Assembly: GCA_903884425.1 (NCBI GenBank)
Contig: CAISEP010000016.1
Span: forward strand, 62,001 to 126,000
Direction: 5' to 3'
Source of the DNA: an uncultured Caulobacterales bacterium
GTDB lineage: Bacteria > Pseudomonadota > Alphaproteobacteria > Caulobacterales > Caulobacteraceae
DNA length: 64,000 nt
The notes beneath the pieces were generated by a model, which ran no database searches, was not told the DNA's origin, and saw nothing but the letters and a program-made list of their open reading frames with translations. Position numbers and translations under genes: made by a program. Positions 1 to 64,000 of the stretch are shown here, in pieces (the stretch's first letter is position 1; every line of letters starts with the position of its first letter).

Positions 1-421
1 TGGGGTAGGTGATCGCCGTCAGGAGGGCCGCGCCGCGCCGGCCGTCCGTGCCACGCTCCGCCGTCAGGGTCGCGTAGCTCCCCAGCACGGTCAGGCCAAC
101 CCAGCTCGGCTTGCTGAACGGCAGGAAGAAGGTCAGCAGCGCCCCGGCGCAGACGAGGACATCCAGCCGGGTCGCCGGCCGCGGGTCGCCGCGGGCCAGC
201 CAGATCATTCCGAGGAAGAAGGCCGCCCAGACGATGACGCTGATGGCGAGGCCGTTCATCAGCGTCGTGGCCAGGCCGTTGGTGACCACGTGCCAGGCGG
301 TCTCGGCGAAGGCGGCATTGCAGAAGCCGGCGAACAGCACCGGCGGCAGGAGGTCGGACCGCCGCCACCCCCGGATCAGGCCGGAGCGGCCGGTCGCTTC
401 AGCTTGCGGAAGTGTTGACAT
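1..421 (-). CDS. Possible exosortase/archaeosortase-family membrane protein (partial)
   Basis: Only the first 140 residues are visible; the gene reads leftward out of the window. Hydrophobic segments lie at about residues 25-47, 55-77 and 87-101, followed by a short charged loop and another segment. The stretch from about residue 83 (TRLDVLVCAGALLTFFLP, then SWVGLTVLG) resembles the N-terminal part of short alphaproteobacterial exosortases; that is family memory, not a search result. The catalytic Cys and Arg expected of an exosortase would lie beyond the edge and cannot be checked. The ATG at 421 overlaps the preceding gene by 23 bases. That gene's product ends in a sorting-signal-like tail, which supports the call. 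The alternative is an unrelated polytopic membrane protein. Confidence 0.45.
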   Translation of the reverse strand, partial: MSTLPQAEATGRSGLIRGWRRSDLLPPVLFAGFCNAAFAETAWHVVTNGLATTLMNGLAISVIVWAAFFLGMIWLARGDPRPATRLDVLVCAGALLTFFLPFSKPSWVGLTVLGSYATLTAERGTDGRRGAALLTAITYP

Positions 422-779
422 GGGCTTCGCCACCCCGTCGGCGGTGGCGGGACCAGGTGACCGCCGCGGCGGCAACGCCCAGAAGCACAAAGGGCAGGCC
501 CACACCCTCGAGCGGGCCCGGGACGCCCCGCGCCTGCAAGTCCAGGGCCAGCTGGAGCTTCGCCGTGTCGAGGGCTACCCGCTCCGCCTCGTAATCGGGC
601 GTGCCCTTGGTATCCAGCAGAAGGGCCTGCTTGTCCGCCTGGATCGCCGCCTTGTCATCGGCAATGACGGTCGGGTTCACCGGATCATGGGGCGTCACCG
701 TCACCGGAGAGGTCGCCGCGGCGGGAAAGGCGATGGCCACCACCGCTGCGGAGAGGGCCGCCAGGACCGGGAGACGCAT
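399..779 (-). CDS. Small secreted protein with PEP-CTERM-like C-terminal sorting signal
   Basis: This 126-residue protein has a signal peptide at residues 1-22 (hydrophobic core, then AAA). A charged, Asp/Lys/Gln-rich helical stretch follows at about 40-84. The tail carries VPGP (86-89), a hydrophobic helix (about 93-109) and an Arg-rich cluster (111-115). This tripartite tail is the layout of PEP-CTERM/exosortase sorting signals, and VPGPxxGxGLP is a variant I associate with alphaproteobacteria. The tail continues 11 residues past the Arg cluster, which is longer than usual. The ATG at 779 is preferred over an in-frame GTG at 788 because GGAG stands 8 bases before it. Its stop lies inside the start of the possible exosortase, so the two are probably translated together. 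The mature function is unknown. Confidence 0.65.
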   Translation of the reverse strand: MRLPVLAALSAAVVAIAFPAAATSPVTVTPHDPVNPTVIADDKAAIQADKQALLLDTKGTPDYEAERVALDTAKLQLALDLQARGVPGPLEGVGLPFVLLGVAAAAVTWSRHRRRGGEAHVNTSAS

Positions 780-957
780 GTTCTTCACTCCAACTTGCCG
801 GTCACCCCGTGACCGACGACTACCGACACGACGGACAACCAGCCGGGATGGGCGTTGAGACCTCTCCGCCCGTAGCCTTGTCCGGTAAACCCGCTCTTAA
901 CATCCCCGGGGCGCGAGACCCGGGCCGAAGGGCACCAGGCCGACGCGCCGCCACACT

Positions 958-1671
958 CTAGAAGGCACCCGGATCGAAGGGCGCGCGGACAAACGTCTTG
1001 GCGATCAGCAGGATATCCGCCCCGATCGACCAGTTCTCGATATATTCCACATCCATCCGCACGCGGTTGGCCATGTCGGTGAGGCTGCGGATCTCCCCGC
1101 GGAGCCCGGACACCTGCGCCAGCCCGGTCAGACCCGGCCGGACCATGCTCCGCACCCCGTAGTCACTGACCTGGTTCAGGTAGTAGAGATCGTGGCTCAC
1201 CGCATGGGGCCGCGGCCCCACCAGGGACATGTCCCCCCGCAGGACGTTGATCAGCTGCGGCAGCTCATCCAGGCTCGTCCGCCGCAGGAACGCCCCGATG
1301 GGCGTGACCCGGTGGTCGTCCCGCGAGGCGTGCCGCACCGGCTCCCCCGGCGGCGAGGCGCGCATGGTGCGGAACTTCAGGATCTCGAAGCTGCGTCCGC
1401 CCAGACCGCCCCGCTTCTGGCGGAACAGCACCGGCCCGCCACCGCCGAGGTGGACCAGGAGGGCGATGAGCAGCATGAGGGGCGAGGCCACCAGCAGGAA
1501 GCCGGCGGACAGGCCGACATCGAGGGCGCGCTTGCTGCGGCTGGAGACCACCCGCCGGGCCAGTTCGGCGCGCCGGGTCAGGGCCGCCACGCGCTGCCGT
1601 TCCGCCGCGCCGTCGGCGTCCGGCGCGACCACGTCACACACGTCGCGTAGGTCACGGACGGGATTCGTCAT
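958..1671 (-). CDS. ExoY/WcaJ-type sugar transferase (initiating glycosyl-1-phosphate transferase)
   Basis: This is a 237-residue monotopic polyprenyl-phosphate sugar-1-phosphate transferase. Enzymes of the family start a polysaccharide repeat by moving a hexose-1-phosphate from a UDP-sugar to undecaprenyl phosphate at the inner membrane. The sequence shows the basic KRALDVGLS entry, a re-entrant hydrophobic helix, GPVLFRQKRGGLGG, FEILKFRTM, the catalytic-site stretch TSLDELPQLINVLRGDMSLV and GPRP. Only the ExoY-like catalytic part is present, without the four-helix N-terminal half of GumD/WbaP. The frame stays open upstream to 1926. The ATG at 1671 was chosen because the upstream 85 residues look non-coding and include Cys- and Trp-rich junk. 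It is divergent from the export genes that begin at 2009. The sugar is not determinable; glucose is likely if the locus is xanthan-like. Confidence 0.9.
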   Translation of the reverse strand: MTNPVRDLRDVCDVVAPDADGAAERQRVAALTRRAELARRVVSSRSKRALDVGLSAGFLLVASPLMLLIALLVHLGGGGPVLFRQKRGGLGGRSFEILKFRTMRASPPGEPVRHASRDDHRVTPIGAFLRRTSLDELPQLINVLRGDMSLVGPRPHAVSHDLYYLNQVSDYGVRSMVRPGLTGLAQVSGLRGEIRSLTDMANRVRMDVEYIENWSIGADILLIAKTFVRAPFDPGAF

Positions 1672-2008
1672 GTCGAAATTCACGGCAGACTGCGGGCGGC
1701 TCACATCCGGGCCTCGTTTGACGAATCGATCCCAAGGAGGGCTCCCCAACACTACCAAGCGCGCCCCGGCGACGAACGCGTTTCCCCCACAGGATGAATA
1801 TTTCTGCGCCCAGAATGGAGCGAAACAAAGGTCGTTTTGTGCATCGCATCCAAATTGATGCCGCAATGCAGCGCTCTCATTCAGACACCCCGTCCCGCGC
1901 ACAGTCCGGGCGGGGTTTCGCCGCATTAACCATAAAATTCGGATGTGTCCGGACCGCTGGTGTGATATTGAGACACGCGAAAGTCACCGAAATTGCAGGA
2001 GTTTTTGG
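1672..2008. promoter_or_regulatory. Divergent promoter region of the exopolysaccharide locus
   Basis: This stretch separates the leftward sugar transferase from the rightward ATPase gene. It is visibly richer in A+T than its surroundings, particularly around 1780-1870 and 1925-2008. It should hold promoters for both directions. An AGGAG at 1997-2001 is the ribosome binding site that fixes the rightward start. A loose inverted pair GTGTC/GACAC flanks about 1945-1977. I cannot assign a named regulator site. Confidence 0.5.
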
Positions 2009-2716
2009 GTGGTGAGTTCTGCACTCAAGGCTTCGCCGGTTGCCTCGCCCCCGCTGCGGATGGCGGCACCGATCCCGGATTGCCCTGTCAGCGACACGGC
2101 GGACTGCCCCGAGATCCTGTCCTTCTGCGGTGCCCTGCGCTCGGCCGCGTCGAGCCGGGAGCTGGGCGCGGCGGTGATGTTCTCCTCCGCCCTGCGCGGC
2201 GAGGGCAAGACCATGGTCGGGGTCGCCGCGGCGGTGGCCCTGCGCAAGACCTTCGCCCTGTCCGTCCTCTACATCGACGCGAGCGACGACGGCAACGTGA
2301 TCAGCCGCTGGCCACCGGGGTCGCACCTGACCTGGGCCCAACTGGAGGACAGCCCGCCGGCGAAGGCATTCCGGGCGGCGGGGCCGGAGCTGAAGATCCT
2401 GTCCCTGCCGGCCGACCGCCTGGACATGCTGTTCGAGGCCGGGGCCGGGCAGGCCCCGTTGCGCCTGGAGGCCGCGGTCCGGCAGCGGTTCGACATCATC
2501 CTGATCGACGCGCCGTCGATCAGCGAACTTCCCCTGGTCTCCAGCGTGGGCCGGTTCATCGACGGGGTCGTGCTGGTGGTGGAAGCCGAACGGACCCGCT
2601 GGCCGGTGGTGCAGCACGCGAAGGAGGAATTCGAGCGCCGGGACGCCACGGTGCTCGGGGTCTTCCTGAACCGGCGTCGGCGTTATATCCCGTCCGCCGT
2701 CTACAAGCTCCTCTGA
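2009..2716 (+). CDS. CpsD/BY-kinase-like polysaccharide P-loop ATPase
   Basis: This 235-residue cytoplasmic ATPase belongs to the capsular/exopolysaccharide tyrosine autokinase group, which works with a Wzz-type co-polymerase to control chain length and export. Visible motifs are a Walker A of the CpsD kind (SALRGEGKT), a Walker A'-like strand (VLYIDAS) and a Walker B (IILIDAPS). The usual C-terminal tyrosine cluster is nearly absent: only two Tyr remain, in NRRRRYIPSAVYKLL. This may therefore be a kinase with few phosphosites or a plain ATPase. The start is the GTG at 2009, seven bases after AGGAG; a GTG at 2012 is also possible. It leads the rightward export operon with the OPX and Wzz genes. 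The transmembrane partner is a separate polypeptide, unlike the fused Wzc. Confidence 0.82.
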   Translation: MVSSALKASPVASPPLRMAAPIPDCPVSDTADCPEILSFCGALRSAASSRELGAAVMFSSALRGEGKTMVGVAAAVALRKTFALSVLYIDASDDGNVISRWPPGSHLTWAQLEDSPPAKAFRAAGPELKILSLPADRLDMLFEAGAGQAPLRLEAAVRQRFDIILIDAPSISELPLVSSVGRFIDGVVLVVEAERTRWPVVQHAKEEFERRDATVLGVFLNRRRRYIPSAVYKLL

Positions 2717-2738
2717 CAGCGCCGTGAGAGGCTCCCCC

Positions 2739-3488
2739 ATGCTGAACCGCCTGGCCCGTGCGGCCGCCGCCCACCGCCTGCCGCGCCTCCTGGCCAGCGC
2801 CCTCGTCGTGGCGGGCAGTCTTGCCGCCTGCGCGACCCTGCCCGGCAAGCTGCCACCCGCCCCGCGGTCCGCGGACGGGGGGATCGCGCCCTATCTGCTG
2901 CAGCCCGGCGACATTGTCGAACTGCACACGCCGCTGGCCCCCGACCTTGACGAGCAGGTGGCGGTCGGGCCCGACGGGACGCTCACCTTCCACTACAGCG
3001 ACCCGATCCAGGCGAGCGGCCGGACCCTGCCGGATGTGACGGCCCAGGTCCGCGACAAGTACTGCAAGGACGTCCTCGAGTGCCGGTCGAAGACCTCCGA
3101 CGTGAAGGTCACCCTGCGCAACTTCGTGGGCACGCGGGTCTATGTGTTCGGCGAGGTAGGATCCCCGTCGGAAATCGTCAGCACCGGCCAGATCTCTGCG
3201 GTCCAGGCCATCACCCGGGCCGGGGGCCTGCGGATCACGGCCCAGTCGAGCCAGGCCCTGCTGGTCCGCCGGGACGCGGAGAACCGACCGCACGTCTATT
3301 CCATCGAGATCGCCAAGGCGCTGAACGGCCGCGATCCCGGTGCCGACGTGCTGCTGCAGCCCCTGGACATCATCTATGTCCCCCGCGGGCGCCTCGGAAA
3401 TGTCAGCATGGCGTTCGAATTCATCCGCAATGCCCTGCCCTTCTCCATCGGCACCAGTTTCGGCCTGTCGAACAAGCCGGTCTTCTAG
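2739..3488 (+). CDS. OPX-family polysaccharide export outer-membrane lipoprotein (Wza/GumB-like)
   Basis: This 249-residue lipoprotein exports the finished polysaccharide across the outer membrane. The signal peptide ends in a lipobox (VAGSLAAC). The Poly_export domain follows with YLLQPGDIVEL, then a SLBB-like domain around VYVFGEVGSPSEIVSTGQISA and AITRAGGL, and the closing strand LLQPLDIIYVPRG. A C-terminal amphipathic stretch (FEFIRNALPFSIG) could be the outer-membrane helix. The ATG at 2739 follows GAGAGG with good spacing; an in-frame GTG at 2724 is less likely. It lies between the ATPase and Wzz genes, the usual order for export modules. At this length it fits short GumB-like proteins rather than the larger Wza. 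Confidence 0.93.
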   Translation: MLNRLARAAAAHRLPRLLASALVVAGSLAACATLPGKLPPAPRSADGGIAPYLLQPGDIVELHTPLAPDLDEQVAVGPDGTLTFHYSDPIQASGRTLPDVTAQVRDKYCKDVLECRSKTSDVKVTLRNFVGTRVYVFGEVGSPSEIVSTGQISAVQAITRAGGLRITAQSSQALLVRRDAENRPHVYSIEIAKALNGRDPGADVLLQPLDIIYVPRGRLGNVSMAFEFIRNALPFSIGTSFGLSNKPVF

Positions 3489-3533
3489 CCCCACCTCGTC
3501 CGTCCACGCTCCTTCCAGTCAGGGACCCTCGCC

Positions 3534-5450
3534 GTGCCGATCGAATTCAACCGCTATGGCCTGGCGTACCTGGTCTTCCGGCACCTGCGGGTGATCCTGG
3601 CCTGCCTGCTGCTGGGCGTCGGCGCGACGGGGGCGGTGGTGCTGCTGACGCCGCACAAGTTCGAAGCCACCGAGGCGCTGGTGGTCAATTTCAGCGTGGT
3701 GCCGAACGCCACCGCGCCCGGGCTGCGGGGGGGCAATGACGGCGGCGACCACCAGCAGGTCATCGCCTCCTATGTGCAGATCCTGCAGAGCCACATCCTG
3801 GCCGAGCAGGTGGTGGCCGAACTGGGCGCCACCACCCTCTATCCCTCGCACCATTCGGGCCCCCCGCTGTCGCCGCGGGTGACCGCCGCCCTCGACCGGG
3901 ACCCGGAACTCATCGACGCCGTCGCCTACCGCCTGCAGCGGGACATCAAGGTGATGCCGGACACCTCGGCGAACATCCTCGAGATCCACGTGACCAACGG
4001 CTCGCCGGACCGGGCGCTGATGGCCCTGAAGGTGCTGGTGCGCCACTTCCTCGACGAGCAGTCCCAGCTGGGCCGCGACAGCCACCTTCCGTTCCTCCAG
4101 CAGCAGGCGGAGAACTATCGCCAGCAGGTGGCCAGGGCCCAGGGCGCCATCGACACCTTCCAGAAGGCGCATGGCGTGTCGGCCATCGACGAGGAGCGGG
4201 CCTACCTCTTCCAGCAGCGCGCCACCCTGGAGCAGGCGCTGAAGGGGGCCGACGTGCGCATGCACGAGGACCAGTCCAAGCTGGCGGCCCAGAGGGCCAA
4301 CCTGGCCGCGACGCCTCCGGTCAACCGGCTGGCGTCGGAGGACCTCCAGCTGATGGAGGGCAAGGTCCAGCTGGAGACCCTGCAGGCGCAGCGGCGGTCC
4401 ATGACCGGCATCTACAAGCCCGAGAGCGAGAAGATGCGCGCCCTCGACGCCCAGATCGCCAAGCTGCAGGGCATCGCCCCCTCGGACGGCACCATCAACC
4501 GGACCGAGACCAACTCGGTCTACGCCTCCCTGCAGTCGGCCGCCAACGAGACCGAGGCCGACCTCAAGGCCGTCACCAATTCCCGGAACCTGCTGGCCCG
4601 GCAGCTGGCGGAGCTGGAGGCCAAGATCTCCAACCGCAGCTCCCTGCAGGGGGAGTATGACGAGCTCGTGCGCCAGTATCAGCTCGCCGACCAGAACTAC
4701 CGCCAGTACCTCCAGGCGGTGCAGGAGGCGCAGATCTCCAACGACCTCAGCCGGCAGAAGATCAGCACGGTGGACGTGATGGACCCCGCCCACGCCCTGC
4801 CCGGTGCCGTGGCGCCGAACAAGCCGCTGATCCTGATCGGCGGGACGGTCTCCAGCCTGATCCTGGCGCTGGCGGCGGCCTATTGCCTGGAAGTGTTCGA
4901 CGAGCGGCTGAACGCCCCCCGCCAGATCGAGCTGCTCCTCGGGACGCCGGTCCTGGGCTCCCTGGAGAACTACCCCCTCCGCCGCCTGCCCATGAAGCGG
5001 ATCGGCAGCAATGTGGTGCCCCTGCAGACGGCACTCCTGGTGCTGGTGGCGGTGTGCGCGGTGCTGGGAGGACGGGCGGCGGCCCAGTCGGCCAGCAGTC
5101 CCGCCTTCCAGACCCCGGGGATGTCCGGCCAGCTCGTCCCGATGATCCGCCCCGGTAGCTGCCCGGCGGGCTACGGTGTCTACCGCCCCGTGGGCGGGCC
5201 GATCAGCCACCAGACCATCTGCGTGCCGCAGGCGGGCATCAACCGGTTCGCCGGACAGGTGGACTATGGTGCCACGCCCCTCGGCACAGCCAACTGCAAG
5301 GCCAAGGCCGGATCCTATGCCTGCGGGATCGGGGCCTCCCAGTGCTGCGCCGCGGACCGGGACAATCCCTGCTTTCCGGGGGCCTACGCCTGCACCGCCG
5401 GCATGGCCTCGCCCGGCCAGGCCCGGACCGCCTGCTGCATCAGTCACTAG
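3534..5450 (+). CDS. Wzz/GumC-like co-polymerase fused to a cysteine-rich C-terminal domain
   Basis: Residues 1-480 form a polysaccharide co-polymerase: a membrane helix at about 18-40, a periplasmic Wzz domain, a long coiled coil at about 180-400 with the GNVR-like end, and a second helix at about 430-452 after ALPGAVAPNKP. Such proteins control chain length and couple polymerase to export. The last 152 residues are odd. From Met487 (ATG at 4992) comes what reads as a complete Sec signal peptide ending in GGRAAAQ, then about 120 residues with ten cysteines, including two CC pairs. No stop or frame change separates the parts. No convincing ribosome binding site stands just before 4992, so a fusion is more likely than two genes. 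The GTG start at 3534 follows AGGGA. The tail belongs to no family I recognise. Confidence 0.85.
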   Translation: MPIEFNRYGLAYLVFRHLRVILACLLLGVGATGAVVLLTPHKFEATEALVVNFSVVPNATAPGLRGGNDGGDHQQVIASYVQILQSHILAEQVVAELGATTLYPSHHSGPPLSPRVTAALDRDPELIDAVAYRLQRDIKVMPDTSANILEIHVTNGSPDRALMALKVLVRHFLDEQSQLGRDSHLPFLQQQAENYRQQVARAQGAIDTFQKAHGVSAIDEERAYLFQQRATLEQALKGADVRMHEDQSKLAAQRANLAATPPVNRLASEDLQLMEGKVQLETLQAQRRSMTGIYKPESEKMRALDAQIAKLQGIAPSDGTINRTETNSVYASLQSAANETEADLKAVTNSRNLLARQLAELEAKISNRSSLQGEYDELVRQYQLADQNYRQYLQAVQEAQISNDLSRQKISTVDVMDPAHALPGAVAPNKPLILIGGTVSSLILALAAAYCLEVFDERLNAPRQIELLLGTPVLGSLENYPLRRLPMKRIGSNVVPLQTALLVLVAVCAVLGGRAAAQSASSPAFQTPGMSGQLVPMIRPGSCPAGYGVYRPVGGPISHQTICVPQAGINRFAGQVDYGATPLGTANCKAKAGSYACGIGASQCCAADRDNPCFPGAYACTAGMASPGQARTACCISH

Positions 5451-5465
5451 GGGTCAGGCTGGCGG

Positions 5466-6440
5466 ATGATGGATCGTTATGTCTGGACCCACGACGTGGG
5501 AAACGGTCGTCATGGCGGCACGAAGGCGACCCGGGACTGTTACGATATCGCCGAGGAAATGGGGTGGATCCGATTCGACACCACGCTCAGCGGCGGCCCG
5601 GCGACGCGTGTCCGAAGACTTTATCACATCCTGTCAGAATTGATGCGAGTTGACCGGTCCTCGACGTTTCTCCTGCAAACACCGGTTTACGGGATCGGCA
5701 ATCAACTCATCGCCTATTTCATTGCGTTGCGATTCAAGACGATCACGATCATTCACGACATTGATCGCCTTCGTGGGCAGACGTCCAACATAAGTGAACA
5801 TATCCCGCGCCTCTCACAGGTCTGGATCTCCAGCGGCAAGCTTGCCGAACATGTCCAGGTCCCGCCAGGAGCCGGGAGAGACGTCCGCACCCTCATGATC
5901 TGGGACTATCTGATCCCGGATTTTCGCGGACCCGCGAACTGCGGCATCGACGGCCCGGTCATCTTTGCGGGCAATCTCGATCCCGGCAAGGTCTCCTGGC
6001 TCTACAACCCGACGATCCATCGCCCGCCGCTGCAGTTGTATGGCGTCAATCACGATGTCGAGCGGCTGCGGGCCGGTGACACCTACGTCTCGAGCTTCGA
6101 TCCTGACAAACCCCGATTTCAGGAACCCGTGGGCTGGGGCCTGGTTTGGGATGGTGCCAAGACCGGAACGGACGACGCAGGGTCGGACTATGAGTCGATC
6201 AACCAGCCCCACAAGTTGTCGCTCTATCTGGCCTGCGGCATCCCCGTCATCGTCTGGGCAAAATCCCACATCGCGAGCTTCGTTACCGAACGTGGCGTAG
6301 GCATCTGCATTGAAAATCTATCCGATTTGCATCAAGCCATCAAAAGAATCGATTCGATTCAATATTCGGAGATACTGAAATCGACCGCCACGATCTCAAA
6401 GGAGCTCAGAGACGGCAATTTCCTCAAGAAATTGCTGTAA
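5466..6440 (+). CDS. Gtf3/WbbI-like glycosyltransferase
   Basis: This 324-residue protein resembles the glucosyltransferase-3/galactofuranosyltransferase group (Gtf3, WbbI). It shows TTFLLQTPVYG-like and IHDIDRLR stretches in the N-terminal half. In the C-terminal donor half are WGLVWDG, then NQPHKLSLYLACGIPVIVW and a closing GVGICIENLSDL. It would add one sugar, possibly galactofuranose or glucose, to the lipid-linked repeat in the cytoplasm. G+C is clearly lower than in neighbouring genes, mostly in the last third (ATTGAAAATCTATCCGATTT), which suggests acquisition separate from the export genes. Tandem ATGs at 5466 and 5469 are both possible starts. The acceptor and donor cannot be read from the sequence. 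Confidence 0.75.
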   Translation: MMDRYVWTHDVGNGRHGGTKATRDCYDIAEEMGWIRFDTTLSGGPATRVRRLYHILSELMRVDRSSTFLLQTPVYGIGNQLIAYFIALRFKTITIIHDIDRLRGQTSNISEHIPRLSQVWISSGKLAEHVQVPPGAGRDVRTLMIWDYLIPDFRGPANCGIDGPVIFAGNLDPGKVSWLYNPTIHRPPLQLYGVNHDVERLRAGDTYVSSFDPDKPRFQEPVGWGLVWDGAKTGTDDAGSDYESINQPHKLSLYLACGIPVIVWAKSHIASFVTERGVGICIENLSDLHQAIKRIDSIQYSEILKSTATISKELRDGNFLKKLL

Positions 6441-6792
6441 GTGTTGCAGCTCGACGACAATGATGAAAATTGACCATTATTGGCGAAGGCCTGAAATCTT
6501 TCCAGCCCCATCTGGCAGACCAACACAGGGCAAAGGCATCACCGATCCACGGTGAGGCCTCCTGCCGACCTACCGACTGACGGCCTCGATCAAGATTCGG
6601 CACTTACTCTGAGCGGATGAGACCGGAGGGTCCCGCCAGCGGCATCAGATGCGGAGAAATCCAGCGTCCGGACATTCCGTCAACCGCTGGATATACTTTC
6701 GCCATTCCATCGGACGATAGATGGCTGGGCAACACCCTATCCGCCCCTTACGAAGGTCAGACCCTTCTCACCGCCCTGGACACGGATCCGAC
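6441..6792. other. Intergenic stretch without a recognisable gene
   Basis: This gap of about 350 bases has moderate G+C and lies between the glycosyltransferase and flippase genes. Open frames across it lack family resemblance and have poor codon use. It probably holds a promoter for the flippase-GT2 pair. I see no clear terminator hairpin. It may also be a scar of past gene exchange, given the atypical gene to its left. Confidence 0.4.
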
Positions 6793-8235
6793 ATGTCAGT
6801 TCGCCGACACCTGGCCTGGATGGGAGGGGCCCAGTTTCTGCTGTTCGTCGTGCAGTTCTTTGGTTCGGTTGCGGTTGCCCGGCTGTTGTCGCCGTATGAA
6901 ATGGGAATATTTTCCATCGCCGCGTCCGTCATCGGCCTGCTGAACATCTTCCAGTCGGTCGGCCTGAACAACTACATCGTCCGGCAGCCGGAGATCACGC
7001 GCGAGGAGATGTCGGTGGTGTTCTCCATCAACGGCCTGCTCTCGATCTTGATCGCGATCCTGATCCTCCTGTTCGGGCTCTTCGGAGAATTCCTGCTGCA
7101 CGATCGCGGCCCGCGCACCGTGATGCTGTTCCTGTGCCTCGTTCCGATCATCGGCATCTTCGAGTTCCTGCCGGCGGCGCAGTTCGAACGCGCCGCAAAC
7201 TTCCGGGCGATCGCCATGATCAATCTTGGAAAGGTGGTGACGATCCAGGCCACCACCATCGCCTTCGCGATGCACGGCTACAGTTTCGCGAGCCTGGCCC
7301 TCGGCCAGATCCTCGGATCGCTCTTCAGTGCCGCCGCCTACAACCTGTCCGGACGGCACCATGTGTCCCTGCGCCTGGCATTCCATGGCTGGCGCGCCAT
7401 CATCCGGTTCGCCATGCAGATGCTGGCCATATCGGGGGTCACGAGCCTTGCCATGCGGCTCACAGACCTGATGCTGGGTCGCCTGGTGGGCCTGAGCGCC
7501 CTCGGGCTCTACTCGAGAGCCACGAGCCTGAACAACATCCTGTGGGAGAATGTCCACCTCGTCATAGGTCGGGTCCTGTTCGTCGAATTTGCCGCAACGG
7601 CGCGGGCCGGGAAATCGCTGAGGAACACCTATCTGACCACGGTGGACATGCTGACGGCGCTGCTGTGGCCTGCCTTCCTCGGACTTGCCGTCATTTCCGG
7701 GCCGTTCATCCTGAACCTGTACGGTGCCAAGTGGGTCCTGGCCGCCCAACCCCTGATGCTGCTGTCGATGGCATCGGTGGTGCTGGTATCCCTGAGCATG
7801 ACCTGGGAGATCTTCGTCGTGCGCGGAGAGACCGCGAGCCAGTCCCGGATCGAGATCATCCGCTCCGGCACGGGCACGGTGCTGTTTGCCTTCGGGTGCA
7901 CCTTCGGTCTCGCCGGTGCAGCCGCCTCCCGGATCGGGGAAGCACTGGTATCCCTCGTCCTGTATCGTCCGCATCTCGATCGGATGACCGATACCCGGCT
8001 GTCGGATGTCGTTCCGATCCTGCTGCGGAACGCCGTCCTGACGGGGATCGCCATCGGCCCGGCCTTCATCATCATGCTGATCCACCATTGGTCGCCCATG
8101 ACGCCGGTGTTCGAGCTCGTCGGCGGCATTGTGGCGGGGGTTGCCGTGTGGGCCCTTGCCCTCCATCTCTCCCGGCACGCGCTGGCGGTGGAGGCCGTGT
8201 CCCTGGCAAGGCGCGCCCGCACCCGCACCGCATGA
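6793..8235 (+). CDS. Oligosaccharide flippase (Wzx/GumJ-like, polysaccharide transporter family)
   Basis: This 480-residue polytopic inner-membrane protein has about 12-14 hydrophobic helices. It opens with GGAQFLLFVVQFFGSVAVARLLSPYEMGIF in the manner of MOP-superfamily polysaccharide flippases; ARLLxPxExGxF is the characteristic first-loop motif. It would flip the undecaprenyl-PP-linked repeat unit to the periplasm, where the Wzy-like polymerase encoded at 14340 joins the units. The ATG at 6793 was chosen because upstream in-frame residues are not membrane-like, though no strong ribosome binding site precedes it. It sits 10 bases before the GT2 gene, so the two are probably co-transcribed. 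Confidence 0.88.
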   Translation: MSVRRHLAWMGGAQFLLFVVQFFGSVAVARLLSPYEMGIFSIAASVIGLLNIFQSVGLNNYIVRQPEITREEMSVVFSINGLLSILIAILILLFGLFGEFLLHDRGPRTVMLFLCLVPIIGIFEFLPAAQFERAANFRAIAMINLGKVVTIQATTIAFAMHGYSFASLALGQILGSLFSAAAYNLSGRHHVSLRLAFHGWRAIIRFAMQMLAISGVTSLAMRLTDLMLGRLVGLSALGLYSRATSLNNILWENVHLVIGRVLFVEFAATARAGKSLRNTYLTTVDMLTALLWPAFLGLAVISGPFILNLYGAKWVLAAQPLMLLSMASVVLVSLSMTWEIFVVRGETASQSRIEIIRSGTGTVLFAFGCTFGLAGAAASRIGEALVSLVLYRPHLDRMTDTRLSDVVPILLRNAVLTGIAIGPAFIIMLIHHWSPMTPVFELVGGIVAGVAVWALALHLSRHALAVEAVSLARRARTRTA

Positions 8236-8245
8236 GGGCCGCCGC

Positions 8246-9343
8246 ATGAAGCCCCGCCCCGCCTCCGCCCCGCCAAGTCACCCTTCCAGGCTCGAGGACC
8301 CCTTGAAAGTCCGTTCCGACCCCAGCACGATTTCCGTCGTACTGTGCACCTACAACGGGGGCCGGTTCCTGAGGGAGCAACTGGAGAGCCTGGCCGCCCA
8401 GACGACCCTGCCGTCCGAACTGGTCGTCGGTGACGATGGGTCGCAGGATGATACGCTCGACGTCGTCCGGCAGTTTGCGCGGCACAGCCCGTTTCCCGTG
8501 ACCATTCACGAGAACCGCGAGCGCCTGGGCTACCGGCGGAACTTCCTGGCGACGGCGCAACGGGCGTCCGGGGACTATATCGCCTTCTGCGACCAGGACG
8601 ATGTCTGGCATCCGGATAAGCTGCGCATGTGCCTGGATGCGCTGCGGGCACCGTCCATGGCCCTGGTGGTGCACGCCTACCTCATCGTCGATGCCGACCT
8701 GCGGGAGATGCCGGTCCAGCCTCCCGCGACGTCCTTGATCCAGCCACCGGGCTATGGCGAACATCCGCCCGTGATCCTCGGCTTCACCCAGGTCTACCAT
8801 CGCAGCCTGATCCAGGCCTTCGACCTCACGGATCTGCCCCTCGACCCTCTCAATACCGACAGGCCCATGGCACATGACCAGTGGGTGTCCTTCGCGGCAG
8901 ATCTGGTCGGCTGCACGCGGTTCCTGCCCGACCGGCTCGCCCTCTACCGGCAGCATGGTGCCAATGTCTACGGGGCCGGGACCGGGAGTCGGCCCCCGGG
9001 TTTTGTGGAGCGGCTCTACCGCAATGCCTCGCAGGCCGAACTGCGCGTCGCAGGCGAGATCGCGGCCCGCAAGGCGCAGATGGCCGAAGCCGCCCGCCTC
9101 GGCGACCTTTCGGCTTTCCCCGAGGCCGCCGGCAACCTGGCCGAGGCGATCCGATACTGGCGGAAGCTGGCGGACTCCTATGCTGCCCGGAGCCACATCC
9201 GCGGCGGCGCGAACCTGATGGTCCGGGCCCGCCGATGGGTTCAGGCGCTGCGCAAGGGGGCCTACGACGACGGACTTGCCGCCACGATCAAGCTTGGCGG
9301 AAAGGACCTGGTGTCCGGAGTGCTATTCCCCAAGCGCCCTTGA
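8246..9343 (+). CDS. Family 2 glycosyltransferase, rhamnosyltransferase-like
   Basis: This is a 365-residue GT-A enzyme. The nucleotide-sugar core shows SVVLCTYNGGRFLREQLESL, ELVVGDDGSQDDT, a long GYRRNFLATAQRASGDYIAF stretch, and the metal-binding CDQDDVWHPDKL. This pattern is typical of the alpha-1,3-rhamnosyltransferase-like subgroup. It would extend the repeat unit using an activated sugar in the cytoplasm. Acetan contains a rhamnose side-chain residue, so a rhamnosyl role would suit an acetan-like product, but that is inference. GAGGG precedes the ATG at 8246 by 7 bases. It closes the rightward arm of the locus. Confidence 0.85.
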   Translation: MKPRPASAPPSHPSRLEDPLKVRSDPSTISVVLCTYNGGRFLREQLESLAAQTTLPSELVVGDDGSQDDTLDVVRQFARHSPFPVTIHENRERLGYRRNFLATAQRASGDYIAFCDQDDVWHPDKLRMCLDALRAPSMALVVHAYLIVDADLREMPVQPPATSLIQPPGYGEHPPVILGFTQVYHRSLIQAFDLTDLPLDPLNTDRPMAHDQWVSFAADLVGCTRFLPDRLALYRQHGANVYGAGTGSRPPGFVERLYRNASQAELRVAGEIAARKAQMAEAARLGDLSAFPEAAGNLAEAIRYWRKLADSYAARSHIRGGANLMVRARRWVQALRKGAYDDGLAATIKLGGKDLVSGVLFPKRP

Positions 9344-9750
9344 AAGCCAGCGCCCTCGGTCGTCGGCAGTGTCAGCATCCCGACCTGCAAGCATCGCCAG
9401 CTAGACTGCGCTCCATGACCTCACGGGCGTGGCCCGCCCGCCTTGGGTCGAGGCGGCACGGGCGCGACCGCTGCGTTACAGTGCCTGCGCGCGCAGATCC
9501 AAAGTGAGTTGTCCTGAAGCACGACCTCCCGGTTGATCGCCAATTGCGATTTCGTCGCCGACGACGACCTGGATCCCTTTGGATTTCCGGCAGAGGATCG
9601 GCGACGCGGCCTGCCTGTTCGATCTACTGTGCCGAACGAGCCTGTCGGCGGTGCCCGGTGCTGCTGCGTAGGGCATCGCGACCTATGCCGCTCACCAGCC
9701 GGTACTGGACGTCCAAGGCGGGGCTGACCGCGCAGCGTCAAATCAAGCCA
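9344..9750. other. Gene-free stretch between the convergent arms of the polysaccharide locus
   Basis: About 400 bases lie between the end of the rightward GT2 gene and the end of the leftward acyltransferase gene. Short open frames on both strands show no recognisable family and change register often. A leftward frame of 66 codons (9476-9676) has a plausible-looking end (VVVGDEIAIGDQ) but no convincing start or ribosome binding site. The sequence could be a decayed gene remnant. I see no clear terminator hairpin with a T-run. Confidence 0.35.
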
Positions 9751-10830
9751 CTAGCGCCACCGCCGTCCCGCCGCCTGGGCGATCTTTTCGACCCAAAGCC
9801 AGCTGAACAGACCCGCGATCAGCGCGAGGGGAATGGTCAGGACTGCCAGGTTCGCCGGGGCAATGGACCGGTTGTACCAGAGGATCAGGGATGCGATCGG
9901 CCAGCCATAGAGATAGACGCCATAGCTGATGTCCCAGTCCTGGTTCACCTTCCCGAGGGGACCGAGATCGGCCCTGAAGCAGAGCCAGAACAGGGCATAC
10001 CCGCCCAGCAGCAAGAGGCCGATCTCCGCCCACATGGGGCTCCACTGCAGCGCCAAGGCAGCAATGCCTGCCCCGAGCACAGTCCAGCGGTTTACGGTTG
10101 CGGCTATAAGGTCCTCATACAGGTATCCCAAGGCACCCACCATGAAGGCCAGGAACAGTCGGGTGCTGGCAAAGACGTCAAGGGCGAGGCCGGGATGCCC
10201 GATCCGGTTGTTCAGCGCGGCAACCACCTTCTCGCCCCCGGACGTCATCTCGAAACCGAACAGCACTAGAAGAGTCAGGACCAGTGCCACTACCCAGCCC
10301 GGGCGTTTCAGAAATCCCGTGGCAGCCATCATTGCGATCAGGATGTAGCAGTGGAATTCATAGGCAATCGTCCACATGGCCCCGTTCAGCACAGGGTGGG
10401 GAAGGCCTTTGAGAGCGCCTTCGGTTTGCGGCGACTGAAGGGTCAGGATCTCCTCGATGACCTTAAGCAAGCCATCTGCATGGCCGCCGACCAGCAACGG
10501 CATCACGACGATGCACAGCAGGAAGGAGACGACATAGCCGGGATAGATCCGCAGGATTCGCCGGATGAAATATGGAAGGAGGCTGGGGCTGCGCATAACG
10601 CTGCGGGTGATCAGGAATCCGCTCACGAGGAAAAAGCCGTCCACGGCCACCTGGCCGAGGGTGAGGGTATGGGTCAAGGCGTGCAGCGGCTCCCGGGTCA
10701 GGTTTCCGTCGGTCTGCTCGGGAGCATGGCCACAGATGACCATGAGCGCCAAGAGCAGCCGCAAAGGCCCCACATTGTTCCGGTGGGGCTCCAGGACGGG
10801 CGAAGGGGCCTTCGGCAGGGAATTCGTCAT
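9751..10830 (-). CDS. Acyltransferase 3 (OafA/GumF-like) membrane acyltransferase
   Basis: This 359-residue protein has about ten membrane helices and the acyltransferase-3 fold. Key features are the N-terminal RLLLALMVICGHAPEQ segment with the catalytic-type His, DGFFLVSGFLITRS, the RRILRIYPGYVVSF arginine motif, and the mid-protein MWTIAYEFHCYI with its conserved Glu. Such enzymes O-acylate sugars of lipopolysaccharide or exopolysaccharide, as GumF/GumG acetylate xanthan mannose. It is the last gene of the leftward arm. The transferred group (acetyl or other) and the target sugar are not readable. The start ATG at 10830 gives a sensible N-terminal tail before the first helix. Confidence 0.88.
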   Translation of the reverse strand: MTNSLPKAPSPVLEPHRNNVGPLRLLLALMVICGHAPEQTDGNLTREPLHALTHTLTLGQVAVDGFFLVSGFLITRSVMRSPSLLPYFIRRILRIYPGYVVSFLLCIVVMPLLVGGHADGLLKVIEEILTLQSPQTEGALKGLPHPVLNGAMWTIAYEFHCYILIAMMAATGFLKRPGWVVALVLTLLVLFGFEMTSGGEKVVAALNNRIGHPGLALDVFASTRLFLAFMVGALGYLYEDLIAATVNRWTVLGAGIAALALQWSPMWAEIGLLLLGGYALFWLCFRADLGPLGKVNQDWDISYGVYLYGWPIASLILWYNRSIAPANLAVLTIPLALIAGLFSWLWVEKIAQAAGRRWR

Positions 10831-10924
10831 TCAGCTCGCACCTGCTCCAACATACTGGGATATCCCGGCTCTGCGGTCGGCATCGACCGCCACCATTGCC
10901 CTGCCGTCCGGCCCACCCGGCCCA

Positions 10925-11827
10925 TCACGCGGCATAGCCGCCGGATCGGAACCCGACGTGCCCCGCCACCCGTCCCGCGACACACCAGAGCTTCATCAAT
11001 ACCACCGCCCGGATCTGACCAAGGCTGGAGCCCCGGACGCGGATTAACGACAGCCCTGCGCGCAGGGTTGCCCAGGCAGCGGCAAGCTGACCGTCATATT
11101 CGATATCGGCCCGGACCATGTACATGCCCTTGCGACGTTCCCGCCGCATCAGGGCCGGCAGCCTGATCCGGTCGGCGGGCCAGACCTCCTCGATCAAGGC
11201 ACCGTTGGTCCAGACCATGCGCGCGGCCAGCGCCCGGGAAAACCGGAAGAACTCGTAGTCCTCCCCCCCGCTGGCACCATAGTCCGGCCGGAAGGGCTCG
11301 CGGCCGAGTTGCCGCAGAAACGTCGCGCGGATCATCAGGTTGTTGGTGCCCGCCAGCTGAGCCACCGGCCCGTCCTCGGGCTTGCGGTAATTGTCGCCGT
11401 ATCCGGCCACCAGCGCGCCGGACTCATCCCGCACTGTGACCGCTCCCCCGACCAGATCCGCGTTCCACTGCCGTCCCGCTTCGCGCAGCACGGCGAGCCA
11501 GCCAGGGGCCGCGATCTCGTCGTCATCCTGGAAGGCCAGCCATTCCAGGGCTGGACAAAGGGCCAGTGCCGCCGCCACGGCAGCATTGCGGACCGCAGAA
11601 ACGCCCCGGATCGTCACATCGATGAGATGGATATCCAGGGAGCATCGACAGGCCTCCACCACCTCCGCGACCCTCTGATCTCCCGGTCGATTGTTCGCCA
11701 CCACCACGAGTATGGGCTCGCCGATATCCTGGCTGGCCAGGGCCGTCAGCGCCCGTCTCAGGCCTTCGGGGCGATCATAGGTCGGGATGCATACGGCGAC
11801 CCGGATGTCGCGCACGGGGTCAGACAT
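10925..11827 (-). CDS. Family 2 glycosyltransferase
   Basis: This 300-residue GT-A enzyme begins VAVCIPTYDRPEGLRRALTA. It has the metal-binding region LAFQDDDEIAAPGWL and a later NNLMIRATFLRQLGREPF with GGEDYEFFRFSRAL, which matches the GxxEDxDF-type acceptor motif. It would add a sugar to the repeat-unit intermediate in the cytoplasm. The start at 11827 is preferred because GGAG stands 7 bases upstream; an upstream start at 11890 in the same frame adds an unconserved Arg/Ser-rich tail. It lies between the GumK-like and acyltransferase genes in the leftward operon. The donor sugar is unknown. Confidence 0.83.
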   Translation of the reverse strand: MSDPVRDIRVAVCIPTYDRPEGLRRALTALASQDIGEPILVVVANNRPGDQRVAEVVEACRCSLDIHLIDVTIRGVSAVRNAAVAAALALCPALEWLAFQDDDEIAAPGWLAVLREAGRQWNADLVGGAVTVRDESGALVAGYGDNYRKPEDGPVAQLAGTNNLMIRATFLRQLGREPFRPDYGASGGEDYEFFRFSRALAARMVWTNGALIEEVWPADRIRLPALMRRERRKGMYMVRADIEYDGQLAAAWATLRAGLSLIRVRGSSLGQIRAVVLMKLWCVAGRVAGHVGFRSGGYAA

Positions 11828-12037
11828 CCGCGCGCTCCGCACGGCGTCGGACCGGCGGCTCTCCGGCCCCGCTCGTGAGGAGGTCGTCAAGGACGTCCGG
11901 GGATATGGCCGAGGGCTTTTGGGTGAACATCACCAGAGACCACAGGAGTTGGACGGACGAGAGACACAACGGGACAAAGCTGGCGACATTTTGATGTGAA
12001 ATACGGAACAGATGACCCCCTCGCCCCGACAAGCCCC

Positions 12038-13168
12038 TCATCCGTCGGGAAACACCGCCGTATCGGCAAATTTTTCCGGCGACAGGATCCGGTCCGTGAC
12101 TTCCCGCCAGCCCAGGGCCTCGCTCCCCTCGAAATGCCCGAAGGCCAGGGCCCGCTCGACCGCCGCGGTAATGGAGGACCCATCCCCCGGACGATAGCCG
12201 AACCGGCCCGGCCTGTCCCCCGCCACGACGTCGGGACAGACGGCCGGAACGCCCAGAAAGCCGTACTGCATCAGCTTCATCGATGTATCGACGAGGTAGG
12301 GTGCGACCTTGTCCGCCGTGTAGGGCGCGATGCCGAAATCGGCATGGCGGATATAGGGAACCGTGTCGGCAAAGCGCATCTCGTCAAGGACGCGGACATT
12401 CGGCGCGGCAAGTCCCGCAGCCGCCTGCCCGCCACCGATCACGTGAAAGGTGACGTCCGGAAAGGCCGCCGCGGCAATCTGGAAAAAGCTCGGATCGAAC
12501 AGCATCGACCCGACGGACACCGCATGTCGTCCGGGCCCGTAGGGTGACGGTGCCGCGTTCGTGCGCAGGCCGGGATCGAGACCATGGGGCACCACATAGG
12601 CGGCACCGGGGTTCGGCATCTCGTCGTACAGGCGCCGGGACGGCAGGCGCAGGCCATGCAGCAGATGCGCTGTCTGATCGAACTCCCGGACGATGAACTC
12701 CGCGCAGTCGATGGTGCGCAGGCCGTCGGAGGCGATGTAGATGATCCGCGCCCGGGGATTGAGGGTCGCGCAGAGGCGGATGAAGATCACCGGGAACCCC
12801 GACTCCACCAGGATCGTGCTGCTGGCCCGGATCCAGTCCTTCAGCACCTGCGGAGCAAGGCGGACATAGGCGCGGAACAGGGCGGCCTCGACGCCCTGCA
12901 GGGCAGGCCGACGCAGGTTGACCGGGTGAAGCGGCGTCCGCCACAGGTAGGTCTCCACGCCGTTGAATGTCTCCACGACATTGGCGCGGTCCCACAGCGT
13001 CATCCGCGGATCCCGCTTCAGGCGGGACAGATGGCTGAAGCCGAAGGAAAAGAACCGGGTCGTTCCCCGCTCGGCCAGGCACTCCGTGATGAAATGCATG
13101 TTGGCCTTCCGCGGCGAGCGGAAGTCATGGCGGGAGATGACAAGGAAGGGGCCGCTCATGTCGTCCAT
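12038..13168 (-). CDS. GumK-like glucuronosyltransferase (GT70)
   Basis: This 376-residue GT-B protein has the distinctive GumK start: a strand followed by SRHDFRSPRKANMHFITECL. In GumK the corresponding Asp is the catalytic base. In the C-terminal half are VSVGSMLFDPSFF, FHVIGGG and a donor-site stretch (FGIAPYTADKVAPYLVDTSMK, where the MK and following Q contact UDP). GumK transfers glucuronic acid from UDP-GlcA to the mannose of the lipid-linked trisaccharide in xanthan, and AceK does the same in acetan. UDP-GlcA can be made by the UDP-glucose dehydrogenase encoded at 32188. The ATG at 13168 was chosen over the upstream TTG/GTG codons. Family assignment is strong; acceptor identity is inferred. 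Confidence 0.85.
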   Translation of the reverse strand: MDDMSGPFLVISRHDFRSPRKANMHFITECLAERGTTRFFSFGFSHLSRLKRDPRMTLWDRANVVETFNGVETYLWRTPLHPVNLRRPALQGVEAALFRAYVRLAPQVLKDWIRASSTILVESGFPVIFIRLCATLNPRARIIYIASDGLRTIDCAEFIVREFDQTAHLLHGLRLPSRRLYDEMPNPGAAYVVPHGLDPGLRTNAAPSPYGPGRHAVSVGSMLFDPSFFQIAAAAFPDVTFHVIGGGQAAAGLAAPNVRVLDEMRFADTVPYIRHADFGIAPYTADKVAPYLVDTSMKLMQYGFLGVPAVCPDVVAGDRPGRFGYRPGDGSSITAAVERALAFGHFEGSEALGWREVTDRILSPEKFADTAVFPDG

Positions 13169-13309
13169 CACCAATACTCGCCCTTGAACCTCCGTGAGAC
13201 GGTCGGTCGTCCGGGATACACGCGAAGGACCACTGATCAGAATCAGCGCCTTCCGTCCTATGCTATCCCCCCCGGGAACGCGATGACAGCCGGTTGTCGG
13301 GACGTGGGC

Positions 13310-14353
13310 CTAGCGCTCAGAATGCGCCCGCGGGAAGTACCGCACCAGCACGTCCATCTGCGGACGGTCCGCCCCGCCCTTCGGCTCGACGCTCATCGGA
13401 TAGTCCCCCCACCAGGCCCCCGCCGCCCAGTAGGTCCAGCCCCGCCAGACGTCGGCATTGTCGCCGAGATAGCCGAGCAAGGCGTCGAGGCTCGCAAGAC
13501 AGGCCGGGTTCGATGCCGCACCGAACTCTCCCAGAAAGCCCTGGCGGCGGTGCGCGCGCAGCCATGCCGTCATGGCCGCCAGCCGCTCCCGCGCGGCCTT
13601 GGGGTCGACGCAGGTCCAGTGCGTCCCCGAATGGTCGGCATCCAGGTACTGGTGCGCCTCGTAGGCGAAGTTGTGACCCGGATCGGTGATGTCCAGGAGG
13701 AAGGGGCCGCTTCGCCCCACGAAGTCGTGCGCGCCGCTCCACCCGACGCCGGGCACCAGGATCAGGTTGCGCGCGCCGGTGGCCCGGATGGCGGCGATCG
13801 CCCGGTTGGCGGCGGTGCGCAGGGTCGGGCCGTCCATGGCGATCGGCTCGTTCATCAGGCCGAAGATGATCCGGTCGTCGGAGGGGAACTCCGCCGCCAG
13901 GCGCGACCACAGGTCCACGAAGGCCTCCACCGGCACGGCCGCCGAGCCGACGGCCTGGCCGCGATAGCCGCCGTAGTCGTGGATGTCGATCACCACCGAC
14001 AGGTCGCTGCGCTTGGCGAGGCCCAGCGTCGCCCTCAGCCTGTCCAGCTCTCCCCGATCCAGCGGCCCATTGAGGTCGGGCTGCAGTCGCTCCCACAGGA
14101 CCGGCAGGCGGATGACACTGGCCCCCTTGCCGGCGAAATAGGCGATCTCGCTTCCGCTCGGATAGACATAGTCGAAGGACGGGCGACCGGGGAGGCGACC
14201 GCCATTGAACTCCGCTCCGGCCAGATTGACGCCGGCCAGCGCGACCCGCGGGGTCGGTGCCGCAGCGCCTATGGCGGGGGCCGCCGCCAGGGCCAGACAG
14301 GCTGCGGCCAGCCAGGGCATGGTCCGGTAACTCAGGGCTTCAACCTGTCCCAT
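13310..14353 (-). CDS. Secreted glycoside hydrolase family 5 (endoglucanase-like)
   Basis: This 347-residue protein has a signal peptide (about 1-31, ending IGAAA) and one GH5 TIM barrel. It starts with GVNLAGAEFNG and carries IRLPVLWERLQP and the strand VVIDIHDYGGY. The acid/base Glu169 lies in LMNEP, HQYLD follows at about 234-238, and the nucleophile Glu276 is in GFLGEFGAA. It cleaves beta-1,4-type glucan linkages in the family. Its position inside the polysaccharide operon suggests that it trims, releases or size-controls the product in the periplasm or outside. Its start overlaps the polymerase gene by 14 bases, so the two are translationally linked; an internal ATG at 14320 is another possible start. 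Confidence 0.88.
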   Translation of the reverse strand: MGQVEALSYRTMPWLAAACLALAAAPAIGAAAPTPRVALAGVNLAGAEFNGGRLPGRPSFDYVYPSGSEIAYFAGKGASVIRLPVLWERLQPDLNGPLDRGELDRLRATLGLAKRSDLSVVIDIHDYGGYRGQAVGSAAVPVEAFVDLWSRLAAEFPSDDRIIFGLMNEPIAMDGPTLRTAANRAIAAIRATGARNLILVPGVGWSGAHDFVGRSGPFLLDITDPGHNFAYEAHQYLDADHSGTHWTCVDPKAARERLAAMTAWLRAHRRQGFLGEFGAASNPACLASLDALLGYLGDNADVWRGWTYWAAGAWWGDYPMSVEPKGGADRPQMDVLVRYFPRAHSER

Positions 14354-15647
14354 GGAGCACGCCTCCGCTCAGGGTGGCCACCGGTACGACCTCGGGTGCG
14401 GGCGCGTCCACCGGGCGCGACAGGACGCCGTTCAGGAACCACAGCAGCGCCGCGGTCTTGATCGAGAGGGGCGACCCGGTCACGCACAGGGACAGCCCCA
14501 GATAGATCACCGTGGTCAGGCCGAACCCGCCTGTGGCGACAAGTCCCCTGTGCCGCACGGCGACCGCCCAGAGGAGGAGCGCCGCCAACAGGCCGAAATT
14601 GCTGATCAGATAGCCGTAGCCCGCGTCATAGGCCGCGATGGGCGACGGCTCCAGCCCCATCCACTGCAGCAGGTCCCAGCTCTGCAGCACCTGGCCCGCG
14701 CTGTAGATCCGCCCGACGAAGCCGTTGTCGATTGTCGCGTGGGTGTGGAGGGCTGTCACATAGAGGATCAGGACCGGCATCACCGCCGGGATCAGGAACA
14801 GGATCACGGGCTTCCGCGCCAGGGGCACGGCCCTTGCCACCAGCCCGATCCCGCACAGGATGGCCCCGAGCCGGGTATCGGCCAGGATGATGATGCCCAG
14901 GGCCAGGGCGATCAGCACCGCATTGATCCTCGGGGCTGCGGAAAACCGGTGGATCGCCCAGAAGAACACCAGCGCCCCGAAGTTGCCCGCGCCGATGGGT
15001 TCCAGGAAGATCGAGGAATCCCGGTGATTGCCGAGCCCCGGCAGGACTTCCCGTCCCTCGCCGGGCGGACGAAAGGCGCTTGTGAAGAACTTTGTTCCCG
15101 TCACAGAACTGCGGCTGGCGTCGGCACTGCCCTTGTCAACAAAGTATTGAAATATATCGAAATAGTTCTGGTATTCGTCGAGCCAGAACCACTCGAACAG
15201 ACCGACGATCACCACGATGATCGTCGCCGCCAGCACGATCCGGTCCGCTCCGCGCAGGTCTGCGTACTTCTCGCCCAGCACCCAGAAGATGACGGGAATG
15301 CTGAGGTCGATGCCGATCTTGAGGTCCAGGGCAAAATTGAAGTACCGCAGGAAGCCGACATAGGCGACGAGCGCCAGGAAGTAGGCCACCGTCGCCCGGG
15401 ACGCGGTCGGGAAGATCAGGAGCCCGCCGATGACCAGGATCGCCACCTCGCTGCCGATCACCGCCACCTGGCCGACGTTCAGGCCCCGGGTCTTCAGGAA
15501 GCACAGGATGAAGTTGAACAGCAGGGCGGCAAAGACCACCGTCGGGGCGAGGGCATGGATCGCCTGCCCGCGCGCAGGGCCGCTGGCCCGGGCCGCGGCC
15601 CGCGACCGGACGTGCTGCAGCGGCGGTGCCTGAAGCGCGAGCTTCAT
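14340..15647 (-). CDS. Wzy/GumE-like polysaccharide polymerase
   Basis: This 435-residue inner-membrane protein has about 11 hydrophobic helices and a large periplasmic loop at about 165-225, which is the usual shape of Wzy polymerases and O-antigen ligases. The loop and its flank carry TGTKFFTSAFRPPGEGREVLPG and SSIFLEPIGAGNFG, a pattern seen in exopolysaccharide polymerases. After the helix that follows is ILADTRLGAI, with the conserved Arg. It would join flipped repeat units at the periplasmic face. Its ATG directly abuts the stop of the GT4 gene (no spacer) and its end overlaps the GH5 start, so this is a tight operon. GumE similarity is inferred from topology and context. Confidence 0.82.
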   Translation of the reverse strand: MKLALQAPPLQHVRSRAAARASGPARGQAIHALAPTVVFAALLFNFILCFLKTRGLNVGQVAVIGSEVAILVIGGLLIFPTASRATVAYFLALVAYVGFLRYFNFALDLKIGIDLSIPVIFWVLGEKYADLRGADRIVLAATIIVVIVGLFEWFWLDEYQNYFDIFQYFVDKGSADASRSSVTGTKFFTSAFRPPGEGREVLPGLGNHRDSSIFLEPIGAGNFGALVFFWAIHRFSAAPRINAVLIALALGIIILADTRLGAILCGIGLVARAVPLARKPVILFLIPAVMPVLILYVTALHTHATIDNGFVGRIYSAGQVLQSWDLLQWMGLEPSPIAAYDAGYGYLISNFGLLAALLLWAVAVRHRGLVATGGFGLTTVIYLGLSLCVTGSPLSIKTAALLWFLNGVLSRPVDAPAPEVVPVATLSGGVLHGTG

Positions 15648-16778
15648 TCAGATGTTCCCGGGAACGGCCAGCCCATAGGCCTCGCTATAACGCTTTGCCG
15701 CGGTGCGCCAGTCAAACGGCCGGGCCGCCGCGATGAGTGCCGGGCGGACATCCGCCGGATCGGCCAGTCGCTGCCGGTGAAGGGCGCGCAGGGCGTCGGC
15801 CGTCCGGTCCGGCGCATCGGGGTCGAACTCCAGCCCCGTCGGCACCTGCGCCAGCAACCGCCGGAACGGGGCGATGCCGCTCAGGACCGGGACCAGACCC
15901 GCGGACAGGGCCTCCACCGCCGCCAGGCCGAAGCCCTCATAGGCCGACGGACTGACGAAGTAGCTCGCCTCGCCGATCAGGGCCTGCAGCTCCGCCCCGG
16001 TCGGCCCGGTGACGATCCGGGTGGCGTCCTCGACCCCGTGGGCCCGGGCCGCCGCGGCGAGGTCGGTGCCCAGGACCTCCCCCTCCACACCCGCCACGAT
16101 CAGACGCCAGTCCTCCCCCCCGTCCCGCAGGGCGCGGAGCAGTGGCATCAGGGTCGCGAGGCGCTTGTGCCGGGCAAAGCGGCCATAGGCGATCAGGGTC
16201 CGCACCGGCACCGGCGAGGCGGCTCCGGCGAACTTGGCGATGTCGACCCCGTTCTCCACCGTCACCAGGTTCCGCGCCGTGATCGGCGCGAAGGTCTGCG
16301 CATCCTGCTCGCTGCAGGCGATGATGCGGTCATAGGCGCGGCAGGACAGGCGCGTCACGGTCTGGAACCAGACCCGCTTCAACCCCGATGCGAATTCCGT
16401 GTGGAAGAAACCCCCGTGGGTGGACGCCACCAGGCGCCGGCCGTGGATGGCCCGGGTGGCGGCGAGGAAATCAAAGAAGAAGTCGATCCCGTGGACATGG
16501 ACCAGGTCCGCGTCACCGATCTCGTCCAGCACCGAGGGGGCGAGGGGATACCGGCTGGAGCCGGTCCAGGGGAGGCGCGTCACCGGCACGTCCCCGATCC
16601 GGTCCGTGGCGGGAAGGACCACGTCCGGGGCGCGGAACAGGCGGTTCAGGGTGACGACTCGCGGGTCGAGGCCCAGCTCGGCCTTCTGTACCCGGGCGAG
16701 ATTGAGCACGCAGTCCTCCAGCCCGCCGACGGAGGGGCTGAACTGGCGCACCACGTGGACGATGCGGGGCCCGGTCAC
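15648..16778 (-). CDS. Family 4 glycosyltransferase, GumH/AceC-like (probable mannosyltransferase)
   Basis: This 376-residue GT-B enzyme starts with RIVHVVRQFSPSVGGLEDCVLNLAR, the glycine-rich acceptor loop typical of the GumH/AceC group. It continues with LVHVHGIDFFFDFLA, STHGGFFHT, a donor-domain YGRFARHKRL, and the E-x7-E region SPSAYEGFGLAAVEALSAG. GumH and AceC add alpha-1,3-mannose from GDP-mannose to the cellobiosyl lipid. A long in-frame extension to 17276 is a shadow of the upstream gene. The GTG at 16778 overlaps the preceding stop as GTGA, which fixes the start by coupling. Specificity for mannose is inferred from family and neighbours. Confidence 0.87.
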   Translation of the reverse strand: MTGPRIVHVVRQFSPSVGGLEDCVLNLARVQKAELGLDPRVVTLNRLFRAPDVVLPATDRIGDVPVTRLPWTGSSRYPLAPSVLDEIGDADLVHVHGIDFFFDFLAATRAIHGRRLVASTHGGFFHTEFASGLKRVWFQTVTRLSCRAYDRIIACSEQDAQTFAPITARNLVTVENGVDIAKFAGAASPVPVRTLIAYGRFARHKRLATLMPLLRALRDGGEDWRLIVAGVEGEVLGTDLAAAARAHGVEDATRIVTGPTGAELQALIGEASYFVSPSAYEGFGLAAVEALSAGLVPVLSGIAPFRRLLAQVPTGLEFDPDAPDRTADALRALHRQRLADPADVRPALIAAARPFDWRTAAKRYSEAYGLAVPGNI

Positions 16779-17554
16779 GCTTCGTCCTCCCGGCGGCGGG
16801 GCAGGAGCTTCTCCCGCAGCACCCGGAAGCCGAAGACCGGCAGGCCGATGACATAGCGTCGCCACAGGCGCCTGGGCTCCACGGCGAGGCGGACCAGCCA
16901 CTCGAACCCCAGGTCCGCGACCCACCGGGGTGGCCGGCGGACCCGTCCCGCCAAGTGGTCTACCAGGGCCCCGGCCGTCACGGCCACGGACACGTCTGCC
17001 CTGTCCCAGAAATCGTGGAGCCAGCGTTCCTGCCGCGGCATGCCCATGTTCAGGAACAGCACGTCGGGGCGGAGGCGGTTGATCTCCTCCAGCACGGCCT
17101 CGGCCTCCGGCGATCCGGGGGTGGCGTCGAAGAAGCCGTGGTGGACCCCCGCCACCCGCACGCCGGTCAGGGCGGCCAGCCGCTCCGCCGCCACGGCCGC
17201 CGCCTCGGCCGCTCCGCCCAGGAGATAGACCGAGCCGTTCCGCTGCGCGACCCCGGCCGCCACCTCCGCCGCCCATTCCGGCGGGGTGGTCCGCCGCGGC
17301 CGGTGCCCGGTCAGGACCTGCGCCGCCAGCTGGGCCCCCGCCCCGTCGAAGAAGGCGATCTCCGAACTGCGGAACAGCGCCCGCAGCCAGGGCGTCTCAT
17401 GGGTCAGGTTGAGCATGTAGGCATTGGCATTGATCACCCGGGCCCGGCCACCGCCGTCCAGGACCGCGAAGATGGCCGCCACCACCTCCGCCGCCGACAG
17501 GTCGTCAAGAACGGCACCCAGGATCATGAAGCGTTCTTTGTCGCATTGCGGCAT
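16775..17554 (-). CDS. WecG/TagA/GumM-type glycosyltransferase (GT26)
   Basis: This 259-residue GT26 enzyme shows the family signatures in order: RVINANAYMLNLTHETPWLR, a stretch ending IAFFDGAGA, GSVYLLGG, HHGFFDATPGS, VLFLNMGMPRQERWL, and VAVTAGALVDHLAGRVRRPPRWV-type active-site residues, then EWLVRLAVEPRRLWRRY. In xanthan GumM adds the second backbone glucose (beta-1,4) to Glc-PP-undecaprenol. The leftward gene after it overlaps its stop. The start is uncertain: ATG 17554 is given, but TTG 17572 and ATG 17527 are in frame and none has a strong ribosome binding site. Its first bases sit at the edge of a low-G+C segment. Confidence 0.87.
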   Translation of the reverse strand: MPQCDKERFMILGAVLDDLSAAEVVAAIFAVLDGGGRARVINANAYMLNLTHETPWLRALFRSSEIAFFDGAGAQLAAQVLTGHRPRRTTPPEWAAEVAAGVAQRNGSVYLLGGAAEAAAVAAERLAALTGVRVAGVHHGFFDATPGSPEAEAVLEEINRLRPDVLFLNMGMPRQERWLHDFWDRADVSVAVTAGALVDHLAGRVRRPPRWVADLGFEWLVRLAVEPRRLWRRYVIGLPVFGFRVLREKLLPRRREDEA

Positions 17555-17586
17555 ATTCAACAGATCTTTCAAATCTGACCAGCAAA

Positions 17587-18633
17587 TCAGGCGCGAGCAA
17601 CGTTCGAAAGTGAATTTCTTGTTAGATTTTGTAGTGGCATTTCAATATATTTATATGATGCGCGCGAAATTGCGACAGAAGAAACTACCGCAAGACACCC
17701 CGCAACCCATGGATTCAATGAACCCACCGACACTATATTTCCAATGAAATCGACAATTACGTCATGAAGCAAGTACAACGAAAAACTCCATTGACCCAAA
17801 AGTCTAATCATTCTTACAGAAAGCAAGCTCGACACAAAGCCCGCGCCATTCGAAAATACCAATATGGCGACAGCTACAATCGGGGCACAAATCGGTGAGT
17901 TATACACATCCATTCCAAACAGATAGCTCGTACCAATCTGGTGAATCAGAAATGCGATTATGCGAGGATAAAATATAACGACCATGACAATTGGCAGCTC
18001 AACTGCCGTCATCACACCCTTTGACAGGGTGAACTTTGGCAGAAATTTCCTTCCATACCCAGCCAAAGTTCCCGCAAGGAAGAAGCTGCACTTGGAGGGC
18101 AAAAGCGTCCCAGCAACGAAGGGACCGATGAGCAACATCCCCAACGACATTGCAAATACTATCAATATTGGCCCAAAACGCCCCTTTAAAAGGGAATTAA
18201 ATCCCCACCAGATCAATATGAAAAATGCATAAAACTGACATTCCGGCGGGATCGTCCAAAATACATCCACATTTCCCATGAAAAACAAATGACGCAGAAT
18301 ATTGGAATTATCCAGATGATAAATAAAAGTTGGACCAATAACCGTGGTCACGAAATATGAGACCACGACCACCGCCAAGTAGAGCGGAGCAATTCTCGCG
18401 GCACGGCTCACCATGTAGCCTTTGACCGACTGAAAATTAAATTCCGCATCCCCATAAAGGTGTGACATCAGGAAGCCACTCAGCGTGAAGAATACCGCGA
18501 CTCCAACGTCGCCGAGATCATCGGCCGAGTGCGGAACGAACAACCCATGGCCAGTACAGTGGCGAATTAGCACAAGAGTTGCGGCCAAGCCGCGAATCCC
18601 ATCGAGGGCCGGGACCCGATCAGCATTTCGCAT
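17587..18633 (-). CDS. Acyltransferase 3 family membrane protein of low G+C
   Basis: This 348-residue polytopic acyltransferase has ALDGIRGLAATLVLIRHCTGHG (with the catalytic His), VGVAVFFTLSGFLMSHL, the Arg motif VSRAARIAPLYLAVVV, and FWTIPPECQFYAFFILIWW with the conserved Glu. It probably acylates the exopolysaccharide repeat or a precursor. It contrasts strongly with its surroundings. G+C is far below 70% (long A/T stretches such as 17640-17660), and codons such as ATA, TTA and AGA are frequent, so recent transfer is likely. The ATG at 18633 follows AGGGAAAG. It lies 32 bases upstream of the chosen GT26 start and probably heads the leftward operon. Confidence 0.87.
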   Translation of the reverse strand: MRNADRVPALDGIRGLAATLVLIRHCTGHGLFVPHSADDLGDVGVAVFFTLSGFLMSHLYGDAEFNFQSVKGYMVSRAARIAPLYLAVVVVSYFVTTVIGPTFIYHLDNSNILRHLFFMGNVDVFWTIPPECQFYAFFILIWWGFNSLLKGRFGPILIVFAMSLGMLLIGPFVAGTLLPSKCSFFLAGTLAGYGRKFLPKFTLSKGVMTAVELPIVMVVIFYPRIIAFLIHQIGTSYLFGMDVYNSPICAPIVAVAILVFSNGAGFVSSLLSVRMIRLLGQWSFSLYLLHDVIVDFIGNIVSVGSLNPWVAGCLAVVSSVAISRASYKYIEMPLQNLTRNSLSNVARA

Positions 18634-19021
18634 GATTTGCGACTTTCCCTAATCAGCGGGCAATCATCAAGCCCGTCGGCACAAGATAAGATCCCCTTCG
18701 ACACGCCACATCGCAGGAATACTGAGCAGGAGGACGATTCCGCCGCAGGCAATCGCCGCCGTTTCCCCTCGATCTCAACTGGATTTTGCGGGGGTCAGCT
18801 ATCGCATTACCAATATGCTGGCAATTTCAATCGCCTTCCAGAGCCAATCCCGTCTTCCATCCGCCGCCGTCCGGGTCCGTGCCCGAAAAATTCGCCCCGG
18901 GAGCGAGTTGAGACCCCCGCTGGGACTTGCTACGAACCCCCCCGGAGGGTCCAATGGAGCCGCCTGATGCCGGGCCCACCGGGCGCGGCCTATTCACCAT
19001 CTCTACGCCTGCGGGGCCACC
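18634..19021. promoter_or_regulatory. Divergent intergenic region between the polysaccharide locus and the SPOR genes
   Basis: About 390 bases separate the leftward acyltransferase from the rightward SPOR gene. The left part shares the low G+C of the acyltransferase gene and the right part rises toward the local average, so a composition boundary lies here. It should carry promoters in both directions, including the leftward polysaccharide operon promoter. No specific operator was recognised. Confidence 0.4.
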
Positions 19022-19786
19022 ATGAATTTTGTCGCGACCGGTCTGATTTTGTCGCTGGCCCTTGCCGGTACGGGGGGGATCGCGGCCGCTCAGTCCGGGC
19101 CGCCCGCGTCCGAGGCACCGACGGCGGGCACCTCCCAGCCGACCATCTCGGTGACCAGCGTCAGCCCGGGCACCCGGTCGGACCCGCAGACCATCACCGG
19201 CACCGTCGTGGAGTTCGAACTGGTGAGCCCGGAGCTGAAGACCAGCCTCACCGGACAGTCGACCCGGCTGACCATCGACATCGACTGCGGCGGGGAGCGG
19301 ATCCGCGCCCGGGACATGGTCGTCTTCACCGGTCCCCGGCAGTCGGGGTCGTCCCGCGCCGTGAACATCAAGAACGACTGGGAGAGCTACAAGGGCGGGG
19401 CCTATCTCGCTGACGTGGCGCGGTCGGTCTGCAGCTCCGGCCTGTCGCCCGCCCTGCTGAAGGGCACCACGGCCGGTCACCTTCCCCGCTCCCCCGAGCC
19501 GGGCGCGGCGGCGCCGACCGGGATGGCCGGGGCGATGAGGGTTCAGTTCGTCTCCAGCCCGTCCCAGGCCGAGGTGAAGACCCAGATCGAGCGGATCCGG
19601 ACCCGCTTCACCACCGAGATCGACAACCGCCAGTTCTCCATCGAACCGGCCCGCGTCAAGGGCGTGACCCGGTATCGGGGGCACCTCGGTCCCTTCGCCA
19701 CGCGGGAGGAGGCGCAGTCCTTCTGCAGTCGCCTCGCCGAACTGAGCCTCCCCTGCCTGGTCTTGCCCGCGTCCAGCGGAAAATAG
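19022..19786 (+). CDS. Secreted SPOR-domain protein, first of a tandem pair
   Basis: This 254-residue protein has a signal peptide (cleavage near AAAQ at about 23) and an N-terminal domain at about 38-145. A C-terminal SPOR-like domain spans about 170-250 (MRVQFVSSPSQAEVKTQIERI, then VKGVTRYRGHLGPFATREEAQSFC). SPOR domains bind peptidoglycan stripped of stem peptides, usually at division septa. The N-terminal domain carries DIDC, VVFTGPRQSG and a paired Cys (DVARSVC), and matches the same region of the next gene. I do not know this domain. It is probably periplasmic with a disulfide. The function beyond cell-wall binding is unknown. Confidence 0.78.
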   Translation: MNFVATGLILSLALAGTGGIAAAQSGPPASEAPTAGTSQPTISVTSVSPGTRSDPQTITGTVVEFELVSPELKTSLTGQSTRLTIDIDCGGERIRARDMVVFTGPRQSGSSRAVNIKNDWESYKGGAYLADVARSVCSSGLSPALLKGTTAGHLPRSPEPGAAAPTGMAGAMRVQFVSSPSQAEVKTQIERIRTRFTTEIDNRQFSIEPARVKGVTRYRGHLGPFATREEAQSFCSRLAELSLPCLVLPASSGK

Positions 19787-19932
19787 GCCGTCGACCGCTC
19801 CTCAAGGCCTCCCCGTGGACGCGGCTGCCCGTCGCAGGCAGGCGCGGGCGTTGCGGCGGCGGCACAGGCATGTCAGTTTTTTTAACGATATTGTCTGGTC
19901 GGCGGAGTGCCCGGCTGAGAAGGACGCCCAAA

Positions 19933-20802
19933 GTGACGACGGCTACGATCCTCCGCACCCTGATGGCCCTCGTCGCCATCCAGGCCGCGGCCCCGGCCTT
20001 GCCCGCCGCGGCCGGGCCTGCGAAGCCCGAGGTCGGTGCCGATCCCGCCCCGACCCAGGCCGTCACTCCGGCCGTCACCCCGGCCTTCACCATCGACAGC
20101 GTCATGCTGGGGCCGCCCGGCACCCCCTTCGACGGGGTCATCGTCCGGATCGAGCTGCTGGCGGCGGAGGCGCGGGCCTCGCTGAGCGGATCCTCCGCCG
20201 CGGTCTCCCTCGATGATGACTGCCAGGGCGGGCGGGTCCGCATCCGGCGGGTCGAGGTCTACCGTGGCGCGCGGCAGGCCGGGACGCCATCGGAGGCGAC
20301 CGCGCCGCCGGACTGGCTGCCCTTTGCCAGCCACTCCTACGCGGCCCAGATCGCCGAGGCGATCTGCGGGCGGCGGGAGGAACTGACGACGGCGGCCGCG
20401 GCCGTTGCCCCGCCGGTCTCTCCGCCCCAACCCGCAACCGCGTCCTCACCGGCACCGGCCCAGAAGCCGGTCCCGACACCATCGCCCTCACCGGCACCGG
20501 CTGCGGCCTCTGCACCGGCTCAGACCCCGTCCGGGGGCAACCGGGTCCAGTATCTGTCGACCTCGTCGCAGGCCGAGCTGGAACGGTCGGAGCACAGGCT
20601 GCGCGCCCATCTCGGCCCCGACGCGGCCCGCCTCGCCTTCACGACGGATCAGGCAGTGGTCCGGGGCGTCACCCATTTCCGCGGCCGGATCGGCCCCTTT
20701 GCGACCCCAGCCGAGGCGAGGGCCTTCTGCGACGGCGTCCGGCGGGCGGGCTTTGCCTGCCTGCCCCTGGTCGAAGGGCCCCGTCAGGGCACCGGAGACT
20801 GA
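19933..20802 (+). CDS. Secreted SPOR-domain protein, second of a tandem pair
   Basis: This 289-residue paralogue of the preceding gene has a signal peptide ending near PAAAG. The shared N-terminal domain has IELLAAEARASLSG, DDDC, VEVYRGARQAG and AAQIAEAIC, followed by a Pro/Ala-rich linker at about 155-200. A SPOR-like domain ends the protein (RVQYLSTSSQAELERSEHRL, then VVRGVTHFRGRIGPFATPAEARAFC). The linker is much longer than in the first copy, as if to span the periplasm. The GTG at 19933 was chosen because AAGGA stands 8 bases before it and it begins the signal peptide; an upstream ATG at 19870 would add an Arg-rich tail. Cell-wall binding is inferred from SPOR. Confidence 0.76.
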   Translation: MTTATILRTLMALVAIQAAAPALPAAAGPAKPEVGADPAPTQAVTPAVTPAFTIDSVMLGPPGTPFDGVIVRIELLAAEARASLSGSSAAVSLDDDCQGGRVRIRRVEVYRGARQAGTPSEATAPPDWLPFASHSYAAQIAEAICGRREELTTAAAAVAPPVSPPQPATASSPAPAQKPVPTPSPSPAPAAASAPAQTPSGGNRVQYLSTSSQAELERSEHRLRAHLGPDAARLAFTTDQAVVRGVTHFRGRIGPFATPAEARAFCDGVRRAGFACLPLVEGPRQGTGD

Positions 20803-20827
20803 CAAGCGCGGGGGGCAAGGCCGGAGC

Positions 20828-21133
20828 CTAGCCGCCCCGGTCCACCAGACGGGAGATGGCCTCCAGCCACCGGCCGTAGGCGACCCTTCCCGGCTCGGTC
20901 AGCCGGATCCGCGTGAGGGGCTTGCGGCCGACGAAGGACTTCCGGATCTCCACATAGCCCGCATCCTCCAGCTTGCGCAGGTGGACGGACAGATTGCCGT
21001 CCGTCGTCTGCAGCCGGGCCCGGATCTCGCCGAAATCCGCCTCCCCCGCGCCGACCAGATAGGCCATCACCCCCAGCCGGATGCGGCCATGGATGACCTC
21101 GTCGATCGCCTCGATGTCGAAGCCGTCCATCAT
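20828..21133 (-). CDS. Winged-helix transcriptional regulator
   Basis: This 101-residue DNA-binding protein is a single winged helix: RIRLGVMAYLVGAGEADFGEIRARLQTT, recognition helix region DGNLSVHLRKLEDAGYVEIRKSF, and wing GRKPLTRIRLTEPGRVAYGRWL. It matches the small ArsR/MarR-like family often paired with membrane proteins. No metal-binding cysteines are present, so it is not a metal-sensing ArsR. Its ATG overlaps the stop of the upstream membrane protein as TGATG, so the pair is co-translated and may form a sensor-regulator module. ATG 21130 is an equally possible start. Confidence 0.85.
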   Translation of the reverse strand: MMDGFDIEAIDEVIHGRIRLGVMAYLVGAGEADFGEIRARLQTTDGNLSVHLRKLEDAGYVEIRKSFVGRKPLTRIRLTEPGRVAYGRWLEAISRLVDRGG

Positions 21134-21756
21134 CAGACGAGGTCCGACGGCTCGCCGAGCATCAGCACCACGCCGGGCAGCGCCGCCAGCAGCAGCAGGG
21201 CGAAGCCGTAGACCAGCAGCTGCTCCGCCGCCGGGGCGAGGAGGCCCATGACCACGGTCCCCCCGTAGCAGCCGAGGGCCACCGCCCAGATCCAGACCTT
21301 GCGCGACATGACCGCCGCCACGGTCCAGGAAATCCCGTAGACCGCCAGGATGAAGGGGGCGAAGAAGAAGGTCGGCAGTCCGCTGTGGGTGCGGACCGTC
21401 ATGGCGATGATGGCCAGCGCCAGGGCGAAGATGGCCCATCCCGACCCCATCCACACCGCCTGCACTGCGCGGTTGGTGACCGCAGCGGCCCCCGGCCGTC
21501 CGGCGGTGCGCCGCTTGGTGAGGACCAGGGCCACGACGAAGACCCCCATGGCCACCAGCCAGGACAGGCTGGCCGTGTCCGGGCCGATGCCGACCCATCC
21601 CTTGAGCGCGGCATACTGGACGAAGCTGGCCGCGGCGAAGGCCACACCGGCCACCAGCAGCATGACGCCGCCCAGGATCGGGGCCTGCCGCCCCTCCCGC
21701 GCCAGGGCCTTCATGTAGTCGAGATCATCCCTGAGGGACTGGATCTGGTCGGTCAT
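21133..21756 (-). CDS. Multi-pass membrane protein paired with winged-helix regulator
   Basis: This 207-residue protein has a short charged N-terminus (SLRDDLDYMKALAREGRQAP) and then about six hydrophobic helices, ending with ALLLLAALPGVVLML. I recognise no enzyme motif. Its tight coupling to the downstream winged-helix gene suggests that it modulates the regulator or is controlled by it. The ATG at 21756 follows GGGAG at good spacing, so the longer frame to 21783 is not used. It is divergent from the TPR gene that starts at 21906. Confidence 0.75.
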   Translation of the reverse strand: MTDQIQSLRDDLDYMKALAREGRQAPILGGVMLLVAGVAFAAASFVQYAALKGWVGIGPDTASLSWLVAMGVFVVALVLTKRRTAGRPGAAAVTNRAVQAVWMGSGWAIFALALAIIAMTVRTHSGLPTFFFAPFILAVYGISWTVAAVMSRKVWIWAVALGCYGGTVVMGLLAPAAEQLLVYGFALLLLAALPGVVLMLGEPSDLV

Positions 21757-21905
21757 GTTACGTCTCCCGAACGAACCCGCCACGCGGGATGAGCTTGGAT
21801 AGACCAGGTACTTTGTTTTGTAAAGTGGTTTGCGTGGGCCCCTCGCCGATGGCTGGCGGGAATGGGGTGGAGGGGGTAGGCTGGCCCTCCCTCAGGAGGA
21901 CGATC

Positions 21906-22487
21906 ATGACCTTCCAGACCCTTCGGCGCGCCCCCATTCCCCTGGCCATGATGGCGGCGATGGCGGCGCTGGCCCTGCCCGCGGCGGCCCGGGCGGACGG
22001 CTACATCATCTCCAGCGGCGGGCTGGCCCGGGCCTGCTACCTGGCGGCGCGGCTGGGGCACGCGACGGAGGAGGCCATCGGCCAGTGCACCACCTCCCTC
22101 GCCAACGATCCCCTGGACGACCGGGACCGGGCGGGAACCTACATCAACCGCGGGACCCTTCGCCTGCACCAGAAGGCCTGGACCCAGGCCCTGGCGGACT
22201 TCGATGCCGCCATTGCCCTGCAGCCGAACATCGGCGAGGGCCACGTGAACCGGGCCGCGGCCCTGATCGGCCTCGCCCGCCCGGAAGAGGCGGTGGCGGC
22301 GGCGGACAAGGGACTGGCCCTGAACCCGTCCGAGCCGGAAAAGGCCTATTTCAACCGGGCCACGGCGCGGGAGCTGACCGGCGACGTGGAGGGGGCCTAT
22401 CGCGACTACATGAAGGCGGTGGACCTCGCGCCCAACTGGGAGGCCCCGAAGGTGGAGCTGAAGCGGTTCAAGGTCAGCCCGAAATAG
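21906..22487 (+). CDS. Secreted tetratricopeptide repeat protein
   Basis: This 193-residue protein has a signal peptide ending AAARAD at about 30. It then carries about three TPR units: GTYINRGTLRLHQKAWTQAL, ADFDAAIALQPNIGEGHVNR, and EKAYFNRATARELTGDVEGA with YRDYMKAVDLAPNWE. Two Cys (in RACYLAAR and GQCTTSL) precede the repeats and could form a disulfide. TPRs mediate protein contacts, here in the periplasm. AGGAGG stands just before the ATG. It ends 12 bases from the convergent xseA end. No specific partner is evident. Confidence 0.85.
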   Translation: MTFQTLRRAPIPLAMMAAMAALALPAAARADGYIISSGGLARACYLAARLGHATEEAIGQCTTSLANDPLDDRDRAGTYINRGTLRLHQKAWTQALADFDAAIALQPNIGEGHVNRAAALIGLARPEEAVAAADKGLALNPSEPEKAYFNRATARELTGDVEGAYRDYMKAVDLAPNWEAPKVELKRFKVSPK

Positions 22488-22499
22488 GCCCGCCTCCCC

Positions 22500-24032
22500 C
22501 TAGTCGAACAGGCGGCCCTGCGGGGTGGATGGCGGGTTGCCCGCCTCAGGAGCGGCCGGCTTCCGCGCAGGCGGGGATGGGGGCGGTGAACCATTCACCG
22601 TCACCTCCCGGGACCCGTCGGCAAACACCAGCCGCAGGCCGTCGCCGGCGGCGAGCCCCGCCGCGGCGGTGACCAGCCCGCCATCCGGCCGGTGCACCCG
22701 GGCAAATCCCAGGCCGAGGGGACGATCGGGATCCACCGACCGGCGCAGCTGCTCCAGCCGCGCCAGCCGCTCCGTCTCCTGCGCCAGCCGACGCCGGGCC
22801 GCCAGCTGCATCCGCAGGCCAAGGCCCGGCAGGTCGGCCCGCTGGGCGGTGATCGCCTGCTGCCGTCCGATGGCGGCAACCAGGCGGGTTTCCAGCTCCC
22901 CCAGCCTCTGCCCCGCCAAATCCACCGGCCGGGAGAGCAGCGGCGGGGTCAGCCGGGCCGCGACACCGGTCAGGCGCTGGGCCTGGACCGCCACGTGGCC
23001 GGACAGGGCCGCGGCCAGGCGTGAGGCGGCGAAGTCGAACCTCTGGCCCGCCAGCTCCACCAGATCGGCCAGCCGCGGCAGGGCGGCGGTGGCGGCGGCC
23101 AGGCGGGTGCGCCCGCCCTCCAGGGTCTGGGCGGCGGCCCGGTCCAGCCGTCCCCCCGCCACCGACAGGCTCGCCCGGAGGTCGGCCAGCACCGGGGTGG
23201 CCATCTCGGCGGCAGCCGTGGGGGTCGGGGCCCGGCGGGCGGCGGCGTAGTCGATCAGGGTGGTGTCCGTCTCGTGCCCCACGGCGGAGATCAGGGGGAT
23301 GCGGCTGGCCGCCGCCGCCCGGGCCAGGGCCTCGTCGTTGAAGGGCCACAGGTCCTCGACCGAGCCCCCGCCCCGGGCCACGATCAGCACGTTCGGCCGT
23401 GGCACCGGACTGTCCGGAGCCAGGGCGTTGAAGCCGGCAATCGCCCGGGCCACCTGGGCGGCGGCGCTGTCCCCCTGCACCACCACCGGCCAGACGATCA
23501 CCCGCGCGGGCCAGCGGTCGGTGATCCGGTGCAGGATGTCGCGGATCACCGCGCCGGTGGGACTGGTGATCACGCCGATCACCGTGGGCATCTGCGGCAG
23601 GGCCGGCTTGCGGGCGGCGTCGAACAGCCCCTCGGCGGCCAGGCGGGCCTTCAGCCGCTCCAGCTGGGCGAGCAGGGCCCCGACGCCTGCGGGCTCCAGG
23701 CTCTCGATGATGATCTGATAGCCGGACCGGGCCGGATAGGTGGTGATCCGCCCGGTGACGATCACCTCCAGCCCCTGTTCCGGCTGGGCCCGCAGCCCGC
23801 GGACGGAACCCTTCCAGATCACCCCGTCGATGGCCGCCTTGTCGTCCTTCAGGGTCAGGTAGATGTGGCCAGACGTGTGCCGGGTGACCTTGGAGATCTC
23901 CCCCCGCAGGCGGACATGGCCGAAGGCGTCCTCCAGGGTCCGCTTGAGGGCAAAGGCCAGCTCCGTCACCGAGAAGGCGGGGGCGTTGCCGGGGTCTGAC
24001 CCGGCGGAGGCGAAGGGATCGGTGGAACTCAT
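22500..24032 (-). CDS. xseA: Exodeoxyribonuclease VII large subunit
   Basis: This 510-residue protein matches XseA. An N-terminal OB-fold ([41 protein letters not shown]) is followed by the catalytic domain with [38 protein letters not shown] and [18 protein letters not shown] long helical C-terminal region comes next, with a final tail containing [16 protein letters not shown]. It degrades single-stranded DNA to oligonucleotides together with XseB, which is not in this window. The C-terminal tail after about 470 is Pro-rich and variable. Its start is divergent from purD, an arrangement common in alphaproteobacteria. Confidence 0.95.
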
Positions 24033-24156
24033 CGCGATACCTTAGGGCGGCCCGTCGGTCTTGTGGAGGGGAAGCGCTTGCCTTTGGCGGCCGGTGCGGC
24101 ATAGGAGCGCGGAACCTGGACCGGCGACCGCGCCGGCGGCTGCGGGAAGGTCTGCC

Positions 24157-25428
24157 ATGAATGTGCTGCTCGTCGGATCGGGGGGACGCGAACACGCCCT
24201 GGCCTGGAAGCTCCGCCAGTCCCCCCTGCTGACCCGCCTGGTGGTGGCGCCGGGCAATCCCGGCATCGCCGCCCTGGCGGAGCTGGCAGATGTGAAGGTC
24301 ACCGATGTGGCGGGTCTGGTGGCGCTGGCCCGGCAGATGGCTGCGGACCTGGTGGTGGTCGGACCGGAGGCGGCGCTGGAGGTCGGGCTGGCCGACGCCC
24401 TGGCCGAGGTGGGCATTGCCTGCTTCGGACCCACGAAGGCTGCGGCGCGGCTGGAGACCTCCAAGGGCTTCACCAAGGCCTTTGCGGAGCGCCACGGCGT
24501 CCCCACCGCCGAATACGGGGAATTCACCGACGGGGGCGAGGCCAAGGCGGCGCTGGACCGCTTCACGCCCCCCTATGTGATCAAGGCCGACGGCATTGCC
24601 GCGGGCAAGGGCGTGGTCATTGCCGCGGACCGGGCGCAGGCGGAACAGGCCATCGACGACATGCTGGGCGGCCAGTTCGGCACAGCGGGCAGCCGTCTGG
24701 TGATCGAGGCCTTCATGACCGGCGAGGAGGCCTCGGTCTTTGCCCTGTGCGACGGCCGCACCGCACGGCTGTTCGGGGCGGCCCAGGATCACAAGCGGGT
24801 GGGCGACGGGGATACCGGCCCCAATACCGGCGGCATGGGGGCCTATTCCCCCGCGCCGGTGATGACCCCCGCCCTGCTGGAGGAGGTCCGCACCCGGATG
24901 ATCGACGCCACCGTGGCCGGCATGGCGGCGGAGGGAACCCCCTATTGCGGAGTGCTCTATGCCGGGGTGATGGTCACGCCGGAGGGTCCGAAGCTGGTGG
25001 AATACAATGCCCGCTTCGGCGATCCGGAGTGCCAGGTGCTGATGCTGCGCCTCGCCAGCGACCTCCTGCCCTATCTGCTGGCCTGCGCCGAGGGACGGCT
25101 GGCGGAGATGCCCCCGCTTGAGTGGCGGGACGAGACCGCCCTGTGCGTGGTCATGGCCGCGCCCGGCTATCCGGAGGCCCCGGTCACCGGCTCGCGCATC
25201 CGCGGGACGGAGGCGGACTTCGGCCCGGAGGTGACGATCTTCCATGCCGGAACCCGGCGGGACGCGGCGGGGGACCTGCGCGCCAGCGGCGGACGGGTGC
25301 TGAATGTCTGCGCCAGGGATGCGGACGTGGCCGAGGCCCGGCGGCGGGCCTATGCCGCCGTGGACGCCCTGGACTGGCCGGAAGGTTTCTGTCGTCGCGA
25401 CATCGCCTGGCGGGCCCTGTCCCGCTGA
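24157..25428 (+). CDS. purD: Phosphoribosylamine-glycine ligase
   Basis: This 423-residue ATP-grasp enzyme makes glycinamide ribonucleotide, the second step of purine synthesis. It begins MNVLLVGSGGREHALAWKL and shows PGNPGIA, VVGPEAALEVGLADAL, the ATP-grasp PYVIKADGIAAGKGVVIA, GEEASVFALCDG, the AQDHKRVGDGDTGPNTGGMG signature, and EYNARFGDPECQ. GGAAGG precedes the ATG at 24157, and longer in-frame starts are not conserved. It is full length with all core motifs intact. The gene stands alone, divergent from xseA. Confidence 0.97.
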   Translation: MNVLLVGSGGREHALAWKLRQSPLLTRLVVAPGNPGIAALAELADVKVTDVAGLVALARQMAADLVVVGPEAALEVGLADALAEVGIACFGPTKAAARLETSKGFTKAFAERHGVPTAEYGEFTDGGEAKAALDRFTPPYVIKADGIAAGKGVVIAADRAQAEQAIDDMLGGQFGTAGSRLVIEAFMTGEEASVFALCDGRTARLFGAAQDHKRVGDGDTGPNTGGMGAYSPAPVMTPALLEEVRTRMIDATVAGMAAEGTPYCGVLYAGVMVTPEGPKLVEYNARFGDPECQVLMLRLASDLLPYLLACAEGRLAEMPPLEWRDETALCVVMAAPGYPEAPVTGSRIRGTEADFGPEVTIFHAGTRRDAAGDLRASGGRVLNVCARDADVAEARRRAYAAVDALDWPEGFCRRDIAWRALSR

Positions 25429-25630
25429 AAAAGCAGGTCGCAGCGAGGTCGATAGACTGTTCTTGAGTTCGCCGACGGTAGGGAAAATGAAAGACATCCC
25501 GGTGTAGGTCTTGGGGATTGAAGTCAAGGACCCGCGGGGGTCAGACATTCAGGAACCGGATGCTCAGGGAACCGAAGATGGCGATGCCGTTGAGCCGGAC
25601 AGACCGCGCCCTGCCAGGGGAGCGGTCCCG

Positions 25631-26260
25631 GTGACCGAGCCTGCATCCGCCGCGAACCAGGCCCCGAGCACGGGCCCCAAGCCCCGCTACAACCTGGAAA
25701 ACGCCAAGGTGCTGCTGGTGGAGCCGAACCAGCACGGCCTGGAGATCCTCGTGCAGATCTTCTCGGGCTTCGGCGTGCGCAATCCCCTGCGCGCCGCCAA
25801 TGCCGAAGAGGCCATGGCCATCGTCAAGAAGACCGAGCTGGACCTGATCGTCTGCGAGGCGCAGCTCGAAGGCACCGACGGCTACGACTTCGTGCACTGG
25901 CTGCGCCGGTGCAAGATCGAGCCCAACACCTATGCCGCCACCATCATCATCTGTGGCCACACCCAGATTTCCAAGGTGCAGAAGGCCCGCGACTGCGGTG
26001 CCAACTTCATCGTCGCCAAGCCCCTGACCCCCAAGGTCATGATCGACCGGGTGGTCTGGGTAGCACGGGAGAACCGGGCCTTCATCGAGTGCGAGAGCTA
26101 TCTCGGGCCGGATCGCCGGTTCCACTCCATCGGGCCGCCGCCGAATACCGAGGGTCGTCGCGCTGACGATCTTCCGCTGGAGGTCGGGGACGCCGTCGAG
26201 CCGAACCTGAGCCAGGACGATATCGACCAGATGCTGCAACCCAAGCGGAAGTCCAAATGA
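25631..26260 (+). CDS. Degenerate receiver-domain protein (Glu at the phosphoacceptor site)
   Basis: This 209-residue cytoplasmic protein has a CheY-like receiver fold at about 20-150 and a C-terminal tail (ESYLGPDRRFHS). The fold is clear: VLLVEPNQHGLEIL, then LDLIVCEAQLEGTDGYD, ATIIICGH and FIVAKPLTP with the switch Lys130. The normal acidic pair after strand 1 is replaced by Glu-Pro, and the phosphoacceptor position holds Glu76 rather than Asp. It may therefore be locked in an active-like state or signal without phosphorylation. The GTG at 25631 follows AGGGGAG; a TTG at 25511 would add 40 unconserved residues. The next gene overlaps its stop by 4 bases (ATGA). Proteins of this kind occur next to CheE in Caulobacter-like bacteria. 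Confidence 0.72.
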   Translation: MTEPASAANQAPSTGPKPRYNLENAKVLLVEPNQHGLEILVQIFSGFGVRNPLRAANAEEAMAIVKKTELDLIVCEAQLEGTDGYDFVHWLRRCKIEPNTYAATIIICGHTQISKVQKARDCGANFIVAKPLTPKVMIDRVVWVARENRAFIECESYLGPDRRFHSIGPPPNTEGRRADDLPLEVGDAVEPNLSQDDIDQMLQPKRKSK

Positions 26261-26733
26261 GCGCCGTCAAGAGAATCCGCGTCCCGAACCGTCTCGCCGC
26301 CGTGGTGCGCAAGCCCGGAGGCAAGACCATCGCCGAGGCCGTGGCCGGTGCCGAAGCCAATCTGGAGGCCATCCGCGACGACTGCGTGGCCGCCGTGGAC
26401 GCGCTGCTGGCGGCCATGGGCGAGCTGACCACCGTGCTCAAGGCCATGCCCACCGCCGAGAACCAGACCCGGCTCTATGAGCTGGCGGACGAGATGATCG
26501 GGGTCGCGCCCATCGCCCACATGCCCGCCGTCGGTGCCGCCGCCTTCTCCGTGTGCGAGCTGATCGACGCCTTTGCCGAGACCTCCGCCTGGAACTGGGA
26601 GGCCGTGGCCGTCCATCTCAACGGCCTGAAGCTGCTCCGGGCCATGGGCGACCAGATCGACGAGGCAGCCCGCGAACAGGTGCTGGACGGACTGCGCGCC
26701 GTCGTCCGCCGGGTGGGCGCCGCCGAGGCCTGA
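26257..26733 (+). CDS. CheE-like helical protein
   Basis: This 158-residue protein is almost all helical. Its N-terminal signature is VPNRLAAVVRKPGGKTIAEAVAGAEANLEAI, followed by heptad-rich helices and a C-terminal block (WNWEAVAVHLNGLKLLRAMG). I recall the PGGKT-AEA pattern from CheE of the Caulobacter chemotaxis cluster, where cheE follows a cheY; this assignment is from memory and modest in confidence. It shares an ATGA overlap with the degenerate receiver gene, so the two products likely act together. No methyl-accepting or CheA gene lies nearby. Whether it affects motility cannot be said from here. Confidence 0.5.
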   Translation: MSAVKRIRVPNRLAAVVRKPGGKTIAEAVAGAEANLEAIRDDCVAAVDALLAAMGELTTVLKAMPTAENQTRLYELADEMIGVAPIAHMPAVGAAAFSVCELIDAFAETSAWNWEAVAVHLNGLKLLRAMGDQIDEAAREQVLDGLRAVVRRVGAAEA

Positions 26734-26746
26734 TCCGCGCCCGCGC

Positions 26747-29149
26747 CTACCAGGCCGCGATCAGCCGGGCGACGGCCACCGTCATCCCCGACCGCGCCAC
26801 CGGGATCACCGAGGCCGGCATGGGCGGCGGGGTCACCCCCGTCGGCCAGCCGTCGGCCATCTCCGCCGCCGCGAACGCCACCTGGCCATGCTCGGGCGTG
26901 TCGAAGGCGAGCGTCACGCCCTCGGGGGGCGGGGCCTCGAAGCTGACCAGGCTCCATTCCCCCGGCCGGGTCGCCAGCGGCACGTCGATCCCGTTCAGCC
27001 GCACATGGCGCAGTTCCACCGTGGGCCGCAGCATCAGCACCAGGGTCTGGCCCCGCCGCGTGGGCGCGGCCCGCAACAGCAGCCGTCCGTCCACCCGGTC
27101 ACCTCCGACCACCGGGCTCAGCACATCGATCCGCCGCGCCGGGGCCATGTCCGCCGGCACCGGGACCAGGGGCGGGGCCCGGTCCTTGCGCAGGGCACCG
27201 CCGTCCAGGCGCAGCACCGCGTCCGACCAGGGCGTGTGGGTCAGGCGGCTGCACCAGACCCAGAGCTTCATCCCCGGATCGGACAGATAGAAGGCCTCCG
27301 TCGGCTGGGGATGCGCCGCGGAGGGACCCGCCGCCACCAGCACCAGCACCACGACCGCCGCGGCTGCCCCCAGCAGGGCCAGGACGCCCCCCAGCAGCAC
27401 CCGCCCGGCGGCATGGGCCATGGGGGCCACCAGCGGCGCGGCCATCAGCCAGGTGGCGAGATTGGCCACGGGCAGACCGGCCCCGATGGCGGTGAACAGG
27501 CCCCCTCCGGCATAGAAGGCGAGCGCCAGGCCCGGCGTGGCCACGAGGGCGGCGGCCACCAGCCCCCGTCCCCGGGCCGCATCTCCCGAAAGGCTGCAGA
27601 CCAGGGCCGCGAGGGCCGCCACGGCCAGGGGCAGCATGAAGGGCGGGGCCATGGCGGGGGAGGCGGCCTGCAGTCCGCCGACCAGGACCAGCGCCGTGGC
27701 CAGGGCACCGATCCATGCGCTCCAGGCCGCGATCGGCCGGGCCAGGGCAAAGGCGGCCAGCCCGCTGGCCACCACCGCCAGGGTCAGGGCCACGGGGTCG
27801 AGGCCGTGCTTCAGCCCGCAGGCCACCCCCGCCAGCCCCAGCGCCCCGACGATCACCCCGACCCTTCCCCGCCCGGCGGCGGCGGCACCGGACAGGAGCA
27901 CCGACACGGTGAGGGCCGCGCCCAGTTCGGCCGCGATCAGGGCATGGGACTGACCGACGGTGGCATAGCTCGCCCAGTAGTCGCCGAGCCCGAGGGCGGC
28001 GCCGATGACCTGCATCACCAGGCCCGTGGCCGCGCCTGCGGCTCCGAACAGGGCCGCGCCCCGCAGCACCTGCATCGGCGTCGTGCGACCGGCCCGGCGG
28101 ACCCGCAGGGCGGTGACCACCACCGCCGCCGCGCTCAGACCCAGGATCAGCCAGCCGGCCCAGGCGGAATAGTGCAGGAAGACGAGGCCCAGGACATCGT
28201 CATAGGCCTCGTCGCCGCCCGACGCGGTCGTCGGCAGGTCGGCCTGCGCCGCCAGCGCCCGGACCATGGCCCCGGCCTGGTTGCCCATGTCCTGCAGGGC
28301 ACCGGGATCCACCCGCGCCGGGGTGGACAGGGGCGAGTGATAGGCCGGCAGGTCGTCCAGGAAGGCATAGTTCAGGCCCGGCAGGCCGTGGCGCACCGCA
28401 TGGGTGAAGTCGGTATCGTTGGGCAGCAGGTGATAGATGGCCGAGGACAGGGAGATGGCATTGGGCGCGCCCACCGTGCGCGCCATCAGGGCGATCAGTC
28501 CGGCACTGCCGGGACCCGTCTCGAACATGCTGGCCCGACCGCCGCCGCCACGGGACTCCATGTTGAGCACGACCCCCACCCGCCGGGCCAGGGGATCGGT
28601 GTTGAAGAAGGCGTCCGCCCCCAGGAGGCCCGCCTCCTCCCCGTCGGTGAACAGGAAGATCACGTCCCGCTCCGGCACCGGCCCCGTCTTCATCAGACGG
28701 GCGATCTCCAGCGCCGACGCCACGCCGGCGGTGTCATCCGCAGCACCCGGGCTGTTGGGCACGGTGTCGTAGTGGCTCATGACCAGCAGGGCCGGGCGGG
28801 AGCGGTCCCGCCCCGGCAGGATGCCGATCAGGTTCTGCACGCTGCCGGCCGACAGCCGCGACGCATCGCCGCGGACCTGGCGGACCCCCTGGCCCACATG
28901 GACCTCGCCCCCCAGGCCGAGGCCCGCCAGTCTTTGCAGCACATAGGCCCGCACCCGGCCGATATCCTCCGACCCGGTGGGATGGGGACGGAGCGCGATG
29001 GCGCGGACATCGTCCATGGCCCGCCCGGCCGAGAACACCGAGGGCGGCGCGGAGGCGGCCAGCGGGACCGGGGGGCGCAGGGCCACCGCGGCCCAGACCA
29101 GAGCCACGATGACGATCAGATACAGCCACAATGCCTTCAGCACGCCCAC
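26747..29149 (-). CDS. Membrane-bound M28-family metallopeptidase
   Basis: This 800-residue protein has one N-terminal helix (about 7-24) and a zinc-dependent M28 aminopeptidase domain at about 60-310. Zinc-ligand motifs are SHYDT (His126), GAADDTAG (Asp138/139), DGEEAG (Glu171/172) and a later LPAYHSP. About nine further helices (about 330-620) and a soluble C-terminal domain rich in beta strands follow. The architecture matches the Fxna/ERMP1-like branch of M28, which is multi-pass and processes peptides on the non-cytoplasmic side. It ends 13 bases from the convergent CheE-like gene. The substrate is unknown. Confidence 0.85.
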   Translation of the reverse strand: MGVLKALWLYLIVIVALVWAAVALRPPVPLAASAPPSVFSAGRAMDDVRAIALRPHPTGSEDIGRVRAYVLQRLAGLGLGGEVHVGQGVRQVRGDASRLSAGSVQNLIGILPGRDRSRPALLVMSHYDTVPNSPGAADDTAGVASALEIARLMKTGPVPERDVIFLFTDGEEAGLLGADAFFNTDPLARRVGVVLNMESRGGGGRASMFETGPGSAGLIALMARTVGAPNAISLSSAIYHLLPNDTDFTHAVRHGLPGLNYAFLDDLPAYHSPLSTPARVDPGALQDMGNQAGAMVRALAAQADLPTTASGGDEAYDDVLGLVFLHYSAWAGWLILGLSAAAVVVTALRVRRAGRTTPMQVLRGAALFGAAGAATGLVMQVIGAALGLGDYWASYATVGQSHALIAAELGAALTVSVLLSGAAAAGRGRVGVIVGALGLAGVACGLKHGLDPVALTLAVVASGLAAFALARPIAAWSAWIGALATALVLVGGLQAASPAMAPPFMLPLAVAALAALVCSLSGDAARGRGLVAAALVATPGLALAFYAGGGLFTAIGAGLPVANLATWLMAAPLVAPMAHAAGRVLLGGVLALLGAAAAVVVLVLVAAGPSAAHPQPTEAFYLSDPGMKLWVWCSRLTHTPWSDAVLRLDGGALRKDRAPPLVPVPADMAPARRIDVLSPVVGGDRVDGRLLLRAAPTRRGQTLVLMLRPTVELRHVRLNGIDVPLATRPGEWSLVSFEAPPPEGVTLAFDTPEHGQVAFAAAEMADGWPTGVTPPPMPASVIPVARSGMTVAVARLIAAW

Positions 29150-29210
29150 GCACTCCTGCCGCGGCCCAGAGATTCAACCCCGGGATTCAGCCCCGGGATT
29201 CGGCGTCAGG

Positions 29211-30074
29211 CTACATGGTGTTGCGCAGCGGGTGGAGGTCCGGATAGTCCGGCGCGCGCTTTTCCTGCTTGGCGGCAAAGCTCTCCATCATGTGCTGCGG
29301 CGCGAACATGCCGGTCTGCCACACGGCGATGTAGTCCAGGGCATCCTTGATGGAGTGGTCGCGGGCGTAGTTGACCATCACCTTGGAACCCGCCACGGCC
29401 AGGGGCGGCTTGGAGGCGATCTCCCGCGCCGTCTCCATCACGTGGGCGAGCAGGGCCTCGTGGGTGTCGAACACCTCGTTCACCAGGCCGATCTCCTTCG
29501 CCCGGGCGGCGGGCAGGCGGCGGCCCGTATAGGCCATTTCCCGCACCCAGCCCTCGGGGATCAGCTTGCACAGGCGGGGGAAGGTGCCGACGTCGGCGGT
29601 CATGCCGATGTTGATCTCCTGGATGACGAAGAAGGCGTCGGCGGTGCAATAGCGGATGTCGCAGGCCGAGATCATGTCGACCCCCGCCCCCACGCAGCCC
29701 CCGTGGACCGCCACCAGCACCGGCATCCGCGCCTCGTCGAGGCAGGAGAAGGTGTTCTGCAGATAGTGCACATGATAGCGGAAGGCCTCCATGGCGGTGG
29801 CCCGGTCGCTGTCGCTCGGGCGGCCCACCCCGGCCTCGGGATCGGTGAAGACCGACAGGTCCATGCCGGCGGTGAAGTGCTTGCCGGTGGAGGACAGGAC
29901 GATCACCCGGGCCCGGGCATGGTCGTTGATGTCGCGGATGATGGCCGGAAGCTCGTTCCAGAAGGCCCGGTTGAGGGCATTCATCGCCTCTGGCCGGTTC
30001 AGGCGGACATGGGCGACGTGGTCGGCGATCTCCACCGAAAAGCAGGTCCAGGCGGGATGGGCGGGAGCATTCAT
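29211..30074 (-). CDS. Enoyl-CoA hydratase/isomerase, dienoyl-CoA isomerase-like
   Basis: This 287-residue crotonase-fold enzyme carries NRPEAMNALNRAFW and the oxyanion-hole stretch GKHFTAGMDLSVF. It also has HGGCVGAGVDMISACDIRYC and the EINIGMTADVGTFPRLCKLI block. The last two, with acidic residues in DM and AD, are typical of delta3,5-delta2,4-dienoyl-CoA isomerase (ECH1), used in breakdown of odd-position unsaturated fatty acids. The ATG at 30074 follows AGAGG; the longer frame to 30257 has no conserved sequence. It is divergent from the alpha/beta hydrolase. Crotonase substrate calls are only moderately safe. Confidence 0.85.
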   Translation of the reverse strand: MNAPAHPAWTCFSVEIADHVAHVRLNRPEAMNALNRAFWNELPAIIRDINDHARARVIVLSSTGKHFTAGMDLSVFTDPEAGVGRPSDSDRATAMEAFRYHVHYLQNTFSCLDEARMPVLVAVHGGCVGAGVDMISACDIRYCTADAFFVIQEINIGMTADVGTFPRLCKLIPEGWVREMAYTGRRLPAARAKEIGLVNEVFDTHEALLAHVMETAREIASKPPLAVAGSKVMVNYARDHSIKDALDYIAVWQTGMFAPQHMMESFAAKQEKRAPDYPDLHPLRNTM

Positions 30075-30229
30075 GGGGGGCCTCTGGCAGGACGGATGTC
30101 CGTGCCACCATACGCCTCCCGCGCCGATCGCCAAATCGCCCCCTGGCCTATGGCTCCCGGCGCGTGCGGCGTCTAGGATGGGCGGGACAGGCGGTCGGCC
30201 TGCGAGCTTCAGGGTGCGGGGTTGCATCA

Positions 30230-31129
30230 ATGGATGCAGCGGTGTTTCACGAGCCACGACGCCGGATGATCCATCTGGCCGATGGCGACATGGCGGCCCT
30301 GGACTTCGGCAATCCCGAGCGTCCGGTGGACGTGGTGTTTTCCCATGCCAACGGCTTCAACGGCCTGACCTACCGCTCGATCCTGGCCCCCCTGGCCGCG
30401 GGGCTGCGGCTGCTGGTGATCGACCAGCGGGGGCACGGGTCCTCCACCCTGCCCGCCGATCCGGAGGGCCGGACCTCCTGGTACGACCTGCGGGACGACC
30501 TGGCGGCCCTGCTGGACCAGCTGGACGGTCCGCCGGTGATCCTGGCGGGGCATTCCATGGGCGGCGCGGCCTCGATCATGGCCGCGGCCATCCGGCCCCG
30601 CCGGGTGCGGTCGCTGGTCCTGTTCGATCCGGTGGTGATCACCCTGCCGCAGATGCTGTCCGCGATTTTGCCCTTCGGCGGGGTCGAGCGGTTCAAGACC
30701 ATGCCCATGGCCGCCCGGGCCCTGACCCGGCGGGCCGTGTTTCCATCCGCGGCCGAGGTGATGGCCGCCTATCGGGGGCGCGGCGCCTTCCGCGGCTGGC
30801 CGGACACGGTGCTGGCCGACTACGTCGCCGGGGGCTTTCGCCTGAGGGACGACGGACAGGTGGAACTGGCCTGCGCCCCGGCCTGGGAGGCGTCCAACTT
30901 CAGCGCCATGGCCAACAACATCTGGGGCCTGGCCGGACGGGTGCGGGCCCCGATGCACCTCTATTGCGCGGAGACGGGCTCCACCTGCCGCATCGGCCGG
31001 GGCCGCCTGTTCCTGCGGGCCAACCGGCGCTCGACCCTGACCGTGGTGGAGGGATCGAGCCACTTCCTGCCGATGGAGCGTCCGGACCTGGTGCGCGAGG
31101 CGATCCTGGACGCCGTCGCCGCGGACTAG
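30230..31129 (+). CDS. Alpha/beta hydrolase
   Basis: This 299-residue hydrolase shows [16 protein letters not shown] (HxNG oxyanion loop), [12 protein letters not shown], the nucleophile elbow [10 protein letters not shown] and a C-terminal [14 protein letters not shown] with the catalytic His. The acid is not certain. Lid segment 130-200 is Arg/Met-rich. The substrate is not determinable; esterase, lipase and haloalkane-type roles are all possible. Its stop shares the palindromic CTAG with the stop of the convergent purU gene. The ATG at 30230 gives a typical length. Confidence 0.82.
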
Positions 31130-31977
31130 TCCTTGAACACCACCGTCCGGTGGCCATTCAGCAGCACCCGGTCCTCCAGAACGAAGCGCACGGCCCGGGC
31201 CAGCACCAGCCGCTCGATGTCCCGGCCCTTGCGCACCAGGTCCGTGGCCCGGTCCTTGTGGCTGATCCGCTCCACGTCCTGTTCGATGATCGGACCCTCG
31301 TCCAGGTCACCGGTGACGAAGTGCGCCGTGGCCCCGATGATCTTCACCCCCCGGGCATGGGCCTGGTGGTAGGGCTTGGCCCCCTTGAAGCCGGGCAGGA
31401 ACGAGTGGTGGATATTGATGCACCGCCCGGCCAGCTTGGCGGACAGGCCGTCGGACAGGACCTGCATGTAGCGGGCCAGCACCACCAGCTCCGCCCCGGT
31501 GGACTGGATCAGCGCCCACAGGGCCGCCTCCTGGTCCAGCTTGGTCTCCTTGGTCACCGGCAGGTGGTGGAAGGGCAGGCCCCAGAAATCCAGGTTGCGG
31601 TAGGTCTCCCGCGGGTGGTTGGAGACGATGGCGACGATGTCCATCTCCAGCTCCCCGCCCCGCCAGCGATAGAGCAGGTCCGCCAGGCAGTGGTCGGCGG
31701 CCGAGGCCATGATCATCACCCTGCGCCGCTCGCCCCGCCCCCGCAGGGTCCACTTCATCCCGAGCTCGTCGCCGATCTCCGCGATCTCCGCCCGCAGGAC
31801 GGCCTCGTCGCAGTGGGACGCGTCCAGCACCACGCGCATGAAGAAGCGCCCGGTGTCCAGGTCGTCATACTGCTGCGCGTCGAGGATGTTGGCATTGTTG
31901 CGGAACAGGGCACCGGAGATGCGCGCGACGATGCCGGGGCGGTCTTGGCAGGACAGGGTCAGGATCATGGGACCCAT
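31126..31977 (-). CDS. purU: Formyltetrahydrofolate deformylase
   Basis: This 283-residue enzyme hydrolyses 10-formyl-THF to THF and formate. The N-terminal ACT domain ([30 protein letters not shown]) is followed by a formyltransferase-type catalytic domain ([62 protein letters not shown]). The Asn-His-Asp catalytic set is visible in INIHH and TGDLDEGP. The length agrees with the family. Two ATGs (31977 and 31968) are possible starts, neither with a strong ribosome binding site. PurU balances one-carbon pools; no partner gene is nearby. Confidence 0.95.
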
Positions 31978-32187
31978 CCGATGATCACTTGCCGCGCCTT
32001 CGTCAAGATTGGCCGGGCCCGCGGTCGCCTGCATTCAGTCGGAGGGTCGCCTTCGTCCCCCTCCCGGGGCCTCGTCCCCGCCGCCGGTCCGGCGCGAATT
32101 GAATTTTACCCCGCGGCGCTGCCGTTGTAAGCGACACCGCGGGAGGCGACGCCTGGTCGCCCGTCCCGGGAACGAAGGTTGGCGTCC

Positions 32188-33510
32188 ATGCGTGTTGCGA
32201 TGATCGGGTCCGGCTATGTGGGACTGGTGTCCGGGGCCTGCTTTGCCGACTTCGGCCACATCGTCACCTGCATCGACAAGGACGCCGGCAAGATCGACCG
32301 GCTGAACCGGGGCGACATCCCCATCTACGAGCCCGGCCTCGACCGGCTGGTGGCCGACAACACCTCTGCCGGCCGCCTGTTCTTCACCCCCGATGCCGGG
32401 CAGGCTGTGCGCGAGGCCGACGCGGTGTTCATCGCCGTGGGCACCCCGTCCCGGCGGGGCGACGGCTATGCCGACCTCAGCTATGTCCACGCCGCCGCCG
32501 AGGAGATCGCCACCCTGATGGAGGGCTTCACCGTGGTGGTGACCAAGTCCACCGTCCCGGTGGGCACCGGCGACGAGATCGAGGCGATCATCCGCCGGGT
32601 GCGCCCGGACGCGGACTTCGCCGTGGTCTCCAACCCCGAATTCCTGCGGGAGGGGGCCGCCATCTCCGATTTCAAGCGCCCGGACCGGGTGGTGATCGGC
32701 ACGTCCGACCCCCGGGCGGAGGAGGTGATGCGCGAGCTCTACCGGCCCCTGTCCCTGAACGAGGCCCCGCTGATGTTCACCTCCCGGCGGACGTCGGAGC
32801 TGATCAAGTATGCGGCCAACGCCTTCCTCGCCATGAAGATCACCTTCATCAACGAGGTCGCCGACCTGTGCGAGAAGCTGGACGCCGACGTGCAGCAGGT
32901 GGCCCGGGGCATCGGCCTCGACAACCGCATCGGGTCCAAGTTCCTCAATGCCGGCCCGGGCTATGGCGGCTCGTGCTTCCCGAAGGATACGCTTGCCCTG
33001 GTGCGCACGGCCCAGTCGGCGGGGGCCCCCCTGCGGCTGATCGAGACCACGGTCGCCGTCAATGATGCGCGCAAGAGGGCCATGGCCTCCCGGGTCAGCG
33101 CCGCCCTGGGCACCGACGGCCTGCCGGGATCCCTGGCCGGCAAGACCGTCGGCGTGCTGGGGCTGGCCTTCAAGCCCAATACCGACGACATGCGCGATGC
33201 CCCGTCCCTGGACATCGTCCCGGCCCTGCAGGCCATGGGGGCCGTGGTCCGCGCCTTCGACCCCGAGGCGCACGAGGCCCGCCAGCTGCTGCCCGATGTC
33301 CAGTTCACTGCCAGCCCCTACGAGGCCGTGGAGGGGGCGGACGCCGTGGTCATCATCACCGAGTGGGACCAGTTCCGGGCCCTGGACCTCGCGCGGGTCA
33401 AGGAGTTGATGCGTTCACCCACGCTGATTGATCTTCGCAACATCTACAAGACCGACGCCATGGCGCGGCTGGGCTTCCGCTATTTCAGCATTGGCCGGGC
33501 GCCCTGTTGA
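32188..33510 (+). CDS. ugd: UDP-glucose 6-dehydrogenase
   Basis: This 440-residue NAD-dependent enzyme oxidises UDP-glucose twice to UDP-glucuronate. Motifs are MIGSGYVGLVSGACFADFGH (Rossmann), VGTPSRRGDGYADLSYV, KSTVPVGTG, NPEFLREGAAISDF, ELIKYAANAFLAMKITFINE, GYGGSCFPKDT with the catalytic Cys263, and GLAFKPNTDDMRDAPS. It probably supplies UDP-GlcA to the GumK-like transferase encoded at 12038, though it lies about 14 kb outside that locus. AAGG precedes the ATG at 32188. Confidence 0.97.
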   Translation: MRVAMIGSGYVGLVSGACFADFGHIVTCIDKDAGKIDRLNRGDIPIYEPGLDRLVADNTSAGRLFFTPDAGQAVREADAVFIAVGTPSRRGDGYADLSYVHAAAEEIATLMEGFTVVVTKSTVPVGTGDEIEAIIRRVRPDADFAVVSNPEFLREGAAISDFKRPDRVVIGTSDPRAEEVMRELYRPLSLNEAPLMFTSRRTSELIKYAANAFLAMKITFINEVADLCEKLDADVQQVARGIGLDNRIGSKFLNAGPGYGGSCFPKDTLALVRTAQSAGAPLRLIETTVAVNDARKRAMASRVSAALGTDGLPGSLAGKTVGVLGLAFKPNTDDMRDAPSLDIVPALQAMGAVVRAFDPEAHEARQLLPDVQFTASPYEAVEGADAVVIITEWDQFRALDLARVKELMRSPTLIDLRNIYKTDAMARLGFRYFSIGRAPC

Positions 33511-33522
33511 TATGCTGCGGCG

Positions 33523-33596
33523 CAACATTGATTAACGTTGTGATACCGGGCCGCGACATCTGAACATGGTAAATGAATCGTGCATTTCGTTAACGA
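33523..33596. promoter_or_regulatory. Palindromic elements downstream of ugd
   Basis: The A+T-rich gap between ugd and the small membrane gene holds two symmetrical elements. An imperfect inverted repeat at 33523-33540 has arms CAACATT/AACGTTG with one mismatch. A perfect palindrome TCGTTAACGA lies at 33587-33596. The first could be part of a ugd terminator, but it has no T-run. The second looks more like an operator. The remainder up to 33710 should contain the promoter of the small membrane gene. Confidence 0.35.
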
Positions 33597-33710
33597 CGAA
33601 ACCCGATGAGGCGCGTCGTCTGCCGCCGAAAATCACGCTTATATTCAATTCCTGAAACCAAGCATTAAACCTGCCGGCCTATCCTCCGAACAGAGTTTGG
33701 AGTGTGTCCC

Positions 33711-33983
33711 ATGGCCCTGCCCCGTCAAAAAGACCCCGTGGTCGTCAGCCTGCCCCCCCGTCGCGCCGCCGCGGCCCGGGTGGCCGATGCCAGCGACCGG
33801 GCGCATCCGTCTCCGGCCCGGGCCCTGCAGGAGGGCCTGATCCCGGACGCCTATGGCGAGATCGGGATGGAGATCGAGGGCAAGTGGCATCCGGCGGCGA
33901 CGCTGGGCTTCATCCTGGTGACCTGCGGCGGCTTCTGGGCGGTGCTGGCCATGACCGTCACCCACCTGCTGAACCTGCACTGA
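33711..33983 (+). CDS. Small single-helix membrane protein of unknown function
   Basis: This 90-residue protein has a basic, Arg/Pro-rich N-terminal half and one C-terminal membrane helix at about residues 63-86 (TLGFILVTCGGFWAVLAMTV), ending HLLNLH. No family was recognised. Codon use and third-position G+C fit a real gene, and TTGGAG precedes the ATG at 33711 by 8 bases. The A+T-rich upstream region fits an independent promoter. The topology is likely N-in, with most of the protein cytoplasmic. Confidence 0.65.
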   Translation: MALPRQKDPVVVSLPPRRAAAARVADASDRAHPSPARALQEGLIPDAYGEIGMEIEGKWHPAATLGFILVTCGGFWAVLAMTVTHLLNLH

Positions 33984-34091
33984 ACACCCCCGTCGGTCGC
34001 CGGATCGCCTGATCCACCCTGATCGACGGAACTTGTTCTTGCTATGCCCGCCCCCGCGCGGCAAACAGCCCTCGATTTTCGAGGGATTCCC

Positions 34092-36077
34092 ATGACCGAC
34101 TCCGCCCGTCCGCTCGCCCTGCGCATGGCCGACGCCATCCGCATCCTGTCCGTCGACGCGGTGAGCCACGCCAATTCCGGTCACGCAGGGGCCCCCATGG
34201 GCCTGGCGGACGTGGCCACCGTCCTGTGGAGCCGGTTCCTGAAGTTCGACGCCAAGGCACCGGACTGGGCCGACCGGGACCGGTTCGTCCTGTCCGCGGG
34301 GCATGGCTCGATGCTGATCTATTCCCTCCTGCACCTGACCGGGGTGAAGGCGGTGACCATGGACCAGATCCGCAACTTCCGGCAGCTGGGGTCCAACACG
34401 CCGGGCCATCCGGAATACGGCCACACGCCCGGGGTGGAGACCACCACCGGCCCCCTGGGCCAGGGCCTGGCCACCGCCGTGGGCATGGCCATGGCCGAGC
34501 GCAGCCTGAATGCCCGCTACGGCGACGATCTGGTGGACCACCGCACCTGGGTGCTGGCGGGGGACGGCTGCCTGATGGAGGGGATCAGCCATGAGGCCAT
34601 CAGCCTCGCCGCCCGGCTGAAGCTGAGCCGCCTGACCGTCATCTGGGACGACAACAACGCCACCATCGACGGGGTGGTGGGCCTGTCGGAGACCGGAGAC
34701 CAGATCGCCCGCTTCAAGGCCGCCGGCTGGGCGGTGAAGGCCATCGACGGCCATGACCACGGCCAGATCCGCCGGGCGCTCGCCTGGGCCATGAAGCAGG
34801 ACCGCCCGTCCCTGATCGCCGCCAAGACCCAGATCGGCCGTGGTGCCGGGGCCATGGCCGGCAACTACAAGTCCCACGGGGTGCTGGGTGCCGAGGCCGT
34901 GGCCGCCACCCGGGCCGAGCTGGGCTGGACCGCCCCGCCCTTCGAGATGCCTGAGGACATAGCCAAGGCCTGGCGCGCCGTCGGCCGTCGGGGGGCGAAG
35001 CTGCGCAAGGCCTGGAACGAACGGCTCGCCGCCGCGCCGAAGGGGGCCGACTTCACCCGGGCCGTGATCAAGGGGGAGCTGCCCGCCGACGCCTTTGCCG
35101 CCCTGGACGCCCACATTGCCAAGGTGCTGGAGGACAAGCCCGCCAACGCCACCCGTGTCTTCTCCGGCGCGGCCCTGGCAGCCCTGACCCCGGCCATTCC
35201 CGAACTGATCGGCGGCTCGGCGGACCTCACCGGCTCGGTGAACACCCTGACGCCGGGCATGACCGGCTTCGATGCCCCCGACTATGCCGGGCGCTATGTC
35301 TATTACGGCGTGCGCGAGCACGGCATGGCCGCGGCCATGAACGGCATGGCCCTGCATGGCGGCGTCATTCCCTATGCCGGGACCTTCCTGGTGTTCTCCG
35401 ACTACAGCCGCCCGGCCATCCGACTGTCCGCCCTGATGGGGCTGCGGGTGGTGCATGTGATGACCCATGACAGCATCGGCGTGGGCGAGGACGGGCCGAC
35501 CCACCAGCCCGTGGAGCATGTGGCGAGCTTGCGGGCCATCCCCGACCTGACCGTGTTCCGCCCCGCCGATGCGGTGGAGACGGCGGAGTGCTGGAAGCTG
35601 GCCCTCACGCAGAAGAACCGGCCCTCGGTCATGGTCCTGTCCCGGCAGAAGACCACCGCCGCCCGCAAGGTTCCGGCGTCCGAGACCCTGTCCGCCCGCG
35701 GGGCCTACGAGATCTCCCCCGCCGACGGCAAGGCTCGGGCCACCCTGTTCGGCACGGGTACGGAACTGGCCCTCGCCCTCGAGGCCCAGGCCCTGCTGCA
35801 GGCGGACGGGATCGCCGCCCGGGTGGTGTCGGTGCCGTCCTTCGAGCTGTTCGCCGCCCAGCCCGCCGCCTACCGCAAGGCGGTGGTCGGCGATGCGCCG
35901 GTGCGCGCAGCGGTGGAGGCGGGCGTGCGCCAGGGCTGGGACGCCCTGATCGGCGCGGACGGCATCTTCGTCGGCATGTCCGGCTTCGGCGCCTCCGCCC
36001 CGGCGGAGAAGCTCTATCCCCACTTCGGCATCACCGCCGCCGACCTGGCAAAGGCCGTGAAGGCGCGCCTGGCCTGA
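34092..36077 (+). CDS. tkt: Transketolase
   Basis: This 661-residue thiamine-diphosphate enzyme of the pentose phosphate pathway shows SHANSGHAGAPMGLADVA and FVLSAGHGSMLIYSLLHL. The GDGCLMEGISHEA region with DDNNATID binds Mg-ThDP, and GVREHGMAAAMNGMALHGG carries the catalytic Glu. THDSIGVGEDGPTHQPVEHV is also present. The length is typical. GAGGGA precedes the ATG at 34092. The C-terminal domain (LFGTGTELALALEA, GAS-P-EKLYPHFGIT) is complete. It transfers two-carbon units between sugar phosphates and feeds erythrose-4-phosphate and ribose-5-phosphate pathways. Confidence 0.97.
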   Translation: MTDSARPLALRMADAIRILSVDAVSHANSGHAGAPMGLADVATVLWSRFLKFDAKAPDWADRDRFVLSAGHGSMLIYSLLHLTGVKAVTMDQIRNFRQLGSNTPGHPEYGHTPGVETTTGPLGQGLATAVGMAMAERSLNARYGDDLVDHRTWVLAGDGCLMEGISHEAISLAARLKLSRLTVIWDDNNATIDGVVGLSETGDQIARFKAAGWAVKAIDGHDHGQIRRALAWAMKQDRPSLIAAKTQIGRGAGAMAGNYKSHGVLGAEAVAATRAELGWTAPPFEMPEDIAKAWRAVGRRGAKLRKAWNERLAAAPKGADFTRAVIKGELPADAFAALDAHIAKVLEDKPANATRVFSGAALAALTPAIPELIGGSADLTGSVNTLTPGMTGFDAPDYAGRYVYYGVREHGMAAAMNGMALHGGVIPYAGTFLVFSDYSRPAIRLSALMGLRVVHVMTHDSIGVGEDGPTHQPVEHVASLRAIPDLTVFRPADAVETAECWKLALTQKNRPSVMVLSRQKTTAARKVPASETLSARGAYEISPADGKARATLFGTGTELALALEAQALLQADGIAARVVSVPSFELFAAQPAAYRKAVVGDAPVRAAVEAGVRQGWDALIGADGIFVGMSGFGASAPAEKLYPHFGITAADLAKAVKARLA

Positions 36078-36135
36078 CGCGGGCCGCGGCGTCTTAGCAG
36101 ACCGTAAGGCTGCGGCATGATATGAGCATCTCCGC

Positions 36136-38181
36136 ATGATCCAGCCGGCCGCGCCTCCGTTCCACTCCCCCTTCGCCCACGCCTTCGTGCGCGTCGGCGT
36201 CTGCACGCCTGCGGTGCGCCCGGCCGACCCCGCCTTCAACGCCGCCGCGATCCTGGATCAGGTGCGCGAGGCCGATGCCGCCGGGGCCAGCCTGATGGTG
36301 TTCCCGGAGCTGGGGATCAGCGCCTATGCCATCGACGACCTGCACCACCAGACCGTGCTGCTGGACGCGGTGGAGACCGCGCTTGTGGAGCTCGCCCGGG
36401 ACAGCGCGGACCTGAAGCCCGCCTTCGTCGTGGGTGCCCCCCTACGCCGCCGGGGTCGGCTCTACAACTGCGGCGTGGTGATCCATGGCGGACGCCTGGT
36501 CGGCGTGGTTCCCAAGAGCTACCTGCCCAACTACCGGGAGTTCTACGAGCCCCGCTGGTTCACCCCGGGGCACGAGACCACCGGCGAGATCGAGATCGCC
36601 GGGGACGAGGTGCCCTTCGGCACGGACCTGATGTTCCGCAGCACCGGCCTGATCGACGTGACCTTCCATGTGGAGGTGTGCGAGGACGTCTGGGCCCCGA
36701 CGCCGCCCTCGACCCTGGCCGCCGTCAGCGGGGCCGAGGTGCTGCTGAACCTGTCGGCCAGCAACATCGTCATCGGCAAGGCCCAGGCCCGCCGCACCCT
36801 GTGCGCCGCCCAGTCCATGCGCTGCCTGGCCGCCTATGCCTATTCCGCCGCGGGCCCCGGGGAGTCCACCACGGACCTCGCCTGGGACGGGCACGGGGTG
36901 ATCTTCGAGAACGGCCGGGAGCTGGCGGAGACGACGCGGTTCTCAGCCTCGCCGACGCTGGCCCTGGCTGACGTGGACCTGGCCCTCCTGCGGGCGGAGC
37001 GAATCCGTACCCGGGCCTTCGGCGAGAGCCCGGACGCCGCCGACGACTTCCGCATCCTGGAGCTGGAAATCCTGCCCCCCGCGGGTCCCCAGCCCCTGCT
37101 GCGCAAGGTGGAGCGGTTCCCCTATGTGCCGTCCGACCCCGCCCGCCTGGCGCAGGACTGCGCCGAGGCCTACCAGATCCAGGTCCAGGGCCTGGCCCAG
37201 CGGCTGCGCTCCACAGGGCTGCAGAAGCTGGTGATCGGCGTGTCCGGCGGCCTCGATTCCACCCAGGCCCTGATCGTCGCCGCCCGGGTCATGGACCAGC
37301 TCGGCCTGCCCCGCAGCCATGTGCTGGCCTATACCCTGCCGGGCTTCGCCACCTCCGACGGCACCCGGTCCAATGCCTGGGCGCTGATGAACAGCCTGGG
37401 CGTCACGGGGGCGGAGATCGACATCCGCCCCGCCGCCAACCAGATGCTGGCCGATCTCGGCCACCCGGCGGCCACGGGGGCGGCGGTCTATGACGTGACC
37501 TTCGAGAACGTGCAGGCGGGGCTGCGCACCGACTATCTGTTCCGCCTCGCCAATCATGCGGGGGCGCTGGTGGTGGGCACCGGCGACCTGTCGGAGCTGG
37601 GGCTGGGCTGGTGCACCTACGGGGTGGGCGACCACATGTCGCACTACAACCCCAATGCCTCGGTCTCCAAGACCCTGATCCAGCACCTGATCCGGTATGT
37701 GGCCGCCTCGGGCGACGTGTCGGACGAGGTGGCGAGGGTGCTGCACGCCATTCTCGACACGGAAATCTCGCCGGAGCTGGTGCCCCCAGGCACGGATGGC
37801 GCGGTGCAGTCGACGGAGAGCTTCGTCGGTCCCTACGCCCTGCAGGACTTCAACCTGTTCTACCTGTCTCGGTATGGGTTTGCGCCGTCGCGGATCGCCT
37901 ATCTGGCCCTGCAGGCCTGGGGGGATGCGCACACCGGGGACTGGCCGGCGAACACGCCGGACGCCGCCCGCCGGGCCTATGACCTGGCGACCATCAAGGG
38001 CTGGCTCGCCCTGTTCCTGAAGCGGTTCTTCGCCAACCAGTTCAAGCGCTCCGCCGTGCCCAACGGGCCGAAGATCTCGTCCGGCGGGTCGCTCTCTCCC
38101 CGCGGCGACTGGCGGATGCCCTCGGACGCCAGTGCCGCCGCCTGGCTGGACGAGCTGATGCGGAATACGCCGGAGGGGTAG
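36136..38181 (+). CDS. nadE: Glutamine-dependent NAD(+) synthetase
   Basis: This 681-residue two-domain enzyme makes NAD from deamido-NAD. The N-terminal nitrilase-like glutaminase (about 1-290) carries its triad in FPELGISAY (Glu), KSYLPNYREFYEPRW (Lys) and VEVCEDVW (Cys). The C-terminal NH3-dependent synthetase (about 350-681) has the PP-loop GVSGGLDSTQALI (Ser370 begins SGGLDS), GTGDLSELGLGW and a closing KRSAVPNGPKIS. Length and motifs match the large bacterial form. It starts 58 bases after the transketolase gene. The region just downstream carries duplicated inverted-repeat elements. Confidence 0.96.
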   Translation: MIQPAAPPFHSPFAHAFVRVGVCTPAVRPADPAFNAAAILDQVREADAAGASLMVFPELGISAYAIDDLHHQTVLLDAVETALVELARDSADLKPAFVVGAPLRRRGRLYNCGVVIHGGRLVGVVPKSYLPNYREFYEPRWFTPGHETTGEIEIAGDEVPFGTDLMFRSTGLIDVTFHVEVCEDVWAPTPPSTLAAVSGAEVLLNLSASNIVIGKAQARRTLCAAQSMRCLAAYAYSAAGPGESTTDLAWDGHGVIFENGRELAETTRFSASPTLALADVDLALLRAERIRTRAFGESPDAADDFRILELEILPPAGPQPLLRKVERFPYVPSDPARLAQDCAEAYQIQVQGLAQRLRSTGLQKLVIGVSGGLDSTQALIVAARVMDQLGLPRSHVLAYTLPGFATSDGTRSNAWALMNSLGVTGAEIDIRPAANQMLADLGHPAATGAAVYDVTFENVQAGLRTDYLFRLANHAGALVVGTGDLSELGLGWCTYGVGDHMSHYNPNASVSKTLIQHLIRYVAASGDVSDEVARVLHAILDTEISPELVPPGTDGAVQSTESFVGPYALQDFNLFYLSRYGFAPSRIAYLALQAWGDAHTGDWPANTPDAARRAYDLATIKGWLALFLKRFFANQFKRSAVPNGPKISSGGSLSPRGDWRMPSDASAAAWLDELMRNTPEG

Positions 38182-38184
38182 TGC

Positions 38185-38315
38185 GTCCTTCGAGACGGGC
38201 CGTTCCGGCCCTCCTCAGGATGACGCGCGTTTGTGCTCTGCGCGGACGGGGGATTGGGCTCGACCATCAACCTTCGTCATGGTGAGGAGCCCTGAAAGGG
38301 CGTCTCGAACCACGC
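38185..38315. repeat. Inverted-repeat intergenic element, copy 1
   Basis: This 131-base unit has two inverted arms. GTCCTTCGAGACGGGCC...CTCCTCAGGATGACG on the left is mirrored by CGTCATGGTGAGGAG...GGGCGTCTCGAACCACG on the right. Each arm also contains a small hairpin (GGCCGTTCCGGCC; GCCCTGAAAGGGC). A second copy follows 14 bases later. Such elements are common, non-coding and dispersed in alphaproteobacterial genomes; their function is unclear. Confidence 0.85.
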
Positions 38316-38329
38316 ACAGCCCCCTCTGA

Positions 38330-38460
38330 GTCCTTCGAGACGGGCCTTCGGTCCTCCTCAGGATGACGCGCATTTGTGCTCTGTGCGGACGGGGGCGTGG
38401 GCTCGACCATCAACCTTCGTCATGGTGAGGAGCCCCGGAACGGGGCGTCTCGAACCACGC
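38330..38460. repeat. Inverted-repeat intergenic element, copy 2
   Basis: This is a second 131-base copy of the preceding element with the same arm order. The central stretch (TTTGTGCTCTG, CGGACGGGGG, GGGCTCGACCATCAACCTT) is conserved between copies with a few substitutions. The internal hairpins differ in compensating positions (GGGCC...GGTCC; GCCCCGGAACGGGGC), which suggests selection for pairing or copying from variant sources. It ends 11 bases before the convergent galE stop. Confidence 0.85.
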
Positions 38461-38470
38461 GCTACCCCCC

Positions 38471-39457
38471 TCACCCCCGCCTGGCACCTTCCTTCAGCCG
38501 CCAGGCATTGGCGGTGGCGACGATCTCGTCGATCGACGAGTGGACCGGCGTCCAGCCCAGGATTTCCCGGGCCCGCGTGTTGGAGGCGATCAGCACCGGC
38601 GGGTCCCCGGCCCGACGGGGGCCGATGGTGCGGGGCAGCTTGCGGCCGGTCACCCGCTCGATGGCGTCGGCGATCTCCTTCACCGTGGCACCTTCCCCCG
38701 TGCCCAGGTTGAAGAAGCCCCCCGCGCCGCCACCCAGCAGGTGCTCTGCCGCCAGGCGGTGCGCCTGGCCCAGATCGGTCACGTGCACATAGTCCCGGAC
38801 GCAGGTGCCATCCCTTGTGTCGAAGTCATCGCCGAAGATGGTGAACTTGAAGTCGTCCCGCAGGGAGCCCTCGATGGCCAGGGGGATCACGTGGGTCTCC
38901 GGCTCGTGCCGCTCGCCGGTGTCGCCGTCCGGATCGGCCCCGGCGGCGTTGAAATAGCGCAGGGCCGCGAAGGTGAAGCCGTAGGCGCTGGCATAGTCCG
39001 CCAGCATCCGCTCCACCATCAGCTTGGACCAGCCATAGGGATTGATCGGCCACTGGGGGTGATCCTCCGGAATCGGCACGATCTTCGGCACGCCATAGGT
39101 GGCCGCGGTGGAGGAGAAGATGAACTTCGAGCAGCCGTGGGCGCGCATGGCCTCCAGCACGTTGAAGGCGCCGAGGGAATTGTTGGCATAGTAGCGGCCG
39201 GGGTCGCTGACGCTCTCGCCCACATAGGTGAGGGCGGCGAAATGGGCGACCAGGTCCGGCTTCACCGTCGCCATGGCCCGGCCCACGGCGTCCGCGTCCA
39301 GCAGGTCCCCCTCGATCAGGTCCCCCCACTGCACCAGGTCCCGCCAGCCGCGGTACAGGTTGTCGAACACCACGACCCGGTAGCCCGCCCGGGCAAAGGC
39401 CTTGCAGCAGTGGCTGCCGACATATCCGGCACCGCCGGTGACGAGGATGGTCTGCAC
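38471..39457 (-). CDS. galE: UDP-glucose 4-epimerase
   Basis: This 328-residue short-chain dehydrogenase fold enzyme interconverts UDP-glucose and UDP-galactose. It shows ILVTGGAGYVGSHCCKAF, VFDNLYRG, HFAALTYVGESVSDP, the FSSTAATYG Ser with YGWSKLMVE Tyr-x3-Lys catalytic pair, ALRYFNAAGADPDGD, and DYVHVTDL. The GTG at 39457 follows ACGGAG; upstream in-frame ATG 39562 has no conserved sequence. It could feed a galactose or galactofuranose donor to the polysaccharide locus. The neighbouring GST is divergent. Confidence 0.95.
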   Translation of the reverse strand: MQTILVTGGAGYVGSHCCKAFARAGYRVVVFDNLYRGWRDLVQWGDLIEGDLLDADAVGRAMATVKPDLVAHFAALTYVGESVSDPGRYYANNSLGAFNVLEAMRAHGCSKFIFSSTAATYGVPKIVPIPEDHPQWPINPYGWSKLMVERMLADYASAYGFTFAALRYFNAAGADPDGDTGERHEPETHVIPLAIEGSLRDDFKFTIFGDDFDTRDGTCVRDYVHVTDLGQAHRLAAEHLLGGGAGGFFNLGTGEGATVKEIADAIERVTGRKLPRTIGPRRAGDPPVLIASNTRAREILGWTPVHSSIDEIVATANAWRLKEGARRG

Positions 39458-39623
39458 GTGGGACTCCGTCGGTTCGTTGTGCGACTGCTGATACAGGGGG
39501 CGGCGGCCGGGCGCCAGAGTCCCGGGGGCCTCAATGGGCACCGACCGGGAATGCACCGGCACCTATTGACATGAGGGGTGCAGAAACGCTCTCCAATCGG
39601 CCGGACCACCGACGGGGGCGACA

Positions 39624-40754
39624 ATGACGCACTGGATACTCTACGGCATGCCCGGCTCGCTCTACACGGCCAAGGCCCGGAGCTATCTGCGCAAGCAGGG
39701 CCTGCCCCTGGAGGAGCGCGCCCCCGGCGACCGGCGCTTCACCACCGAGATCATTCCCGTCACCGGCCGCTGGATCGTGCCGGTGATGCAGACGCCTGCC
39801 GGAGAGATCGTCCAGGACGGCACCGACATCATCGACCATGTGGAGCAGGCGGGCCTCGCCACCCGCTCCGCCTATCCCGCCGATCCGGTGGCCCGGGTGA
39901 TCGCCCTGATCTTCGAGCTGTTCGGCGGGGAGGGCCTTTTGCGCCCGGCCATGCACTATCGCTGGAACTTCGATGCCGACAACCTGCCGTTCCTCGAGCG
40001 GGACTTCGTCAACACCCTGTTCCCCGGTGCCGATGCAGAGACCCGCGCCGGGGTCTTTGCCCGGTCCAGCGGCCTGATGCGCAAGGCCGCCGCGGGCTTC
40101 GGCGTGACCCCCGAAAGCTTCGCGGCGGTGGAGGCGAGCTATCTCGACTTCCTCGCGCGCCTCGACGCCCATCTGGCCATCCATCCCTATCTGCTGGGGA
40201 ACGACCCCAGCCTCGGCGACTACGGCCTGATCGCCCCCCTGCATGCCCATCTGAGCCGGGACCCGCACCCGTCCCTGCTGATGAAGCGCCACGCCCTGCA
40301 CGTCTGGCGCTGGGTGGAGCGGATGACCACGCGGGACGACGATGCCGCCGAATTCCTCGCCCAGCCGGCACCGGCCGTGCCGGCCCTGGCCTCCCCCACC
40401 CTGGCGGCGCTGCTGGCCTTCATCGCCGGGGACTATCTGCCGGAAGTGGAGGCCATGGCCGCCTGGCTGAACACCTGGCTGGCCGAACAGCCCGCGGACC
40501 GGCTGGCCGGGCCCATGGACCGGACCGTGGGCCGGATGACCTTTCCGTGGCGGGGGCTCGAGCTGACGGTAATGGTCATGCCCTACCGCATCTGGCTGCT
40601 GCAGCGGGTGCAGGACGCCGCCGACGCGCTGTCGCCCTCGGACCGGCAAGCCCTGGACGCCCTGCTGGCCCCTGCCGGGCTCGCCCCGCTGCTGACCGCG
40701 CGGGTCACCCGCCGGGTGGAGCGCCGGGATCAGCGGGAGTGGTGGGCCACCTGA
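39624..40754 (+). CDS. Long glutathione S-transferase-like protein
   Basis: This 376-residue protein has an N-terminal thioredoxin-like GST domain (WILYGMPGSLYTAKARSYLR, then IVPVMQTPAGEIVQDGTDIIDHVE). An alpha-helical GST C-domain contains YLLGNDPSLGDYGLIAPLHAHL, the GxxPSxxDF-like N-capping box. It is longer than usual GSTs (200-250 residues); about 130 extra C-terminal helical residues follow. No catalytic Cys or Ser is obvious near the thioredoxin start (MPGSLYT may supply Ser or Tyr). Detoxification or redox roles are guesses. Confidence 0.78.
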   Translation: MTHWILYGMPGSLYTAKARSYLRKQGLPLEERAPGDRRFTTEIIPVTGRWIVPVMQTPAGEIVQDGTDIIDHVEQAGLATRSAYPADPVARVIALIFELFGGEGLLRPAMHYRWNFDADNLPFLERDFVNTLFPGADAETRAGVFARSSGLMRKAAAGFGVTPESFAAVEASYLDFLARLDAHLAIHPYLLGNDPSLGDYGLIAPLHAHLSRDPHPSLLMKRHALHVWRWVERMTTRDDDAAEFLAQPAPAVPALASPTLAALLAFIAGDYLPEVEAMAAWLNTWLAEQPADRLAGPMDRTVGRMTFPWRGLELTVMVMPYRIWLLQRVQDAADALSPSDRQALDALLAPAGLAPLLTARVTRRVERRDQREWWAT

Positions 40755-40923
40755 CCGGAAGGTCCGGAACCGGCGAATCCGCCTGACCCTCGCACAGGAT
40801 TTACCGGTTGTGCATGGCGCCGGGGGAAAAGGGCCCCTATGTTGTTGAGGACAGACGGTTTCGTCTACGTATCAACAGGGCCGGAGACCCATGTCCGGTC
40901 CGGCAGGCCAAGAAGGCATCCGC

Positions 40924-42843
<1,920 letters not shown>

Positions 42844-42877
42844 CGCCCGACCGGCCCCGCGACGGGACGGCTGGACC

Positions 42878-43717
42878 ATGAGCCTGGAACAGCGTTTGGC
42901 GGACCCTGCCCGGACGCGGCCCCTGGTCATGGGCATCGTCAATGTGACGCCGGACAGCTTTTCCGACGGCGGCCGCCACCTGGACCCGGTCGTCGCCATC
43001 GCCGCGGGCCTGCGCCTGGCGGCGGAGGGGGCGGAGGTGCTGGACATCGGCGGGGAGTCCACCCGCCCGGGTGCCGACCCCGTGTCCGACCAGCAGGAGA
43101 TGGACCGCATCCTGCCGGTGATCGAGGGGCTGGCCCGGCAGACGGACCGGCTCCTCTCCGTGGACACCCTCAAGCCCGCCGTGGCCCGGGCCGCCATGGC
43201 CGCCGGGGCCTCGATCTGGAACGACGTGGCGGCCCTGCACGGCCCGGACGGTCCGGACACGGCGGCGGAACTGGGCTGCACCGTCATTCTCATGCACATG
43301 CAGGGAGAGCCCCGCTCCATGCAGGCCGCCCCCCGCTATGACGACGTGGTGGCGGAGGTGGAGGCCTTCCTGCTGGCCCGGGCCGAGGCCGCGATGGCCG
43401 CCGGAGTGCGGCGGGACCGGATCTGGCTGGACCCCGGCATCGGCTTCGGCAAGACCGTGGCCCACAACCTGGCCCTGCTGGCAGCCCTGCCGCGCCTGTC
43501 CGCGCATGGCTTTCCGGTGCTGCTGGCCACCAGCCGCAAGCGGTTCATCGCCGCCCTCGATCCCGCCAACCCCGACCCCGGCCATCGCCTGGGCGGCTCC
43601 CTCGCCACGGCGCTGTGGGGGGCCGACCGGGGCTGCGCCATGGTCCGCTGCCACGATGTCGCCGCCACGGTCCAGGCCCTGACCCTGTGGTCGGCGATGC
43701 AAGGGGCCTTTGCATGA
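42878..43717 (+). CDS. folP: Dihydropteroate synthase
   Basis: This 279-residue TIM-barrel enzyme condenses pABA with 6-hydroxymethyl-dihydropterin diphosphate in folate synthesis and is the sulfonamide target. It shows MGIVNVTPDSFSDGGRH, DIGGESTRPGADPV, SVDTLKPAVARAA, NDVAALHG, ILMHMQGEPRSMQ, WLDPGIGFGKT and LLATSRKRFI. All pterin and pABA loops are present. It lies 34 bases after ftsH, and its stop overlaps the thiD start by 4 bases (ATGA). Confidence 0.96.
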   Translation: MSLEQRLADPARTRPLVMGIVNVTPDSFSDGGRHLDPVVAIAAGLRLAAEGAEVLDIGGESTRPGADPVSDQQEMDRILPVIEGLARQTDRLLSVDTLKPAVARAAMAAGASIWNDVAALHGPDGPDTAAELGCTVILMHMQGEPRSMQAAPRYDDVVAEVEAFLLARAEAAMAAGVRRDRIWLDPGIGFGKTVAHNLALLAALPRLSAHGFPVLLATSRKRFIAALDPANPDPGHRLGGSLATALWGADRGCAMVRCHDVAATVQALTLWSAMQGAFA

Positions 43718-44538
43718 GCGCGCCGCCCCGGGGACGGGTGCTGGTCATCGCCGGGTCGGACTCCGGCGGCGGGGCGGGCCTGCAGGCCGACATCAAGGCG
43801 ATCACCGTCCTCGGCGGCTTTGCGGCCACCGCGGTCACTGCCATCACCGTGCAGAACACCCTGGGGGTGAGCGGGGTCCTGGCCCTGTCCCCCGACCTGA
43901 TCGAGGCCCAGGCCCGGGCGGTGCTGGACGACATCGGTGCCGACGTGATCAAGACCGGCATGCTGGGGGACGCCGCCACGGTGGCGCGGGTGGCCGACCT
44001 GCTGGACGCCTGGCGCATCCCGGCGGTGATCGATCCGGTGATGGTGGCCAAGGGCGGACAAGCCCTGCTGGCCGACACAGCGGTCGAGACCCTGATCACC
44101 CGGCTCCTGCCCCGCGCCACCCTGCTGACCCCCAATGCGCCAGAAGCCGCCGCCCTGACCGGCCTTTCCGTGGAGACCACCGACGACCTGCGCCGGGCCG
44201 GACACGCCCTGCTGGAGCTGGGGGCGGGCGCGGTGCTGATGAAGGGCGGGCACATTGCCGGCGACCGGCTGGTGGACCTGCTGATCACGCCGCAAGGGGA
44301 GACCGCCTTCGAGGGCCCGCGGATCGAGACGCGGCACACCCACGGCACCGGCTGCACCCTGGCCTCCGCCGTGGCCGCCGGCCTGGCCCTCGGACGTCCC
44401 CTCGGGACCGCCGTGGCCGATGCCCATGCCTATGTGGCGCAGGCGATCCGCCGGGCCCCGGGCCTGGGTGCCGGACACGGGCCCCTCGACCACGGCTGGC
44501 CCCTGCGTCCAGGCCTGGACGGCCCCCGGCTGAAATGA
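43714..44538 (+). CDS. thiD: Hydroxymethylpyrimidine/phosphomethylpyrimidine kinase
   Basis: This 274-residue ribokinase-fold enzyme phosphorylates HMP and HMP-P for thiamine synthesis. Motifs are VLVIAGSDSGGGAGLQADIKA, TAITVQNTLGV, DVIKTGMLGD, DPVMVAKGG, LLTPNAPEAAALTG, VLMKGGH and HTHGTGCTLASAVAAG with the catalytic Cys near the anion hole. Its ATG overlaps the folP stop (ATGA), so the two are co-translated. thiD after folP is less usual than glmM, but the family call is firm. Confidence 0.96.
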   Translation: MSAPPRGRVLVIAGSDSGGGAGLQADIKAITVLGGFAATAVTAITVQNTLGVSGVLALSPDLIEAQARAVLDDIGADVIKTGMLGDAATVARVADLLDAWRIPAVIDPVMVAKGGQALLADTAVETLITRLLPRATLLTPNAPEAAALTGLSVETTDDLRRAGHALLELGAGAVLMKGGHIAGDRLVDLLITPQGETAFEGPRIETRHTHGTGCTLASAVAAGLALGRPLGTAVADAHAYVAQAIRRAPGLGAGHGPLDHGWPLRPGLDGPRLK

Positions 44539-44622
44539 ACGGAAACCGAGATTGACCGCCCGCCGCGCGGGAAGGTGCTAAACGGCCACCAGATTCGATC
44601 TCAGACCCTCGGGGAACCCGGC

Positions 44623-45780
44623 ATGTCCATCGCCTTCATCGACCTGAACGCCCAGCGCCGCCGGATCGGCCCGCGCATGACCGAGGCGATGATGGCCGTG
44701 GTCGAGTCCGGGGCCTTCATCATGGGCCCGCCGGTCCGCACCTTCGAGGCGGGGCTGGCCGCGTTCGGCAAGGCGAAGCACGCCCTGTCCTGCGCCAACG
44801 GCACGGACGCCATCGTGCTGCCGCTGATGGCCTGGGGGATCGGGCCGGGCGACGCGGTGTTCTGCCCGTCCTTCACCTTTGCCTCGACGGCGGAGGTGGT
44901 GCCCTGGACCGGGGCGTCGCCGGTGTTCGTGGACATCGACCCGGTGACCTACAACATGGACCCCGCCGCCCTCGACCGCGCCATTGCCGAGGTCGTCGCC
45001 AAGGGGGAGCTGACGCCGAAGGTGGTGATCGCCGTGGACCTGTTCGGCCAGCCGGCGGACTATCCCCGCATCTCCGAGATCTGCCGCCGCCACGGGCTGA
45101 AGCTGATCGCCGACAGTGCCCAGGGCTTCGGCTGCACCCTGAACGGCCAGCAGCCCCTGGACTGGGCCGACATCACCACCACCAGCTTCTATCCGGCCAA
45201 GCCGCTGGGCTGCTACGGCGACGGGGGCGCGGTGCTGGTCAATGACGACGCCCTGGCGGAGCGGATCGACAGCCTGCGGGTCCACGGCAAGGTGGTGGCC
45301 AGCGATCTTGCGGGCCAGACCTTCGACCACGATCCCAAGTATCTCAGCATGCGGATCGGCCTGAACTCCCGCCTCGACACGATCCAGGCGGCGGTGCTGA
45401 TCGAGAAGCTGGCCATCTTCGCCGACGAGATCGCCCAGCGGAACCGGGTCGCCGCCCGCTACAACGCGGCCCTGAAGCCTCATGTCAGCCGGGTTCCCGA
45501 AGTGATCCCCGGCGGGGTGTCCACCTGGGCCCAGTACACGATCGAGCACGAGGACCGGGACGGGCTGGTCCAGCACCTGCGGGCGCAGGGCGTGCCCACC
45601 GCCGTCTATTATCCGGTGCCCCTGCACCGCCAGCCCGCCTACGAGATGTATCCCGTCGGCGGCAACGGCCTGCCGGTGACCGACGCCGCGTCCCGCACCG
45701 TGGTCAGCCTGCCCATGCACCCCTATCTGGACGAGGCGACCCAGGACCGGATCATCGCCGCCGTGGCGTCCTTCGGCTAG
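44623..45780 (+). CDS. DegT/DnrJ/EryC1/StrS-family PLP aminotransferase
   Basis: This 385-residue sugar aminotransferase-fold enzyme shows FIDLNAQRRRIGPRM, VESGAFIMGPPVRTFE, SCANGTDAIVLPLMA, CPSFTFASTAEVV, PKVVIAVDLFGQPADY and DSAQGFGC. The PLP-binding TTSFYPAKPLGCYGDGGA holds the Schiff-base Lys, and GLNSRLDTIQAAVLI follows. Family members install amino groups on nucleotide-linked keto sugars such as UDP-2,3-diacetamido or 4-keto sugars. It stands alone here, away from any obvious sugar cassette. The ATG at 44623 follows GGGGA. Confidence 0.92.
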   Translation: MSIAFIDLNAQRRRIGPRMTEAMMAVVESGAFIMGPPVRTFEAGLAAFGKAKHALSCANGTDAIVLPLMAWGIGPGDAVFCPSFTFASTAEVVPWTGASPVFVDIDPVTYNMDPAALDRAIAEVVAKGELTPKVVIAVDLFGQPADYPRISEICRRHGLKLIADSAQGFGCTLNGQQPLDWADITTTSFYPAKPLGCYGDGGAVLVNDDALAERIDSLRVHGKVVASDLAGQTFDHDPKYLSMRIGLNSRLDTIQAAVLIEKLAIFADEIAQRNRVAARYNAALKPHVSRVPEVIPGGVSTWAQYTIEHEDRDGLVQHLRAQGVPTAVYYPVPLHRQPAYEMYPVGGNGLPVTDAASRTVVSLPMHPYLDEATQDRIIAAVASFG

Positions 45781-45860
45781 ATCGCGGGGGGTCCGAGACT
45801 TCCCGATTTGCGCTCTGCCGCGCCCCGTGTATGGTTAACGGGGGATGAGGGAGAGTTATC

Positions 45861-46079
45861 ATGTCTGCATTTCGCCAGGGAACCGGGCTGATGATGGCGG
45901 TCGCGGCGGCCGGCCTTTTGCTGTCCGGCTGCGCCATCGGCGTGTCGGCCGGTGCCAATGTGTCCGTCACGGATCGACAGCATGTCGACAAGGGCCCCCC
46001 GGGTCCGGTGCATGACCCCTATCAGAGCGCCAGCACCGTCGCGGCCGAGTCCGCGGTGGCCGTGTCCCACCCGCACTAG
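45861..46079 (+). CDS. Small lipoprotein
   Basis: This 72-residue protein has a signal peptide with lipobox LLSGC (mature Cys at 24) and a short mature part rich in Val, Ser and Pro. No family was recognised. GAGGGAGAG precedes the ATG by a good distance. The mature protein is about 49 residues. It could sit in the inner or outer membrane; no Asp at +2 is present, which slightly favours the outer membrane. It has its own promoter-sized upstream gap. Confidence 0.72.
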   Translation: MSAFRQGTGLMMAVAAAGLLLSGCAIGVSAGANVSVTDRQHVDKGPPGPVHDPYQSASTVAAESAVAVSHPH

Positions 46080-46111
46080 GTCCGTCCGGACTCGAAGGGG
46101 TTCGGAAGGCC

Positions 46112-46621
46112 TCAGCGGCTGCGGCTGTCCTCGCCGTCGCCGCGGGGCTGGGTCTGCGACGGTCCCGTGGCCGGGGCCGCGGACGGGGCCGCAGACGGGG
46201 GCGGGCAGGTGGCGGAGACCCGGTGGGCCTCCGTCGAGGCCGTGCCGCCGATGGGCAGACCGTCCAGGCTCCAGCGGGCCTCGATCTTGAACCAGTCGCT
46301 GCCGTACTCGCCCACCGCGTCCACATCGACGGAGGTGCCGTGCTTGTCGACGCACTTTCCGCGCAGCTTCAGATGACCGCCCCCCACCGTCCTGGTGGGG
46401 TAGTCGCACTTGTAGTGCCGGTTGGACAGGTTGGTCATGAAGGCGTTCACTTCGCTCGCCGTCAGGCATTTGTGGTCCTCGGTGGTCTTGGACACCAGGA
46501 AGTTCGAGCGGTTCACGCTGTGCCAGTAGCCGGGCTGGATGGTGCTTTCCGCCGCACCGGCTGCGGACGACGCCAGGGCCATGGCCGCCGTTGCGGCAAT
46601 TAGGGTCAAGGCTCCGCGCAT
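46112..46621 (-). CDS. DUF3617-like periplasmic protein
   Basis: This 169-residue protein has a signal peptide ending AAGAAE and a domain beginning IQPGYWHSVNRS. That domain contains CLTASEVNAFM, YKCDYPTRTVGGGHLKLRGKC and WFKIEARWSLDG. The PGxW start and the paired cysteines around a beta-rich core match the DUF3617 family, whose function is not known. A Pro/Ser-rich tail follows. The ATG at 46621 was chosen because the signal peptide begins there and AGGACGG precedes it. It is divergent from the ECF sigma gene, with which it may share regulation. Confidence 0.78.
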   Translation of the reverse strand: MRGALTLIAATAAMALASSAAGAAESTIQPGYWHSVNRSNFLVSKTTEDHKCLTASEVNAFMTNLSNRHYKCDYPTRTVGGGHLKLRGKCVDKHGTSVDVDAVGEYGSDWFKIEARWSLDGLPIGGTASTEAHRVSATCPPPSAAPSAAPATGPSQTQPRGDGEDSRSR

Positions 46622-46656
46622 TCCAACCGTCCTGAAAATCCAGCCCCCGGGCAGGG

Positions 46657-46669
46657 GGGCATAATGCCC
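46657..46669. promoter_or_regulatory. Palindrome GGGCATAATGCCC upstream of DUF3617-like gene
   Basis: This perfect 13-base palindrome lies 36 bases upstream of the DUF3617-like start. A related element with the same TAATGCCC half occurs at 46768-46786. It could be an operator. No known regulator is assigned. Confidence 0.4.
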
Positions 46670-46767
46670 AAACCCGCTGGGTATTTGGTCGCAGGATTGC
46701 AACATCGCAAAGGGACCGACGATTCTGCCGCACGGCGTGGTCATAATGTCACAACGCCAGGTGGACG

Positions 46768-46786
46768 CCGGGGGTAATGCCCCCGG
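46768..46786. promoter_or_regulatory. Inverted repeat CCGGGGG-TAATG-CCCCCGG in divergent region
   Basis: The 7-base perfect arms surround TAATG. It lies about 105 bases upstream of the ECF sigma start. It lacks a T-run in either direction, so a terminator is unlikely. It shares TAATGCCC with the palindrome at 46657-46669. A smaller inverted pair TGTCA-GCGT-TGACA follows at about 46828-46841. One of these could be a control site for the divergent genes. Confidence 0.4.
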
Positions 46787-46891
46787 AAATCGTGCCGCGG
46801 CCCGGTTGCCTCTTCCGATTGAGCGTGTCAGCGTTGACATGAAAATGCGGTGCCGCGTCGGTGCCGGAAACCGGGACAGGGTCGTTCGAAC

Positions 46892-47455
46892 GTGGCGATT
46901 GCAGCCGATCTGGAGCGCGTGAGGCTGGTCCGGGCCCTCCAGCGCGTGGCATCGGGCGAGGCCGCGGCCCTGGAGGACATCTATCGTCGGACCTCCGCGA
47001 AGCTTTTTGGCGTGATCCTCCGTATCTTGGGGGACCGCAACGAGGCTGAGGACGTGCTGCAGGAGGTTTTCGTCACCGTCTGGAACCGGGCCGGGTCCTA
47101 TGACCCCACCCGCGGCGTCAGCCCCATCACCTGGCTGGCGGCGGTGGCGCGCAACCGGGCGATCGACCGGGTGCGGTCGCGGGCCTCGCGCCCGACCCAG
47201 CCCCTGGAGGCCGCGGCGGAGGTGGCGGACGGGGCCGCGCCCGCCTGGGCCGCCCTGGAGGCCGATGACGACGCCCGCCGTCTGGCCGCCTGCCTCGACG
47301 CCCTGGACGAGAAGCAGTCCAGCGCCATCCGCACCGCCTTCTTCGACGGCGTCACCTACGAGGCCCTGGCCCTGCGCCTGGGCACCCCCCTCGGCACGGT
47401 GAAGAGCTGGATCCGCCGGGGTCTGGCCAGCCTGCGCACCTGTCTCGACGCATGA
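46892..47455 (+). CDS. ECF-family RNA polymerase sigma factor, SigK-like
   Basis: This 187-residue sigma factor has region 2 (ALEDIYRRTSAKLFGVILRIL, NEAEDVLQEVFVTVW, ITWLAAVARNRAIDRVRSR) and region 4 (LDEKQSSAIRTAFFDGVTYEALA, LGTPLGTVKSWIRRGLASLR). The type matches SigK/RpoE-like ECFs that pair with RskA anti-sigma factors, and such a gene follows with a 4-base ATGA overlap. The GTG at 46892 follows AGGG; the longer frame from 46850 adds a basic tail. It probably autoregulates and may control the divergent DUF3617-like gene. The inducing stress is unknown. Confidence 0.92.
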   Translation: MAIAADLERVRLVRALQRVASGEAAALEDIYRRTSAKLFGVILRILGDRNEAEDVLQEVFVTVWNRAGSYDPTRGVSPITWLAAVARNRAIDRVRSRASRPTQPLEAAAEVADGAAPAWAALEADDDARRLAACLDALDEKQSSAIRTAFFDGVTYEALALRLGTPLGTVKSWIRRGLASLRTCLDA

Positions 47456-48207
47456 CCGCGCCCCCGCCCCCCGCCGACCTCCGGGACGATCCGCCGGCCG
47501 ACCTGGCCGCGGAATATGTGCTGGGTGTCCTCTCCCCCGAGGACTGGCAGGCCGCCCGGGCCCGCCAGGCCACCGATCCGGTCTTCGCCGCCGAGGTCAT
47601 GGTCTGGGAAGCCCGCCTGACGCCCCTGGTCCTCGCCGCCGAGGCCATCGCCCCCGCCCAGGACCTGTGGCCGCGGATCCGCCGGGCCCTGCCGGCCAAT
47701 GACGTCGCCGGAGGCCGCGACGGCCTGACCTTCTGGCGCGGCCTGACCGCGGCCTCGGCCTTCATCGCGGTGGTCTGCCTCGGCCTCGTGGTGGTGAGCG
47801 GTCGGGCCCCCGGCCCAGTCCCAGCGCCCGCGCAGATCGCCCGGACGGCCCCGGCGGAACCGGCGACGGAACCCATGCAGGTGGCCCTGCTGAAGCCGAC
47901 GCGGGGCCCCACGGCCTTCGTGGCGACCCTGGACCGCACCCGCAAGCTGATGACGGTCTCGCCCGGCGCGGCCCCGACGCCCAAGGGCAAGTCCCTGGTC
48001 CTGTGGATGATCCCTCCCGGCGGCGCGCCGCAGCTGCTGGGGGAGATTCCGTCGGATCACTCCGCCAGGATGCCCATGCCGGACGCCTTTGCGGGCACCG
48101 GCAACACCCCCATCGTCCTGGCCGTGTCGGTGGAGCCCAAGGGCGGCTCCCCCACCGGTCGGCCCACGGGCCCGGTGGTGGCCACCGGCCGCTTCAACGT
48201 GGTCTGA
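47452..48207 (+). CDS. RskA-like anti-sigma factor
   Basis: This 251-residue inner-membrane protein has a cytoplasmic N-terminal anti-sigma domain (AAEYVLGVLSPEDWQAARARQ, then WEARLTPL). One membrane helix follows (about 95-116, FIAVVCLGLVVVSG). A periplasmic RskA C-terminal domain ends it (VALLKPTRGPTAFVATLDR, KSLVLWMIPPGGAPQLLG). It holds the ECF sigma factor at the membrane until a signal triggers release. It starts within the sigma gene stop (ATGA). No zinc HxxxCxxC motif is present. Confidence 0.88.
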   Translation: MTAPPPPADLRDDPPADLAAEYVLGVLSPEDWQAARARQATDPVFAAEVMVWEARLTPLVLAAEAIAPAQDLWPRIRRALPANDVAGGRDGLTFWRGLTAASAFIAVVCLGLVVVSGRAPGPVPAPAQIARTAPAEPATEPMQVALLKPTRGPTAFVATLDRTRKLMTVSPGAAPTPKGKSLVLWMIPPGGAPQLLGEIPSDHSARMPMPDAFAGTGNTPIVLAVSVEPKGGSPTGRPTGPVVATGRFNVV

Positions 48208-48220
48208 AGCCGCGGGCTAG

Positions 48221-49189
48221 CTAGGTGTCCGTGAACCGCAGGTCCGGGCGGACGTGCGCCTCGAGGACCGGCCGGGCCGCCTCGGCGATGGGGATGACCT
48301 TGCGGGTGTCCAGATCGAAGCTGACGGCCACCGCCTCGGCAAAGGCCCAGGGGGTGCCGTCGAGGGGATCGACCATCCAGTGGCCGACCCGCTGGGTCTT
48401 CTCGTCATGCCCGGCCAGACCCGAGCAGACCGCCACATGGTCGCCGCAACGGGGCCAGTCCAGATAGGCAAGGCGGTATTCGAGCACCGCGCCGCCCACC
48501 CGCCGGGGGGCCTCCGGCGCGGCGGCGGCCACGGACTGGCGGATGCCCCGCAGGAGGGCCGGAACCCCGTCGGAGACCCGGCCGATGAACTCGTCCGGCC
48601 GCATCCGCCCGAAGATGTCCACATGGGCCGGCAGGATCACCCCCCGGGAGATCTCGGTCAGGTCGGTGCGTCCGGTCCCGAGGGCCGCCAGGGGCGCGAC
48701 GCCGTCCGGGCGGATGCTGCGGGGGGCGGCATAGGCCGGGACCTCAGCGGTCATCTCCGCGGCTGCCCCGGCGGTCCGGCGCGGCCAGGGGAACCCCCGG
48801 CCGTCCCGGGGACGGGCATGGACCACCCGGGTGATCATGGTCGCCGCCGGAACCCCGGTGCGGGAATGGACCAGCACCAGCAGCAGGGTCGCCCCGGTCT
48901 CGTCCAGGTCGACGACCCCGCCGGTCATGTGCAGCGCGTCCCCGGCCCGGGCCTCCCGCAGGAAGCGCAGATGGTGCTCCCGCACGACCAGGGTCGATTC
49001 CGCATGGGGGGCCAGGGCATCGGGCATGCCCAGCCGGGCGGCGAGGGCGGCCAGGCCCTCCATGGCGCGCTGGACGTAGAAGCGCACGTTCATGTGCCCC
49101 ATCTCGTCGCATTCCCAGGTGTTGACGCCTCCGCGCCAGACCGGGACCCCGACCGGGGGCGGGGCGTCCACCGCGGCGTCAGACGACAA
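48221..49189 (-). CDS. Double hot-dog acyl-CoA thioesterase-like protein
   Basis: This 322-residue protein has two hot-dog domains. The first opens VNTWECDEMGHMNVRFYVQRAMEG, whose DEMGHMN is the 4-hydroxybenzoyl-CoA-thioesterase-type catalytic signature. The second (about 170-315) begins with RGVILPAHVDIFGRMRPDEFIGR, in which DIFGRM replaces it. The second site is therefore altered. Its start overlaps the end of the MaoC gene by 11 bases, so the two form an operon for acyl-CoA handling. The substrate is unknown. Confidence 0.82.
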   Translation of the reverse strand: MSSDAAVDAPPPVGVPVWRGGVNTWECDEMGHMNVRFYVQRAMEGLAALAARLGMPDALAPHAESTLVVREHHLRFLREARAGDALHMTGGVVDLDETGATLLLVLVHSRTGVPAATMITRVVHARPRDGRGFPWPRRTAGAAAEMTAEVPAYAAPRSIRPDGVAPLAALGTGRTDLTEISRGVILPAHVDIFGRMRPDEFIGRVSDGVPALLRGIRQSVAAAAPEAPRRVGGAVLEYRLAYLDWPRCGDHVAVCSGLAGHDEKTQRVGHWMVDPLDGTPWAFAEAVAVSFDLDTRKVIPIAEAARPVLEAHVRPDLRFTDT

Positions 49190-50027
49190 TGGAGCGCCCG
49201 TTCTTGATCACCGTCACGTTGCGCGCCTTCACCCGGGCCTCGAAGCTGACCACGTCCCCGTCCTTCCACAGGTCGACGGTGATGGTCTCCCCCGGGAACA
49301 CCGGGGAGGAGAAGCGGGCCGCATGGCTCTTGATCCGGGCGGGGTCGAAGCCGGCGAAGGTGGACAGGACGGCCCGGCAGGTGATCCCGTAGGTGCACAG
49401 CCCGTGCAGGATCGGCCGGGGAAAGCCCGCCGCCGCCGCAAAGCCCGGATCGGCATGCAGGGGATTGCGGTCCCCGGACAGGCGGTAGATCAGGGCCTGG
49501 TCCGGCCGGGTGGGGATGTCGACGGAGGCGTCCGGTGCCCGGTCGGGGATCGGATGGGGCTCGGGCGCGCCTTCGGACGGGCCGCCGAAGCCCCCGTCCC
49601 CCCGGGCGAAGATGGAGGAGGTGAGGGTGGCGATGGGCGCACCGTCCCGCTCGTCCTTCAGCACGGTCTCGGTGACGACCACCGCGCCCTTGGGCCCCTT
49701 GTCATAGACCCCCACCACCCGGCTGTCGGCCAGGATGACCGCTTCCGTCGGCATGGGCCGGTGCAGCTCCACCGCCTGTTCGCCATGGACCACCATCAGG
49801 TAGTTGAGGCCCACCTGGCCGGTCGGCCCGGCCCCCCAGGCCACCACTGTCGCCAGGGTCGGGAGGGCCTTCAGGTCGTTCTCGTAGACGAAGCGCAGCT
49901 CGTCCGCATTCAGGGGATCGGACCCCATGCCGACGCCCAGGGCGTAGAGCATCGTCTCCCGATCCGTCCACGCAAAGCGCTCGCCGACGGACTTCAGATC
50001 AAGGACTTGGGGATAGGCGATCGGCAC
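49179..50027 (-). CDS. MaoC-like enoyl-CoA hydratase 2
   Basis: This 282-residue double hot-dog hydratase matches the peroxisomal hydratase-2 type. The N-terminal half (GERFAWTDRETMLYALGVGMG, LNADELRFVYENDLKALPT, HGEQAVELHRPMPTEA) is inactive, and the C-terminal half carries the hydratase-2 motif YRLSGDRNPLHADPGFAAAAGF and RPILHGLCTYG with the Asp/His pair. It hydrates trans-2-enoyl-CoA to (R)-3-hydroxyacyl-CoA. The GTG at 50027 follows AGGAG. Its end overlaps the thioesterase start by 11 bases. Confidence 0.9.
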   Translation of the reverse strand: MPIAYPQVLDLKSVGERFAWTDRETMLYALGVGMGSDPLNADELRFVYENDLKALPTLATVVAWGAGPTGQVGLNYLMVVHGEQAVELHRPMPTEAVILADSRVVGVYDKGPKGAVVVTETVLKDERDGAPIATLTSSIFARGDGGFGGPSEGAPEPHPIPDRAPDASVDIPTRPDQALIYRLSGDRNPLHADPGFAAAAGFPRPILHGLCTYGITCRAVLSTFAGFDPARIKSHAARFSSPVFPGETITVDLWKDGDVVSFEARVKARNVTVIKNGRSIVV

Positions 50028-50174
50028 GGGTGGGCTCCTGTTCCGCCGGGCTGGGTGAGGACCGGCACAATGGGGCCGATCCTGCGGCCAGTGCAAGGGT
50101 GCGTTGCCTGAGCGACCTCAATCCGCTAGGAAGCCCTCTTCCATTTCCCGCCCACCCGGAAGGCGACGTCCCCC

Positions 50175-50951
50175 ATGTCCGATCAAGCCCGTCAAGATGG
50201 CCAGGTTTCTGGCGCGGTGATGCTGTACACCCAGCCGGAACCGCTGAATCCCGAACAGCATGGCCGGCTCGGCATCCGCACCTCGCCCACCCCCTACAAG
50301 TTCGCCCTGACGGCCCACGCGGTGCCGCTGATGGTGACCGAGTTCGGGCCCGCCTCCATGAACTACCCGATCATCTTCGCCGGCGAGCAGCTGCTGCCCA
50401 TGGCGATCCTGAGCATCCGCCAGAACGAGAACCTGTTCGTCTCGCCGGAAGGGGCCTTCGACGCCGATGCCTATGTGCCGGCCTATCTGCGCCGCTTCCC
50501 CTTCGTCTTCGCCGACGATGCGGAGAACGAGCGGATGATCGTCTGCATCGACGTGGCAGCCGACGCCGTGACCGTGGGCGGTGACCTCGCCCTGTTCGAC
50601 GGGGACCAGCCCACCGAGTTCACCAAGAACGCCATCGAGTTCTGCACCAACTACGAGTCAGAGCGTCGGCGCACCGAATCCTTCGTGAAGACCCTGAAGG
50701 ACCTCGACCTGTTCGAGCTGAAGGAAGCCTTCTACACCCCCCAGAACCCTGACGGCTCGCCGGGCCAGCCGGTCCGTCTGGCGGACTATTTCGCCATTTC
50801 CGAGACCAAGCTCCGGGAACTGCCCCTGGAAAAGCTGGGAGAGCTGCGGGACAACGGGGCGCTGATGCAGATGTATGCCCAGCTGATCTCCCTGCACGGC
50901 TGGGACAAGCTGGTGGCCCGCACCATGGTCCGCGACGGCCAGGCGGGCTGA
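50175..50951 (+). CDS. SapC family protein
   Basis: This 258-residue cytoplasmic protein matches the SapC-like family of alphaproteobacteria. It has MLYTQPEPLNPEQHGRLGI, a conserved FALTAHAVPLMVTEFGPASMNYPIIF, and RRFPFVFADDAENERMIVCID. Near the end is a helical block (ESFVKTLKDLDLFELKEAFYT) with a closing LISLHGWDKLV. The name comes from a Campylobacter S-layer locus and tells little about the role here. Its neighbours are CoA hot-dog enzymes facing the other way. Confidence 0.85.
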   Translation: MSDQARQDGQVSGAVMLYTQPEPLNPEQHGRLGIRTSPTPYKFALTAHAVPLMVTEFGPASMNYPIIFAGEQLLPMAILSIRQNENLFVSPEGAFDADAYVPAYLRRFPFVFADDAENERMIVCIDVAADAVTVGGDLALFDGDQPTEFTKNAIEFCTNYESERRRTESFVKTLKDLDLFELKEAFYTPQNPDGSPGQPVRLADYFAISETKLRELPLEKLGELRDNGALMQMYAQLISLHGWDKLVARTMVRDGQAG

Positions 50952-50966
50952 GCCGGACCGCGCCGC

Positions 50967-51368
50967 TCAGTCCGGTCGGCAGGCAAAGACCGACCGGCTG
51001 AGGCAGGAGAAGACCAGGCGCCCGGCCTCGTCCAGCAGGTCGTGCTGGGCAATGACGATCCCCTTGCCGTCCCCCACCGGGTCCATGGCCAGGATGGTCA
51101 TCCGGGCCCGCAGCAGCTCTCCCGCCGGAGGATTCTTGAGCCAGCGCAGGGCATCCACCCCCAGCCGCTTGGTCTGCGGCCAGTCCTTGGCGGCCTCGGA
51201 GTCCAACTTGGACCAGATGGCATAGACCAGGGCATCCGGAGCCCCGGACGTGGGGTCCCAGGAGGGGGCGAAGGTCTCGCAGAAGCTGGCGACGCCGCGT
51301 TCGTCCACGGCCGCCAGTCCCAGCTGGACCACCTGACCGACCGAGATTTCGTCGAAATAGCCGGGCAT
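50967..51368 (-). CDS. MaoC-like single hot-dog domain protein
   Basis: This 133-residue protein opens YFDEISVGQVVQLGLAAVDERGV, the typical MaoC-like N-terminal helix-strand. It lacks the RxxxDxNPxH hydratase motif: the expected region reads FAPSWDPTSGAPDALVYAIWSKL. It is probably a hot-dog protein with altered or no hydratase activity. The ATG at 51368 was chosen for its position; a longer start at 51395 is possible. It is convergent with the SapC gene. Confidence 0.72.
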   Translation of the reverse strand: MPGYFDEISVGQVVQLGLAAVDERGVASFCETFAPSWDPTSGAPDALVYAIWSKLDSEAAKDWPQTKRLGVDALRWLKNPPAGELLRARMTILAMDPVGDGKGIVIAQHDLLDEAGRLVFSCLSRSVFACRPD

Positions 51369-51475
51369 GGCGGCTCCGAATCGCGCGTGTGACAACCGGT
51401 ATCGATGTTGACCTTTGGCCTTGCTTTGTCGAGACCGGGCCCCAAACTACCGTCAAGGCAGCCACGAGAACCCCG

Positions 51476-53752
51476 ATGTTGACGAAGTTCCGGTCCAAGA
51501 CCCGCCCGATCGGCCGTCAAAGGGGGCAGTCCGGCTGGGCTGCGATGCTGGTCGCCCTGACCGCCGGGCTGCTGGCAGGCCTCGCCGCGCCGGCCTCGGC
51601 GGCCCCGGTGCACACCGGACACCTGGAGCTGGAACTGGTGGCGGGCGGTGCCGCGACACCGGGCGGCCGGGTGCAGGTGGCCCTGCACCAGGTGATCGCC
51701 CCCGGCTGGCACACCTACTGGCGCAATCCCGGCGATGCGGGAGAGGCCACCCAGATCGACTGGACCCTGCCCGCTGGGTGGAGCGCCGGTCCCATCCAGT
51801 GGCCGGCGCCGGAGCGGGCCCTGACCGGCCCGCTGATGAACTATGTCTATTCCCGCGAGGTGCTGCTGCCCTCGGCCATCACCGTGCCCGCCGGGGCCGC
51901 GCCCGGCAGCCGCGTCACCCTGTCGGCCCATGCGAGCCTGCTGGTCTGCAAGGACATCTGCGTGCCGGAGGAGGCCAGCCTGTCGGTGGACGTGCCGGTG
52001 GCGGCCCATGCCGATCCCGATCCCCGCTGGTCACCGGCCATTGCCGCGGCGCTGGCGGCCACGCCGAAGCCCGCGCCCGGCAAGGCCGTGTTCGAGGTGC
52101 AGGACAACGGCCTCCGCCTTCTCGTCCGCGCCCCCGCCCTGGCCGCCGCGGCCCGGACGAGCCGCCCCGGCGACATCTATTTCTATCCCTATTCCGGCAC
52201 GGTGATCGACCAGGCCAGGCCCCAGACGGCCACGGCCACGGCGGACGGTGTGCAGCTACTGCTTCCGGCAGGCTATGACCTGACCCACGGCAAGATGCCG
52301 GACACCCTGGTCGGCGTCCTGTCCCTGGGCGGGGGCCACGCGGTGGAGGTGACGGCCCGGCCGGGCAAGGTCCCCGCCCTGGCCGCCGCGTCGGGGACCC
52401 CGGTCGCCGCCGGTGCCGCCCCCGCAGCCGCGGCGGTCACAGCGGCCGCCGTCCCGACACCCCCCACCCCACCCGCAGACGCGGGCACGGTCGCCAATAC
52501 CGCTGCCGCCCCGGCACCCGCCGCGGGCCTGACCTTCCCCGCCGCCGTGGCGCTGGCCTTCCTGGGCGGCCTGGTGCTGAACCTGATGCCCTGCGTCTTC
52601 CCGGTCCTGTCCATGAAGGCCGCGGCCCTGGCCCGGCACACCGAACACCCCGCCGCCGCCCGGGCGGAGGGCGTGGCCTATCTGGTCGGCGTGGTCGCGT
52701 CCTTCGTGGCCCTGGCCGCCGCCCTGATCGCCGCCCGGCACGCGGGCGAGGCCGTGGGCTGGGGCTTCCAGCTGCAGTCCCCCGGCACGGTGGCGGTATT
52801 GACCCTGGTCATGCTGGGCTCGGCCCTGAACCTGTCCGGCCTGTTCGAGTTCGGCATCTCCGCCCAGGGCGCCGGGGCGGGGCTGGCGTCCCGTCCGGGC
52901 CTGACGGGGGCCTTCTTCACCGGCGTGCTGGCCGTAGTGGTCGCCGCCCCCTGCACCGGACCGTTCATGGCCTCCACCATCGGCTGGGCCCTGGCCCAGT
53001 CGGAGGCCACGGCCCTGGCCGTATTCGCTGCCCTGGGCGTGGGCCTCGCCTCGCCCTTCCTGGCCCTGGCCTTCGCGCCGGGCCTTTATCGCCTGATGCC
53101 CCGTCCCGGCGCGTGGATGGAGGGCCTGCGCAAGTTCCTGGCCTTCCCCATGTACGGGGCGGCCGCCTGGCTGGCCTGGGTGTTCGTGGAGGAGGCCGGT
53201 GCCGCCGCCCTGCCCTATCTGTTCGCCGCGGCCCTGCTGCTGGCCTTCGGGGCCTGGCTGTGGGGCGTCAGCCAGCGGACGCAGGTTGCCGCCAGCCGCA
53301 CCGCCGCCATCGCCGGGGCCTGCCTGGCCCTGATCCTGGCCGTGGTGGCCCTGCGCCTCGGACCCAAGCCCGCTGCCGCGGCCCCGACGGCCTCGGCCGC
53401 CAGCGACGAGGTCCAGGCCTGGACCCCCGCCCGCCCGGCGGAGCTGCAGGCCCAGGGCCGGCCGGTGTTCGTGGACTTCACCGCCGCCTGGTGCGTCACC
53501 TGCAAGGTGAACGAGGGCGGGGCGCTGGCCTCCCCGGCGGTGAAGGCCGCGTTCCGCAAGACCGGCACGGTCTATCTGCGGGCGGACTGGACCAATCGCA
53601 ACGCCGAGATCGCCCACGCCCTGCAGGCCCAGGGACGGGCGGGCGTGCCCCTCTATCTGGTCTACAGCCGCCGGGGCGGCGCGCCGCAGGTCCTGCCGCA
53701 GCTGCTCAGCGAAGGGGACGTGCTGAAGGCCCTGCAAACGGCGGGACAGTGA
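51476..53752 (+). CDS. DsbD/ScsB-like thiol:disulfide interchange protein
   Basis: This 758-residue inner-membrane protein carries reducing power from the cytoplasm to the periplasm. It has a signal segment ending PASAAP and an N-terminal domain with a CKDICVPEEA cysteine pair. An Ala/Pro-rich linker at about 295-350 precedes a DsbD-type transmembrane domain (FLGGLVLNLMPCVFPVLS, AVVVAAPCTGPFMAS carrying the two redox cysteines). The C-terminal thioredoxin-like domain has AWCVTCK (Cys673, Cys676). Domain order matches the ScsB/DsbD group. The ATG at 51476 gives the signal peptide; no strong ribosome binding site is visible. Confidence 0.93.
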   Translation: MLTKFRSKTRPIGRQRGQSGWAAMLVALTAGLLAGLAAPASAAPVHTGHLELELVAGGAATPGGRVQVALHQVIAPGWHTYWRNPGDAGEATQIDWTLPAGWSAGPIQWPAPERALTGPLMNYVYSREVLLPSAITVPAGAAPGSRVTLSAHASLLVCKDICVPEEASLSVDVPVAAHADPDPRWSPAIAAALAATPKPAPGKAVFEVQDNGLRLLVRAPALAAAARTSRPGDIYFYPYSGTVIDQARPQTATATADGVQLLLPAGYDLTHGKMPDTLVGVLSLGGGHAVEVTARPGKVPALAAASGTPVAAGAAPAAAAVTAAAVPTPPTPPADAGTVANTAAAPAPAAGLTFPAAVALAFLGGLVLNLMPCVFPVLSMKAAALARHTEHPAAARAEGVAYLVGVVASFVALAAALIAARHAGEAVGWGFQLQSPGTVAVLTLVMLGSALNLSGLFEFGISAQGAGAGLASRPGLTGAFFTGVLAVVVAAPCTGPFMASTIGWALAQSEATALAVFAALGVGLASPFLALAFAPGLYRLMPRPGAWMEGLRKFLAFPMYGAAAWLAWVFVEEAGAAALPYLFAAALLLAFGAWLWGVSQRTQVAASRTAAIAGACLALILAVVALRLGPKPAAAAPTASAASDEVQAWTPARPAELQAQGRPVFVDFTAAWCVTCKVNEGGALASPAVKAAFRKTGTVYLRADWTNRNAEIAHALQAQGRAGVPLYLVYSRRGGAPQVLPQLLSEGDVLKALQTAGQ

Positions 53753-53765
53753 GCCGGACCCCGCG

Positions 53766-54410
53766 ATGACCCTCACCGGCAACCCGTTCCTGGTCGTCTC
53801 CGCCGTGGCGGGCATCGCCTATGGGGCGGTCCTGCAGTTCCGGCCGGGCGGCCTGTTCCGCACCTCGGTCAAGACCGCGGCGGTGGGGGCCTTGGCGCTC
53901 TGGGCCTGGATGGCCGGGGCCCCGCCCCTGCTCACCGGTGCCCTGGCGCTCAGCGCCGTGGGGGATGCCTTCCTGGCCGGAGATCCGGACCGGTGGCTGC
54001 CGCCGGGCCTCGGCAGCTTCCTGCTGGCCCATGTGCTGTACACCGCCCTCTTCCTGGAGATCGGTGGGTTGGCCGCCGTGGCCCATGATCCCCTGCGCTG
54101 GGTGCCCGCCGGGGTCGCGGCCCTGGTCGGCGGGGGCATGGTGGTGTGGCTGTGGCGGGACCTGGGGCCCCTGCGTCCGGCGGTGGCCGCCTATGTGCTG
54201 GCCATCGTCGCCATGGTCGGGGCGTCCTTCACCCTCGACCAGGAGCGGGTCGCCGCCATGGCCGGAGCCGTGGCCTTCATGGCGTCCGACGGCGTGCTGT
54301 CCTGGCGGCTGTTCAAGCACAAGGGCCCGAAGGCCCCGGTGGCCGATCATGCGGTGTGGTGGCTGTACTGGGGCGGGCAGACGGCCATCGCGACGGCCTT
54401 CCTGCTCTGA
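53766..54410 (+). CDS. YhhN/TMEM86-family membrane protein (lysoplasmalogenase-like)
   Basis: This 214-residue protein has about eight membrane helices and the family marks: a LFRTSVKTAAVGALALWAW block with a conserved Lys, LALSAVGDAFLAGD with the catalytic-type Asp pair, LGSFLLAHVLYTALF, and near the end MASDGVLSWRLFKHKGP. Animal TMEM86 and a few bacterial members cleave lysoplasmalogens. It begins 13 bases after dsbD. Activity here is inferred from family only. Confidence 0.9.
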   Translation: MTLTGNPFLVVSAVAGIAYGAVLQFRPGGLFRTSVKTAAVGALALWAWMAGAPPLLTGALALSAVGDAFLAGDPDRWLPPGLGSFLLAHVLYTALFLEIGGLAAVAHDPLRWVPAGVAALVGGGMVVWLWRDLGPLRPAVAAYVLAIVAMVGASFTLDQERVAAMAGAVAFMASDGVLSWRLFKHKGPKAPVADHAVWWLYWGGQTAIATAFLL

Positions 54411-54429
54411 GCCACAGCCTCAGACGCGG

Positions 54430-55011
54430 CTAGTGCGGCGCGCCGTCCGCGCCGGACAGGATCCTGGCGATGGGATCGGAGGAGTCGTTGCGCGCGCTGG
54501 CGGCGGAACCGGACTTGTCGGCGTCCTTGTAGACGAATCCGTAGGTCGGATAGATGGTGGTACCCAGTTCGTGGGTCGGATTGTTCCAGACCCGGACCTC
54601 GCTCCAGTCATTGGCGGCGGAGACGTCCTGGACGGTCACGTCCTTCTCCACCTGACCGCGGGAGCCGTCGATCCGCGACCAGTTGGCGTGGGTCACCTGG
54701 ATCACCCGGTCGGTGAGGATCTGGCTGACCACGGCCACGTGGCCGAGCTTCATGGCCCCGTGCGGCTTGAACACCAGCACCGCGCCCACATCCGGGGACG
54801 AGCCGCGGGCATACTTGCCCATGGACTGCCGCCACCAGGTATAGGCGTCGCCGAAGATCTCGATCCCGGACAGCAGACGGGCGAACTGGGCGCATTGCCA
54901 GCCATTGGTGACGCCTTCCGCCTGTGCCGCCTGAGGCGACACGAGCCCTGACAGGAGTCCCGCACCTGCGATGATGGCAGCAGCGGCAACGGCTGTGATC
55001 CGGTTCGCCAT
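54430..55011 (-). CDS. Secreted CHAP-domain protein (probable peptidoglycan amidase/endopeptidase)
   Basis: This 193-residue protein has a signal peptide ending AAQAE at about 32. The CHAP domain carries catalytic Cys40 in NGWQCAQFARLL and His91 in MKLGHVAVVSQI, with a likely third residue after THANW (Asn). It would cut peptidoglycan peptide bonds. A C-terminal tail rich in Ser/Asp follows. GAGGGA stands upstream of the ATG at 55011. The upstream 150 bases are A+T-rich and likely contain its promoter. Confidence 0.88.
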   Translation of the reverse strand: MANRITAVAAAAIIAGAGLLSGLVSPQAAQAEGVTNGWQCAQFARLLSGIEIFGDAYTWWRQSMGKYARGSSPDVGAVLVFKPHGAMKLGHVAVVSQILTDRVIQVTHANWSRIDGSRGQVEKDVTVQDVSAANDWSEVRVWNNPTHELGTTIYPTYGFVYKDADKSGSAASARNDSSDPIARILSGADGAPH

Positions 55012-55125
55012 CGACTCTGAGTTCCCTCGCCGTTTCGTCTGTCGCGTGATTAGCATGCAACAGAGACATCAAAAAAGGGAGAAAGGGGTTAACGCGGGCC
55101 CTTAAGGACGATTTTTCCCCAGAAA

Positions 55126-55142
55126 CGCGACAATTCGTCGCG
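55126..55142. terminator. Candidate hairpin between hot-dog and CHAP genes
   Basis: Perfect 6-base arms CGCGAC/GTCGCG surround AATTC. Read leftward it is followed by TTTCTGGGG and then AAAAATCG, so a weak rho-independent terminator for the hot-dog gene is possible. It also lies in the promoter region of the CHAP gene, so an operator is an alternative. Confidence 0.35.
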
Positions 55143-55158
55143 ATTTGGTAACGTCTGA

Positions 55159-55455
55159 TTAACGAATCGGCACCTTCAGCACCGCCTGGGCCGCCAGGAG
55201 CAGTTGCTGGTCCGACTCACGGCGGATGTCGGCACGGGCGAAGATCAGGGTCCGGGTGGCCCGGTCCACGGTGGCGGACACGCTCACCGCCTCCCCGGTG
55301 CGGGCCGGTGCGGCCACGTCGGCGGCGAGGGAGGCGACGGCCGTGCCTCCGAGGTCGAGCAGGGCGCGCTCCACCAGTCCGGTCAGGTCGGCCAGGCGCT
55401 CGCCCTCGAGCCGGGTCGAGAAGGTGACGGTCTGGGGCGCGGTGGACGAAGTCAT
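55159..55455 (-). CDS. Short hot-dog-like protein
   Basis: This 98-residue protein carries a hot-dog-like second half: TVDRATRTLIFARADIRRES and LLLAAQAVLKVPI match the closing strands of PaaI/acyl-CoA thioesterases. The usual N-terminal helix and catalytic Asn/His/Asp are missing, and the length is below the normal 120-140 residues. Either it works as a non-catalytic partner or it is a shortened family member. The frame is intact and codon use is normal. It is divergent from the Nudix gene. Confidence 0.65.
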   Translation of the reverse strand: MTSSTAPQTVTFSTRLEGERLADLTGLVERALLDLGGTAVASLAADVAAPARTGEAVSVSATVDRATRTLIFARADIRRESDQQLLLAAQAVLKVPIR

Positions 55456-55498
55456 GCCGCCCTCCTAGACCGGGTCGTTGCCCGAGGAAAGTCCGCCC

Positions 55499-55972
55499 AT
55501 GCCGAAAGCCGATCCGCCAGCCGTCCCCCGATACCCGGTTCCGGCCGTGGGCGTCGTCTGCCTGCGCCCTCCGGGAGAGGTGCTGCTGATCCGCCGGGGA
55601 AAGCCCCCGGGGGCCGGCGGCTGGAGTCTGCCGGGCGGTCGTCTGGAATGGGGCGAGAGCCTGCGCGACGCCGCCCTGCGGGAACTGCGGGAGGAGACCG
55701 GCGTCCAGGCCGAGATGCTGGGGCTGATCGACGTGGTGGACGGGCGCTTCGACCCCGATCGCCAAGGCCGCCCGACCCATCACTATGTGCTGGTGGACTA
55801 TGCCGTCCGCTGGCGGGCAGGGGTGCCGCGGGCCGGGGACGATGCCGCCGACGCCCGCTTCGTGCCCCTGTCCGACCTGTCCGGCCTTGGCCTGTGGGAC
55901 GAGACGGTGCGCATCATCACCCTCGCGGCGGACCGATGGAGCGAGGCGCTGTCCGGCGACCGGCCGGGCTGA
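55499..55972 (+). CDS. Nudix hydrolase
   Basis: This 157-residue pyrophosphohydrolase shows VGVVCLRPPGEVLLIRRGKPPG, GGWSLPGGRLEWGESL and the Nudix helix ALRELREETGVQ, giving the G-x5-E-x7-RE-x2-EE-x-G box intact. The substrate is some nucleoside diphosphate linked to another moiety and cannot be specified; ADP-ribose pyrophosphatase-like and MutT-like types are both possible. GAGGAAAG precedes the ATG at 55499; the TTG at 55478 is less likely. Confidence 0.9.
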   Translation: MPKADPPAVPRYPVPAVGVVCLRPPGEVLLIRRGKPPGAGGWSLPGGRLEWGESLRDAALRELREETGVQAEMLGLIDVVDGRFDPDRQGRPTHHYVLVDYAVRWRAGVPRAGDDAADARFVPLSDLSGLGLWDETVRIITLAADRWSEALSGDRPG

Positions 55973-56078
55973 CGCCGCGTCACGGCTAGGCAGACCCCGG
56001 CGGGCCGCGCATACTTCGCCGCGAGACCGGATGGGTGCCGTCCGGCCGCCTGTTCGACGTCCTGCGAGGATTGCAACC

Positions 56079-57080
56079 ATGTCCCTGAGAACCCCCCTGT
56101 GCGACCTGCTCGAGATCGAGCACCCGATCCTGCTCGCGGGCATGGGCGGCGTCGCCTATGCGGAGCTGGCGGCCGCGGTCTCCAATGCCGGGGGCTATGG
56201 GGTGCTGGGCATGGCGGGTCTGGGCCCCGACGTGATCCGCGACCAGATGAAGGAGGTGCGGCGTCTGACCGACCGTCCCTTCGGCGTGGACCTTCTGGCC
56301 GCCTCGCCGGAATCCCTGACCGCCAGCGTGGACGTGATCATCAACGGCGGGGCCACCACCTTCATCGCGGGGCTGGGCGTGCCCATGCCCATCCTGGAGA
56401 AGCTGCACAAGGCGGGCCTCAAGGTGATGGTGGTGTGCGGCCAGGTCCGCCACGCCACCAAGGCCCAGGACGCCGGCTGCGACGGGGTGATCTGCCAGGG
56501 CAGCGAAGGGGGCGGGCATACCGGCCTGGTCGGCACCCTGCCCCTGGTGGCCCAGGCGGTGGATCAGGTGAAGATCCCCGTCGCCGCCGCCGGTGGCATC
56601 TATGACGGCCGCGGACTGGCCGCCGCCCTCGCCCTGGGGGCCCAGGCCGTGTGGATGGGCACCCGCTTCATCGCCACGGAGGAGGCCCATGCCGGCGACC
56701 TCTACCGCGAGACCATCGTCAAGTCCCGGGACGAGGACACCCTGCGCACCCGCTGCTATTCCGGCAAGCCCATGCGCGTGGCCCGCAATCCCTATGTGGA
56801 GGAGTGGGAAACCCGGCCCCAGGACATCCAGCCCTTCCCGATGCAGGCCATGCTGTCGGTCCGCGAGGGGGTGATGGGGGGCATCGGCGGCCAGATCGAG
56901 GGGCTGGACCCGGATCGCTCCTGCTTCGCCATGGGCCAGTCCGCCGGCGGGGTCCGCAGCGTCATGAAGGTCGCCGACCTGGTCGCGCAGATCATGGAGG
57001 AGGCCCACGCGACCATCGAGCGGATGGCGCGCCTGAACGCCGCCAGCCCCGCCCGGGCTCCGGCGGCGGCGACCCGCTGA
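56079..57080 (+). CDS. Nitronate monooxygenase/2-nitropropane dioxygenase-like FMN enzyme
   Basis: This 333-residue TIM-barrel flavoprotein shows EHPILLAGMGGVAYAELAAAV, NAGGYGVLGMAG, a central GCDGVICQGSEGGGHTG (FMN phosphate and catalytic-type His), VPVAAAGGI-like IPVAAAGGIYDGRGLAAAL, and LGAQAVWMGTRFIATEEA. The family includes nitronate monooxygenases and enoyl-ACP reductases (FabK), which look alike. The precise reaction is therefore uncertain. GCGAGGA precedes the ATG at 56079. The next gene starts 8 bases after its stop. Confidence 0.88.
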   Translation: MSLRTPLCDLLEIEHPILLAGMGGVAYAELAAAVSNAGGYGVLGMAGLGPDVIRDQMKEVRRLTDRPFGVDLLAASPESLTASVDVIINGGATTFIAGLGVPMPILEKLHKAGLKVMVVCGQVRHATKAQDAGCDGVICQGSEGGGHTGLVGTLPLVAQAVDQVKIPVAAAGGIYDGRGLAAALALGAQAVWMGTRFIATEEAHAGDLYRETIVKSRDEDTLRTRCYSGKPMRVARNPYVEEWETRPQDIQPFPMQAMLSVREGVMGGIGGQIEGLDPDRSCFAMGQSAGGVRSVMKVADLVAQIMEEAHATIERMARLNAASPARAPAAATR

Positions 57081-57088
57081 GGCCAGCC

Positions 57089-57532
57089 TTGACCACGACC
57101 CCGAGGCGCAACGGACCCGGCGTGGCAGCCTTCGGGCTGGCCGCCGTCCTGTGCCTGGCGGCCGCCACCGGCGCGGCAGGCGCGTTGGCGGGGACAGGCG
57201 CGGCCACTCCGCCCCTGCCCGCCCGCTCGCCGGACCAGCGGCAGGTCCTGACGGACCTTTCCTATGTGCTGGGCGAGTCCCACGCCCTGCGCCGGACCTG
57301 CCTCGGCCCGTCGGACCGGCAGTGGTACGACCGCATGCAGCGGCTGCTGCTGATCGAAGCTCCGGACGCGGAATTCCGCCGGGTGCTGGTGGAGCGCTTC
57401 AATGCCGGTTTCCTGGCCGCGGGGGGTGAATTTCCCCGGTGCACCCCCGACAGCCGGGCCGCCGCCCATGACGCCGCCGAACGGGGCAAGGGCCTGGCCG
57501 ATCGCCTGACCGGCACGGCCGAGCGCCCCTGA
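57089..57532 (+). CDS. TIGR02301-type secreted protein
   Basis: This 147-residue protein has an N-terminal signal or anchor (about 9-38) and a helical domain. That domain contains LSYVLGESHALRRTCLGPSDRQWYDRMQRLLLIEAP, ERFNAGFLA, a paired Cys (in PRCTPD) and a final AAERGKGLADRL. This pattern matches the alphaproteobacterial TIGR02301 family of unknown function. The start is TTG at 57089, chosen because GAGG stands 6 bases before it and no ATG begins the frame; GTG 57122 is the alternative. It is likely co-transcribed with the preceding FMN enzyme gene. Confidence 0.78.
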   Translation: MTTTPRRNGPGVAAFGLAAVLCLAAATGAAGALAGTGAATPPLPARSPDQRQVLTDLSYVLGESHALRRTCLGPSDRQWYDRMQRLLLIEAPDAEFRRVLVERFNAGFLAAGGEFPRCTPDSRAAAHDAAERGKGLADRLTGTAERP

Positions 57533-57728
57533 AGATTCACACAGAGATGATTTGTCGGCGGTCGAATCCTCACCTATTGTTAAAAATGTCTGAACTGTGG
57601 CGAAGAGCACAGCGGACGTCCTGACCGGACCTACGGCATCGAACGACCGTCCGGCGCGGTTGGGACTGCGGGTTTTGCAACAGGTCGAGGCCTGAGACGG
57701 CCCGGCCAGCGCGTGAGTAGGTGGGGTC

Positions 57729-58247
57729 ATGTCAACGCTTGAGGCGCTCTACACGCAGGCACCGTACTGGGTCTGGCTCGGTACGGCGGCGCTTTTCGTC
57801 ATTCTCGCCCTGGTCACCGGGGTTCGCAGCCTCGTCTGGCCGGTGCTGGCGGCGGTGGTGGTCGCGACCCTCGACCTCATGGGCCTCCGCATGCCCCCCA
57901 CGGCGGAGATGGCCCTGTTCCTGGCCCTGACCACCACGGCCTTCATCCTTCCCAAGTGGATGACCACCCCCCACTCCGCCAAGGTGCCGGGCCTGGACCT
58001 GCGGCAGCGGACCAAGGCCGGCAAGCCGCACGAGATGGGCACGGTGGACCGCACCTCGCGCCTGGTCGGCCGGATCGGGCGCACCACCAGCGAATTCGCC
58101 AATGGCGTCGGCCGGGTCTGGATCGAGGGCGCGGAATGGGCGGCGGAGCTTGAGTCCGGGGAGGACGGCGTGCCGCCCGAGGCCCCCGTGCGGGTGACCC
58201 GGGTGGTCGGCGGTGTGCGCCTGCAGGTGCAGGGCCTCGACCGCTGA
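57729..58247 (+). CDS. NfeD-like membrane protein
   Basis: This 172-residue protein has two to three N-terminal helices (about 12-30, 35-52, 60-75) and a C-terminal OB-fold-like NfeD domain at about 100-170. That domain reads GTVDRTSRLVGRIGRTT, WIEGAEWAAELE, VRVTRVVGGVRLQVQGL. Such proteins accompany flotillin/stomatin proteins in membrane quality control, but no stomatin gene follows here. Its stop overlaps the next gene's likely CTG start. GGTGGGG precedes the ATG. Confidence 0.82.
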   Translation: MSTLEALYTQAPYWVWLGTAALFVILALVTGVRSLVWPVLAAVVVATLDLMGLRMPPTAEMALFLALTTTAFILPKWMTTPHSAKVPGLDLRQRTKAGKPHEMGTVDRTSRLVGRIGRTTSEFANGVGRVWIEGAEWAAELESGEDGVPPEAPVRVTRVVGGVRLQVQGLDR

Positions 58248-59272
58248 TCCGGCCGGAAGGCCTGCTGCATCCCCGGCCCGAGGGGCTCTACTGCCCGCCG
58301 GCGGACCTTTTCATCGATCCCGTGCGACCCGTTGACCGGGCCGTGATCACCCATGGACATGCGGACCATGCCCGGGCCGGGCACGGGGCGGTGCTGGCCA
58401 CGGACGCGACCCTGGCGATCATGGCCGTCCGTTACGGGGAGGGCTTTGCCGGAACCCGCACCCCCGTGCGCTATGGGCAGGAGACGTTGCGGGACGGGGT
58501 GTCCATCACCCTGGTCCCGGCGGGCCATGTGCTGGGCTCGGCCCAGGTGGTGCTGCGCTGGAAGGGCCTGACCGTCACCGTGTCCGGCGACTACAAGCGC
58601 CGGGCGGACCCCACCTGCGCGGCCTTCGAGCCGGTGCGCAGCGACATCTTCGTCACCGAGGCCACCTTCGCCCTGCCGGTCTTCCGCCACCCCCCGGCAA
58701 CGCAGGAGGTGGCCCGGCTGCTGGCCTCCGTCGCCCAGTTTCCCGACCGGGCGCACCTGGTGGGCGTCTATTCCCTGGGCAAGGCCCAGCGGCTGATCCG
58801 CCTGCTGCGGGACGCGGGATACGCCGCGCCCATCCCCGTCCATGGCGCGCTCACCGACCTCAATGCCCTGTACGAGGATTTCGGCGTCGCCCTGGGGGAC
58901 CTGACCCCGGCGGCGGAGGGGTCCCGGCGGGGCACGGGTCCTTCAGGGGCCGGGCAGATCATCCTGGCTCCTCCGGCGGCCCTGGGCAGCCCGTGGGCGG
59001 AACGCTTTGCCGATCCGGTGCGTGCCTTTGCCAGCGGCTGGATGCGGGTCCGCGCCCGGGCCCGCCAGAACGGGGTCGAGCTGCCCCTGATCATCAGCGA
59101 CCACGCCGACTGGGACGAGCTGACCGAGACCCTGGCCGAGCTGCGCCCCGGGGAGGTGTGGATCACCCACGGCCGGGACGATGCCCTGGCCCGCTGGGCG
59201 GAGTTGCAGGACATCCCGGCCCGCCCGCTGGCCCTGGTGGGCTACGGGGAGGGGGAGGACGACGGCAGCTGA
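58244..59272 (+). CDS. Ligase-associated metallo-beta-lactamase-fold DNA exonuclease, CTG start
   Basis: This 342-residue protein matches the ligase-associated exonuclease family. Motifs are PRPEGLYCPPADLFIDPVRP, ITHGHADHARAGHG (metal-binding HxHxDH), VPAGHVLGSAQV, VSGDYKRRADPTC, and SDHADWDELTETL with a closing ITHGRDDALARWA. No ATG, GTG or TTG upstream of 58322 is in frame, and starting at that GTG would drop the conserved PEGLYC...DLFIDP part. A CTG at 58244 sits in CTGA over the NfeD stop, with AGGG about 9 bases before it, and gives the full family N-terminus. Such enzymes usually lie beside an ATP-dependent DNA ligase and Lhr helicase, neither of which is seen here. Confidence 0.85.
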   Translation: MIRPEGLLHPRPEGLYCPPADLFIDPVRPVDRAVITHGHADHARAGHGAVLATDATLAIMAVRYGEGFAGTRTPVRYGQETLRDGVSITLVPAGHVLGSAQVVLRWKGLTVTVSGDYKRRADPTCAAFEPVRSDIFVTEATFALPVFRHPPATQEVARLLASVAQFPDRAHLVGVYSLGKAQRLIRLLRDAGYAAPIPVHGALTDLNALYEDFGVALGDLTPAAEGSRRGTGPSGAGQIILAPPAALGSPWAERFADPVRAFASGWMRVRARARQNGVELPLIISDHADWDELTETLAELRPGEVWITHGRDDALARWAELQDIPARPLALVGYGEGEDDGS

Positions 59273-59322
59273 CACCCTCCGCTCCGTTGCGTCCCTGACG
59301 GAGACAGTCCATATCCCGTCCC

Positions 59323-61125
59323 ATGAACGCGCCTGACAAGACCCCCGCTCCCGCCCTGCCCATCTGGGACCTGTCCGACCTCTATGCCTCCCGGGAAGCC
59401 CCGGAACTCGCGCGGGACATCGCAGCCGCGCGCAAGGCCACGGCGGAGCTGGCCCGGATGAAGGGCAGCTTCCTCGGGGCCCGGGGCAATCCCGACCGGC
59501 TGGGCCTGCTTATGGGCCAGGCCATCTCCCTCTACGAGACCCTGCTGAACCTGACCGGCGGCATCTCCGCCTATGCGGGCCTTGCGACCTCCACGGAGCG
59601 GGACAATCCCGCCTGGGCCAAGTTCGAGGCCGACCAGCGCACGGTCCTGTCGGGCCTGGCCGCGGACACCCTGTTCCTGAGCCTGGAGATCAACCAGCTG
59701 GAGGACTGGGAGCTGGAAGCCGCCCTGCGCGCCCAGCCGGCGGCGGCCCGGTGGCGTCCGTGGATCCGCCGGGTGCGCCTGGGACGGGCCCACGAACTGG
59801 CCCCCGACCTGGAACGGCTGCTGATGGACCGCGGCCCCGCCGTCGCCAACTGGAGCCGCCTCTATGACGAGACCCTGGCCCGGCTGAAGGCCAGCGTCGG
59901 TCGCGAGACCCTGACCCTGCCCGAGGCCCTGAACCGTCTGTCCGACCCTGACGGCCGGGTGCGCAAGGCCGCCGCCGGGGGGCTGGCCAAGGCGCTGGAG
60001 GAGCGCACGCCGACCCTGGGCCTCGTGCTAAACACCCTCGCCTTTGAAAAGCAGGTGGAGGACCGCTGGCGCAAGTACACCTCCCCCGCCCAGCCGAGGC
60101 ACCTGGCCAACGAGGTGGACGGCGAGGCCGTGGACGCCCTGGAAGCCGCGGTGGTGGAGGCCTATCCCCGCCTGTCGCACCGCTATTATGCGCTGAAGGC
60201 CAAGGCCATGGGGCGCAAGACCCTGGACTACTGGGACCGGAATGCGCCGATCACCGGCGACGCCCCCCGGACCTATGACTGGGACGAAGCCAAGGCGATC
60301 GTTCTGGACGCCTTCGACAGCCTGTCCCCGGCCTTTGCCAAGCGCGCGACGAAGATGTTCGACCATCCGTGGATCGACGCCCGCCCCCGGCCGGGCAAGT
60401 CCTCCGGGGCCTATTCCCATCCGGTGACCGCCGACCGGCACCCTTACGTGTTCCTGAACTTCATGGGGGAGCGGCGGGACGTGCTGACCCTGGCCCACGA
60501 ACTGGGTCACGCGGTGCACCAGATGATGGCCCAGCCGCTGGGCACCCTCCTGGCCGACACGCCCCTGACCCTGGCCGAGACCGCCTCCATCTTCGGCGAG
60601 GGGCTGGTGTTCGAGCGCCTGCTGGCCGAGGCCCCGCCCGCGGAGCGCCGCATCCTGCTGGCCGGACGGATCGAGGACGGACTGAACACCGTGGTCCGCC
60701 AGATCGCCTTCCACCAGTTCGAGACCCGCTTCCATGCCGCCCGGCTGGAGGGGGAACTGGACCCCGAGGCCATCGGGGCCCTGTGGCTCGACGTCATGGG
60801 GGCGAGCCTCGGCCCCGCCATCAAGCTGAACCCGGGCTATGAGCACTACTGGGCCTATGTCAGCCACTTCGTGCATGCGCCCTTCTATGTCTATGCCTAT
60901 GCCTTCGGCGACCTGCTGGTCTCGGCCCTGATGGAGAAGCGGCGGGAGGACCCCAAGGGCTTCGCGCCCCTGTACGAGACCCTGCTGTCCGGCGGCGGCT
61001 CGCGCACCTATGTGGAGGCCCTGGCCCCCTTCGGCCTGAACCCCCGGGAAAAGACCTTCTGGGCGCAGGGCTGCACGCGGCTGGAACGGCTGATCGACGA
61101 GTTCGAGGCCCTGGGCAACAGCTGA
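59323..61125 (+). CDS. M3-family oligoendopeptidase (PepF-like)
   Basis: This 600-residue zinc peptidase of the M3B oligoendopeptidase F group starts with WDLSDLYASREAPELARDI. It contains the helical PepF N-terminal domain, EDRWRKYTSPAQPRHLANEVDG, and KSSGAYSHPVTADRHPYVFL. The active site LTLAHELGHAVHQMMA has HELGH at residues 392-396, with the third ligand Glu in LAETASIFGE. It cuts short peptides in the cytoplasm. No signal peptide is present. Length and motifs are typical. Confidence 0.95.
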   Translation: MNAPDKTPAPALPIWDLSDLYASREAPELARDIAAARKATAELARMKGSFLGARGNPDRLGLLMGQAISLYETLLNLTGGISAYAGLATSTERDNPAWAKFEADQRTVLSGLAADTLFLSLEINQLEDWELEAALRAQPAAARWRPWIRRVRLGRAHELAPDLERLLMDRGPAVANWSRLYDETLARLKASVGRETLTLPEALNRLSDPDGRVRKAAAGGLAKALEERTPTLGLVLNTLAFEKQVEDRWRKYTSPAQPRHLANEVDGEAVDALEAAVVEAYPRLSHRYYALKAKAMGRKTLDYWDRNAPITGDAPRTYDWDEAKAIVLDAFDSLSPAFAKRATKMFDHPWIDARPRPGKSSGAYSHPVTADRHPYVFLNFMGERRDVLTLAHELGHAVHQMMAQPLGTLLADTPLTLAETASIFGEGLVFERLLAEAPPAERRILLAGRIEDGLNTVVRQIAFHQFETRFHAARLEGELDPEAIGALWLDVMGASLGPAIKLNPGYEHYWAYVSHFVHAPFYVYAYAFGDLLVSALMEKRREDPKGFAPLYETLLSGGGSRTYVEALAPFGLNPREKTFWAQGCTRLERLIDEFEALGNS

Positions 61126-61190
61126 GCCCGGGTGAGGCCTGAACCGCCCGGCCTCTGGCGCCGGAGCCCCGCGGGTCGCATATAGGCCTC

Positions 61191-62582
61191 ATGCCTCCGT
61201 CAGATCCCCCCGCCCCCGACACGCGTCCCGGCTCCGGCCCCGATCCGGAACGTGACCGCCTGTCCGGCCGGGTGCGCCGCTTCGCCCAGGTGGGGGCCGG
61301 GCTCGCCGGAGCCGGGGCCCAGCTGTCGGCCAACAGCCTGTTCGGTGGCAGTGACGCGGACGCCCGCAATGCCCGGGCCCTGAAGGCGGCACTCGGCCAG
61401 CTGAAGGGGCCGCTGATGAAGGCGGCGCAGATGTTCGCCACCGTGCCGGACCTCCTGACCCCGGAAATGGCCGCGGAACTGGCGGAGCTGCAGACCAATG
61501 CCCCCTCCATGGGTCGCCCCTTCGTGCGGCGGCGGATGGCGGCAGAGCTGGGGGCCGACTGGGCCGGTCGCTTCGGCAGCTTCGAGCTGGACGCCGCCCA
61601 TGCCGCGTCCCTGGGCCAGGTGCACCGGGCCACGGACCCGGACGGCCGACGGCTGGCGGTGAAGCTGCAATATCCGGAAATGCAGAGCGCGGTGGAGAGC
61701 GACCTCGGCCAGCTGCGGGCACTGATCGGCCTGTTCCGCCGCCTGGACGGCTCCATCGACCCGTCGGAAATGGCCGACGAGATCGGCGCCCGCCTGCGGG
61801 AGGAGCTGGACTATCAGCGGGAGGCGCAGCTGATGCGCCTCTATGCCCGGTTCTTCGCCGACCGGGACGACATCGTCTCCCCCGAGCCGGTGGAGGCCCT
61901 GTCCACGAGGCGCCTCCTGACCATGACCTGGCTGGACGGGGCGGGCCTGCTCAGCTTCAAGACCGCGCCGCTGGAGGTCCGCAACCGGACCGCGGCCCTG
62001 TTGTTCGACGGCTGGTGGCGGCCCATGACCCATATCGGCGTGATCCACGGGGACCCGCACCTGGGCAACTATTCCCTCACCCCCGAGGCCGAGCGGCTGA
62101 ACCTGCTGGACTATGGCTGCGTGCGCATCTTCCCGCCGGGCTTCGTGGCCGGTGTGGTGCGCCTCTACCGGGGCCTCGCCAACGACGACCGGGACGAACA
62201 GGTGGAGGCCTATCGCAGCTGGGGCTTCAAGGGCCTGACGAACGACCTGGTGGACGTGCTGAACGTCTGGGCCCGGTTCATCTACGGCCCCCTGCTGGAC
62301 GACCGGGTGCGGACCGTGGCCAACGGGGTCGCGCCGGGCCAGTACGGCCGGGCGGAGGCCTTCAAGGTGCGCCAGGCCCTGAAGGAAAAGGGGCCGGTGA
62401 CCATCCCCCGGGAGTTCGTGTTCATGGACCGGGCCGCCATCGGCCTGGGCGCCGCCTTCCTGCACCTGGGGGCGGAGCACAACTGGCGCGCCCTGTTCGA
62501 GGCCTCCCTCGAGGGCTTTTCCGAGGACGCCCTGGCCGAACGGCAGGCCGAAGCTCTGGCCGCCGTCGGGCTCTCCGCCTGA
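61191..62582 (+). CDS. ABC1/UbiB-family atypical kinase
   Basis: This 463-residue protein has the ABC1 kinase-like fold: LKGPLMKAAQMFATVPDLLT, PFVRRRMAAELG, AHAASLGQVHRA (Ala-rich loop), LAVKLQYPEMQ with the ATP Lys, REELDYQREAQ, and the catalytic part VIHGDPHLGNYSL with LLDYGCVR (DFG-like). The family acts in ubiquinone synthesis and lipid handling as an ATPase rather than a protein kinase. In the KxGQ motif the Gly is replaced (KAAQ). Family identity is firm; the partner pathway is not shown by neighbours. Confidence 0.9.
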   Translation: MPPSDPPAPDTRPGSGPDPERDRLSGRVRRFAQVGAGLAGAGAQLSANSLFGGSDADARNARALKAALGQLKGPLMKAAQMFATVPDLLTPEMAAELAELQTNAPSMGRPFVRRRMAAELGADWAGRFGSFELDAAHAASLGQVHRATDPDGRRLAVKLQYPEMQSAVESDLGQLRALIGLFRRLDGSIDPSEMADEIGARLREELDYQREAQLMRLYARFFADRDDIVSPEPVEALSTRRLLTMTWLDGAGLLSFKTAPLEVRNRTAALLFDGWWRPMTHIGVIHGDPHLGNYSLTPEAERLNLLDYGCVRIFPPGFVAGVVRLYRGLANDDRDEQVEAYRSWGFKGLTNDLVDVLNVWARFIYGPLLDDRVRTVANGVAPGQYGRAEAFKVRQALKEKGPVTIPREFVFMDRAAIGLGAAFLHLGAEHNWRALFEASLEGFSEDALAERQAEALAAVGLSA

Positions 62583-62677
62583 GCCTTCACCTGAGCTTCA
62601 CCGGGGCCTTCCGCTGCGTCAGGCTTTGCGCGGCGCGCCGTCGAGGCTAGTCAGAACCGCAGGATCAGGAGCAGACC

Positions 62678-63166
62678 ATGTCGGATGACGTCAGCGCGCC
62701 GGGGGACTGGGAGCCGCCCGAGGGTTACGAGCTTCTGGACTGGCGCCGGGGCTTCGGCCGTCTGGCCGGTCCCCTCTACCGCAAGCGCTGGGCCGACGGC
62801 CGCCGGACCATGGGCTTCCTGGTGCAGGAGCACCACGCCAACGGCATGTCCAACGCCCACGGGGGCATGCTGATGACCCTGGCGGACGTGGCCTGGGGCC
62901 ACATCATCTCGGTGGAGAAGTCCTCCTACTGGGTCACCGTCCGGCTGACCTGCGACTTCCTGGCCAGCGCCCACATGAACGACTGGGTCGAGGGGGGCAG
63001 CGAGATCCTGTCGGTGGAGGACGACCTCTACACGGTCCGCGGCCGGATCTGGTGCGGCGACCGGACCCTGATGACGGGCCTCGGCCTGTTCAAGGCCATT
63101 GCCCGCCGGGACCCGGCACCGGGGGAGAAGGCCTGGCAGGCCAGGGCCCAGGGGCAGCCCGCATGA
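62678..63166 (+). CDS. PaaI-type hot-dog thioesterase
   Basis: This 162-residue hot-dog protein has the PaaI-like active region HHANGMSNAHGGMLMTLADVAWG (HGG and the helix Asp), then VTVRLTCDFLASAHMNDWVEG, and a closing VRGRIWCGDRTLMTGLGLFKAI. It hydrolyses an acyl- or aryl-CoA thioester. Its stop overlaps the next gene's ATG by 4 bases (ATGA), so it is coupled with an alpha/beta hydrolase. The exact substrate is unknown. Confidence 0.9.
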   Translation: MSDDVSAPGDWEPPEGYELLDWRRGFGRLAGPLYRKRWADGRRTMGFLVQEHHANGMSNAHGGMLMTLADVAWGHIISVEKSSYWVTVRLTCDFLASAHMNDWVEGGSEILSVEDDLYTVRGRIWCGDRTLMTGLGLFKAIARRDPAPGEKAWQARAQGQPA

Positions 63167-64000
63167 CGGCGGACAGCGACACCCCGGTGAGCGCGCGCGC
63201 GTCCAGCGACCCGGCCATCACCTCGCCCCTGCGCCCGTTCAACGGGGCCCGGCCAGACGCCCCCGGCTGGTTCCACGCGGCCCTGGCCGACCTGCCGGAG
63301 CGGGGCTTCGTGGACGTGGAAGGGGCCCGGATCGAGACCCTGACCTGGGGGGAGCGGGGGCAGCCGGGCCTCCTCATGCTCCACGGCAACGGGGCCCATG
63401 CGGACTGGTACAGTTTCATCGCGCCGTTCTTCTCGAAGACCTACCGGGTCACGGCCATGAGCTGGTCCGGCATGGGCGGGTCGGAGTGGCGGGACGTCTA
63501 CAGCATCGACCAGTTCGGCCGGGAAGCGCTCGCCGTGGCCGAGGCGACGGGTCTGTTCGACGCGCCCGTGAAGCCCATCGTCATCGCCCATTCCTTCGGC
63601 GGCGGCGTGGCCATCCGCCTGGCGGCCGTCAGCGGCGACCGGCTGCGGGGCACCGTCGTGCTGGACAATGTCCCCCGCCCGCCGCACCTGCGCTGGAAGG
63701 GACCACCGGACAGGTCCGACCGCCCGCCGCCGGTCTATGACAGCTTCACCGCGGCCCTTGCCCGGTTCCGGCTGATGCCGCCGCAGGGCTGCAGCAACCT
63801 CTATCTGGTGGACCACATCGCCCGCCATTCCCTGAAGCCGGTCCCCGGGCCGGAGGGCGGCGAGGGCTGGAGCTGGCGGTTCGATCCGCGCCTGTGGCAG
63901 AAGCTGGACCGGTCGGTGGCCATGGAGTCCGAGCACGACCTGGCCGCCGCCCGATGCCCCATGGCCTTCATCTGGGGGGAGCATTCCCAACTGGTGCCGG
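63163..64000 (+). CDS. Alpha/beta hydrolase (partial, cut by window edge)
   Basis: The first 279 residues are visible and the gene runs off the right edge. It shows RIETLTWGERGQPGLLMLHGNGAHADWY (HGNG oxyanion loop), AMSWSGMGGSEWR, and the nucleophile stretch VIAHSFGGGVA, in which the first Gly of GxSxG is Ala. Further on is FIWGEHSQLVP, the acid region. The catalytic His should lie beyond the edge. The ATG at 63163 overlaps the thioesterase stop as ATGA. It may act on the same ester or thioester family; the substrate is unknown. Confidence 0.85.
   Translation, partial: MTADSDTPVSARASSDPAITSPLRPFNGARPDAPGWFHAALADLPERGFVDVEGARIETLTWGERGQPGLLMLHGNGAHADWYSFIAPFFSKTYRVTAMSWSGMGGSEWRDVYSIDQFGREALAVAEATGLFDAPVKPIVIAHSFGGGVAIRLAAVSGDRLRGTVVLDNVPRPPHLRWKGPPDRSDRPPPVYDSFTAALARFRLMPPQGCSNLYLVDHIARHSLKPVPGPEGGEGWSWRFDPRLWQKLDRSVAMESEHDLAAARCPMAFIWGEHSQLVP

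Follow-up and report, generated by a model that had tools for sequence, protein, structure and literature searches.

Among the described systems in which a C-terminal tail signal is paired with an enzyme, EpsH/PEP-CTERM (TIGR02602, TIGR02595) is among the closest to the locus considered here. It has a multi-pass enzyme with the motifs Cys, Asn-x-x-Arg, and His-x-x-x-Gly (PMC1569441), substrates with a signal peptide at one end and a motif, a helix, and a basic cluster at the other, a polysaccharide locus, and EpsI as a neighbor or fusion partner, and our locus resembles it in these respects, its own enzyme being a probable multi-pass protein. LPXTG/sortase A shares the three-part C-terminal signal and the Cys/His/Arg logic, but its enzyme has an unrelated fold, it belongs to another type of cell envelope, and no LPXTG occurs in the tails described below. 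GlyGly-CTERM/rhombosortase and MYXO-CTERM/myxosortase are similar in that a tail signal is paired with an intramembrane protease; however, the enzymes belong to other families, and our tails have neither GlyGly nor an invariant Cys. For exosortases, the nature of the acceptor molecule is a long-standing open question.

The window, i.e., the whole stretch of DNA that was analyzed (64,000 nucleotides, G000:C16:62001-126000), begins inside a gene that overlaps the gene of a small secreted protein, here termed VPGP1. Reading the contig leftward completes the truncated gene, which encodes an exosortase of 281 residues, and reveals a second protein with the same kind of tail:

L003:11576-12421, minus strand, exosortase, complete gene, 425 bases of it beyond the window
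window 1..421, minus strand, first 140 codons of the exosortase (ATG at 421), with Cys190, Arg236, and His251 outside the window
window 399..421, minus strand, overlap between the end of the VPGP1 gene and the start of the exosortase gene, 23 bases, ATGTCAACACTTCCGCAAGCTGA
window 399..779, minus strand, VPGP1, a 126-aa secreted protein and putative exosortase substrate, with a signal peptide and a C-terminal VPGP tail
window 489..524, minus strand, tail signature VPGPLEGVGLPF, VPGP1 residues 86-97
window 450..503, minus strand, hydrophobic helix of the VPGP1 tail, residues about 93-110, by hydropathy only
window 435..449, minus strand, basic cluster RHRRR, VPGP1 residues 111-115, followed by 11 residues
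L003:10290-10595, plus strand, second VPGP protein, 101 aa, with a signal peptide, a body rich in Gly, Asn, and His, and VPGPLEGVGLPFLVAGGALAAVMVMRKR

Judged from its sequence, this arrangement looks like an enzyme paired with a tag that directs proteins to the cell surface. We consider it very probable that it is a sorting module, composed of an alphaproteobacterial exosortase of an unnamed subfamily and its cognate signal (VPGPxxGxGL, helix, basic cluster), in which Cys190 would cleave the substrate and transfer it to an exopolysaccharide-linked acceptor.

Regarding the enzyme, it scores 24.4 bits against the NCBIfam exosortase/archaeosortase family TIGR04178 (cut-off 23) and is thus a member of this superfamily; the signature is generic, and none of the named exosortase subfamilies in NCBIfam passes its own cut-off for this protein. 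Two Rhizobium relatives also reach the TIGR04178 cut-off (R. gallicum, 30.8; Rhizobium sp. WL3, 23.6), and the enzymes of genome G153 (16.8) and of Microvirga (18.1) fall below it. In an alignment of nine homologues with 17-81% identity, C190, N233 and R236 (NxxR), and H251 and G255 (HxxxG) are invariant, and this triad matches the EpsH-family motifs (PMC1569441), save that the Cys-x-Gly of EpsH is replaced by C-S-S (in the context G-C-S-S). An earlier note on this DNA had suggested an exosortase whose catalytic half lay outside the window, and had set leftward extension beforehand as the refuting test; the outside half does hold the Cys/Arg/His triad, and the suggestion stands. The sequence evidence therefore supports an exosortase of an unnamed alphaproteobacterial subfamily, outside the EpsH/PEP-CTERM subfamily. 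Simple hydropathy gives the protein 5-7 hydrophobic stretches. No relative was found among solved structures, and the AlphaFold2 model computed without an alignment (pLDDT 42) was unusable, the geometry of the triad not being readable from it. The same genome encodes one more exosortase, a distant one (26% identity, at the TIGR04178 cut-off), in a different polysaccharide region, at G000:C2:255810-256634 on the minus strand (L016:7810-8634), near a divergent frame of 57 codons that ends in PSPAPELSMGLVGLVAVAGAYGLTRLNKRK and is a possible tiny substrate.

The tail of VPGP1 has the layout first read from the window, namely VPGP, a helix, and an Arg cluster on a signal-peptide protein. The second tail protein, whose gene is found 2 kb to the left, next to a VanZ-like one, also carries VPGPLEGVGLPF, and the two proteins (P0001 and P0003) are alike in the tail only (BLASTP E=7e-10). 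The same anatomy, i.e., the motif VPGPxxGxGL, a helix, and a basic cluster on signal-peptide proteins with unrelated bodies, is that of a sorting signal, and it is also found in the tail proteins of Rhizobium and Microvirga. A tail profile search of the genome returns exactly two tails, with the next match at E 0.09. A pattern match on contig C4 (PGPVGAGGLP, one mismatch) has no C-terminal tail among the frames read and is absent from the profile matches. The idea of a single substrate per enzyme had to be given up, as G000 and its sister species G003 have two tails each, the Microvirga plasmid has four, and each Rhizobium plasmid has three; nor is the 11-residue extension of VPGP1 a defining oddity, since about 3 to 13 residues follow the Arg cluster in other members. 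One to four tails were found per genome or record, compared with a median of eight for PEP-CTERM proteins (PMC1569441).

Given the shared architecture, the polysaccharide context, and the presence of an EpsL-like protein, the locus might be taken for an ordinary PEP-CTERM/EpsH-type system whose tail has drifted slightly. Yet the EpsH-type model TIGR02602 has no match anywhere in the G000 genome, no PEP-CTERM tail model, TIGR02595 included, reaches its cut-off for any VPGP protein scanned, and the tail, with PGP in place of PEP and a conserved GxGL behind it, is common to divergent members of one enzyme clade, which makes this reading extremely improbable. Among the tail models of NCBIfam 20, the only match at cut-off for the VPGP proteins scanned is a weak one of the G153 protein to LPXTG_anchor (18.5 bits, cut-off 15.9), in a sequence that lacks an LPXTG motif.

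The motif itself is strongly constrained. Between G000 and G003, the dN of the 12-residue motif is 0.04 in both VPGP proteins, versus 0.28 in the body of VPGP1 and 1.07 in that of the second protein, and by this measure the motif is under purifying selection; moreover, P, G, P, G, G, and L show little or no variation across 16 tails from several alphaproteobacterial groups. Such constraint is difficult to reconcile with the proposal that the tails do no more than anchor small envelope proteins in the membrane by their C-terminus and that the exosortase has some other target, because a plain anchor needs hydrophobicity rather than a particular sequence. Each tail is admittedly a good single helix with positive-inside charges, and its cleavage is something that we infer, but the tail also tracks the enzyme across genomes and plasmids, as described below, and we regard the plain anchor as improbable.

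The putative sorting module sits at one edge of a polysaccharide locus, whose remaining components are the following:

window 958..1674, minus strand, sugar transferase for polysaccharide initiation (PF02397, 1.3e-62), upstream of VPGP1 on the same strand
window 2724..3488, plus strand, polysaccharide export protein (Poly_export, SLBB)
window 3534..5450, plus strand, chain-length determinant (Wzz, GNVR)
window 6721-8235, Wzx-type flippase
L003:11104-11589, minus strand, EpsI-like gene, between the exosortase and the second tail gene
L003:10684-11076, plus strand, VanZ-like gene (PF04892), between the exosortase and the second tail gene
L003:8891-10195, EpsL-like outer-membrane protein (92.5 bits, under its cut-off), beyond the second tail gene

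The sugar transferase bears out the adjacent exopolysaccharide initiation gene of the earlier note, and the link to polysaccharides recurs elsewhere. The export protein, the chain-length determinant, the flippase, and a glycosyltransferase lie on the strand opposite to VPGP1. The chain-length determinant (3534-5450) ends in an unusual Cys-rich stretch past its second hydrophobic segment, and Pfam covers it only in the Wzz and GNVR parts.

The closest counterpart of this locus is found in the sister species G003 (an uncultured Caulobacterales bacterium), the only relative returned by a contig scan of genomes. Its exosortase is 81% identical to the G000 enzyme, and its block is complete, with the exosortase, the EpsI-like and VanZ-like genes, and two VPGP proteins. 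The overlap of tail gene and enzyme gene, already described from the window, is 23 bases long there as well, with a different sequence, which suggests that translation of substrate and enzyme is coupled. The export protein has an ortholog of 89% identity in G003, and of only about 30% in the four other genomes of the genus. These four have neither the enzyme, nor tails, nor a close copy of the export gene, which leaves the locus in two of the genus's six genomes and suggests that the polysaccharide block as a whole is accessory.

EpsH was at one time proposed to be part of a polysaccharide flippase or polymerase. Applied to this locus, that idea would make the membrane protein a part of such a machine and the small proteins subunits of polysaccharide assembly, as might be expected of an enzyme gene that sits in polysaccharide loci and, in this genus, in an accessory one. 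The Cys/Arg/His triad, however, is invariant, the locus already has its own Wzx-type flippase, and disruption of EpsH in Methylobacillus left polysaccharide production unaffected (PMC1569441); we therefore find this role highly improbable.

If the locus is instead a sorting module, its working can be sketched on the exosortase model of PMC1569441. The small signal-peptide proteins would leave the cytoplasm through Sec, their tails keeping them in the inner membrane, where the exosortase would recognize the VPGP segment at the periplasmic face. Cys190, aided by Arg236 and His251, would then attack at or near VPGP, the tail would be released, and the new C-terminus would be handed on to an acceptor associated with the exopolysaccharide that the adjacent locus produces and exports. 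That the acceptor is the neighboring polysaccharide is suggested by the genomic context, and the EpsI-like and VanZ-like neighbors may likewise have roles in sorting. More speculatively, these enzymes could form a distinct alphaproteobacterial exosortase class with few and often tiny substrates, which would be produced concurrently with the enzyme and linked covalently to the exopolysaccharide of their own locus, serving that polymer as dedicated anchors; this is a tentative proposal, which we think rather doubtful as it stands.

The pairing of enzyme and tail recurs outside the genus. When the enzyme was searched against 385 genomes of the class, eight gave a match, and tails of the VPGPxxGxGL form occur in three of the 385 (G000, G153, and G262), all with exosortases of this clade; the 377 genomes without an enzyme match have no tail. 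In both G153 (enzyme identity 35%) and G262 (28%), a small protein with the only tail of the genome, MPGPIAGAGLP and APAPLLGVGLP, respectively, is encoded directly upstream of the enzyme gene. The order of G153 comprises two genomes only, too few to enlarge the set of members. A further tail match, in G334 (E 1.2e-5), is spurious, as it falls within a protein resembling an ion transporter.

Enzyme-adjacent tails had served to build the first tail model, and the profile of the class is for this reason not fully independent. Since the model derived from known cases, an independent test was made by searching plasmids with the enzyme alone, which led to Microvirga ossetica, Rhizobium gallicum, and Rhizobium sp. 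WL3. The earlier tail model, blind to these plasmids, finds four, three, and three tails in them, respectively (E 3e-10 to 5e-3), one of the four in Microvirga being frameshifted. The Rhizobium tails read VPGPEAGAGL or VPGPEAGVGL and belong to secreted proteins of about 160-200 residues. On both Rhizobium plasmids (2.4 and 0.7 Mb) all three tails lie 13-30 kb from the enzyme gene, a closeness that uniform placement would give with probabilities of about 5e-6 and 6e-4. In the class genomes and in the independent plasmid records alike, tails are found only where the enzyme is present. On a tree of thirteen enzymes, the tail-bearing ones need a single change, versus 4.6 with shuffled labels; the support of the tail-bearing group is modest (70/79), six of its seven members group at 96/94, and G262 is placed loosely. 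A second pair of tails in Microvirga (L090:5773-6634) lies beside a VanZ-like gene and transposase-like frames at a site that has no exosortase; one of the two has the variant VLGP, in a frame that seems to be disrupted.

The EpsI-like gene directly follows the enzyme gene in nine loci (G000, G003, G153, G262, G334, G254, G268, R. gallicum, and WL3), and in Microvirga ossetica the exosortase and its EpsI-like partner are one fused protein (L077:6935-8296). No such gene was recognized at G165, in a partner survey that covered the enzyme loci other than G154. Two Cys are invariant across ten EpsI-like sequences. Unlike the EpsI of EpsH/PEP-CTERM systems, the EpsI-like proteins of G000 and G153 match no NCBIfam model, EpsI (TIGR02914) included, and they are EpsI-like in position and in the Microvirga fusion. 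VanZ-like genes stand beside VPGP genes in G000, G003, and Rhizobium WL3, as they do at the second Microvirga site.

Neither the subfamily nor the tail is named in NCBIfam, and we found no VPGP-CTERM or similar tail in the open literature, although an earlier mention in the exosortase review of Haft 2012 (J Bacteriol) is possible. The system adds an unnamed enzyme-and-tag pair to the exosortases, and, with one enzyme and two small substrates (about 100-126 residues) in one locus, offers a much simpler test bed than a genome that encodes tens of PEP-CTERM proteins. It also provides a likely function for rhizobial genes, given that the Rhizobium WL3 record annotates the enzyme, the EpsI-like partner, and each of the three tail proteins as "hypothetical protein". 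Finally, in other exosortase-bearing genomes of the class, nearby proteins carry different tails, SPAPSPGLGLIG and GAPGPDFGLGAALG (L032:228-1199 and L033:5334-5693), which are possibly further enzyme-tail pairs.
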